NCBI GenBank assembly: GCA_021846125.1
Contig: JAJZCK010000003.1
Location: 1 to 38,664, forward strand
Reading direction: 5' to 3'
Length of the DNA stretch: 38,664 bases
Source: Actinomycetes bacterium
GTDB lineage: Bacteria; Actinomycetota; Acidimicrobiia; Acidimicrobiales; Bog-793
Each line of letters starts with the position of its first letter. Within the stretch, counting starts at the first letter, position 1. This document shows, piece after piece, positions 1 through 38,664 of the stretch. Position numbers and translations under genes: made by a program. The notes beneath the pieces were generated by a model, which was not told where the DNA came from, made no database searches, and saw only the letters and a list, made by a program, of their open reading frames with translations.

Positions 1-1
1 C

Positions 2-259
2 CTCGTTGCCACGGGAACGAACGTCAAGACCGCGCAACGGCGTCTCGGGCACTCCTCTGCCTCAGTCACCCTCGACATCTACGCCCGGTCGACAAAGGCT
101 GCCGACCGGGAGGCTGCCGAACGGGTCGGGGCGTACCTTCGCCCGTCACTCGCGCACGCTGGACATCTAGTGGGATCGATGCTGGCCCGGCAACCGGCCC
201 TGACCTGCGCATTTGCCGTGGGCGCTGAGGGACTCGAACCCCCGACCTCAGCCGTGTGA
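2..259 (+). CDS. Tyrosine recombinase (integrase), C-terminal fragment
   Basis: The gene is cut by the window edge; only the last 85 codons are visible. The peptide carries the end of the tyrosine recombinase catalytic domain: LGHSS with the conserved late histidine, then TLDIYAR with the nucleophilic tyrosine. Such enzymes cut and rejoin DNA through a 3'-phosphotyrosine and insert phages or integrative elements at att sites. The frame stays open until TGA at 257-259, so its last 13 or so codons lie inside the tRNA-Val gene on the opposite strand. An integrase gene abutting a tRNA 3' end is the standard arrangement for an integrated element. The rest of the element would lie to the left. Whether the final codons belong to the native protein or come from the recombined tRNA sequence cannot be seen. 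The family call is firm; activity is unknown. Confidence 0.85.
   Translation, partial: LVATGTNVKTAQRRLGHSSASVTLDIYARSTKAADREAAERVGAYLRPSLAHAGHLVGSMLARQPALTCAFAVGAEGLEPPTSAV
219..259. other. Putative attachment site (att) at the tRNA-Val 3' end
   Basis: The 3' half of tRNA-Val coincides with the last codons of the integrase gene. Elements of this kind usually recombine within the T arm or anticodon arm and rebuild the tRNA on insertion. The exact core cannot be set, because the second copy (the other element end) is not in the window. Confidence 0.45.
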
Positions 260-292
260 AGGCTGCGCTCTAACCACCTGAGCCAAGCGCCC
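219..292 (-). tRNA. tRNA-Val (anticodon CAC)
   Basis: Read on the minus strand, the 74 nt fold as a full cloverleaf. The acceptor stem GGGCGCT pairs with AGCGCCC and the discriminator is A. The anticodon stem CAGCC/GGCTG encloses the loop TTCACAC, giving anticodon CAC for the valine codon GTG. The T arm is GGGGG-TTCGAGT-CCCTC. The 3' CCA is not encoded. Its 3' end faces the integrase gene and overlaps it by 41 bp, so this tRNA is the likely attachment site. Confidence 0.95.
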
Positions 293-466
293 GTGCAACG
301 CCTCCGGGCACACCGTTTGTCACGTCGACCTGCGATGCGGCATGCACCGCCGCAGGCCAGCTCACGACACCGGTGTCCTTCCGGAGCCCCTCATGCTAGG
401 CGACGCGCGCCATGCGCGCCGGCGAGCCCCTGTAACGAGCATCTCGAGCGCCCTGACGAGTGCGAG

Positions 467-1927
467 TCAGCCGCGTGCGGCGAGGGCCGACCCGGCTTCG
501 GGGGACAGCACAGCCGCCTCGGCAGCTGCCGCGAATGCCACGATGGCGAGCAAGCCGAAGGCCACCACGAATGGTGATCGAGCCGAGCTCGCCACACCGA
601 CGACCCTGTCGGCCCACCCACCGACGTGCAGCGCGAGCGCCCCTACGGTCACCCCTATCCCCATAGTCAGCTGCTGGATCGTGCTCGAGAGCGTGTTGGC
701 GTTTCCCATGCCTTCGAGCGGTACGTCGGCGAAGACGACCGTGTTGTAGGCGGTGAAACCAGTGGATCGGAAGACCCCGCTCACGACGAGGACCAGCACG
801 ACGAGCGCGAGAGGGGTCCCTTCCGTGAAGGCCGCACAGAGGGCGAGGGTGGCGCCGGCCGCCCCTGCCGAGATCACGAGCACTCGCTTGAAGCCGAGCC
901 ACCGCAAGAGCGGAGTAGTGAACGGCTTGACGGCGATGTTGCCGGCGAACACCGCCACCACGAGCGCTCCCGACTTGAGCGGGCTCCAGCCGAAGCCGTC
1001 CTGGAACTGCAGCGGCAATAGGAACGGTGCCGCCCCTACCGCCATCCGGAACAGCGACCCACCGGCGCTCGCCGCCCGGAACGTCGGGATCCGCAGGATG
1101 TCGAGGTCGATCAGTGGATGCTCGCTCCGGCGGAAATGCACGACGGCTCGCCACACGAGGAGCACCCCGACGCCGACGCACGCTCCGACCACCGTCCACG
1201 AGGAGTTGCCGTCGTCCACGAGCTCGAGACCGTAGACGCACGCGCCCAGCCCGGCCCCTGCCAGCACGAACCCGCGCCAGTCGAGGCGGGCAGGCCCGCT
1301 GGGCCTCACGTCGGGCACGATCCGCGACGCGACGAGCAGCGCGACGAGACCGAGCGGGAGGTTGACGACGAAGATCCAGCGCCAGGAGGCATAGGTCACG
1401 AGCACTCCACCGAGTGCCGGCGCGACCACCGGGGCGACGAGCGCGGGCCATGTCAGGTACGCGATGACGCGAATGATGTCCGCCTTGCGCGCGACCCTCA
1501 GCACGACCAGTCGACCGACAGGCACCATCATGGCTCCGCCAATACCCTGGAGCAGGCGCGTCGCCGTCAGCTCCGCGAGGCTCGTGCTCAGCGCGCACAG
1601 GGCCGACGCCAACGTGAACACGGTGATCGCTCCCGAGAGCACCTTCCGCGCGCCGAAGCGGTCTGCCAGCCACCCACTGACGGGGATGAAGACGCCGAGA
1701 GCGAGCAGGTAGGCCGCTATCACGACGTTGAGCTCGCCAGATGGCACGTGGAACGACTGGGCCATGCGTGGCGCAGCAGTAGCGATGATCGTGCCGTCGA
1801 GGTTCTCCATGAAGAACGCTCCTGCGACCAGAAGCGCGAGACCGCTCCAGGCGGGGCGTCTCCGACTTCCCCTCGACTCCGCGCTCTCGAGGCCCTCGGC
1901 GCAGGAGCCCGTCCCCGTGTGAGGCAT
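467..1927 (-). CDS. MFS transporter, DHA2 (EmrB/QacA-like) drug exporter
   Basis: An integral membrane, proton-driven efflux protein of 486 residues and probably 14 helices. The first helix (about 29-50) carries LDGTIIATAAP, the equivalent of the DHA2 signature LDxTIVNVALP. The loop after helix 2 carries GWLADRFGARK, the MFS motif A. TRLLQGIGGAM and the WRWIFVVNLP stretch are also typical of the family. The length fits the 14-helix group. I chose ATG at 1927; an in-frame GTG at 1942 is also possible and neither has a strong Shine-Dalgarno site. It is divergent from the glycosyltransferase gene with a very short shared upstream region. The substrate is unknown. Confidence 0.88.
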   Translation of the reverse strand: MPHTGTGSCAEGLESAESRGSRRRPAWSGLALLVAGAFFMENLDGTIIATAAPRMAQSFHVPSGELNVVIAAYLLALGVFIPVSGWLADRFGARKVLSGAITVFTLASALCALSTSLAELTATRLLQGIGGAMMVPVGRLVVLRVARKADIIRVIAYLTWPALVAPVVAPALGGVLVTYASWRWIFVVNLPLGLVALLVASRIVPDVRPSGPARLDWRGFVLAGAGLGACVYGLELVDDGNSSWTVVGACVGVGVLLVWRAVVHFRRSEHPLIDLDILRIPTFRAASAGGSLFRMAVGAAPFLLPLQFQDGFGWSPLKSGALVVAVFAGNIAVKPFTTPLLRWLGFKRVLVISAGAAGATLALCAAFTEGTPLALVVLVLVVSGVFRSTGFTAYNTVVFADVPLEGMGNANTLSSTIQQLTMGIGVTVGALALHVGGWADRVVGVASSARSPFVVAFGLLAIVAFAAAAEAAVLSPEAGSALAARG

Positions 1928-2014
1928 GGTCCCGTCTAGCACACGAGCACGAACGGGGCGTATGTGACTTTTGACCCTGGACCCCAGATCCTCGCGCTCC
2001 TAGCGTCGTCTGTG

Positions 2015-3334
2015 ATGCCGAAGTTGCTGGTCACGGTCGGTTCCCCGGAGGTCGCGCGGCCTCGGGGCCACGAGGGGAGGACAGCGACCGGGACGCGTCG
2101 GTCCGGGGCGAGCCCGGCGAGCCCGGACTGCGCAGGACCGGACTGCGCAGGACCGGATTGCGCAAGCCAGCTGGACGGCACGGGTGGAGCGACACCAGCG
2201 TCAGGCACGCGGAGATCGGTCACCATCGTCGGGACCTATCCGCCGACGATGTGCGGTCTCGCCACGTTCACCGGCAACGTGCGCGACGCGCTCAAGGCAT
2301 CCAACGCGGACTGGGACGTACGCGTCGTCCGCGTGCTCGACCACCCGGAGCCGGTACCGGCCGCGGAAGTGGTCGCGCAATGGGTCCCGGGAGATCGGAC
2401 GTCGCTCGATCGCGCCCGCGATGCACTCGCGTCGTCCGACATCGTGGTCGTCCAGCACGAGTACGGACTGTTCGGCCCCGACGACGGTATCGCCGTGCTG
2501 GACCTCGTCGACGAGATGCGGCCCCCACTGGTGGTCGTCCTGCACACGGCGCTGCTCGAGCCGAGCCCTCGTCAGCGTCGGATCCTCGACCACCTGATTG
2601 GTGCCGCGGCGGCCGTGATCGTCCAGAGCGATGCGGCGCGCCGGCACCTCGCAGCGATCTACGGCAGCGAGCTCTCGAGGGTGGTCGTCGTGCCACACGG
2701 TGCCGCCGAGAACTTCGCCGGTCCGGTGCTCGAGGACGTGCCCCATCCTGCAGTGCTCAGCTGGGGTCTGCTGAGCCCGGGCAAGGGGATCGAGCACGGC
2801 ATCGCAGCCGTCGCCAGGCTCGGCCGGCGACGGCCGCCTCCGACCTTCGTCGTGGCGGGGCAGACCCACCCGAAGGTCCTCGCAGCGCACGGCGAGGTCT
2901 ATCGCGACAGCCTCGTCCGCCTCGCCCGTGACCTCGGAGCCGCTGACCGGGTGCGCTTCGACGACAGCTACCGGGACTGGACATCGCTCCGCGCGCTCGT
3001 GCGGAGCGCCGATGTCGTCCTGCTCGCGTACGACTCGCGCGAGCAGGTCAGCTCGGGCGTGCTCGCCGAGGCGCTCGCCTCCGGGAAGCCGGTCGTCGCA
3101 ACCCGCTTTCCCCATGCCGTCGAGCTGTTGGGCGGCGGGGCGGGCATCCTCGTCGACCAGGGGGACGTCGTCGGGATGAGCGAGGCGATCGACCGGGTCC
3201 TCTACCAACCGGCCGTGGCACGTGCCATGGCCACGGCCGCCCGGCGCGCCGCCATACCCTTGCTCTGGCCTGCAGTCGGGCTCCGCTACCGCACGGTCCT
3301 CGAAGGAGCTCTGGCCGCTCGCGCCATCACGTGA
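2015..3334 (+). CDS. Glycosyltransferase family 4 protein
   Basis: A predicted cytosolic or membrane-associated retaining GT-B glycosyltransferase. The conserved part begins with VTIVGTYPPTMCGLATFT, the N-terminal nucleotide-binding loop of the GT4 group. It continues with the inter-domain piece SWGLLSPGKGIEHG and ends with SSGVLAEALASGKPVVATRF, which holds the acidic residues that contact the sugar nucleotide. The donor and acceptor are unknown. The start is uncertain. GTG 1964 and ATG 2015 are both in frame, and neither has a clear ribosome site. The first 70 or so residues are low in complexity and include a PDCAG repeat, so translation may begin elsewhere. No cell-wall or capsule genes adjoin it; its neighbour is the divergent exporter. 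Confidence 0.8.
   Translation: MPKLLVTVGSPEVARPRGHEGRTATGTRRSGASPASPDCAGPDCAGPDCASQLDGTGGATPASGTRRSVTIVGTYPPTMCGLATFTGNVRDALKASNADWDVRVVRVLDHPEPVPAAEVVAQWVPGDRTSLDRARDALASSDIVVVQHEYGLFGPDDGIAVLDLVDEMRPPLVVVLHTALLEPSPRQRRILDHLIGAAAAVIVQSDAARRHLAAIYGSELSRVVVVPHGAAENFAGPVLEDVPHPAVLSWGLLSPGKGIEHGIAAVARLGRRRPPPTFVVAGQTHPKVLAAHGEVYRDSLVRLARDLGAADRVRFDDSYRDWTSLRALVRSADVVLLAYDSREQVSSGVLAEALASGKPVVATRFPHAVELLGGGAGILVDQGDVVGMSEAIDRVLYQPAVARAMATAARRAAIPLLWPAVGLRYRTVLEGALAARAIT
2124..2168 (+). repeat. 15-bp tandem repeat, three copies
   Basis: The unit CGGACTGCGCAGGAC occurs at 2124-2138 and 2139-2153 without change, then degenerates at 2154-2168. It is in frame with the glycosyltransferase and would encode PDCAG repeats just before the conserved domain. 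Confidence 0.9.
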
Positions 3335-3409
3335 CCGGGGATGGCGGCGCCCGCCCTTGCCCCGGAGCCTCCCGGCCAACGGTGCCCCCGACGATCTTCA
3401 GACGACGGC

Positions 3410-4429
3410 CTAGATGGCGACGAGCACCTTGACGTGCTCCCCCGAGGCGGAGAGCGCGAAGGCCTCGGCGACGAGATCCATGGGACGGGTCGCCGTGACG
3501 ATGTCCGCGGCCCGCACGGCGCCGCGGCGCAGGAGGTCGATCGACTCGGCGAAGTCCTCGGGCAGGTAGGTCGCGCTCCCCTGGATCCGGATCTGGTGGT
3601 CCTGGACCAGCGGGAGGGGGACGGTCACCGCCCGGGCCGGCACGCCGACGATGACCACGGTCCCACCCTTGTCGGCCATCGCGATCGCCTCGCTCACGGT
3701 GCTCTCGACGGCCACGCAGTCGAAGACGACGTCCGCGCTCTCGCCGAGGGCAGCTCGGACCTCGCCGACGACGTCCGGGGCCATGGCGTCCACCGAGGCG
3801 TCGGCCCCCAGCGCGACGGCCCGGGCGCGCTTCGACCCGACGACGTCGGTCACGACGATCCGCGCTGCACCGTGCGCTAGGCAGACCGCGAGGACGAGCA
3901 GGCCGATCGTCCCCGCTCCGAGGATCGCGACTGTCCTGCCGGTGACGTCGCCCGCGGTCCGGACCGCATGCACAGGCGTCGCAAGAGGCTCGATCAGGAC
4001 AGCGGTGCGGTCGTCGATGTCGTCAGGCACGACGTGCAAGCGGTCGGCGGGCAGGGTGAAGTAGGTGGCCATGCCGCCCTGGCCGTACCCACACCCGAAG
4101 AACTGGAGCCCCTCGCAGAGGTTCTGCCTGCCCGACGTGCACATCTTGCAGTGCCAGCACGGCAGGTCCGGCTCCACCGTCACCCGCTGTCCGGGCCGAA
4201 TGCCCTCGACCGAGGCGTCGACCGACTCGACGACGCCGACCACCTCGTGACCGGGGAAGTACGGAGGCGGGACGAAGGGGTGGGTGCCGTGCGCGGCATG
4301 GGTGTCGGACCCGCAGACGCCGACGACGACGCTTTTCACGAGCACCTCGCCCGCCCGCGGGACGGGCACGTCTGCGGCCTCCACGTCGATCCGGTCACGG
4401 CGCACGACGACCCGTCGCATGGTTGTCAT
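3410..4429 (-). CDS. Zinc-binding alcohol/polyol dehydrogenase (MDR family)
   Basis: A 339-residue NAD(P)-dependent medium-chain dehydrogenase of the sorbitol/threonine dehydrogenase type. It would interconvert a secondary alcohol of a polyol and a ketose. Catalytic zinc ligands are visible as C39 (GVCGSD), H61 and E62 (GHE). The structural zinc site is C91, C94, C97 and C105. The NAD fold shows ILGAGTIGLL. ATG 4429 has a strong AGGAGGAG site a few bases upstream, which fixes the start. It is the last gene of the long catabolic operon, 59 bp after the mannitol-type dehydrogenase. Oxidation of an imported hexitol, or reduction of a keto-sugar, fits the context. The substrate is inferred only. 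Confidence 0.85.
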   Translation of the reverse strand: MTTMRRVVVRRDRIDVEAADVPVPRAGEVLVKSVVVGVCGSDTHAAHGTHPFVPPPYFPGHEVVGVVESVDASVEGIRPGQRVTVEPDLPCWHCKMCTSGRQNLCEGLQFFGCGYGQGGMATYFTLPADRLHVVPDDIDDRTAVLIEPLATPVHAVRTAGDVTGRTVAILGAGTIGLLVLAVCLAHGAARIVVTDVVGSKRARAVALGADASVDAMAPDVVGEVRAALGESADVVFDCVAVESTVSEAIAMADKGGTVVIVGVPARAVTVPLPLVQDHQIRIQGSATYLPEDFAESIDLLRRGAVRAADIVTATRPMDLVAEAFALSASGEHVKVLVAI

Positions 4430-4488
4430 CTCTGCTCCTCCTGTGTTCGATGGTCGATGGGGTCCAGAGACACCTGACGCCGCACGGG

Positions 4489-5988
4489 TCAGCTCGTCCC
4501 CGGACGATCTGCGATCTGGTCGAGCTGCTCGAGAGTCCCGCGTACCCCTCGCTCGTAGATCGAGCCGAGGATCGACTCGTAGAGACCCGTGAACCTCGGA
4601 GAGTCGGCGAGGTCGCCGAACATCTCACGATTGGCGTCGAGAAATGCGAGCGGCTCGTGGCGCTGTCTACGGGCGGCCGCCATGAGCCTCCCCCTGATCC
4701 GATCTTCGACGTCGATCGGCTCGCCCCCTTCGTCCACTCCGTCGGCATAGCGAGCCCAGCTTGCCACCACCGCGGTCGCTCGCGTGACGGGCCCGCCAAC
4801 GCCGATCTGGTGCCGGATGACCGGAAGGAGGAACTTGGGTATGCGGTCGGAGGTGTCCCTGCACAGCCGAGCAACGGTGTCGCAGACGGCCGCGTTCGAA
4901 AAGCGCTCGATGAGGCTCCGCGCGTAGCTGTCGAGATCGATGCCTGGTACGGGGCGAAGGGTCGGAATGGCCTCGCCTGTCATATAGTCCCAGAGAAACT
5001 TGGCAAACAACGGGTCCTGGGCCACCTCGTGGACGAGGCGATGACCGGCGAGATATCCCGCGTAGCAAAGTGCCTGGTGGCCAGCGTTCAACATTCTTAG
5101 CTTCATCAGCTCGTAGGGCTCGACGTCGGGGACCAGGTGCACGCCGGCATCCTCGAATGGCGGGCGACCGTCGCCGAAGCTGTCCTCGAGGACCCACTGG
5201 CTGAACGGTTCGCACAGCACGGGCCACCGGTCGTCGACGCCGAAGCGCCTGCTTACCTCGAGGCGGTCAGCGTCGGTCGTCTGCGGTGTGATCCGATCCA
5301 CCATGGAGCTCGGGAAGCGCACTTCGTCGGCAACCCAGCTACCGAGCTCCCGGTCACGCAGGTGTGCGAAGCTCGCAAAGGCCGCGCGGGCAACGGCACC
5401 GTTGGCCTGGATGTTGTCGCACGACACGACGGTGAACGCTGGGACTCTCCGCTCACGTCGTCGCGCGAGCGCCTCGACGACCACGCCGAAGACCGTCGAC
5501 GGGGCCGTCGCATGTGCAAGGTCCCCCAGCACCTCAGGATTGGTCTCGTCGAAGGAGTCGGTAGACGGGTCGATGTTGTACCCGCCCTCGGTGATCGTGA
5601 GCGACACGATCCGGATCGCCGGCGACGCGAGCCTTTCCACAAGTCGCTGAGGGTCGTCAGCGAGGAGCAGGTAGTCGACGATCGAGCCGACCACTCGAGG
5701 CTCCCATCTCCCGTCTGCGTGCTTGACCACGACGGTGTACAGGCCGTCCTGCGCGACGAGGACATCGCGCATGGCACGCCCGGAGCCCAGCACGCTCGCC
5801 CCGCAGACTCCCCAGTCCATGGCCGATCCTCGGTTCATCAGTTGGTCCAGGTACACGGCTTCGTGGGAGCGGTGGAACCCGCCTACGCCGATGTGCACGA
5901 TCCCGGCGCTCACCGCGGAGCGGTCGAAGCTCGGGACGGCCACGCGAGAGCCCAAGAGCGTCAATGTCCGAGCATTCAAAGCCAGCAT
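4489..5988 (-). CDS. Mannitol dehydrogenase family protein (mannitol 2-dehydrogenase or fructuronate reductase)
   Basis: A 499-residue member of the polyol-specific long-chain dehydrogenase family, which includes mannitol 2-dehydrogenase, arabinitol dehydrogenase and UxuB fructuronate reductase. The N-terminal Rossmann signature HIGVGGFHRSHEAVY lies around residues 32-46. The catalytic K-x4-N-x2-H motif is K296, N301, H304. The open frame extends upstream to 6177, but ATG 5988 is preferred: GGAGAG precedes it and the family's N-terminus starts here. Next to a mannonate dehydratase, the UxuB role (fructuronate to mannonate) is attractive. With the FGGY kinase and aldolase in the same operon, oxidation of a hexitol to a ketose is an equal candidate. 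Confidence 0.85.
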   Translation of the reverse strand: MLALNARTLTLLGSRVAVPSFDRSAVSAGIVHIGVGGFHRSHEAVYLDQLMNRGSAMDWGVCGASVLGSGRAMRDVLVAQDGLYTVVVKHADGRWEPRVVGSIVDYLLLADDPQRLVERLASPAIRIVSLTITEGGYNIDPSTDSFDETNPEVLGDLAHATAPSTVFGVVVEALARRRERRVPAFTVVSCDNIQANGAVARAAFASFAHLRDRELGSWVADEVRFPSSMVDRITPQTTDADRLEVSRRFGVDDRWPVLCEPFSQWVLEDSFGDGRPPFEDAGVHLVPDVEPYELMKLRMLNAGHQALCYAGYLAGHRLVHEVAQDPLFAKFLWDYMTGEAIPTLRPVPGIDLDSYARSLIERFSNAAVCDTVARLCRDTSDRIPKFLLPVIRHQIGVGGPVTRATAVVASWARYADGVDEGGEPIDVEDRIRGRLMAAARRQRHEPLAFLDANREMFGDLADSPRFTGLYESILGSIYERGVRGTLEQLDQIADRPGTS

Positions 5989-6094
5989 CTCTAGCTCTCC
6001 GGTATCTTGCCAGGAGGGTGCACGTGCCCCCTCGCGTGTGAGCGCTTCGACCACCACGACGATCCGTCGCAGGCGGCATCCCGAGCTCTCGTGC

Positions 6095-7117
6095 TCATCC
6101 GAGCGAGTCGAGGGCTCCCTGGAGGTAGCCGATCGCGTGGGCCCTGCCCCGGCTGCAGTACGAGCCGGTGCCGACACCCACCCACGTGTCCTCGTCGAAG
6201 ATCATCGCGGGCACGTGGTCGTCGATGACGAAGCCGTCGAAGCCCACGCGCGCGAGCCGGCGCATCACCTCGGCCGGCTTGTAGTTGCCTTCACCGAGAA
6301 AGCACTCGCGAAATGCAGGGACGCTCCCCTGCACGTCGCGGAAGTGCACGTAGAAGATCTGGCCCTTCGGGCCGAGAGCGTCTACCACGTCGTGGACCGC
6401 GCCCTCGCCGCCCATCTCCGAGACGGTCCCGAGGCACAGGTCGAGACCCCACACGGGGCTGCCGCCGGCCATGTCCATCGCGCGGACGAGGGACTCCGGG
6501 GAGACGAAGATCCGCTCTGCGCCCCCGAGGGGCACGCCCACGGGCGGGTCGTCGGGATGGAGCGCGAGCCGCAGGCCCACCTCCTCCGCGACGGGCAGCA
6601 CCGCGTCGAGGAAGTACCCGTAGTTCGCCCAGAGCTGCTCGGCGGTGACGGGCTCCGTGAGGCTCTCGTCGGGGGAGAGCTTGTAACCCCGGAGCGCGTT
6701 CCCCTCCGCCGCCCTCGCGAGGTCGAAGGCCGTCACCCGCGCACCACCGCGGCCGGCCGCGTCGACGTCGGTCCGCCAGACGTAGGTGGCTATGAAGTTG
6801 TAGCCGAGGACGGGGATCCCGGCTGCGGCCACGTTGCGCACCGTCGCCTGGAAGCCTTCGATCTGCTCGTCCCGCCGTGGACCCCCGCGCTGGATCTGGT
6901 CGAAGTGCGCGCGTGGGACGTTCTCCAGGCCCTCGAGCACGAGCCCGTAGCGCTCGACCTCCTCGCGGAGCGCCACCAGCTCGGCGAGGGACCACCGTCC
7001 GCCGTCGCCGGTGAGGTTCGACGGCGTATGGAGCTGCACCCCGGTCAGCCCCAGCTGGCGGGCGAAGGTGGCTATCGACTCGTCGAAGTGCTCGACATGG
7101 CCGAGGGCGACACGCAT
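6095..7117 (-). CDS. uxuA: Mannonate dehydratase family protein
   Basis: A 340-residue TIM-barrel protein of the UxuA family, which dehydrates D-mannonate to 2-keto-3-deoxygluconate using a divalent metal. Family marks are GYNFIATYVWRT, the metal-site stretch LALHPDDPP, the ordered acids in WGLDLCLGT, and YVHFRDVQGS near the C-terminus. The upstream open frame is much longer (to 8116) but that part is the antisense-like shadow of the SDR gene; MRVALGHVEH at 7117 is the family start. It lies 41 bp after the SDR and 106 bp before the mannitol-type dehydrogenase. No KDG kinase or KDPG aldolase is recognisable in the operon, so the fate of its product, if it is KDG, is open. Confidence 0.85.
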   Translation of the reverse strand: MRVALGHVEHFDESIATFARQLGLTGVQLHTPSNLTGDGGRWSLAELVALREEVERYGLVLEGLENVPRAHFDQIQRGGPRRDEQIEGFQATVRNVAAAGIPVLGYNFIATYVWRTDVDAAGRGGARVTAFDLARAAEGNALRGYKLSPDESLTEPVTAEQLWANYGYFLDAVLPVAEEVGLRLALHPDDPPVGVPLGGAERIFVSPESLVRAMDMAGGSPVWGLDLCLGTVSEMGGEGAVHDVVDALGPKGQIFYVHFRDVQGSVPAFRECFLGEGNYKPAEVMRRLARVGFDGFVIDDHVPAMIFDEDTWVGVGTGSYCSRGRAHAIGYLQGALDSLG

Positions 7118-7158
7118 GGAGCGGCGATCTTTCCCGGACGCGGCGGCGCGCGGATGCG

Positions 7159-7998
7159 TCACGAGGAACCCTGGCCCGGCAGGCTGACGGGGATCCCGGC
7201 GAGCAGGCCACCGTCGGCGCGGACGTCCTCGCCTGTCACGAATGACGCCTCCGGGCTCGCGAGGAAGCTGACGACTGCCGCGATCTCGTCGGGGCGGGCG
7301 AGCCTGCCGAGCGGGTGTGCGAGACCCCAGCGACGCATGAGCGCCGCCGGGTCCTCGCCCGCCGAAGCGAACAACTCCGCCGATCGGCGCAGCATCGGCG
7401 TGTCGACCGATCCAGGTGAGACGGTGTTGACGCGCACGCCGTAGGCGGCCTCGTCGAGCGCCATCGCGCGCGCGAGCGCGCCGAGCGCCCCCTTGCTCGC
7501 GGCGTAGGCGGCCACCCCCGTCTGGCACGCGTCGGCCTGCACGGAGGAGACCACCACGACCGCACCGCGCGAGCTGGCGCGCAGCAGCGGCAGGGTTGCC
7601 TTCGCCGCGACGAACACCCCGGTCAGGTTGACCCTCAGCACCTCGTCCCAGGTCTGCATCGTCGTCTCGACAACGTCGCCGTAGCGCTGTATCCCGGCAC
7701 TCGTGACGAGGATGTCGCACCCGCCGTGCTCCTCGCGCACATGGCGTGCGATACCCACCATCGCGTCGAGGTCGGCGACGTCGGCGACGGCCGAGGACGC
7801 CCGCCCGCCTGCGCTGCCGACGCGCTCCGTCGTCGTGCCGAGCCCGGCCGCGTCGCGGTCGACCACCACGACCGTCGCCCCTTCGGCACCGAGCCGCTCG
7901 GCGACCGCCGCCCCGATCCCGCTTGCGCCGCCGGTGACGAGCGCGACCGATCCGAGGTGTCGCTGCGCCACCGGGCTCCCTGCGCCTGCCGGGCTCAT
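7159..7998 (-). CDS. SDR family oxidoreductase
   Basis: A 279-residue classical short-chain dehydrogenase. The cofactor loop TGGASGIG is at residues 22-29, a D follows the second strand (VVVVDRD, favouring NAD), and the catalytic Tyr and Lys are Y165 and K169 in YAASK. The C-terminal ASFVTGEDVRADGG is the usual substrate-side end of the family. Its ATG overlaps the stop of the FGGY kinase gene (ATGA, 7995-7998), so the two are translationally coupled. In such operons SDRs oxidise a sugar, polyol or aldonate. The specific substrate cannot be assigned. Confidence 0.87.
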   Translation of the reverse strand: MSPAGAGSPVAQRHLGSVALVTGGASGIGAAVAERLGAEGATVVVVDRDAAGLGTTTERVGSAGGRASSAVADVADLDAMVGIARHVREEHGGCDILVTSAGIQRYGDVVETTMQTWDEVLRVNLTGVFVAAKATLPLLRASSRGAVVVVSSVQADACQTGVAAYAASKGALGALARAMALDEAAYGVRVNTVSPGSVDTPMLRRSAELFASAGEDPAALMRRWGLAHPLGRLARPDEIAAVVSFLASPEASFVTGEDVRADGGLLAGIPVSLPGQGSS

Positions 7999-9428
7999 TC
8001 GAACCCGCCCGACGCCGCGGCAGCTCGCGCGACAGACGCGTCCCCGACGGGCGGGGGCGGGAGCTCGTCCACGCTCGCGAAGAGCCCCGCCGCCAGACCT
8101 GCGAGCAACGCCGCACCCCGGATGCCCGCCTCCTCGACGCGCGGGTAGGTGGGTGCCGGGAAGCAGGACCTCTTCAACGCGACGAGCACGGGGTTGCGTG
8201 ACCAGCCACCGCTGATCCGCACCTCCGCCACCGGGCCGCCGAGCGCCTCGAAGCCGTCGAGCAGCTCGCGCGCACCCGCGACAGCGGACTCGAGCGCGGC
8301 GCGCCAGGTTGCCTCGGGCGAGCCGTCGCCGAGGCGTTCGATCTCGCTCACGTCGAACCTCTCGCGCAGCGACGCGACCGGCGAGCGCGGGGCGTCACGG
8401 CGCGAGAGGTTGCCGGAGCCGAGAGCGAGCGCTCCTTGGTCGAGCGAGGTCGACCCGTGCTCGCTCACGACGCGGAGGCGGCCGAGCACCGCCGTGAGGT
8501 TGAGCCCGAGCGAGAGCCCGCCGATGACCGCGTAGTGGTCCGCAAGCACGTGCCAGCCGATCTCGAGGCCGCGGTCGAGTCCCTCCGAGAGGTCCCGGTC
8601 CGGCGACGCCGGCACGGCGCGCACGAGTGCTTCGGCGGTGCCACACGAGTCCGTCACCTGCGACGAGTCGACGGCTCCGATCCCGACGGAGCCACAGAGG
8701 TGGTCGTGGCCTGCCACGGTGACGACGGCGCCTCGCAGCCTCTCGCAGCCAGGGGGCGCCTCGTGGATCCGGCCGAACGGCGTCCCGGCCTGGCGAACGG
8801 GCGGAAAGAGCGTGGACGGAACGCTTGCCCACTCGAGCGCGTCGCTCCACCATGCGCGTCCCGCGACCGCGAGCGCGCCCGTCCGTGACGCGAGCGACGC
8901 TTCCGCGGCCTGCTCGCCGCCGAGACGGTAGGCGATCCACTCCGCGACGCTGAGAGCGCGCACCGCTCGTCGAGTCTCCACCACGTTGCGCGCGAGCCAG
9001 CGCAGGGTCGCGATGGTCGGGATCTGGGACGTCCCGAGACCTGTGCACCGGCCGATGGCATCCGTGCCTAGGTCACGCCGGTACGCCTCGTGCTCGCCGG
9101 TCGCCCGGACGTCGTGCCAGGCGATCGCGGGCCCGAGCGTGCCTCCCGCTGCGTCGAGGAGCACCACCGTCTCCGCCATGCTCGTCACCCCGAGAGCGAC
9201 GACAGACCCGCGAGGTGCGACGACCATCACCTCGCGGAGCACGTCGAGCACCGAGGCAAGCAGCGCGTCCCCGCTCGTCTCGGCGCCGGTCGCAGTGGGC
9301 CGCCAGACGGTCGGCACTGCCGCGCGGACGATCTCCCGCCCGCCGGCGTCGACGACGCCGGCCTTCGTGAGCGTCGTGCCGACGTCGACGCCGACGAGCA
9401 GGAGCCGCTCGCCGGCCTGCCCCGTCAC
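7995..9428 (-). CDS. FGGY-family carbohydrate kinase
   Basis: A 477-residue ATP-dependent sugar kinase of the ASKHA fold, which phosphorylates a sugar, ketose or polyol entering the pathway. The N-terminal phosphate loop is DVGTTLTK (D15-T19 region). The mid-protein AGHDHLCGSVG resembles the FGGY signature region, and the C-terminal adenosine loop is ISGGWSRNP. I chose GTG 9428 because it overlaps the aldolase stop as GTGA. GTG 9449 is an in-frame alternative. Substrate prediction within FGGY is unreliable. In this operon, with a LacC-type kinase and LacD/YihT-type aldolase, a ketohexose 6-kinase would close the pathway. Confidence 0.88.
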   Translation of the reverse strand: MTGQAGERLLLVGVDVGTTLTKAGVVDAGGREIVRAAVPTVWRPTATGAETSGDALLASVLDVLREVMVVAPRGSVVALGVTSMAETVVLLDAAGGTLGPAIAWHDVRATGEHEAYRRDLGTDAIGRCTGLGTSQIPTIATLRWLARNVVETRRAVRALSVAEWIAYRLGGEQAAEASLASRTGALAVAGRAWWSDALEWASVPSTLFPPVRQAGTPFGRIHEAPPGCERLRGAVVTVAGHDHLCGSVGIGAVDSSQVTDSCGTAEALVRAVPASPDRDLSEGLDRGLEIGWHVLADHYAVIGGLSLGLNLTAVLGRLRVVSEHGSTSLDQGALALGSGNLSRRDAPRSPVASLRERFDVSEIERLGDGSPEATWRAALESAVAGARELLDGFEALGGPVAEVRISGGWSRNPVLVALKRSCFPAPTYPRVEEAGIRGAALLAGLAAGLFASVDELPPPPVGDASVARAAAASGGFE

Positions 9429-10351
9429 GCGCCCACTGCCGCGTTCCACGGCCGGGCACGTCCCTCCATGGCCGTCAGGGACTGCTCGAGGCGGCTACGC
9501 GCGGTCGTGGTGAGGAACTCCCGCCGGGCGTCGCCTTCGAGGGCGACCGCCTCCTTCCAGTACACGCGGCCGGCGATGAAGCCCGAGGCCCCACCCTCGT
9601 CGCAGGCGGTGGCGACCGCCTCGAGGAACGGCTCGAGCGGCATGCCCGCCGAGAGCATGGCCCACGGCACGGTCACGACTTCGCCGACGGCACGGCACCC
9701 TGCCGCGTCGCTCGGGTACTCGAGCTTCAACAGGTCCGGTGCCGTCTCGGTGAGGATCCGTGCCGACTCGACGATGAGCTCGGCGCGGCGCCGCGCACCG
9801 AGCGGCTCCTCGCCGGGTAGGGCATACAGGAGCGTCTCGACGACCGAGGGCACACCGGACGCAGCGCAATCTTCGACAACCGCGCGCACGACGTCCACCA
9901 CCTCGGCGACGAGGTCGGGCTCGCCCGCCTCGCGCTTGCGGTCCGGCCGGAGCTGGACGAGGAGCTTCACGGCGTCGCCCCCCATGTCCCGTACCCACTG
10001 CGCCGTGTGGGAGGGGTCCCGCGTCGCACGCGGCTCGCCGTTCCAGGTCTCACGGGCTTCCGGCTCGACCGCGACGAGGGTCGCGCAGCCCGGAGCCATG
10101 GCGCCGGCGTCGCTCACCGCCGGTACGCCGAAGTCCGGGTCGAGCAGCACGGCGCTCGCGACCGGGCTCAGCGCAGCGACGACGTCGACCTTGAACGCTC
10201 GCATCTCCTCCGGCCCGGTGGGGCGCTCGGCGGCGACGAGCATCCTGCGCAAGGTGTTGCGCTGGTCCATCGCGACGATTGCGAGGGTCCCGTCTGCTCG
10301 AGCGATGGCGCCGAGACCGGCCCTGGGGGTCGTCGAGGTCGAAGGGGGCAT
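9425..10351 (-). CDS. Class I aldolase of the LacD/YihT (tagatose-bisphosphate / sulfofructose-phosphate) family
   Basis: A 308-residue TIM-barrel aldolase that cleaves a ketose 1-phosphate or 1,6-bisphosphate to DHAP and an aldehyde through a Schiff base. It matches the YihT/LacD pattern along its length: AMDQRNTLRRML (residues 27-38), FKVDVVAALSPVASAVLLD, GDAVKLLV, PDLLKLEYP with the probable Schiff-base lysine K209, VPWAMLSAGM, and GASGFIAGRVYW. The frame opens at 10393, but ATG 10351 has AGGAG 10 bp upstream, just after the lacI stop, while the 10393 ATG has no ribosome site. It sits between the LacI and FGGY kinase genes. Specificity (tagatose-, fructose- or another phosphate) is not resolved. 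The sulfoquinovose role is unlikely because the partner enzymes are missing. Confidence 0.83.
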   Translation of the reverse strand: MPPSTSTTPRAGLGAIARADGTLAIVAMDQRNTLRRMLVAAERPTGPEEMRAFKVDVVAALSPVASAVLLDPDFGVPAVSDAGAMAPGCATLVAVEPEARETWNGEPRATRDPSHTAQWVRDMGGDAVKLLVQLRPDRKREAGEPDLVAEVVDVVRAVVEDCAASGVPSVVETLLYALPGEEPLGARRRAELIVESARILTETAPDLLKLEYPSDAAGCRAVGEVVTVPWAMLSAGMPLEPFLEAVATACDEGGASGFIAGRVYWKEAVALEGDARREFLTTTARSRLEQSLTAMEGRARPWNAAVGA

Positions 10352-10368
10352 AGTGCTCATTCTCCTGG

Positions 10369-11469
10369 CTATCTCTGGGATGTCGTGGAACATGGAGGGA
10401 TCGCTGCAGCACGCGTGCGCCGGCGAGTGGGACGGCCCGCGTCGGGGGCTGCTCGTGCAACGCGGACCGGTGCGATCTCCCCCGAGCCTCGCTCGACGAA
10501 CGTCGTCGGCAACACGAGCCGCTGCGGCGCGCTGGCGTCGCCCCGTATCCTGCGGAGCAGGAGGTCGATCGCCGTCCGGCCCATGAGCGCGGGGTCCTGG
10601 CGCGCCACCGTCACGGGAGGCGAGAGCGACTCGGCGATCGGGAAGTCGTCGAAGCTCACGAACGCGACGTCTGTCCGCGCGCAGCCGTGGAGGTGGCGGA
10701 CGACGTCGAGGGATGCGACCGCGTTCGCCGAGAGCACGGCTGTCGCCGGATCCTCGAGCGAGAGGACGCCGGAGAGCAGCGGAGCGTCGCCGTCCGCGCT
10801 GCGGGCGTGGGAGACGACGAGCGCGGGGTCGAACTCGATGCCTGCCGCCGCGAGCGCGGCGGCATAGCCGCTCAAGCGCTGGCGGAGCGGGAAGCGCTCG
10901 ATGGCCGTGCCGACGAATGCGATCCTGCGGTGGCCGTGCGCGACGAGATGCGCCGTCGCCCGCTGCGCGCTGCCCTCGTTGTCGACGACGACCGTGTCCA
11001 CCTCGAGGCCGGACGGGGGGCGGTCGATGAACACGACTGGCACGCCACCTGGGCCGATGGGCAACCGCTCACGTGCGTAGCCGAGCCAGCAGGGCACGAC
11101 GATCAGGCCGCACACGGACCGGTGCAGCAGGCCGAGCACGACGGCACGCTCCTGGTCAGGAGTCCTACCAGCGCTCGCGATGATGAGGAAGAGCCCCGCC
11201 TCCCGGGCGGCCTCCTCGACGGTTTCGGTCACCGCTGCGAAGAACGGGTCGCTGATCGTCTCGACGACGAGACCGATCGCCTCGTCGCGTCCTGTCCGCA
11301 ACGAGCGCGCCAGCGGGTTGGGCCGGTAGCCGAGCGCCTCGATGGTCGACCGCACCCTCGCAGCGGTCGCCTCCGTGACCTCCGGGTCCTCGTTGACGAC
11401 GCGCGAGACGGTCTTGATGCTGACCCCGGCGAGCTGCGCGACGTCTCGCAACGTCGGTGTCGGGCTCAT
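10369..11469 (-). CDS. LacI-family transcriptional regulator
   Basis: A 366-residue repressor. The N-terminal helix-turn-helix and hinge helix occupy residues 7-60 (LRDVAQLAGVSIKTVSR, then GYRPNPLARSLRTG). They are followed by a periplasmic-binding-protein-like sensor domain that binds a sugar or sugar phosphate. ATG 11469 overlaps the stop of the PfkB kinase gene (ATGA). The regulator is therefore an internal gene of the operon it probably controls, which gives autoregulation. The likely operators are the two palindromes at 16291 and 16378. The C-terminal 30 or so residues are arginine-rich and not family-typical. Confidence 0.92.
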   Translation of the reverse strand: MSPTPTLRDVAQLAGVSIKTVSRVVNEDPEVTEATAARVRSTIEALGYRPNPLARSLRTGRDEAIGLVVETISDPFFAAVTETVEEAAREAGLFLIIASAGRTPDQERAVVLGLLHRSVCGLIVVPCWLGYARERLPIGPGGVPVVFIDRPPSGLEVDTVVVDNEGSAQRATAHLVAHGHRRIAFVGTAIERFPLRQRLSGYAAALAAAGIEFDPALVVSHARSADGDAPLLSGVLSLEDPATAVLSANAVASLDVVRHLHGCARTDVAFVSFDDFPIAESLSPPVTVARQDPALMGRTAIDLLLRRIRGDASAPQRLVLPTTFVERGSGEIAPVRVARAAPDAGRPTRRRTRAAAIPPCSTTSQR

Positions 11470-12449
11470 CGCTCGGCCGGGCCCGGAAGGCCGGCGCCCA
11501 CGACGGTGCTCGGCGGCAAGCCGGCGAGCAGTTGCGTCACGCGGCCGACGTCGACACCGCCTGCGAGCGGATCCTCGCAGGACGCCGAGGCCACGACGAG
11601 AGCGAAGCGCACTGCGTCGGTCCACGGCCGACCGCCCTCGAGCGCGTGGACGAGCCCGCCGACGAGCGAGTCCCCGGCCCCGATGGGGTTGACGACCTCG
11701 ACAACCGGAGCCGCGCACCACGCCACGCCGGCGCCGTCGTCGAAGGCGGCGCCGTGGCTCCCGGCGCTCACGATGACGTGACGAGCGCCCCGGGCCCGCA
11801 AGCCCACCACCGCCGCGGCCGCGCGCAGCGCGACGTCCGTGCCCGTCGGCTCCACCGCCTCGCCCGAGGTCCCGTGCAACAGGGCCTCGGCCTCGGAGAG
11901 GTTGGGGCTCACGACGTCCGGTCCGACCTCGAGGGCACCCGCGAGCGCCGGGCCGGTGGCGTCGACGACGGTGCGCAGCCCGACACGCCGCGCGGCGAGC
12001 ACGACCCTCGCGTACGCGTCCGGCGGCGAGCCGGGCGGCAGGCTGCCCGAGCACGCAAGGCTCTCGTGGCCGGAGGCGAGACCGGGGACGAGCGCGACGA
12101 GTGCCTCCCAGTCCGCCGGCCCGGTCGTCACGCCGGGCTCGTTGAGCACGGTGACACGTCCGGACGTCTCGATGACGATCGTCGCGACGCGCACCGCTCC
12201 GTCGACGTCGATGCCACGGAGGTCGGCATGCTCGCCTTCCGCCAGCTCACGGAGCCGCGCGGCGTCACGCGTCGGCAGGAAGCCGAGGATCGTGCCCGGC
12301 CGGCCGAAGCTCCGTGCGACGCGCGCGACGTTGACACCCTTGCCGCCGAGGGTGGTCGCCGCGCTCCCCGTGCGGTGGACGTTGCCCGGCACGAGCTCGC
12401 CGACGCCGATGGTCCTGTCGATGCACACGTTGGGGTTGACGATCAGCAC
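11466..12449 (-). CDS. PfkB-family sugar-phosphate kinase, LacC/FruK type (tagatose-6-phosphate kinase or 1-phosphofructokinase)
   Basis: A 327-residue ribokinase-fold kinase. The motif GGKGVNVAR at residues 35-43 marks the subgroup that phosphorylates sugar monophosphates (FruK, LacC, PfkB), unlike free-sugar ribokinases. The C-terminal anion hole and catalytic base are in NPIGAGDS (D260). The gene starts with GTG 12449, which overlaps the end of the upstream P-loop gene by 7 bp. It ends in the lacI start. With the LacD/YihT aldolase it would make the bisphosphate for cleavage. 2-Keto-3-deoxygluconate kinase is less likely on the subgroup motif. Confidence 0.87.
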   Translation of the reverse strand: MLIVNPNVCIDRTIGVGELVPGNVHRTGSAATTLGGKGVNVARVARSFGRPGTILGFLPTRDAARLRELAEGEHADLRGIDVDGAVRVATIVIETSGRVTVLNEPGVTTGPADWEALVALVPGLASGHESLACSGSLPPGSPPDAYARVVLAARRVGLRTVVDATGPALAGALEVGPDVVSPNLSEAEALLHGTSGEAVEPTGTDVALRAAAAVVGLRARGARHVIVSAGSHGAAFDDGAGVAWCAAPVVEVVNPIGAGDSLVGGLVHALEGGRPWTDAVRFALVVASASCEDPLAGGVDVGRVTQLLAGLPPSTVVGAGLPGPAER

Positions 12450-13081
12450 GCATGGCTCCTCGCCGCCGTGCCCCGGTCGACCCTGCGGCCGACGCCGAGC
12501 TCTGCGACGGCATCTCGCACCTGGTCGCCGAGGCTCGACGTGGCGTCGACGCGCACGTGGGCGACGACAGGCCTACCAACGAGGACGGCGGCGCGCACCA
12601 GCTCCGGACGGTCGATCTTCGCCCGGTCGCGAAGTGCCCGACGGCTCGCGAGCCTCTCGAGCAGCAGGTCCGTCGGGCAATCGAGGTAGCAGAGCGCGAC
12701 GGCCCCGTGGCCGGCCGAGGACGCCCGGGCACCGAGGGAGCCGACGACCCCCTCCCATGCCTCGACCGAGGCGCGCTCCCGGGTGAACGGAGCGACGACG
12801 ACGACGCGACGTCCGACCGCCAGGTTCGCTGCCGCGGTACCGAGCAGGCAGGCGTAGCGCGCCTCGCGCAGCCGCGCCCCGGCCGAGTCGCCGTCGAGCG
12901 CGTACGGCTCGGCGCCCGCGAGCGCGAGCGCCGCCGCGGTGAGCGGCCCCGTCACGTCGTCGAGGTCGAGCAGCACGAAGCCGGTCTCGGACGCGAGCGA
13001 CGTCGCGAAGGTTGTCTTGCCCGAGCCGGCGGGACCGCTCACCACCACGGCGCGCGGCCCCTGCGCCTCGCACTCGGCCAT
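12443..13081 (-). CDS. P-loop NTPase, probable small-molecule kinase
   Basis: A 212-residue protein with one P-loop kinase domain. Walker A is VSGPAGSGKTTF near the N-terminus, followed by LLDLDDVTGPL, VVVVAPFTRE, and an arginine-rich lid region LLLERLASRRALRDRAK. This resembles gluconate/shikimate-type and zeta-like AAA kinases but I do not recognise a named family. ATG 13081 has GGGGAG 10 bp upstream. An upstream in-frame GTG at 13162 would run translation through a perfect 17-bp hairpin and is less likely. It lies between the binding-protein gene and the PfkB gene. It is the third kinase of the operon and its substrate is unknown. Confidence 0.72.
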   Translation of the reverse strand: MAECEAQGPRAVVVSGPAGSGKTTFATSLASETGFVLLDLDDVTGPLTAAALALAGAEPYALDGDSAGARLREARYACLLGTAAANLAVGRRVVVVAPFTRERASVEAWEGVVGSLGARASSAGHGAVALCYLDCPTDLLLERLASRRALRDRAKIDRPELVRAAVLVGRPVVAHVRVDATSSLGDQVRDAVAELGVGRRVDRGTAARSHAC

Positions 13082-13109
13082 CTGATCGTCGCTCCCCGCG
13101 TCAGGGCCC

Positions 13110-13146
13110 GCCGTGGACGGGTGGACGATGTCCACCCGTCCACGGC
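13110..13146. promoter_or_regulatory. Perfect 17-bp inverted repeat (intercistronic hairpin)
   Basis: Arms GCCGTGGACGGGTGGAC (13110-13126) and its exact complement (13130-13146) enclose a 3-nt loop. It sits between the binding-protein stop (13225) and the kinase start (13081). No T tract follows on the minus strand. A 3'-end stabiliser of the binding-protein part of the mRNA, or a partial terminator, is more likely than full termination. Such hairpins commonly raise binding-protein expression over downstream genes. Confidence 0.7.
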
Positions 13147-13224
13147 TTTCACCCCAGGTCACCTCGGCAGGTGCGAGCGCACGGCGACGCTCGTTCCGCC
13201 GCGGTCATGGCTTGTCACCGGCAC

Positions 13225-14283
13225 TCAGCCTCCGAGGGAGGCCAAGGAGGACTGGTAGTAGTACTTCGTGATGCTCGGGTTCGACGAGTTCGCCGTCGTC
13301 CCGACGATGTTCGGCACGAGCGTCGCCTTCGGCACCGCCGACTTGTGCCCCGTCAAGATGTCGTACGCGTACTTGACCGCGTCGGCACCCTCGACCGCCG
13401 GCTGCTGGATGACGAGGACGTTGATGACGCCCTTCTTCAAGAGCTTGACCGTAGCGGGCTCCGCGTCGTAGCCGGCGACGAAGATCTTGCCCTTCTTGCC
13501 GGCCGCAGCGATGGCCTCTCCGGCACCTTGTGCACCGTAGAGGTTCGTGCCGAAGATGCCGACGAGCTTCGGGAACTTGAGCACCATGTCCTTGGTCTGG
13601 CTGGCGGCCAGCGTCGGGCTGTCCGTGTTGTACTCGACTGCCGCTACCGACATGTGCGGGTACTTCTTGATCTGCGCGATGAAGCCCGCCTGCCGGGCGT
13701 CGGTCGTCGAGATGCCCGGGTTCACGTTGTCGACGGCGACCTGGCCCGTGTAGTGCGCCAGCTTCGCGATGGTCTCGGCCGCGAGCTCGCCGCCTTGGAA
13801 GTTGTCCGAGGTGATCCTCGCGTCGAGGATGCTCGTGTCGGTGAGCGTCGTGTCGACCGATATGACCGGGATCCCCGCATGGACGAACTTCTCGATCGGC
13901 GCCTTCAACGCGACCACGTCGGTCGGCGCGATGAGCAGGGCGCTCGGGTGCTCCGCGAGGAGCGACTCCACGACCGGGATCTGCGTCGTCGGGCTGAACG
14001 TGGTCCCGCCCTGCCAGATGAGCTTCACCCCGAGCTTCGCGGCTTCCGCTGCTGCTCCGCGCTCCATCGTGATGTAGAACGGATCGACAGTCAGGCCAGG
14101 GACGAGCGCGATCGTGAACTTCTTCGCGGCCTTCGGCGTCGCGGCCACGCGTGCGGCCGACGACGGTGCGACGAGCGCCAGCGACATCGCCGTCGTCCCC
14201 GCTGCCATGACCGCAGCCGAGCCCACGAGGCGCGCTCGACGGCGGGCCGGACCTGATCCCCTTGCTGCGTTCCTGTTGGACAT
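13225..14283 (-). CDS. Sugar ABC transporter substrate-binding protein (ribose/RbsB type)
   Basis: A 352-residue secreted binding protein. The N-terminus is strongly basic (RRRAR), then hydrophobic (about residues 20-42) with an APSSAA-type cleavage region. No lipobox cysteine is evident. The mature part follows the RbsB pattern: KFTIALVPGLTVDPFY, ALLIAPTDVVALKAPIEK, GIPVISVDTTL, GIFGTNLYGAQGAGEAI and FVAGYDAEPATV. ATG 14283 has GAGGGGG six or so bases upstream and is preferred over ATG 14304. It is the third gene of the import module, downstream of the permease. The ligand is a monosaccharide, polyol or uronate, not resolved. Confidence 0.9.
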   Translation of the reverse strand: MSNRNAARGSGPARRRARLVGSAAVMAAGTTAMSLALVAPSSAARVAATPKAAKKFTIALVPGLTVDPFYITMERGAAAEAAKLGVKLIWQGGTTFSPTTQIPVVESLLAEHPSALLIAPTDVVALKAPIEKFVHAGIPVISVDTTLTDTSILDARITSDNFQGGELAAETIAKLAHYTGQVAVDNVNPGISTTDARQAGFIAQIKKYPHMSVAAVEYNTDSPTLAASQTKDMVLKFPKLVGIFGTNLYGAQGAGEAIAAAGKKGKIFVAGYDAEPATVKLLKKGVINVLVIQQPAVEGADAVKYAYDILTGHKSAVPKATLVPNIVGTTANSSNPSITKYYYQSSLASLGG

Positions 14284-14372
14284 TGCAACCCCCTCGATTG
14301 TCATGCTTCTCTCTTTTCCTCTTGGCTAGAGGATCCTGTGCGCGCACCGTGGCGCGCGGGCGGCGTGGCGGC

Positions 14373-15422
14373 TCAGTCCGTGCCGACCACCGTCCGGACA
14401 CGGTCGACGGCCACTGCGCCGACGACGACAGCACCGATTGCAACCTGCTGCCAGAACGGCTGGACGTTCGCGAGCACGAGCCCAGTCGTCAGGAGCGCGA
14501 TGATCGCAGTGCCGATCACGGTCCCGAAGATGGTGCCGCGTCCTCCGAAGATGCTCGCACCTCCGATGACGACAGCTGCGATCGCGTAGAGCTCGTCGTT
14601 CGCGCCGGCGATCGGCGAGGCGGAGGAGAAGTTCGCCGTGACCATCAGACCCGCGACTCCGGCGAGCAGCCCGGAGAGCATGTAGACCCGCACGAGGTGC
14701 CGGTCGACGTCGATGCCGGCGCGGCGGGCGGCGACCTCGTTCGAACCGATGGCGTACGTCCGCAAGCCAAACCTCGTACGTGTGAGCACCAGCCCGAACA
14801 CGAAGGCGAGCGCGAGCGCGACGAGCACCGGGACGGGGAGCCAGCCCGAGATCACGCTCGCAGTGCCGAGGGTCGTGATGAACCCTGGGAGGTTGGTGAT
14901 CTCCGTGCCGTTGTTCAACAGATCGGTCGCTCCGGTCACGGCGGTAAGGGTCCCGAGCGTGACGATGAACGGTGGCAGCTTCATCTTCGTGATGATGAGG
15001 CCGTTGAGAAGGCCGATTCCCGCACCCGTCGCGAGCATGAGGAGGATCCCCGCCGCGACCGTCAGGCCACCAGAGTCGTGCGAGCCGAGCATGTTCGCCA
15101 TCAGCAGCGAGCCCGCCATGGCGGAGAAGCCGAGAGTTGCCCCGTCCGCGAGGTCGATACCAGCGGTGACGATGACGAATGTCTGGCCGATCGCGAGGAT
15201 GAGGTACTCGACCGCGAAGCTCGCGGTGGCGAGCCAGGCTGCCTTCGTGTAGAGCGTCGGAGCCACGGCTCCGAAGGCGACGATGAGCACGACGAGGACA
15301 CCGAGCGTCCACAGCGCCCCGATGCGCTCCATGAACCTCTGGAACCACGGAACCCCGCCGGTCTCGTCCTCGTCGGGCGTCCCCGCCAGATCTCGCTGAT
15401 CCTCCTCGACCTTGAGCATCAT
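14373..15422 (-). CDS. Sugar ABC transporter permease (RbsC family)
   Basis: A 349-residue inner-membrane permease with about 8-10 hydrophobic segments. The cytoplasmic N-terminus (residues 1-35) is acidic. Family marks are QTFVIVTAGIDLADGATLGFS in the second or third helix, PPFIVTLGTL, YAIGSNEVAARRAGI (the loop that contacts the ATPase) and IAAVVIGGASIFGGRGTI near the C-terminus. The start ATG 15422 overlaps the ATPase stop (ATGATGA), so the two are coupled. The open frame continues upstream to 15839, but that part is out of register with any family and overlaps the ATPase gene. Confidence 0.92.
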   Translation of the reverse strand: MMLKVEEDQRDLAGTPDEDETGGVPWFQRFMERIGALWTLGVLVVLIVAFGAVAPTLYTKAAWLATASFAVEYLILAIGQTFVIVTAGIDLADGATLGFSAMAGSLLMANMLGSHDSGGLTVAAGILLMLATGAGIGLLNGLIITKMKLPPFIVTLGTLTAVTGATDLLNNGTEITNLPGFITTLGTASVISGWLPVPVLVALALAFVFGLVLTRTRFGLRTYAIGSNEVAARRAGIDVDRHLVRVYMLSGLLAGVAGLMVTANFSSASPIAGANDELYAIAAVVIGGASIFGGRGTIFGTVIGTAIIALLTTGLVLANVQPFWQQVAIGAVVVGAVAVDRVRTVVGTD

Positions 15423-16261
15423 CGCGTCGTCTTCCCGGCGAGCATCGCCGAACCCGTGATCCAGCTCACGATGGAGTCGAGGTCGGTCTCCTTCGGCCGG
15501 AGCTCGGCGATGACCCGACCGTGGAAGAGCACGACGACGCGGTCGCAGAGCTCGTAGACCTGGGGGAGGTTGTGGCTGATCAGAAGGACGGGGATGCCGT
15601 GCCCCGAGACGGTCCGGATGAGGTCGCCGACCTTTGCCTGCTGCTCCACGCCGAGCGCTGCGGTGGGCTCGTCCAGGAGCAGCACACGCGACCCCCAAGC
15701 GACGGCCCGGCCCACCGCGACGGCCTGGCGCTGACCGCCCGAGAGCCGACCGACACGGGACGAGACCGATGCGATATGGATCTTCGTCCGGTCGAGGTCC
15801 TCCACGCTGCGAGCCATCATCGCCCGCCGGTCCAGCCATCCCAGCCAGCCGAGCGGTCCCGAGACCGTGCGCTCGCGCCCGAGGAAAAGGTTCGCCCAGA
15901 TGCTGAGGTCCGGCGCGAGGGCGAGATCCTGGTAGACGGTCTCGATGCCTACGTCGCGCGCGTCGGTCGCCGACTTGAACGACACGGGCGCACCGTCGAC
16001 GAGGATCTGTCCGCTAGTCGGATGCAATGCGCCTGACAAGATGTTCACGAGCGTCGACTTGCCGGCGCCGTTGTCGCCGACGAGGCCGACCACCTCGTCG
16101 CGGTGGATCTCGAAGTTGATATCGCGAAGCGCGTGCACGCTTCCATAGCGCTTCGAGACGCCCCGCACCTCGAGGACCGGCTGTCCGAGATCCGGTGACG
16201 CTGCCGCGCCGCGCTGCTCCCCACCGTCCACTGCTCCACCCCCCAAGCTCGGACCGGTCAC
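15419..16261 (-). CDS. Sugar ABC transporter ATP-binding protein (single-domain, FrcA-like)
   Basis: A 280-residue ATPase that powers import. Walker A is GDNGAGKST, the Q loop is ETVYQDLALAPDLS, the signature is RLSGGQRQAVAVGRA, Walker B is VLLLDEPTAALG and the switch histidine is in LLISHNLP. It has one nucleotide-binding domain, whereas RbsA-type ATPases of this importer class usually have two in tandem. FrcA-like fructose importers share the single-domain form. GTG 16261 is used; the first 28 residues are poorly conserved and a later start is possible. It is the first gene of the operon, 163 bp after thiE. Confidence 0.9.
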   Translation of the reverse strand: MTGPSLGGGAVDGGEQRGAAASPDLGQPVLEVRGVSKRYGSVHALRDINFEIHRDEVVGLVGDNGAGKSTLVNILSGALHPTSGQILVDGAPVSFKSATDARDVGIETVYQDLALAPDLSIWANLFLGRERTVSGPLGWLGWLDRRAMMARSVEDLDRTKIHIASVSSRVGRLSGGQRQAVAVGRAVAWGSRVLLLDEPTAALGVEQQAKVGDLIRTVSGHGIPVLLISHNLPQVYELCDRVVVLFHGRVIAELRPKETDLDSIVSWITGSAMLAGKTTR

Positions 16262-16290
16262 GACGCGTCGACCGCTCGCGACGGGTTAGC

Positions 16291-16304
16291 TGACATCGAT
16301 GTCA
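16291..16304. promoter_or_regulatory. Candidate operator 1 (TGACATCGATGTCA)
   Basis: A perfect 14-bp palindrome with a central CG, the usual form of LacI-family operators. It lies 30 bp upstream of the first gene of the catabolic operon. On the minus strand it overlaps TTGACA (16305-16300), which could serve as a -35 element; no convincing -10 is seen at 17 bp. It shares half-sites with the palindrome at 16378. Confidence 0.65.
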
Positions 16305-16377
16305 AACCATGCGACCCCTGGATGCCGGCAAGCTAGCGATCCCCCGCAACCCCGACCGGGCACACAGTAGCGCGCTC

Positions 16378-16391
16378 TGACAAGGTTGTCA
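16378..16391. promoter_or_regulatory. Candidate operator 2 (TGACAAGGTTGTCA)
   Basis: A second 14-bp inverted repeat with the same TGACA-N4-TGTCA layout, 87 bp from the first. Both lie in the 163-bp gap between thiE and the importer operon. The pairing suggests one dimeric regulator with two sites, most likely the LacI protein encoded inside the operon. Confidence 0.55.
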
Positions 16392-16424
16392 CGACCGTCG
16401 GGTCTTCGCGAGGTCCTCGCGGGG

Positions 16425-17066
16425 TCACCGCCCTGTCCGGCGCCTCAGCTCCGCGGCCGCAGCCGTCGGCTCGCGCGCAGCGCAGATCGCAGCCACGACC
16501 GCGATGCCCGCCACGCCGGCACCGGCGACCTCGCGAGCCCGCTCGACTGTGATCCCTCCGATGGCGACGCACGGCACCGGCGACACCGCGCAGATCGCAC
16601 GCAGCCCGTCGACGCCGATCGGCGCCGCGGCGTCGGGCTTCGTCGCCGTCGTGAAGACCGGCCCGACGCCGAGGTAGTCGACCGTGCCGGGGGCGAGCGC
16701 CGCCGCCGCCACGGCTTGTGACAGGCAGGTGACGGACCAGCCGATCACGAGGCGCTCCCCCGCGATCTCGCGTGCCATCCCCACCGGGAGATCCGACTGG
16801 CCGAGGTGGACACCGTCTGCGCCGGCTGCGAGAGCGACGTCGAGGCGGTCGTCGACGACGAGCGCGACGCCGGTGCCCGCGAGAAGCTCGCGCAGCCCGA
16901 TCGCCGACACCGTGAGCTCTCGAGCCGTCGCCCGATGGTCACGGAGCTGGACCGCCGTCACCCCTCCTGCGACCGCCGCACGCACCGTCTCCGGTACGCC
17001 TCGGGCACCGCACGCCGCGGCATCGGTGACGAGGTAGAGGCGCGGGTCGAAAGTTGCCCGGCTCAC
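16425..17066 (-). CDS. thiE: Thiamine-phosphate synthase
   Basis: A 213-residue TIM-barrel enzyme that joins hydroxymethylpyrimidine diphosphate and thiazole phosphate to give thiamine phosphate in the cytosol. Family motifs seen are LYLVTD at the N-terminus, VQLRDH, the diphosphate-site GVHLGQSDLP, YLGVGPVFTTATKPDA and VAIGGIT. GTG 17066, four bases after the thiM stop, gives the normal family length (about 210). The open frame extending to 17183 only adds sequence overlapping thiM. It forms an operon with thiM under the TPP riboswitch. Confidence 0.93.
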   Translation of the reverse strand: MSRATFDPRLYLVTDAAACGARGVPETVRAAVAGGVTAVQLRDHRATARELTVSAIGLRELLAGTGVALVVDDRLDVALAAGADGVHLGQSDLPVGMAREIAGERLVIGWSVTCLSQAVAAAALAPGTVDYLGVGPVFTTATKPDAAAPIGVDGLRAICAVSPVPCVAIGGITVERAREVAGAGVAGIAVVAAICAAREPTAAAAELRRRTGR

Positions 17067-17070
17067 CGCG

Positions 17071-17874
17071 TCACCCGCCGGCCACAGTGCGGGACTCCTC
17101 GGACAAGGCTGCGAGCTCGTCGAGAAGAGCGACGGCGAACGATCCCGGACCGGGGCTCCCGCCGGCGGCACGCTCCCCGGCACGCGCGAGCACGGCAGAT
17201 GCGGCCGACGCTGCGAGAAGGACGTCGGCCTCGACGGCGGCGAACGCCGCGACGAGCGCGCCGAGCGCGCAGCCGACCCCCGTGACCCTCGTCATGAGCG
17301 GGCTCCCGCCCGGGACCGCGACGACGTCCGCGCCGTCGGTGACGTAGTCGACCGCGCCGCTCACGGCGACAACGCAGCCGGCGGCACGCGCGAGCGTGAG
17401 CGCCGCACCGAGAGCTTCGTCCGATCCTGCTTGCGAATCGACGCCCCGCCCGCCGGGACCGGCACCCGCGAGGCTCATGATCTCGGATGCGTTGCCTCGC
17501 ACCACCGACGGGCGCGCCGCGAGCAGCTCCCCGGCGAAGCGCGTCCGGTGGGCGAGGGCGCCGACGGCAACCGGGTCGAGGACCCACGGCCGTCCCGCCG
17601 CCGCCGCGCCCGTCGCCGCCGCGCGCATCGCGACCTCGCGCTCGGCCGAGAGGGTGCCGAGGTTGACGAGGACGGCACCGGCGGTCGCGGCGAACTCCCC
17701 GGACTCCTGCGAGTTCTCGACCATCGCCGGAGACGCGTCCACGGCGAGGAGCACGTTCGCCGTGAAGCCCGCCACGACGACGTTCGTCAGGCAGTGGACG
17801 AGGGGATGCCCCGCCCGCACCTCGGCCAAGAGCTCCGGCACACGACGATCGGTCCAGGTCAGCTCGGAGTGCAT
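17071..17874 (-). CDS. thiM: Hydroxyethylthiazole kinase
   Basis: A 267-residue ribokinase-fold enzyme that phosphorylates 4-methyl-5-hydroxyethylthiazole for thiamine salvage. Recognisable blocks are PLVHCLTNVVVAGFTANVLLA, SPAMVENSQE, WVLDPVAVGA, VRGNASEIMSL (thiazole/Mg site) and the C-terminal anion hole VTGVGCALGA, where a cysteine stands in the catalytic position as in other ThiM proteins. ATG 17874 follows GGAGGG by 9 bp, and that site is part of the riboswitch. Together with thiE it forms a salvage operon. Confidence 0.93.
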   Translation of the reverse strand: MHSELTWTDRRVPELLAEVRAGHPLVHCLTNVVVAGFTANVLLAVDASPAMVENSQESGEFAATAGAVLVNLGTLSAEREVAMRAAATGAAAAGRPWVLDPVAVGALAHRTRFAGELLAARPSVVRGNASEIMSLAGAGPGGRGVDSQAGSDEALGAALTLARAAGCVVAVSGAVDYVTDGADVVAVPGGSPLMTRVTGVGCALGALVAAFAAVEADVLLAASAASAVLARAGERAAGGSPGPGSFAVALLDELAALSEESRTVAGG

Positions 17875-17879
17875 GGGCG

Positions 17880-17975
17880 ACGTCCCTCCGCTCGTACGAA
17901 CGAGATCAGGTTCGACAGGTCTCTCTCAGCCCGCGGGCGGTCCGGACGGACCACCGCGGGCACCCTGCGTCTCCC
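17880..17975 (-). ncRNA. TPP riboswitch (THI element)
   Basis: Read on the minus strand, the segment has the conserved TPP aptamer pieces in order: GGGTGCCC at the 5' side, GCTGAGA in the pyrimidine-sensing arm, CCTGATC in the diphosphate arm, and a closing strand GCGGAGGGA. A GC-rich variable stem separates the first two. The closing strand contains the thiM ribosome site, so ligand binding should directly hide it and block translation. Confidence 0.93.
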
Positions 17976-17981
17976 CAGATC

Positions 17982-18019
17982 CTACCGATCCATTCCTACC
18001 GATCCATTCCTACCGATCC
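17982..18019 (+). repeat. 14-bp tandem repeat, 2.7 copies
   Basis: The unit CTACCGATCCATTC occurs at 17982-17995 and 17996-18009, with a partial copy at 18010-18019. It lies between the TPP riboswitch and the next plus-strand gene, probably in or near the thiM promoter. Confidence 0.9.
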
Positions 18020-18087
18020 GGCCACCGCGCCGCGGCCGGGCGGGCTCGGTCGCTCCGGTGCGCCCCGCACGGGTACCCTTGACGCCC

Positions 18088-18747
18088 GTGGCGACGAAGG
18101 ACGTGAAGGCTGGGGGGCACGAGACGGAGCCTGGGCCCGACGGCAGCGAGGCCGACCCGGGCGCCACCTATCGCCAGCCGAAGAGCCTGCGGGAGATCGC
18201 GAGCGACCTCTGGCGCCCGAGGTTCGGCACGCGGCCGGAGCCTGGCGCCGGCCAGCGGGCGCCGACCACGAAGGACGTCGTCAACGGCCTCGCCCGCAAC
18301 GAGCTCGCCATCGGCACGGCTCTGCTCCTCGCCGAGCTGGCGATCACGATCGCGGACTACGTCGTCTGGCACCACTCGCACGACCTGAAGCTTCGCCAGC
18401 TCGCGCCGGACGCCCTCGTCGCCGGACTCGTCGGCACGGCGATCATGGCCCTCGGCGTGGCGCTCCACCGCCGCGCCCTGCTCGGTTTCGCAGCCTTCAT
18501 CGTCGGCATGGAGTCGATCTCCTTCGGCAACGTCTTCGGTCTCATCTACCTGTTCTTCGGGGGATGGCTCATCATGCGGGTCATGCGCAAGCAGCGCCAG
18601 GACAAGGCCCTCGGCCTCGCGGCGTCGTCCGCCGACCCCCGCAGGACCACGCGGTCGGCCCGCTCGGCGCGACCGGTGCCGTCGGGACCGAAGCCGTCGA
18701 AGCGCTACACCCCGCCGCGGCGCTCGGCCGCGGCGAGGAAGCGGTGA
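18088..18747 (+). CDS. Small membrane protein of unknown function
   Basis: I do not recognise a family. The 219-residue product starts with a charged, glycine/proline-rich segment (about 1-70). It has three or four hydrophobic helices between roughly 71 and 170 (LAIGTALLLAELAITIADYVV, then ALVAGLVGTAIMALGVAL, then LLGFAAFIVGMESISFGNVF with GLIYLFFGGWLIM). It ends with a strongly basic tail rich in R, S, P and K. GTG 18088 is the chosen start. The hydrophobic core and frame use mark it as coding. It is 81 bp upstream of the acyl reductase gene in the same direction and may be cotranscribed, but a functional link is not shown. Confidence 0.75.
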   Translation: MATKDVKAGGHETEPGPDGSEADPGATYRQPKSLREIASDLWRPRFGTRPEPGAGQRAPTTKDVVNGLARNELAIGTALLLAELAITIADYVVWHHSHDLKLRQLAPDALVAGLVGTAIMALGVALHRRALLGFAAFIVGMESISFGNVFGLIYLFFGGWLIMRVMRKQRQDKALGLAASSADPRRTTRSARSARPVPSGPKPSKRYTPPRRSAAARKR

Positions 18748-18828
18748 CGGTGCGGACCGCCCCGCCACGGCGTCCCGCGCGCCTCGCCAGGCAGGAGCGT
18801 TGAGCCGGTCGGGCGACGGGGCGCCGAG

Positions 18829-21252
18829 ATGATCGCCGACGCGCTCGCCGGCAAGAGGATTGCCGTCACCGGGGCGACCGGCTTCCTCGGCACCGCTCTC
18901 GTCGAGCGCCTCCTGCGCAGCGTTCCAGGGTGCGAGGTCGTCCTGCTCGTGCGACCGGGTCGTCGGCTCGACGCAGCGGAGCGCACGGCACGCGAGATCT
19001 TGCGCAACGACTGCTTCGACCGGCTCCGGGCCGAGCTCGGCGACGGCTTCGCCGGCGAGGTCGCTCGCCGCGTCACCACGATCGCCGGCGACGTCGGGAC
19101 CGACGGCCTCGGCCTCGACGACCAAGCACGGGCCCTGCTCGCGAGCTGCGACGTGGTCGTCCACTCCGCGGCGACGGTCAGCTTCGACGCCCCGCTCGAC
19201 GGCGCCGTCGAGGTCAACCTGCTCGGTCCGAGCCGTGTGGCGGCCGCGATGCTCGACGCAGCGCGTGCCTACCGGCCCGCCGCTCGGCCACTCCCCCATC
19301 TCGTCGCCGTGTCGACCGCCTATGTGAACAGCGGTCACCACGGGGACGCCAGCGAGGAGCTCGTCACGCAGAGCCGCTACCTCGCTCTGCCGGACTGGCG
19401 CGGCGAGGTCGCTGCCGCGAGGCGCTCCCGCTCCGACGCCGACGCGGAGAGCCGGACGCCGGCAAGGCTCGCCGAGCTCCGCAAGGCCGCCCGGCGCGAG
19501 CTCGGCGCAGCGGGGACCGCTCTGCTTGCCGAGCGGACCGAGAAGCTACGCGGGGAGTGGGTGGACGACACGCTCGTCGAGCTCGGCCGGTCTCGCGCGC
19601 AAGCGCTCGGCTGGCCCGACGCCTACGCCTACACGAAGTCCCTCGGCGAGATGGCGCTCGGCGACAGCTGCGAGGACCTCCCCGTGTCGATCGTGCGCCC
19701 ATCGATCGTCGAGTCCGCCCTCGCGGAGCCGCGCCCGGGCTGGATCCGAGGCTTTCGCATGGCCGAGCCGGTCATCATCTCCTACGCCCGTGGCCTGCTC
19801 CGGCAGTTCCCCGGCGTCCCGGAGGGAGTCGTCGACGTCATACCGGTCGACCTCGTCGTCGCGGCCATCATCGCCGTCGCCGCGCACGGCCCGGAGGTCG
19901 CCGGCGGCGGTGACGGCTGCGATCCGGCCGTGTACCAGGTCGCGTCCGGCGTGCGGAACCCGTTCCGCTACGGCACCCTCGTCGACCTCTGCGAGCAGTG
20001 GTTCACCGAGCGACCCCTCTACGACGCCAAGGGCCAACCGATCGTCGTTCCCACCTGGTCCTTCCCCGGCCGTGGCAAGGTCCAGGGCGACCTGAGGCGC
20101 GCCGCGAAGGGCCTCCAGGCGATCGAGCGCATCGCGAGCATGCTGCCGGTACGCGGCGCGCTCGCCGAGAGGGTCAGCGCCGTCGAGGAGAAGCGGGACC
20201 TCGCGGAGCGTGCCCTCGGCTACGTCGAGCTCTACGGCGCCTACACCGAGACCGAGGCACGCTTTCGCGTCGACCGGACCCTCGCGCTTTACGACTCGCT
20301 CGACGACACCGACCGCACCGACTTCTGCTTCGACCCCGCTGTCGTCGACTGGGAGCACTACGTCACCGAGGTGCACCTGCCGTCGGTCGTCGCGCACGCT
20401 CGGGTCCGGACCTCGCCGGGCCGGCGTGTCACGGCGAGCAGGGAGGACCGGGCGCGGGCGGCGATCCTGTCGTCCGAGCCACGCTGCGCGGTGTTCGATC
20501 TCGAGCAGACCCTCGTGAGCTCGAACGTCGTCGAGTCGTACGCGTGGCTCGCGACACGTCACCTCGCCCCGCTCGCACGAGCACGGCTGGCGGTCCAGCT
20601 CGTCGCCGAGGGTCCTCGTCTCCTCGCGCTCGACCGCCGAGACCGCGGCGACTTCCTCCGCTCCTTCTACCGCCGCTACGAGGACGCCCCGGCCGAGCGG
20701 GTCCGTGACGACGCCTGGGAGCTGTTCGGCGACCTGATCCTCACCCGGTCGTTCCCCGACGGGTTGCAGCGGGTCCGCGACCACCGTGCGCTCGGCCACA
20801 AGACCCTGCTCATCACCGGTGCGCTCGACTTCGTCGTCGCGCCGCTCGCACCGCTGTTCGACGAGATCGTCTGCGCGCGCCTCGGCGAGCTCGACGGCAG
20901 GTTCACCGGTGAGATGGTCGCGACACCGCCGACCGGCGAGGCCCGCGCGCTTCTCATGGAGCGCTGGGCGGCATCGTTCGGGCTCGGCAAGGAGTCGACC
21001 GTCGCCTACGCGGACTCGACGAGCGACCTGCCGATGCTCGAGGCAGCCGGCCACCCGGTAGCGGTGAACCCCGAGCCGAAGCTCTCCGCTGTGGCACGCA
21101 AGCGCGGCTGGCCGGTCGAGCTCTGGCAGCAGACGCGTGGTGGACCGCGCCGGCCACTCGCCGTGTCGACCCGGCGGGTCGGCACGCGCACCCCGGCGCC
21201 GCGGGCGGCTGCCGCGGGCAACCCGGCACCGGAACGAGGACGGCTGTCGTGA
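18829..21252 (+). CDS. Fatty acyl reductase (male-sterility type SDR) fused to a HAD-IB phosphatase-like domain
   Basis: An 807-residue two-domain protein. The N-terminal part is an extended SDR of the FAR family, which reduces acyl-CoA to aldehyde or alcohol with NAD(P)H. It has TGATGFLG at residues 14-21, VVHSAATVSF, and catalytic Y266-x3-K270 in YAYTKSLGE, followed by the FAR C-terminal region to about 500. The second part (about 550-760) is a HAD-IB domain. Its motif I reads FDLEQTL, with nucleophile D557 but E559 where HAD phosphatases have the acid/base aspartate. Motif IV (D729, D733) is intact. The usual motif III lysine (GxxK) is not evident in TGEARALLMER. The phosphatase activity is therefore uncertain. 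The stop overlaps the next start (GTGA). Confidence 0.85.
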   Translation: MIADALAGKRIAVTGATGFLGTALVERLLRSVPGCEVVLLVRPGRRLDAAERTAREILRNDCFDRLRAELGDGFAGEVARRVTTIAGDVGTDGLGLDDQARALLASCDVVVHSAATVSFDAPLDGAVEVNLLGPSRVAAAMLDAARAYRPAARPLPHLVAVSTAYVNSGHHGDASEELVTQSRYLALPDWRGEVAAARRSRSDADAESRTPARLAELRKAARRELGAAGTALLAERTEKLRGEWVDDTLVELGRSRAQALGWPDAYAYTKSLGEMALGDSCEDLPVSIVRPSIVESALAEPRPGWIRGFRMAEPVIISYARGLLRQFPGVPEGVVDVIPVDLVVAAIIAVAAHGPEVAGGGDGCDPAVYQVASGVRNPFRYGTLVDLCEQWFTERPLYDAKGQPIVVPTWSFPGRGKVQGDLRRAAKGLQAIERIASMLPVRGALAERVSAVEEKRDLAERALGYVELYGAYTETEARFRVDRTLALYDSLDDTDRTDFCFDPAVVDWEHYVTEVHLPSVVAHARVRTSPGRRVTASREDRARAAILSSEPRCAVFDLEQTLVSSNVVESYAWLATRHLAPLARARLAVQLVAEGPRLLALDRRDRGDFLRSFYRRYEDAPAERVRDDAWELFGDLILTRSFPDGLQRVRDHRALGHKTLLITGALDFVVAPLAPLFDEIVCARLGELDGRFTGEMVATPPTGEARALLMERWAASFGLGKESTVAYADSTSDLPMLEAAGHPVAVNPEPKLSAVARKRGWPVELWQQTRGGPRRPLAVSTRRVGTRTPAPRAAAAGNPAPERGRLS

Positions 21253-22502
21253 GGGAGATCCTCGTCGAGCGGAGCCTTGCCCGCTTCGCCGCCGCGCGCG
21301 CCGCGTCGGTGGTCGCCGGCGCTGGCAGCGGCATCACCGTCGGGCCACTCCGCCTCGCCGACCGCGAGCCTCGGGCGCTGCCGGGCCCGGACTGGCATCG
21401 CGTCTCGCCCGTGCTCGCGGGGATCTGCGGCTCCGACCTCGCGACAGTCGACGGGGCGAGCTCGCGTTACTTCGAGTCGATCGTCAGCTTCCCCTTCGTC
21501 CTCGGGCACGAGATCGTCGGCACGGTCGGTGGCGGACGTCTCGCGGGCTCCCGGGTGGTCGTCGAGCCGGTGCTCGGCTGCGTCGCCCGCGCGATCGAGC
21601 CGCCGTGCCCGGCATGCGCGGCCGGCCGCAAGGGCGCTTGCGAGCGCATCGCCTTCGGCCACCTGAAGCCGGGCTTGCAGACGGGCTTCTGCGCGGACAC
21701 GGGCGGCGGCTGGTCGGACGGCCTCGTCGCGCACACGTCACAGCTGCACGCGGTGCCGGCGGAGCTGTCCGACGAGGCTGCGGTCATGGTCGAGCCGGCG
21801 GCGTGCGCGATCCACGCGGCACTTCTCGGCGCCGTCGTCCCGGGCGAGCGGGTCGTCGTGCTCGGCAGCGGCACGCTCGGTCTCGCCACCCTCGCCGCTC
21901 TGCGCCACTACGGCCAGCCTGCAGTCGTCGTCGCGGTCGCGAAGCACCCCGTCCAACGTGATCTCGCGGAGCAGCTCGGCGCCGACCAGGTCGTACGCCC
22001 CGAGGAGCTCGAGCGCGCCGTGCGGCGGCTCACGGGCTCCCTCGGCCTCGCGGGAGGAGGATCGCCGTCACGCCTCACCGGCGGCGCGGACGTCGTCTTC
22101 GACTGCGTCGGCTCGTCCTCGTCGATCGCCTCCTCGCTGGCGGTCGTCCGCCCCGGTGGGCGCGTCGTGCTCGTCGGGATGCCGGGCACGGTGCGGCTCG
22201 ACCTCGCGCCGCTCTGGCAGCGCGAGATCGCGCTCGTCGGTGCCTACGCCTACGGCACGGAGCAGACCCCAGACGGACCGAGGTCGACGTTCGACCTGGC
22301 GTTCGAGCTCGTCGCGGCTGCGCGCCTCGAGCGGCTCGTCTCGGCCCGCTACCCTCTCGAGCGCTACGAGGAAGCTGTGCGCCATGCTGCGAACGCAGGA
22401 CGGCGCGGCGCCGTGAAGGTCGTGTTCGCCATCGGCCGATCCTCCTCACCGGCCTGGCGGTCCGGGCCCCCGAACACCGAGAGCGTGGAGACGAACGCGT
22501 GA
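21249..22502 (+). CDS. Zinc-binding dehydrogenase (MDR family)
   Basis: A 417-residue alcohol dehydrogenase-like protein. The zinc ligands are visible in AGICGSDL and LGHEIVG, and a structural cysteine group in CPACAAGRKGAC. The NAD loop is VLGSGTLGLATLAAL. FDCVGSSSSI and GGRVVLVGMPG follow in the usual order. It is coupled to both neighbours by 4-bp GTGA overlaps, so it should act in the same pathway as the acyl reductase and the LarA-like protein. It could oxidise or reduce a long-chain alcohol or a hydroxylated intermediate. The tail of about 25 residues is not conserved. Confidence 0.85.
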   Translation: MREILVERSLARFAAARAASVVAGAGSGITVGPLRLADREPRALPGPDWHRVSPVLAGICGSDLATVDGASSRYFESIVSFPFVLGHEIVGTVGGGRLAGSRVVVEPVLGCVARAIEPPCPACAAGRKGACERIAFGHLKPGLQTGFCADTGGGWSDGLVAHTSQLHAVPAELSDEAAVMVEPAACAIHAALLGAVVPGERVVVLGSGTLGLATLAALRHYGQPAVVVAVAKHPVQRDLAEQLGADQVVRPEELERAVRRLTGSLGLAGGGSPSRLTGGADVVFDCVGSSSSIASSLAVVRPGGRVVLVGMPGTVRLDLAPLWQREIALVGAYAYGTEQTPDGPRSTFDLAFELVAAARLERLVSARYPLERYEEAVRHAANAGRRGAVKVVFAIGRSSSPAWRSGPPNTESVETNA

Positions 22503-24088
22503 GTCCGAGACCTGGTTTCGTCCTCGAGGTGGACCGTTCGACACCACCGACGTTGTTCTGGCACGGCGAAGGGTGGCGGCTCGAGCGCCTTCCCGCCGGC
22601 AGTCGTGTCGTCTACCCGCCGGAGCCCCTCCCCGCTCTCGAGGACCCTGACGCTGCGATCCGCCACGCGCTGGAGCATCCCGCGGGCGACTCCTCGCCGC
22701 TCTCCGCGCTACTCCGTCCCGGCGCCAAGGTGACGATCGCGTTCGACGACGTCTCGCTGCCGCTTCCCCCCATGCGCGCTCCCGACGTGCGCCAGCGCGT
22801 CGTCGAGGCCGTGCTCGACGCGGCCGCAGGAGCGGGCGTCGACGACGTCGTGCTGATCGCCGCGCTCGCGCTCCACCGGCGGATGACAGACGCGGAGCTG
22901 CGCCACGCGCTCGGGTCCCGGGTGTTCGACGCGTTCGCCCCGCACGGCCTGCTCCTCCAGCACGACGCGGAGGACCCGGCCGGTGTCGTCCACCTCGGCC
23001 TCACGGACCACGGCGAGGACGTCGAGATCAACCGCCGCGCGGCCGAGAGCGACCTTCTCGTCTACGTCAACATCAATCTCGTCGCGATGGACGGCGGCCA
23101 CAAGTCGGTGGCGACGGGCCTGGCGAGCTACAAGAGCATCCGCCACCACCACAACGTCCGCACGATGCAGCAGAGCCGCTCGTTCATGGACCGCCACCAC
23201 AGCGAGCTCCACACGTCGAACTGGCGCATGGGCCGGCTCATCGCGAAGGCAGGTGTCAAGGTCTTCCAGATCGAGACCACCTTGAACCTCGACACCTTCC
23301 CGTCGCAGTTCTCCTTCCTGCAAAAGCGCGAGTGGGAGTGGTCTCTCCGGGACCGTGCTGCGTTCCACGCGACGAGCGCGGCGCTCGAGCGCACCCCGGC
23401 AGGGCTCAAGCGCCAGATCTTCCAGTCGATCCGCTCGCCACACGCGCTCACCTCGGTCCACGCTGGCGAGGTGGAAGCGGTCCACGAGCTCACGCTCGCA
23501 GACGTCCACCGCCAGCAGCTCGTACGCGTCGACGGCCAGGCCGACGTCCTCACGATGGGCCTTCCATACATCTGCCCGTACAACGTCAACTCGATCATGA
23601 ACCCGATCCTCGTCGCGTGCCTCGGGCTCGGGTACTTCTTCAACCTCTACCGGGGCAGGCCGCTCGTGCGCGAGGGGGGGGTGTGCATCATGTCGCACCC
23701 GACGCCGTGGGCGTTCAACCCAGTCCATCACCCGAGCTACATCGACTTCTTCGAGCAGGTGCTCGCCGAGACCGTCGACCCGCTCGAGATCGAGGCCAAG
23801 TACGAGGAGTCGTTCGCCACCGATCCGTGGTACGTCCACCTCTACCGCACCTCGAACGCCTACCACGGGGTGCACCCGTTCTACATGTGGTACTGGTGCG
23901 CGCACGCCCTCCAGCACCTCGGGCAGGTGATCGTCGTCGGCGGCGACAGGGCGGCCGTCCGCAGGCTCGGCTTCAAGCCCGCCTCGAGCCTCGCCGACGC
24001 GCTCGAGATGGCCGAGGACGTCGTCGGGCGCGACCCGAGCATCACCCACCTGCACAACCCACCGCTGTTCCTCGCCGACGTCACGTGA
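22499..24088 (+). CDS. LarA-like (DUF2088, lactate racemase N-terminal domain) protein
   Basis: A 529-residue member of the LarA superfamily, whose characterised members racemise or epimerise 2-hydroxy acids with a nickel-pincer nucleotide. The opening FDDVSLPLPPM matches the LarA substrate loop. LHRRMTDAEL places H126 at the first catalytic histidine position. GGHKSVATGLASY places K202 at the lysine that holds the cofactor, and H216-H218 follow. The protein is about 100 residues longer than typical LarA. No larB, larC or larE genes for cofactor synthesis are in the window. It is coupled to an MDR upstream and an acyltransferase downstream, a setting unlike lactate metabolism. A lipid-related hydroxy-acid or sugar-acid substrate is an inference. 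Confidence 0.78.
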   Translation: MSPRPGFVLEVDRSTPPTLFWHGEGWRLERLPAGSRVVYPPEPLPALEDPDAAIRHALEHPAGDSSPLSALLRPGAKVTIAFDDVSLPLPPMRAPDVRQRVVEAVLDAAAGAGVDDVVLIAALALHRRMTDAELRHALGSRVFDAFAPHGLLLQHDAEDPAGVVHLGLTDHGEDVEINRRAAESDLLVYVNINLVAMDGGHKSVATGLASYKSIRHHHNVRTMQQSRSFMDRHHSELHTSNWRMGRLIAKAGVKVFQIETTLNLDTFPSQFSFLQKREWEWSLRDRAAFHATSAALERTPAGLKRQIFQSIRSPHALTSVHAGEVEAVHELTLADVHRQQLVRVDGQADVLTMGLPYICPYNVNSIMNPILVACLGLGYFFNLYRGRPLVREGGVCIMSHPTPWAFNPVHHPSYIDFFEQVLAETVDPLEIEAKYEESFATDPWYVHLYRTSNAYHGVHPFYMWYWCAHALQHLGQVIVVGGDRAAVRRLGFKPASSLADALEMAEDVVGRDPSITHLHNPPLFLADVT

Positions 24089-25074
24089 GCCCTGCACCCG
24101 AGCGTCCCGTCACCCGGGGACACTCCTCGCCCGTCGTCCGGCTGCCGCGCAAGATGCTCGGTGCGCTCGCTCCCCCGACCTGGCCGGGGACGGTCGAGCG
24201 GCCCCTGCCGCGCAGCCACGTCGGCACCGACTACGACACGAGCTGGTCCCGTACCCCCGTCGCGCGGCTCGCGCGGGCGATGATCACCGACAACATCACC
24301 CGGCCGTTCGTCCGCCTTGCCGCGGCGCCGACAGTCGTCGGTGCCGAGCACCTCGACCCGCTCCGCGGTCCCGTCATCTTCGCTGCGAACCACTCGAGCC
24401 ATCTCGACACCGCGATCGTGCTCAGCGCGCTCCCCGTGCGCTACCGCCACCACTGCGTGGTCGCGGCCGCGGCCGACTACTTCTTCGACCGGCGCTGGAA
24501 GGGCGACCTATGGTCGCTCGCCCTCGGCACGATCCCGATGGAGCGCTCCCGGGTGAACCGACGCAGCGTGGACCTCGCCGCCGAGCTCGTCGCAGACGGC
24601 TGGAGCGTGGTCATCTTTCCCGAAGGCGGGCGGACAACCGACGGCTGGGGCCAGGAGTTCCGCGGCTGGACCGCGTACCTCGCGAAGCGCTGCGGCGTGC
24701 CCGTCGTCCCGGTCCATCTCCACGGCGTGCGGCCGATCTTCCCGAAGGGCGGGAACCGCCTCCGGCCGGGCGAGGTCGAGGTCCGCTTCGGCGCTCCGCT
24801 CCGGCCGCTCACAGCCACCGCGACAGCCTCGGAAGGTGGGCACGGTCGCGAGGAGGACGCACGCCGTTTCGGCGCGCGCGTGGAGCAGAGCGTCGCCGCT
24901 CTCGCGGACGAGGCGGAGACGGACTGGTGGTCCGCTCGCCGGCGCGCGGCGCGAGGTGAGACACCCGACCTGCGGGGCCCTGACGCCGCAGCGTGGCGCC
25001 GGGCGTGGTTGCTCCCCGAGAGCCGGCGCTCGAACGCCGGTGTGCGCCGGCGCACCCCCTCCGCACCCTGGTGA
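24085..25074 (+). CDS. Lysophospholipid/glycerol-phosphate acyltransferase family protein (PlsC-like)
   Basis: A 329-residue membrane-associated acyltransferase that transfers an acyl chain from acyl-CoA or acyl-ACP to a hydroxyl acceptor. The catalytic HX4D motif is H103-D108 in NHSSHLD. The acceptor-binding FPEGG motif is at residues 178-182, and PVVPVHLHG follows as usual. GTG 24085 overlaps the previous stop (GTGA). The C-terminal 60 residues are charged and not conserved. It closes the four-gene operon; a hairpin lies about 90 bp downstream. The acceptor is unknown; together with the reductase it suggests assembly of an acylated or ether/alcohol lipid. Confidence 0.87.
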   Translation: MSPAPERPVTRGHSSPVVRLPRKMLGALAPPTWPGTVERPLPRSHVGTDYDTSWSRTPVARLARAMITDNITRPFVRLAAAPTVVGAEHLDPLRGPVIFAANHSSHLDTAIVLSALPVRYRHHCVVAAAADYFFDRRWKGDLWSLALGTIPMERSRVNRRSVDLAAELVADGWSVVIFPEGGRTTDGWGQEFRGWTAYLAKRCGVPVVPVHLHGVRPIFPKGGNRLRPGEVEVRFGAPLRPLTATATASEGGHGREEDARRFGARVEQSVAALADEAETDWWSARRRAARGETPDLRGPDAAAWRRAWLLPESRRSNAGVRRRTPSAPW

Positions 25075-25167
25075 GGCTGCGCTGCAGCGCCCTGGTGACG
25101 CTGCGCCGGCCACGCGCGCGGACGACGACGAAGGCGACCAGCGCTGCACGTGCCCGGACGCGAAGAA

Positions 25168-25192
25168 CGGGCCGGAGGGGGGATCCGGCCCG
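25168..25192 (+). terminator. Probable intrinsic terminator after the lipid operon
   Basis: A 9-bp stem (CGGGCCGGA / TCCGGCCCG) with a 7-nt loop is followed by CTCTTA. The T run is weak, as is common in GC-rich actinobacteria. It lies between the acyltransferase gene and the lysR gene. Confidence 0.6.
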
Positions 25193-25317
25193 CTCTTACT
25201 AGACTCACCAGGAATCGGAGGGGGGGTCCGATGTGTTCCTGAGGTCTGGGACCAGTATGCGCCCGGGCGAGCCATCGGTCAAACAGCTTCGGTAGATATC
25301 TGGTATCGTTTGCAGCG

Positions 25318-26301
25318 ATGGATCTCCGGCAGCTCAACGCTCTCGTCGCGATAGCGGAGCACGGATCGTTCTCTGCCGCCGCCGACGCGCTCGCGACGGT
25401 CCAGTCGAACGTCTCGACCCATGTGAAGAAGCTCGAGCGGGAGCTCGGCACGGTCCTCGTCGACCGGGCGACCGGCGAGCTCACCGAGGCGGGGGAGCTC
25501 GTCGTCAACCGTGCACGCCGGGTCATCGGCGAGCTCGACGCGATGACCTCGGACGTCACCGCGCTCAGTCACGAGGTGGTGGGGACGGTCCGCCTCGGCG
25601 CTATCGGAACGGCGGCGCGCTGGATCGTGCCGCTGCTGCTCGACGAGGTCCCCGGTCGCCACCCGATGCTCCATCTCGTCTTCGTCGAGGCCACCGGGCT
25701 CGGCCTCGACGCCCAGCTCGCGCTCGGCCAGGTCGACGTCGCGGTCATCGCGCTCCCTGCGTCTGGGAGCGAGGTGCGGACGATCCCGCTGTTCCGCGAA
25801 GATCTCGGCCTCGTCGTGCCCCGCGGCCACCCGCTCGACACCGGCGAGCCGGTCGACCCGGCCATCCTTCCAGAGCTGCCCCTCATGCTGCCGCTGCCGG
25901 GAAGCTCGTTCCGCGACGAGCTCGACGCAGTCGCTCGTGCGGCTGGTGTGGCGCTGCGGCCCCGCGCCGAGATGGACAGCCTGCGTCTCATCGCGACGCT
26001 CACCTTCGAGGGCTGCGGCTTCTCGATCCTGCCGGCCGGGGCGTTACCCTCCTTCCTCGAGGACTCGTGGGTGCTGCTTCCCGTCCGCGGGCTCCAGCCC
26101 CGGCTCGTCGGCGTTGCGCAGCGCCGGCGCGGCCTGCCTGGCGCGCCGGTGCGTGCCGTGCTCGACATCCTTGCCGAGGTCGTCATGGACGAGGACCGCA
26201 CGCCGCACGGCGTCTACCCCGTGGCGGGCTCCCGCCACATGAGCCAGAGCGGCGGACCACCACCGGGAGCGGCGACCTCTCCTGTCACGACGAAGCCGTG
26301 A
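25318..26301 (+). CDS. LysR-family transcriptional regulator
   Basis: A 327-residue LTTR. The N-terminal winged helix-turn-helix spans about residues 1-60 (MDLRQLNALVAIAEHGSFSA, AAADALATVQSNVSTHVKKL). A co-inducer domain starts at GTVRLGAIG near residue 88. ATG 25318 is fixed by the family N-terminus. The last 25 or so residues (after VVMDEDRTPHGV) are not family-like and overlap the convergent GNAT gene by 88 bp. Its target is unknown; the lipid operon just upstream runs in the same direction and could be one. Confidence 0.92.
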   Translation: MDLRQLNALVAIAEHGSFSAAADALATVQSNVSTHVKKLERELGTVLVDRATGELTEAGELVVNRARRVIGELDAMTSDVTALSHEVVGTVRLGAIGTAARWIVPLLLDEVPGRHPMLHLVFVEATGLGLDAQLALGQVDVAVIALPASGSEVRTIPLFREDLGLVVPRGHPLDTGEPVDPAILPELPLMLPLPGSSFRDELDAVARAAGVALRPRAEMDSLRLIATLTFEGCGFSILPAGALPSFLEDSWVLLPVRGLQPRLVGVAQRRRGLPGAPVRAVLDILAEVVMDEDRTPHGVYPVAGSRHMSQSGGPPPGAATSPVTTKP

Positions 26302-26876
26302 CGGCCGTAGAACTCGACGTTCTCCCGCTTCGAGCACTCGAGGTAGGCCGGTAGGCGGTCGGCGTCGCACCGCTGGAGAACGGGCGCGAGCAGCGCGGAG
26401 CCGACACCGCGACGCTGGCGGGCCGGATCCGTACCGATCGTGCCGAGATAGTAGTGCCGGCTGCTCGGGTGCCGTGCGGCGAGCAGCATCGAGAGCCGGC
26501 GCGTCGCGAGGAACCGCTCGGAGAGAAGTGGGACGAGCCGGAGGTGGGCGAGCACGTCCCGGGTCCGTGGCGCGAGCGGCGTCGGGGGCATCCACAGCGC
26601 CGCAGCGACACCGTCGGAGACGGTGTAGACCTCGCCGCGCGGCAGGTAGTTGTGCAGGAGCTGGACACCGAAGAACCGGCTGAGCCGCTCCTCACGGTGC
26701 GACGCGTCGGGGAAGATGTACGCCGCGACGGGATCGTCTGCAAAGGCACGGCCGAGCGCCGCAGCGACTGCCGGCACGTCGCCCTTCCGCGCCAGGCGCA
26801 CCTCCCCCACGCTCGCGATGCTACTTCCCCGCTGGTGCCTCCCCGCTGATCCCGCGCTCGTGCGGACAACGGCCAC
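26214..26876 (-). CDS. GNAT family N-acetyltransferase
   Basis: An acetyl-CoA-dependent transferase of up to 220 residues. The fold starts at VRLARKGDVPAVAAALGRAF. The acetyl-CoA loop is YLGTIGTDPARQRRGVGSAL (the QxxGxG/A motif, here QRRGVG), and LECSKRENVEFYGRHGFVV is the usual C-terminal part. GTG 26876 is the longest start; GTG 26810 (VGEVRL) would remove 22 unconserved residues. The 3' end overlaps the convergent lysR gene. The substrate is unknown. Confidence 0.88.
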   Translation of the reverse strand: MAVVRTSAGSAGRHQRGSSIASVGEVRLARKGDVPAVAAALGRAFADDPVAAYIFPDASHREERLSRFFGVQLLHNYLPRGEVYTVSDGVAAALWMPPTPLAPRTRDVLAHLRLVPLLSERFLATRRLSMLLAARHPSSRHYYLGTIGTDPARQRRGVGSALLAPVLQRCDADRLPAYLECSKRENVEFYGRHGFVVTGEVAAPGGGPPLWLMWREPATG

Positions 26877-26921
26877 GGCTGCTCGTGGAATCTCGAGCCC
26901 TCGCGAGACGTTGGCCTATGC

Positions 26922-27542
26922 ATGACATCCGATCCTCCAGGGACCTCCGCTTTCTCCGTCAACTTCGACTATCGCTGCCCCTTCGCACGCAACGCGAACG
27001 AGCATGTCGTCACCGCGCTCCGAGCGGGCGCGCCCTGGCAGGTCCACTTCGCTCCCTTCTCGCTCACCCAGGTCCATCTCGAAGAGGGGGAGCCTGCCGC
27101 GTGGGAGCAACCCGCCAAGCGGCCGGAGCTCGTCGCCGTCGCGGCCGGAGTCGCCGTGCGTGAACGCTTTCCCGACGCCTTCCTCGCTGTCCATCTCGAG
27201 CTGTTCCGCGCACGCCACGACGAGCACGGCGACCTGCGCGACGACGGGGTCGTTCGCGCCGCTCTCGCCCGGGGCGGCGTCGACCCCGACGCCGTCTACG
27301 CCGAGCTCGAGGATGGCTGGCCGTTCGCGACGCTCGCGAGCGAGCACGAGGAGGCTGTCGCGGAGCACGCTGTCTTCGGCGTCCCGACGTTCGTGACGGG
27401 CACGGAGGCGGCTTTCGTCCGCATCATGACTCGACCCGCTGGCGACGCGGATCTCGCACGGCGGACAATCGAGCGCGTCCTCGGCCTGCTCGGTGATGCA
27501 CCCGAGCTGAACGAGGTGAAGCACACTACGGTCCCGCGCTGA
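26922..27542 (+). CDS. DsbA-fold thioredoxin-like protein
   Basis: A 206-residue DsbA/FrnE-like protein with no signal peptide. The active-site region is FDYRCPFARNANEHV, with one cysteine at the first CxxC position and alanine in place of the second. The cis-proline loop is VFGVPTFV. Cytosolic relatives include glutathione-type isomerases and FrnE-like oxidoreductases. With one cysteine, a dithiol-disulfide exchange role is less likely than thiol-dependent isomerase or mycothiol chemistry, which is inference. The start ATG 26922 lies 46 bp from the divergent GNAT gene. Its stop codon sits in the loop of the terminator shared with recA. Confidence 0.82.
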   Translation: MTSDPPGTSAFSVNFDYRCPFARNANEHVVTALRAGAPWQVHFAPFSLTQVHLEEGEPAAWEQPAKRPELVAVAAGVAVRERFPDAFLAVHLELFRARHDEHGDLRDDGVVRAALARGGVDPDAVYAELEDGWPFATLASEHEEAVAEHAVFGVPTFVTGTEAAFVRIMTRPAGDADLARRTIERVLGLLGDAPELNEVKHTTVPR

Positions 27543-27558
27543 CTGCGGGACCGTAGTG
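27524..27558. terminator. Bidirectional hairpin between the DsbA-like gene and recA
   Basis: A perfect 14-bp stem (CACTACGGTCCCGC and its complement) encloses a 7-nt loop that contains the TGA stop of the DsbA-like gene. It lies between two convergent genes. There is no long T tract on either side, so termination is inferred from position and stem strength. Confidence 0.75.
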
Positions 27559-27561
27559 CCG

Positions 27562-28605
27562 TCAGCTGTCGAGAGAGATCGGCTCGTCGTCCCGCGTCCC
27601 CGAGCCGAGAGCCACCTCCACCGGAACCGCAGCACCTGCCTGGCGGATTCGCTCGTCGAGCTCGACCACGAGCTCGGGGCTGTCCCGCAAGAACTGCTTC
27701 GCGTTCTCACGCCCCTGGCCGAGCTGCTCGCCTTCGTAGGTGTACCAGGCTCCCGACTTCTTCACGATCGCGAGGTCGACCGCGACGTCGAGGATCGAGC
27801 CCTCGCGACTGATCCCCTTGCCGTACATGATGTCGAACTCCGCCGTGCGGAACGGCGGGGCACACTTGTTCTTCACAACCTTCACCCGTGTCCGGTTGCC
27901 GACCATCTCGGAGCCGTCCTTGATCGACTCGACCCTACGGATGTCGAGGCGCACGGACGAGTAGAACTTGAGCGCACGGCCGCCAGGAGTGACCTCCGGA
28001 GAGCCGTAGATGACACCGATCTTCTCCCGCAGCTGATTGATGAAGAGTGCGATCGTCTTCGACTTGCTCAGCGTACCGGTGATCTTGCGCAGAGCCTGCG
28101 ACATAAGGCGGGCCTGGAGCCCGACGTGGCTATCGCCCATGTCGCCTTCGATCTCGGCGCGCGGCGTCAGCGCAGCGACGGAGTCGATGACGATGACGTC
28201 GATCGCTCCCGAGCGGATCAGCATGTCGGCGATCTCGAGCGCCTGCTCACCGGTGTCGGGCTGGGAGATCAACAGCTCGTCGATGTCGACCCCGATCGCC
28301 GACGCATAGACGGGGTCCATCGCGTGCTCGGCGTCGATGTACGCCGCGACCCCGCCGTTGCGCTGGGCCTCCGCGACGACGTGCAGTGCGAGCGTCGACT
28401 TTCCCGACGACTCGGGTCCGTAGAGCTCGACGATCCGACCGCGGGGAAGGCCACCGACGCCGAGAGCGAGATCGAGCGACATCGCACCCGTGGAGATCGC
28501 CTCGATCCCCATCGTGAGGCTCTCCCCCATCCGCATGACAGAGCCCTTGCCGAACTGCTTCTCGATCTGGCCGAGCGCCGCCTCGAGTGCCTTGTCCCGC
28601 TCCAT
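27562..28605 (-). CDS. recA: Recombinase RecA
   Basis: The 347-residue strand-exchange and SOS co-protease. Walker [10 protein letters not shown] is at residues 63-71. The family signature [14 protein letters not shown] and the L2-loop region [11 protein letters not shown] are present. The length is standard and no intein interrupts it. The open frame extends to 28662, but ATG 28605 gives the conserved start [11 protein letters not shown] and is preceded by a purine-rich GGAGAGGGAGA. No recX follows, unlike in many actinobacteria; the next gene is convergent. An SOS box lies 160 bp upstream. Confidence 0.98.
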
Positions 28606-28754
28606 GTCTCTCCCTCTCCTCGCGGACCGGGCCGCTCCGGCGGCTCCGTGGCCGATCTCCACCTTGACGAGCGCACCCTACGAGGGTGCTGTATCAGCCG
28701 GTTCCCGTCACCGTCGGCCCGGGTGCCCGTCGGCCGGCCCGGCCGACTTGCACG

Positions 28755-28760
28755 ACTGTA
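28755..28760 (-). promoter_or_regulatory. Candidate -10 element of recA
   Basis: TACAGT on the minus strand fits the TAnnnT pattern and lies 4 bp downstream of the SOS box, so LexA bound there would cover the promoter. Confidence 0.4.
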
Positions 28761-28764
28761 GTTC

Positions 28765-28778
28765 CGAACGTGTGTTCG
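28765..28778. promoter_or_regulatory. SOS box (LexA operator) of recA
   Basis: CGAACGTGTGTTCG matches the Gram-positive and actinobacterial LexA site CGAAC-N4-GTTCG exactly, with the flanking C and G extending the symmetry. It lies in the 245-bp gap between cinA and recA, oriented to control recA. Confidence 0.9.
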
Positions 28779-28850
28779 GTGGTGGATGGTAGCCGCACGC
28801 CGCGACGCGCGGCGCCGGCGCAAGCCGGGGTGGACCGGGCCCGGGCGGGC

Positions 28851-30098
28851 TCAGGTCTCGGCGAGGAGGCGGCGGCGGAGCTCGTCGAGGGTGGAGATGG
28901 TGCCGATCTGGCGGATCCGCTCGCGGGAGCCGGAGAGCCGGAGAGCCACCGCGTCCGGCGGCGATCCGGGTAGCGCTATGCCGGCGAAGCCGGTGCCCGG
29001 CGGCAGCCCTTCCTGCGCGTCGGGCCCGGCAACCCCCGTCGTCGCGACGCCGACGTCCGCACCGAGCAGGCGCCGGACGCCCTCGGCCATCGCGGCGGCT
29101 GCGTCCGGCGTGACGACCGGTCCCTCGGGGACGGCGAGGACGGCGTGCTTCACCTCGCTCGCATACGCGACGACGGCCCCACGGAACCACAAGCTCGCAC
29201 CCGGTAGGGCAACGATACGAGACGCGATGAGGCCGCCGGTGAACGACTCGGCGACGGCGAGCGTCCGGCCACGCGCGACGAGCAGCGCCCCGACGGCGTG
29301 CTCCATCGTCTCGTCGTCCACGCCAAACACCACCTCGCCGACGAGGGCACGGATCTCCGCCTCCTCGGCGTCGAGGGCGGACTCGGCTCTCGCCAGGCTC
29401 GGCGCCTTCACCGTCAACCGGAGCTTGATCCCCTCGATCCCGCTCGCGAGGAACGCGATCGTCGGTGCGCCCGGTCCGGCGGCGTCGAGCGCGTCGAGAC
29501 GGGGCGCGACGATCTCGGCAAGCCCCGACTCACTCGTCCCCCAGGTCCGCAGCGTCCTGCTGACGATGACCGCCTGCTCGCCGGCCCGGGAGAGAAGGTC
29601 CGGCAGCACTGCCCGCTCGACCATCTCCCGCAGCTCGTCGGGCACCCCGGGAAGCGCGTAGACGACCTTCTCCCCGACCGGGCAGACGAGCCCGGGCGCA
29701 GTCCCGATCCGCTGCTCGATCGGTACGGCACCGACAGGAAGGTCCGCCTGCTTCGCGTTGATCGCAGCCATCTGCCGACCGCGAGCGGCGAACACCGCCT
29801 CGACAGCTGCGAGCAGTCCGGGGTCACGCCGGATCGGGACGCCCATGACCGCGGCGATCGCCTCACGCGTGATGTCGTCCTGGGTCGGGCCCAGGCCACC
29901 GCAGACCACCACCGCATCCGATCGCCCGAGAGCGACCTGCAGCGCCTCGACGATGCGCTCCAGGTTGTCGCCCACCCGGGTCTGGAACAGGCAGTCGATC
30001 CCCGCGCTCGCCAGCTGCTCCGCGATCCAGGTCGAGTTCGTGTCGACGATCTGGCCGAGGAGCAGCTCGGTCCCGACGGCGACGATCTCCGCGCGCAC
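28851..30098 (-). CDS. cinA: CinA family protein (competence/damage-inducible protein)
   Basis: A 415-residue protein with the full two-domain layout. The N-terminal molybdopterin-binding-like domain (MRAEIVAVGTELLLGQIVDT, then VVVCGGLGPTQDDITREA) is the ADP-ribose pyrophosphatase part. The C-terminal domain (TLAVAESFTGGLIASRI, then GVATTGVAGPDAQEGLPPG) is the nicotinamide mononucleotide deamidase part. It recycles NAD by-products. GTG 30098 begins 7 bp after the pgsA stop. Position just upstream of recA is conserved in many bacteria, though recA here has its own SOS-controlled promoter. Confidence 0.95.
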   Translation of the reverse strand: MRAEIVAVGTELLLGQIVDTNSTWIAEQLASAGIDCLFQTRVGDNLERIVEALQVALGRSDAVVVCGGLGPTQDDITREAIAAVMGVPIRRDPGLLAAVEAVFAARGRQMAAINAKQADLPVGAVPIEQRIGTAPGLVCPVGEKVVYALPGVPDELREMVERAVLPDLLSRAGEQAVIVSRTLRTWGTSESGLAEIVAPRLDALDAAGPGAPTIAFLASGIEGIKLRLTVKAPSLARAESALDAEEAEIRALVGEVVFGVDDETMEHAVGALLVARGRTLAVAESFTGGLIASRIVALPGASLWFRGAVVAYASEVKHAVLAVPEGPVVTPDAAAAMAEGVRRLLGADVGVATTGVAGPDAQEGLPPGTGFAGIALPGSPPDAVALRLSGSRERIRQIGTISTLDELRRRLLAET

Positions 30099-30105
30099 GT
30101 CCCGC

Positions 30106-30705
30106 TCAGACGGTCCGCGCGCTGCCGACGCGCAGCATCCGGCGCCCGTCGAGGAGGTACTCCCCGCCCGTATAGATTGTCAGCGCGACCGCGCACCACA
30201 GAGCGACCGCCACTGCGCCGTCGTGGTGCACGCCGATCGGCGGGAACAGTGCCATCGCGATAGCCGTGTCCTGGACGAAGGTCTTCACCTTGGCGAGCGG
30301 GCGGGCGGGGACGGACACGCCACGTCGGCCGGCGTGGACCCGGAAGACCGTCATGGCGGCCTCACGGAGAAAGATGAGCACGACGGGCAGCCAGCCGACG
30401 ACACCGGACGCGGCGAGCGCGGCGAGCGCGGCGATCACGAGGAACTTGTCCGCCTGCGGGTCGAGGAACGCGCCGGAACGCGTCGAACCGTGCCGCCGGG
30501 CGAGGTGACCGTCGAGGCCGTCGGATCCGGCGAGGACGACCCAGAGCAGGAACAGCAGCCACGACGACGGACCGGTCGTCGCGACGAGCACCGCGAGCAC
30601 CGGCGACGCGAGGAGCCGGGCTATCGTCACCGCGTTCGCCGGAGTGGCGAGCGCGGTCGGCCCGAAGGCCTTGCGGGTCTCGGTCGACGAGCCGGCTTCG
30701 CTCAT
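30106..30705 (-). CDS. pgsA: CDP-alcohol phosphatidyltransferase (PgsA-like)
   Basis: A 199-residue inner-membrane enzyme, probably CDP-diacylglycerol:glycerol-3-phosphate 3-phosphatidyltransferase, the first committed step to phosphatidylglycerol. The catalytic motif is seen as SDGLDGHLARRHG followed by GAFLDPQADK, with all the expected aspartates. About five or six hydrophobic segments follow the NAVTIARLLASPVLAVL start. ATG 30705 overlaps the rimO stop (ATGA). Inositol-phosphate synthases of the same fold are an alternative, but the rimO-cinA context favours PgsA. Confidence 0.92.
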   Translation of the reverse strand: MSEAGSSTETRKAFGPTALATPANAVTIARLLASPVLAVLVATTGPSSWLLFLLWVVLAGSDGLDGHLARRHGSTRSGAFLDPQADKFLVIAALAALAASGVVGWLPVVLIFLREAAMTVFRVHAGRRGVSVPARPLAKVKTFVQDTAIAMALFPPIGVHHDGAVAVALWCAVALTIYTGGEYLLDGRRMLRVGSARTV

Positions 30706-32045
30706 CGAGCGGCGAGCGCAGTCCCGCGTCGAGGCATCTCCTCGGCGGCATCGCACGGCACGGCGACGAGGTCCGGCCCTTCCGCCGCGACGACCTCGAC
30801 CGCCACGATCGATCCTGGCCGTAGGGAAAGGGGCAGGCGGACCACCCCGTCGATCTCCGGTGCCTCACGGTGCGAGCGTCCCACGCCCGGGGCATCGACG
30901 AGCACCTCGACGACGCTCCCGACGAGACCGGCGCGCCTGCGGGCGGTGAGCGCGTCCTGGATCTCCGCGCACTCCCGCAGCCTCTCGAGCGCGAGCTCGG
31001 TCGGGACGACCTCCGGGAGCGACGCGGCGTAGGTGCCCGGCTCCTCGGAGAAAGTGAAGAAGCCGGCCCAGTCGAGCTCCGCCTCGGCGAGGAACGAGAG
31101 GAGCTGGTCGTGGTCCTCCTCGGTCTCACCCGGGTAGCCGAGGATGAAAGACGACCGCATCGCCGCGTCCGGTGCCTTCGCGCGGATCTGCTCGATCCGT
31201 CTCAGGAAATGGCTCGCGTCGCCGACACGCCGCATGCGTCGGAGCAGCGCGCCCGAGACGTGCTGGAGCGAGAGGTCGAAGTACGGCACATCCGTCGCAC
31301 AGATGGCGTCGACCAGCGCGTCGGTGAGCGACGACGGGTAGAGATAGAGCAGGCGCACCCGGTCGGCCCGCTCGGCGACCGCCTCGACGAGAGCGACGAT
31401 CCCGGCACCGTCGGACCGGGCGGCACGCGCCGATCGGTCGCGCCCGTAGGACGCCAGGTCCTGCGCCACGAGGACGACCTCGCGTACGCCGAGCTCGTCG
31501 ACCTCGTCGAGCACCGCCGCCAGCGGGCGCGAGCGCTGGGGCCCGCGGAAACCGGGGATCGCGCAGAAGCCGCATCGTCGGTCGCAACCCTCGGCGACCT
31601 TCACGTACGCCCACGGTGCCTCGGCTGGGCGACGCGGCATCTCGAGCAGGTCGAGAGGGGGGATCGCCTCGCCAGCTCGCGGCCGCCAGCGACGCTCCGC
31701 GCCGGGACCGGAGCCGAGCGCTATCTCGACGGGCACACCGACGTCCGCCACGACGTCCACCTCGGGTAGGGCAGCAGCGAGCTCCTCGCCTGCCCGGGCC
31801 GCGAGGCACCCGGTCACGACGAGACGCGCGCCGTCGCGCCGCCCTTCGGACAGGGCGAGGATGGTCTCGACGGACTCGGCGCGCGCAGGCTCGATGAACG
31901 CGCACGTGTTGACGACCACGACGTCCGCCATGCCCGGACCGGATGCGGCGACATAGCCGCCGGCGAGCAACGATCCTGCGAGCTTTTCAGAGTCGACCTG
32001 GTTCTTCGGGCAGCCGAGGGTCTCGATCCAGAATGTGCCCGCCAC
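30702..32045 (-). CDS. rimO: Ribosomal protein S12 methylthiotransferase
   Basis: A 447-residue radical-SAM enzyme that adds a methylthio group to the conserved aspartate of ribosomal protein S12. The N-terminal cluster cysteines are C12 (ETLGCPKNQVDSE), C48 (NTCAF) and C80 (TGCLA). The radical-SAM CxxxCxxC is C154, C158, C161. QHVSGALLRRMRR and the SFILGYPGETEED stretch follow, and a TRAM domain ends the protein. The opening ETLGCPKNQVDSE is diagnostic of RimO over MiaB. GTG 32045 is the start. Confidence 0.96.
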   Translation of the reverse strand: MAGTFWIETLGCPKNQVDSEKLAGSLLAGGYVAASGPGMADVVVVNTCAFIEPARAESVETILALSEGRRDGARLVVTGCLAARAGEELAAALPEVDVVADVGVPVEIALGSGPGAERRWRPRAGEAIPPLDLLEMPRRPAEAPWAYVKVAEGCDRRCGFCAIPGFRGPQRSRPLAAVLDEVDELGVREVVLVAQDLASYGRDRSARAARSDGAGIVALVEAVAERADRVRLLYLYPSSLTDALVDAICATDVPYFDLSLQHVSGALLRRMRRVGDASHFLRRIEQIRAKAPDAAMRSSFILGYPGETEEDHDQLLSFLAEAELDWAGFFTFSEEPGTYAASLPEVVPTELALERLRECAEIQDALTARRRAGLVGSVVEVLVDAPGVGRSHREAPEIDGVVRLPLSLRPGSIVAVEVVAAEGPDLVAVPCDAAEEMPRRGTALAAR

Positions 32046-32124
32046 TGCACCAGCCTAGCAACACCCGTCGCTGGGGCCCCTCGCGCTGCTCCACGAGCCG
32101 CGCTCGGGTGTCGGGGCCCACGCG

Positions 32125-32754
32125 TCACATCCGGTCGAGCAGCTCGGCCTTCTTGCGCGCGAACTCCCCCGCCGTGAGGATGCCCTGCCGGCAGAGCTCC
32201 GCGAGCTCGGCGATCTGTGCGGGGATCGTCGCGTCGGCAGGCACCCGCTCTGGCGGCCGCGGTGCACCCCGGGCGGTGTGTGCCGCGCTCGTTGCTCTGT
32301 TGACCGCGCTCTGGAACCGGTCCGGCCGTGGCACGTCGAGGAACGGCAACGCGCCGCGCTCACCCGCCGACTCGACGGTGACGCTACCGGCTCGCGCGAC
32401 TCGCTCGAGGATGCCTTGACGGAAGCTCACGTCTTGGACGCTCGTGATCGGCACCTCCCGTCCCGAGCGCCGCAGGACACCCGTGCGGTAGACGACACGG
32501 CTCGTCGTCACCGCGATCGACGTCGCCCGCCAGCGCGCGAGCGCCAGGCCGAGGCGTCCCCCCGCGAGGAGCACCAAGGCGAGCAGCGCCCAGCCGCACC
32601 AAGGTGGCGCTGTCGTCCACGCGACGACGACAGCGAGGGCAGCGGCGAGCACCGCGACGACGGCAGCGGCACGACCCACGAGCGCCGTCCAGCTCGGACG
32701 AGCGTCGTAGAGCACGTCCTCGCCTTCGCCGAGCATCCCTTCCGGCAGCGGCAC
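32125..32754 (-). CDS. Membrane protein with bacterial PH domain and SHOCT motif
   Basis: A 209-residue protein of unknown role. Two hydrophobic helices lie at about 27-68 (LVGRAAAVVAVLAAALAVVV and CGWALLALVLLAGGRLGLAL). A YdbS/YdbT-like bPH2 domain follows (SIAVTTSRVVYRTGVLRRSG, ITSVQDVSFRQGILERV, GSVTVESAG). The last 35 residues are a SHOCT motif (IAELAELCRQGILTAGEF, ending KKAELLDRM). GTG 32754 and ATG 32736 are both possible starts. It sits between ddl and rimO in the same direction. Confidence 0.82.
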   Translation of the reverse strand: MPLPEGMLGEGEDVLYDARPSWTALVGRAAAVVAVLAAALAVVVAWTTAPPWCGWALLALVLLAGGRLGLALARWRATSIAVTTSRVVYRTGVLRRSGREVPITSVQDVSFRQGILERVARAGSVTVESAGERGALPFLDVPRPDRFQSAVNRATSAAHTARGAPRPPERVPADATIPAQIAELAELCRQGILTAGEFARKKAELLDRM

Positions 32755-32794
32755 GACTCCCCCCTGCTCCAGGCCCGCCTCGCGCCCCGGCGCG

Positions 32795-33937
32795 TCAGGC
32801 GAGCTTCGCGGCGATGCTCGAGGCGCCGCGAAGCACCGTGCCGTCTGCTCCCGCCGAGCCGAGGTGCGCCGCGGGACGGGCGACCGCCTCGGCGAGCAGA
32901 CCGGCGAGCAGCTCGGAGAATGTGACGGGCGGGTCGACGAACAGATAGCGGGCGAGCGATCCCGGCACGGTGTTCACCTCGTTGACGAAGAGCTGCTCGC
33001 CGTCGCTCAGGATGTCGACACGGGCGACACCGCGCAGACCCATCACGCGCGCGACAGACAAGGCAACCGCACGCAGCTGTGCCGCGACCCCGTCCGCGAG
33101 CACCGCTGGCAGCTCTCGCGGTGCGCTCGCCATGCCATCGCCACCCACGTACTTGTCGGCGTAGCCGAGGATCTCCGCCCCCGCCCGCGCACGAAGCGGT
33201 CGCTCGATGGCGGAGAGCTCGAGCTCGGGGAAGCTCCGGACCGCGATCTGCAGGTCGTAGAGATCCGGCCGGTACGGCTCGAGCACCGCTCCGCGACGCA
33301 GGTGGACGTTCGTGCCGAGACGCGCGATCGCGGTCGGGAAGTCGGCGACGACGTCGATGCCGATGGACGAGCCGCCGAAGCGCGGCTTGACGATGTACGG
33401 CCCTTCGAAGTCGGGCGGGGGCGTCGCCGGGTCGAGGAGGATCCGGTCTAGCGCGGGCAGGCCCGCTCCGTGCACGACCGCTCCAGATGCGAGCTTGTCC
33501 ATCCCGAGCGCGGCACCCGCCGCGTCCGGACCCGAGTACGCGATCCCAGCGAGGTCGAGGGCACCCTGGAGGGCACCATCCTCCCCCGGTCCGCCGTGGC
33601 AGCAGACGAGCGCAGCGTCGACGGCGAGCCGCTCCGCTCGCGGTCGCAGCCCGCCGTGGCGCTCGACGAAGCCGCCGTCGCTTCCGAGGACGAGCTCGAC
33701 GCGCCGCGAGCGAGCCGGTGGGCCGTCGGCGAACGCCGTCGCCTCGAGCGCTGCGTCGACTGCGAACCAGTCGCCCGCCTTCGTCCAGTAGAGAGGCCGC
33801 ACCTCGGATATGCCTTGCACGCCCACGAGACCGCGCACTGCCTGCAGGCCGGTGAGCACCGAGACATCGTGCTCGGGAGATGGCCCGCCGAACAGCACGG
33901 CGACTCGGGACGGGGCTGTGACGGCTCGTCGGCTCAT
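32795..33937 (-). CDS. ddl: D-alanine--D-alanine ligase
   Basis: A 380-residue ATP-grasp ligase that makes the D-Ala-D-Ala dipeptide for peptidoglycan. The N-terminus has VAVLFGGPSPEHDVSVLTG, the classical Ddl signature. ALVCCHGGPGEDGALQG, YIVKPRFGGSSIGID and the metal-binding FVNEVNTVPGSLARYLF complete the family pattern. ATG 33937 is the family start. The gene follows a MurF-like ligase gene after a 102-bp gap filled in part by an 8-bp tandem repeat. Its product would be the direct substrate of a MurF-type ligase. Confidence 0.94.
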   Translation of the reverse strand: MSRRAVTAPSRVAVLFGGPSPEHDVSVLTGLQAVRGLVGVQGISEVRPLYWTKAGDWFAVDAALEATAFADGPPARSRRVELVLGSDGGFVERHGGLRPRAERLAVDAALVCCHGGPGEDGALQGALDLAGIAYSGPDAAGAALGMDKLASGAVVHGAGLPALDRILLDPATPPPDFEGPYIVKPRFGGSSIGIDVVADFPTAIARLGTNVHLRRGAVLEPYRPDLYDLQIAVRSFPELELSAIERPLRARAGAEILGYADKYVGGDGMASAPRELPAVLADGVAAQLRAVALSVARVMGLRGVARVDILSDGEQLFVNEVNTVPGSLARYLFVDPPVTFSELLAGLLAEAVARPAAHLGSAGADGTVLRGASSIAAKLA

Positions 33938-33990
33938 GGTGGCCTCATGCTACGCGGCGGCCGGCCCGACTTCGCGACTCGGGCGGGATC

Positions 33991-34045
33991 CTCACGGGCT
34001 CACGGGCTCACGGGCTCACGGGCTCACGGGCTCACGGGCTCACGG
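33991..34045 (+). repeat. 8-bp tandem repeat, about 7 copies
   Basis: The unit CTCACGGG repeats from 33991 to 34045 with no errors (6.9 copies). On the minus strand the first unit contains the TGA stop of the MurF-like gene. The rest fills the gap before ddl. A perfect short repeat like this is prone to slippage. Confidence 0.95.
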
Positions 34046-35605
34046 ATAGTGGTCCGGCAGGTCGTTCTCGTAGAGCACGGCGTCACCCGGGCCGCACTCG
34101 GCTCGCACGAAGGCGACCGCGGCCTCTCGCGTCGCACGACGGTGCAGCGTGACATCATGCCCCGCGGCGCGCGCTGCGACGATCCCACGTTCGAGCGCGG
34201 CCCTGTTCGTCCGCCCGACCACCACGACGTCGGTGGCGACGGAGCCTGCAGCTGCGGCGAACGCCGTGTTCTCCGACGCCTGCACCGATCCGAGCTCCAC
34301 CATCCCGGGCGTGACGACGACCCGGCGGCCACCGTCGCTTCCGGCGGCGGCGAGCGCCTTCAAGGCGAGTGCCGCGCCGGCGGGGTTGGCGTTGTACGTG
34401 TCGTCGAGCACGACGACACCGGACGCCGAGATCGTCGCGTCCAGGCGGTTCGCAGCCACCGGGAGGGAGCCGACGCGCTCGAGCGCGTTCTCTGGCTCCA
34501 CACCGAGCGCGAGCGCGACTGCGACGGCGCAGGCGACGTTCGACAGCGCAGGCACCGCCTCGCCGTGGATGCGCGTCGCTCCGACACGGGTGCCCGCCCT
34601 GTAGAGCACGAGACCGCCCTCACCGGCGAGCACTGCGACGTCCATCGCCGTGTCGACGGCGGAGCAGCGCACGACCGCGCGGCCCGCGTCCTCGAGACGG
34701 CGCGCGAGTCCGGCAAGGCGCTCGTCGTCGACGTTGAGAACGCTCACCTCGGCGCGATCGGTGATCTCGGACTTCGCCGCGAGTGTCGCGTCGAGGCTCT
34801 TGAACCGCTCGAGGTGGACGGGTCCGATCGCGGTGATCACCGCGATCCGGGGTGGGAGCCATGCGCATAGCGCAGCGATCTCGCCCGGACCGTAGGTCCC
34901 CATCTCCGCGACGAGCACGTCGGTCCCAGGCACGAGAAGCTCGTTCACCGTGCGCGCCAGGCCGGCACGATTGTTGAAGCTCCTCGGGCTCGCCACGACT
35001 GTCATGTGTGGTGAGAGCAGATGTGCGACGTAGCCCTTCGTCGTCGTCTTGCCGTACGAGCCGGTGATCGCCACGATGTCCGGTCCGATCCGCTCCACCC
35101 GGGCTGCGGCGGAGCGCACGAAGCGGGACGCCACACGCTCCTCGACCGGCGAGAGGGCCGCGAGGACTCCGTCGACGAGGACGGGAAGCAGCACTAGGCA
35201 GATCGCCGCTGCAGACGAGGACGCCCCGAGCCCTCCCGCTGCGGCGGACGTCCCGACGACGAGGCCGACGACGAGGACCAGGCCCGCGGCGACCGTGCGC
35301 AGGCGACGAGTCCATGCGAGCACGGAAGTGCGCCCGCGCATCCCGAGCCCGAGCGGTCCGGTCACGGCGACCGCAGCGGCGGCTAGGCCCGCGCCGGGCA
35401 GTGCTATTCCGGCGGCGGCTCCGGCGATGCCGACGAGCGCGAGCAGCACGTTTGCAGGTGACCCGGACCACCACCTCACGGCGAACCTGCTCGTCGAGCC
35501 TCTCAGGTAGTGCTCGCGCTGCGCGACCCGCAGCCAGCGCAGCCCGGCGGGGATCATGGCAGCAAGGCAGGCTCCGAGCACAGCGGAGGCGAGCGCAGCG
35601 CTCAC
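34040..35605 (-). CDS. Membrane-anchored MurF-like Mur ligase
   Basis: A 521-residue protein. The first 160 or so residues hold about five hydrophobic helices. The Mur ligase ATP-binding domain begins around 175 with ITGSYGKTTTK (P-loop G182-K186), and SFNNRAGLARTVN, MGTYGPGEI and the DDTYNANP motif (D401 onward) follow, as in MurF. The usual N-terminal UDP-binding domain of MurF is not visible; the membrane region takes its place. GTG 35605 overlaps the upstream gene's stop (GTGA). Pairing with ddl supports D-Ala-D-Ala ligation to a cell-wall precursor. Whether it is the main MurF or a lipid-linked variant is open. Confidence 0.85.
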   Translation of the reverse strand: MSAALASAVLGACLAAMIPAGLRWLRVAQREHYLRGSTSRFAVRWWSGSPANVLLALVGIAGAAAGIALPGAGLAAAAVAVTGPLGLGMRGRTSVLAWTRRLRTVAAGLVLVVGLVVGTSAAAGGLGASSSAAAICLVLLPVLVDGVLAALSPVEERVASRFVRSAAARVERIGPDIVAITGSYGKTTTKGYVAHLLSPHMTVVASPRSFNNRAGLARTVNELLVPGTDVLVAEMGTYGPGEIAALCAWLPPRIAVITAIGPVHLERFKSLDATLAAKSEITDRAEVSVLNVDDERLAGLARRLEDAGRAVVRCSAVDTAMDVAVLAGEGGLVLYRAGTRVGATRIHGEAVPALSNVACAVAVALALGVEPENALERVGSLPVAANRLDATISASGVVVLDDTYNANPAGAALALKALAAAGSDGGRRVVVTPGMVELGSVQASENTAFAAAAGSVATDVVVVGRTNRAALERGIVAARAAGHDVTLHRRATREAAVAFVRAECGPGDAVLYENDLPDHYP

Positions 35606-36000
35606 GGCCGCATGTCGACGATCAGCCCACGGAGAGCCTGCGGGGCCTCGGTGGGCACGAGGTGGCCGATACCCGCCAGGACCGTCGGAGCCGGCCATCC
35701 GAGCACGTCAGCGAGCTCCGTGGCGATCTCGACGGGCACGTCACGGTCGAGCTCGCCCCAAGGCAGCGCAACCGGGCAGGAGATGGTGCGGAGCACGGCT
35801 GCGTTCTCCTCGCCGACTGTCGCGACGAGAGCGATCGCGTCGAGCGGCGTGCCGTCGACTCCCGGGCCGCCGAGAGCTGCGGCAAAGTCCCGGTGAGTCC
35901 GCCCCCAGCCGCGGAGCGCGAGCACCCACGCAGCCTCCCTGCCGAAGCTCTCCCCGAAGAGCCGGCCCGACGCATAGGCCCGGAGCACGGCGCAGACCAT
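35602..36000 (-). pseudogene. Alpha/beta hydrolase remnant with an internal in-frame deletion
   Basis: The 132-residue product keeps the two ends of an alpha/beta hydrolase. The N-terminal part is WVLALRGWGRTHRDFAAAL, with R where the oxyanion-side HG histidine normally stands. The C-terminal part has the acid region PWGELDRDVP and the catalytic histidine in GIGHLVP. The central part, with the GxSxG nucleophile elbow and lid, is absent; family members are usually 230-280 residues. The join lies near LDAIALVATVGEEN. It may survive for translational coupling, because its stop overlaps the MurF-like start. A real short protein of other function cannot be excluded. Confidence 0.7.
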
Positions 36001-36059
36001 AACGCGATGGCATGCGCCCCGAGCGGACCGTCGCGCACCCGCGCGCTAGCTTGCCCGCA

Positions 36060-37841
36060 ATGACCGACGAGGCTGATCTGCGCCGGCTCCTCGCAGGTTG
36101 CGACGACGCGCAGCGCCGTGCGATCACTTCCGATGCAGCACCGCTGCTCGTCGTCGCTGGCGCAGGGTCTGGCAAGACCCGCGTGCTCACTCGTCGCGTT
36201 GCTCGGCGCGTGCTCGACGGCTCCGCCGACGCGGCCCACGTGCTCGCGCTGACCTTCACGCGCCGTGCGGCCGGCGAGCTGCGCTCGCGATTGCAGGCGC
36301 TCGGCCTCGTCGAACCCGTCGCAGCCGGCACCTTCCACGCGGTCGCGCTACGCGAGCTCCGCCGAATCGCCGCTGACCGCGGCGACCGCCCTCCCGTCGT
36401 CCTCGACTCGAAGGTGCGCCTTCTCGCAGCGCTCTCCCCGTCCCGTAGCGACGTCCTCTCCTCGATCGCCTCGGAGATCGAGTGGGCCAAGGCCCGCTGC
36501 GTGGGCCCGGACGGCTACGTCACGGCAGCCGCCTCCGCCGGCCGCTCGGCGAGCGTCGGCGCAGCTCGCGTCGCCGAGCTCTACGCCAGGTACGAGCAGG
36601 AAAAGAGGCGGCGGCACGTCCTCGATTTCGACGATCTGCTGAGCACGCTCGCAGCCGCTATCGAACAGGACCGCGACGTCGCCACATCTCAGCGCTGGCG
36701 GCATCGCCATCTGTTCGTCGACGAGCTCCAGGACGCGAACGCGTCCCAGCTCCGTCTCCTCGACGGATGGCTCGGGGGGCGGAGCGACCTCTGTGCGGTC
36801 GGAGACCCGCAACAGTCGATCTACGGCTGGAACGGCGCGGAGCCAGCCGTGCTCGAGCGCTTCGCCACGCGCTTTCCCGGGTCGGTGGTCTTGCGTCTCG
36901 ACGCCAACCACCGGTCGTCCCCTCAGGTCGTCGCCGTGGCGTCCGCCGCGCTTGGACGCACCGAGCGCGGCGACGTGCTCACGAGCCGAGCGGACGGTCC
37001 GATCCCTACCGTGACCTGCTACGCGGACGACGCCGCAGAATGTGCCGGCGTCGTGGCTGCCGTACGACGGACAAGGCGGCCCGGTCGGCGCTGGGCATGC
37101 TGCGCGGTGCTTGCGCGAACGAACGCCCAGCTCGACGGCTTCGAGGCCGCGTTCGATGCAGCTGGTATCCCGTCCCGCAATAGCGCCGGAGCACGGCTTC
37201 TCGCTCGTGCCGACGTACGCGCCGTGCTCGAGAGCGCCGCCGACCGCTCGAGCTCCGCCGCCTTCGCAGCGCTCGTCGACGACCTCGACCTCGACCTGAG
37301 AGCGATGACGACGAGCGGAGCACCAGGCTCCGGCGTCACGGCGGCGGGACGGGATGCGATGGGGGCCCTAGCCGAGCTGGCGCACGAGTACCGCGCCGAG
37401 GACACGACGCCGACCGTCGACGGCTTCGTTGCATGGGCACGGGCCACGCTGCGAAGCGATCCCGCCGCCGGCACCAGCGATGCTGTCGTGCTGTCGACCT
37501 TCCACCGCGCGAAGGGACTCGAATGGCCGGTCGTCTTCGTCACGGGACTCGAAGACGGCCTCGTCCCCCATGCGAGCGCGCTATCGCCCGAAGCGCTCGA
37601 CGAGGAGCGACGCCTGCTCTACGTCGCACTCAGCCGAGCGGGCGAGGAGCTCCACTGTTCCTGGTCACTGCAGCGTGCCTTCGGGGCGCGGAAGGTCGAG
37701 CGACACCCGTCGCCATATCTCCGTGCGGTCGAGGCCGCTCGGGAGGCCCTCGAGCGCCTCGCGCGTCCGGACAGGGATGCCTCGCGACGTGCCGTCGCAG
37801 AAAGCCGAGCGCTGCTGCGCGCGGCTCGGGACGGCGGCTAG
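36060..37841 (+). CDS. UvrD-family ATP-dependent DNA helicase (UvrD2-like)
   Basis: A 593-residue superfamily 1A 3'-5' helicase. The Q motif CDDAQRRAI precedes Walker A at G34-T40 (GAGSGKT). Motif II is FVDELQDANASQ, motif III is GDPQQSIYGWNGAEP (the GWNGA form is typical of UvrD2), motif V is FHRAKGLEWPVVFVTGLEDG and motif VI is EERRLLYVALSRA. It is shorter than actinobacterial UvrD2 and shows no HRDC domain at the C-terminus. ATG 36060 gives a good family start. The gene is divergent from the hydrolase remnant. Its stop shares CTAG with the convergent PsiE-like gene. Confidence 0.93.
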   Translation: MTDEADLRRLLAGCDDAQRRAITSDAAPLLVVAGAGSGKTRVLTRRVARRVLDGSADAAHVLALTFTRRAAGELRSRLQALGLVEPVAAGTFHAVALRELRRIAADRGDRPPVVLDSKVRLLAALSPSRSDVLSSIASEIEWAKARCVGPDGYVTAAASAGRSASVGAARVAELYARYEQEKRRRHVLDFDDLLSTLAAAIEQDRDVATSQRWRHRHLFVDELQDANASQLRLLDGWLGGRSDLCAVGDPQQSIYGWNGAEPAVLERFATRFPGSVVLRLDANHRSSPQVVAVASAALGRTERGDVLTSRADGPIPTVTCYADDAAECAGVVAAVRRTRRPGRRWACCAVLARTNAQLDGFEAAFDAAGIPSRNSAGARLLARADVRAVLESAADRSSSAAFAALVDDLDLDLRAMTTSGAPGSGVTAAGRDAMGALAELAHEYRAEDTTPTVDGFVAWARATLRSDPAAGTSDAVVLSTFHRAKGLEWPVVFVTGLEDGLVPHASALSPEALDEERRLLYVALSRAGEELHCSWSLQRAFGARKVERHPSPYLRAVEAAREALERLARPDRDASRRAVAESRALLRAARDGG

Positions 37842-38356
37842 CTCGAGGGATCGCGACCTCGCTCGGCACCCGATCGTGCGCCACCGAAGATGTTCACCGC
37901 TATGAGGCCGGCGACGAACACTGCGACCATCGCGATGAGCAGCGCAAGCTCGGCAGTCGATATCCGCTGCGAGCTGCCGAGGATGAACAGGATCTTCCGG
38001 ATCACGGCCACGAGGCCGACGACGATGAACGGTTGCGGCACGAGGGTGTGCGCTCTCAGCGAGAGCACGACCGTGTGGACGATCTCGACGAGGATAAGGA
38101 CAAGCAGGACCCTGTCAAGAAGGTTGTTCGCCGCGTCCAGCACAGCGCTGTGGAAGAGGTCCCTGGCAAAGTTGACGAGCCCCGAGACGAGAAGCACACC
38201 TGCTAGCGCGACGAGCACCACTCCGACGATGACGGAGACGCCGTCCTGGGCGTGCTCGAGGAGCATCATCGACCGCGACGTCGCCCACGACGGACCGTGC
38301 TCGGAATGCCCGTCCTGCAGGGGATCTCCAGCAGCCTCGTCCAGGGCGTCGGCCAC
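37838..38356 (-). CDS. PsiE-family (phosphate-starvation-inducible) membrane protein
   Basis: A 172-residue membrane protein with about four helices (SVIVGVVLVALAGVLLVSG, LDRVLLVLILVEIVHTVVLS, PQPFIVVGLVAVIRKILFIL, LALLIAMVAVFVAGLIAVNI). The pattern of a helix with EIVHTV and one with VGLVAVIRKILF is that of the PsiE family, whose biochemical role is unknown. The open frame reaches 38581, but GTG 38356 follows a strong AGGAGG at 5 bp spacing, which decides the start. Its stop overlaps the helicase stop on the other strand. Confidence 0.82.
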   Translation of the reverse strand: MADALDEAAGDPLQDGHSEHGPSWATSRSMMLLEHAQDGVSVIVGVVLVALAGVLLVSGLVNFARDLFHSAVLDAANNLLDRVLLVLILVEIVHTVVLSLRAHTLVPQPFIVVGLVAVIRKILFILGSSQRISTAELALLIAMVAVFVAGLIAVNIFGGARSGAERGRDPSS

Positions 38357-38575
38357 GTCGTCCTCCTGACCGTGATGCGAGCCGGCGCAGCGCAGCCGCT
38401 CGGGCGCCGAGCCGTCCGGCCCCGCCGGATGGCCACCTGCGCCGCAGAGCGTACTGGCTGGACCGTCCCCGCGCGGCGGAGCGAGCGCCGCCGAGACAGG
38501 TCGGGCGCGCACGCGACCATCGGCCACGGGGCCGTCACGCACGCTGCACGCGCATCTCGGCACGTGGTCGCTACC
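38357..38575. other. Intergenic region upstream of the PsiE-like gene
   Basis: I see no gene with recognisable features here. Open frames on both strands have arginine/proline/glycine-rich, shadow-like composition. It should hold the promoter of the PsiE-like gene, but no clear -35/-10 pair stands out. Confidence 0.4.
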
Positions 38576-38664
38576 ATGCACGTCGATGGCGGATCGGCAA
38601 CCCGACGGGATGCACTGCGACCGGGAGAGCCGCGACCGGGAGAGCCGCGACCGGGAGAGCCGCG
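38576..38664 (+). CDS. Possible start of a repeat-rich protein, cut by the window edge
   Basis: Two overlapping frames are open to the edge. ATG 38586 gives MADRQPDGMHC followed by DRESR repeats; ATG 38576 gives MHVDGGSATRR followed by PGEPR repeats. Both arise from the 15-bp DNA repeat, which is a multiple of three in any frame. No ribosome site is convincing. It is reported only because a partial gene cannot be excluded. Confidence 0.25.
   Translation, partial: MHVDGGSATRRDALRPGEPRPGEPRPGEP
38617..38664 (+). repeat. 15-bp tandem repeat, at least 3.2 copies, running off the window
   Basis: The unit GCGACCGGGAGAGCC repeats exactly at 38617-38631, 38632-38646 and 38647-38661 and continues past the edge. 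Confidence 0.9.

Follow-up and report, generated by a model that had tools for sequence, protein, structure and literature searches.

The four genes that overlap one another at positions 18829-25074 of the window (by which we mean the whole stretch of 38,664 nucleotides of Acidimicrobiales DNA analysed here) probably form an operon for 1-O-alkyl-glycerol-phosphate, the core of mixed ether/ester phospholipids, a reading that we hold with moderate confidence. We prefer the explanation as an ether-lipid operon because the gene products recall the enzymes of the alkyl-DHAP route, because the whole resembles the elb operon of Myxococcus, and because mixed ether/ester lipids reportedly dominate the membranes of Rubrobacterales, as Sinninghe Damste et al. 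2023 are said to have found. The same authors reportedly described a putative 1-O-alkyl-glycerol-phosphate operon in Rubrobacter, which probably corresponds to the present gene unit as it occurs in that genus; the form in the window differs in having an acyltransferase of the PlsC superfamily instead of PlsY, and in belonging to a member of Acidimicrobiales. Neither the protein families nor the ether-lipid theme is new, and the operon may have been noted before in its Rubrobacter form; no paper in the literature searched showed the combination with a nickel-pincer enzyme or reported ether lipids in Acidimicrobiia.

The features concerned are the following (window coordinates):

18829..21252, + strand: FAR-HAD fusion gene, 807 aa; NAD_binding_4, Sterile-like and HAD-IB parts
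21249..22502, + strand: zinc MDR dehydrogenase gene, 417 aa; ADH_N/ADH_zinc_N
22499..24088, + strand: LarA-like NPN-family gene, 529 aa; Lar_N, LarAH14/15/16, NF052592
24085..25074, + strand: gene for a type A LPLAT/PlsC-superfamily acyltransferase, 329 aa, GTG start; PF01553
21249..21252, + strand: GTGA start/stop overlap 1 (FAR-HAD/MDR), from the sequence
22499..22502, + strand: GTGA start/stop overlap 2 (MDR/LarA-like), from the sequence
24085..24088, + strand: GTGA start/stop overlap 3 (LarA-like/acyltransferase), from the sequence
18106..18747, + strand: candidate fifth member, a small membrane-type protein with a C-terminal KRYTPPR signature; start codon tentative

The initial annotation had described four genes joined by three GTGA overlaps, and this is borne out: translation of the window gives four intact ORFs on the + strand, with the same 4-base overlap at all three junctions. 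It had also taken such coupling to mean one functional unit, a claim that the conserved co-occurrence of the genes supports, and had suggested comparing gene order in relatives, where we find the order kept. Among 119 genomes of the class, NF052592 scores over its cut-off in 21, all of them in the window's order, and a full-length FAR-HAD is present in 21 of these 21 and in 0 of the 98 others (Fisher p 9e-24, uncorrected for relatedness and therefore overstated); in genomes without the LarA-like gene, the FAR-HAD query matches the HAD part only, at about 30%. The MDR and acyltransferase genes lie alongside at the 21 LarA loci of the class, except for one locus without MDR. Among the best 80 named relatives, LarA stays with the remaining operon genes wherever the contig is long enough; MDR is missing from two of these loci (L141 and L146), and also from L053. 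The same four genes occur in other classes of the phylum at 35-67% identity, the best named matches to the window being metagenome-assembled genomes of Acidimicrobiales/Acidimicrobiaceae. In named relatives, a 4-base overlap is possible at the HAD-MDR junction in 58/70 cases, at the MDR-LarA junction in 40/77 and at the LarA-acyltransferase junction in 39/77. Pairwise distances of the four proteins correlate at 0.76-0.88 (73 loci, without a species-tree control), which is consistent with co-inheritance. When ORFs were clustered over 40 loci, nothing beyond the four genes recurred in nearly all of them, and the neighbours varied (aconitase, Ddl, MurF, glutamate synthase, LysR, GNAT). Conservation of the operon is far above chance level.

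Conserved catalytic residues suggest that all four proteins are working enzymes. In domain searches the first one matches NAD_binding_4 and HAD, and Sterile weakly, just under the cut-off; the Sterile-like part runs to about aa 530 and the HAD-IB phosphatase domain covers about aa 552-763. Its N-terminal part has the fatty acyl-CoA reductase 7eoz as best solved relative (E 1e-66), the nearest to the HAD part is the HAD-IB protein 3fvv, and both Y266xxxK270 and the HAD residues D557/T561/D729/D733 are kept in 82-83 of 83 sequences. Unusually, Glu takes the place of the second Asp of HAD motif I in 76 of 83 sequences. Among solved structures the MDR protein is closest to ketose reductase and sorbitol/xylitol dehydrogenases, and its ligand-type residues C60, H87, E88 and E182, together with four Cys, are kept in about 89-91 of 91 sequences. 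The NHxSHxD and PEGxR motifs of the acyltransferase are invariant among the relatives aligned, and its best solved relative is PlsC 5kym.

The PlsC label first given to this acyltransferase holds in the generic sense, but functionally the protein looks closer to an sn-1 acyltransferase. In the Rubrobacter-like loci there is no acyltransferase 3' of LarA, and PlsY (177 bits vs a cut-off of 137) lies immediately 5' of FAR-HAD. In the window's order, PlsY was not found in 9 of 21 operon genomes and lies elsewhere in the other 12. The window's own genome and Acidimicrobium ferrooxidans both have PlsX, lack PlsY and encode two PF01553 proteins each, namely the type A protein of the operon and a canonical PlsC-type protein, which adjoins cmk in the own genome. 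Six operon-less members of the order without PlsY have one type A protein and one PlsC each, and two operon-less members with PlsY have PlsC alone, a small sample (proteins were partitioned by tblastn; a regex filter misses canonical PlsC). As type A accompanies PlsC in these members of the order without PlsY, and PlsC is alone in the two operon-less members with it, sn-1 acylation would most simply be assigned to type A. The assignment of the first gene as a FAR would also suit a storage or wax-ester operon in which the fatty alcohol is esterified by the acyltransferase, fatty alcohols being what FAR yields in known wax-ester pathways. We think this very improbable, since the acyltransferase belongs to the glycerophosphate type of LPLAT enzymes and stands in for PlsY in relatives, and since an NPN enzyme and a phosphatase would be left without a role.

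Homologues of alkyl-DHAP synthase (AGPS) are encoded about 1-4 kb 5' of FAR-HAD in five relatives (G079, G114, L086, L078 and L075); they carry the HHH motif and match solved ADHAPS with E 1e-77 and 4e-63, against only about 1e-24 for glycolate oxidase or D-lactate dehydrogenase. Of the 46 named loci in which 3 kb or more of upstream sequence is available, only 3 have AGPS beside the operon, and two other genomes have it there as well. Since every genome has glycolate-oxidase-like members of PF02913, which makes this family alone uninformative, its matches were set against the AGPS homologues and examined for the HHH motif; no AGPS homologue was found among those of the own genome (G000), nor in A. 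ferrooxidans or in G157, the best-sampled Rubrobacter-like genome, possibly Rubrobacter xylanophilus. Ger-type PF06050 (HGD-D) is absent from 22 of 23 operon genomes, including the own genome, and was not found in A. ferrooxidans. PF06050 is the domain by which the Ger/PlsA ester-to-ether pathway is recognised. In the own genome, in A. ferrooxidans and in G157, no known ether-forming enzyme is present.

PlsY beside the operon, AGPS upstream and type A replacing PlsY point to ether lipids, and we count on the same side the kinship of the MDR with enzymes acting on C2 of ketoses and polyols and the co-distribution of LarC with the operon, described below. Against this reading are the absence of AGPS from the own genome, A. 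ferrooxidans and G157, the small number of loci that have it, the 12 of 21 operon genomes with PlsY elsewhere, the three loci without MDR and two operon genomes without detected LarC. Of the unusual lipids initially proposed, we retain the ether-type, fatty-alcohol-derived option, which is strengthened by the conserved co-occurrence, the Rubrobacter-like PlsY and the AGPS of the five relatives, and rank the one based on hydroxy acids low.

The third protein belongs, by its score against NF052592 (899 bits vs a cut-off of 740, aa 7-528), to the named and uncharacterised family LarAH14/15/16. Its AlphaFold model (pLDDT 93) has 9q3k/9q3j as best PDB matches. In a profile alignment to Lactiplantibacillus LarA, K202 corresponds to the NPN lysine Lys184, H218 to the nickel ligand His200, H126 to the first catalytic His108 and D84 to Asp72, and these four residues are invariant in 98/98 LarA-like sequences. 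The second catalytic His174 is replaced by Asn193 in 97/98, and Arg75, which contacts the carboxylate/NPN phosphate, by Leu87 in 96/98. Because of these two replacements the protein is probably not a racemase. The hydroxy-acid racemase/epimerase reading first made of it also fits poorly with the literature, in which His174 is lost in LarA groups 14 and 15 (PMC12611868, PMC7583248) and a tested Frankia LarAH14 member was inactive on every hydroxyacid assayed (PMC7583248). Gene distribution supports a use of NPN: LarC is present in 19 of 21 operon genomes vs 2 of the 98 others in the class, and vs 0 of 9 others within the window's order (the two operon genomes with no LarC detected are G075 and G087), LarB and LarC are adjacent in the own genome, and larE-larB-larC lie directly beside the operon in L056. 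LarAH14/15/16 and the solved single-His enzymes LarA_Bw/LarA_Sp (9q2u, 9q3k, 9q3j) share with the LarA-like protein of the window the fold, the NPN lysine, the nickel His, the first catalytic His and the Asn in place of the second His; identity to the solved enzymes over the fold is about 24%, Leu stands in the window's protein where the carboxylate site has Arg or Lys, and its genes lie in a context of lipid synthesis and not of carbohydrate metabolism.

A FAR next to a hydroxyacid-type NPN enzyme would suit a 1,2-diol, and the product might be a lipid with a long-chain diol of this kind or with a 2-hydroxy-acyl chain. The LarA-like protein would set or move the C2 hydroxyl of a fatty acid before reduction by the FAR and acylation of the diol by the acyltransferase, and the membrane of Thermomicrobium roseum is built of such diols (PMC2615216). 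We nevertheless find this improbable, given that the carboxylate-binding Arg75 has become Leu, that PlsY beside the operon and a nearby alkyl-DHAP synthase indicate glycerol phosphate, and that the ORF clustering over 40 loci found no hydroxylase conserved in the operon.

For the ether-lipid operon that we prefer, we propose the following route. With glycerol-3-phosphate or DHAP as substrate, the acyltransferase would acylate sn-1; acyl-CoA or acyl-ACP would be converted by the FAR domain to a fatty aldehyde or alcohol, and the acyl chain would be swapped for, or the product joined as, an alkyl chain; the ketose-reductase-like MDR would then reduce the C2 ketone of alkyl-DHAP, and the separate cmk-linked PlsC would add the sn-2 acyl chain last. 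The LarA-like protein, with its NPN hydride-transfer cofactor, would act at a secondary alcohol/ketone step and not as a 2-hydroxyacid racemase, and the HAD domain would serve as a phosphatase at some step. What the sequences show is gene content, conserved residues, joint inheritance and genomic associations, from which all substrates and products are inferred. The FAR, the putative sn-1 acyltransferase and the ketose-type reductase, accompanied in some genomes by an AGPS, are the components that the alkyl-DHAP route requires: in the eukaryotic/myxobacterial pathway (GNPAT, AGPS, FAR1, alkyl-DHAP reductase) the acyltransferase, the FAR and the ketone reductase find one-to-one counterparts, but AGPS is not in the own genome and the operon has a LarA-like gene instead. 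The elb operon of Myxococcus (ElbA-E), which makes alkyl ether lipids (PMC9131029), likewise brings together a FAR domain, a HAD phosphohydrolase, an acyltransferase of the glycerolipid type and an oxidoreductase that depends on NAD. The two differ in that ElbD also contains domains for acyl-CoA synthetase and ACP and has SDR proteins (ElbE) as partners, none of which domain searches found in the window's four proteins, and in that the window operon has its FAR fused to HAD and includes an MDR and a LarA-like protein of the NPN family. Homologues of elbD are moreover not always predictive of ether lipids, as in Pontiella (PMC11868695).

Two further explanations are finer versions of the ether-lipid reading, so that our confidence in them overlaps with that given to the best explanation. 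In the first, the single-His LarA-like NPN enzyme would itself be the ether-forming (alkyl-transfer) enzyme of an unrecognised aerobic pathway, by a hidden redox: the fatty aldehyde from the FAR would combine with the hydroxyl on C1 of glycerol phosphate to a hemiacetal, the NPN cofactor would carry a hydride from C2 to the acetal carbon while water is lost, and the resulting alkyl-DHAP would be reduced by the MDR. The LarA-like protein is the natural candidate for the ether step in genomes without AGPS because such an enzyme moves hydride on secondary alcohols and has lost the residue holding the carboxylate. In its favour are the invariance of the NPN-anchoring residues with loss of the second His and the carboxylate Arg, the lack of both alkyl-DHAP synthase and Ger-type PF06050 in the own genome and A. 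ferrooxidans, the similarity of the MDR to ketose reductases, and the suggestion of Desguin et al. that single-His LarA homologues may pass hydride to an adjacent site (PMC7583248). Since precedent for NPN is limited to 2-hydroxyacids, and some operon genomes have both the LarA-like protein and alkyl-DHAP synthase, we give this mechanism a rather small chance. If true, it would be the first NPN reaction beyond 2-hydroxyacid isomerisation and the first tie of this cofactor to membrane lipids. The ether-lipid reading in general, if right, would offer a concrete pathway for an uncharacterised nickel-pincer family, predict mixed ether/ester lipids in Acidimicrobiia, Rubrobacter-like and other deep-branching actinobacteria, and make ether-bond formation in aerobes without alkyl-DHAP synthase or Ger testable in cultured strains; the operon is relevant to the 'lipid divide' and to the origins of bacterial ether-lipid biomarkers.

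In the second version, which we regard as possible and still rather unlikely, the operon makes ether lipids while the LarA-like protein and the MDR do no more than prepare the backbone or head group, for instance by interconverting a glycerol-phosphate-like alcohol with its ketone or stereoisomer, and the ether is formed by an unrecognised enzyme encoded elsewhere or by the FAR-HAD protein. This would agree with the polyol dehydrogenase type of the MDR, with the occasional loss of MDR and LarC where the other genes are kept, and with the still unresolved way in which ElbD makes its ether (PMC9131029). It has to face the fact that the sole other gene conserved nearby in most genomes is that of the small membrane protein. 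This gene, which ends 81 bases 5' of FAR-HAD in the window and whose product matches no Pfam or NCBIfam family, is a possible fifth member of the operon: tblastn finds homologues in the loci of 27 relatives, those checked lying directly 5' of FAR-HAD, and a motif search places the KRYTPPR signature directly 5' of the FAR in 26 of 75 loci.

The genome to which the window belongs (G000) and that of a probable Acidimicrobium ferrooxidans (G014) both encode PlsX, and neither PlsY nor a PlsB-like protein was found in either; the first acylation of glycerol phosphate is without a canonical enzyme in these two genomes. Actinobacterial homologues of alkyl-DHAP synthase, a known ether-forming enzyme, lie near the operon at several loci of relatives (L219, L220, L075, L078 and L086) and carry the HHH motif; the first two are placed as follows.

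L219, 6891-8579: alkyl-DHAP synthase homologue with HHH motif, near the operon
L220, 12908-15037: alkyl-DHAP synthase homologue with HHH motif, near the operon

Such a homologue is present in G087, an operon-bearing genome in which, as in G075 (whose operon is without the MDR gene), the NPN-binding residues of the LarA-like protein are kept and no LarC was detected. Other members of the phylum, at L065 (genome G133) and L066 (G160), carry LarA proteins of a second group, which is more distant (identity about 40-46%) and is not accompanied by the FAR/MDR/acyltransferase context.

The operon may have a fifth member, encoded just upstream on the same strand.

18106-18747, + strand: small membrane-type protein with a C-terminal KRYTPP(R/K) signature

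This family, for which neither Pfam nor NCBIfam holds a model, is also found 5' of FAR-HAD in about 27 relatives.

In FAR-HAD itself (18829-21252), HAD motif I, at protein residue 559, reads DxE, not DxD, in 76 of the 83 family members. The matches in G014 (C1:1497648-1499963) and G087 (C34:117294-119738) each contain a single TGA, which possibly marks merely the gene end, or a split between the domains.

Finally, a record titled Bifidobacterium breve (L119, CAMCTY010000010.1) contains the acidimicrobial operon (LarA identity 72%), and its title is very likely wrong.
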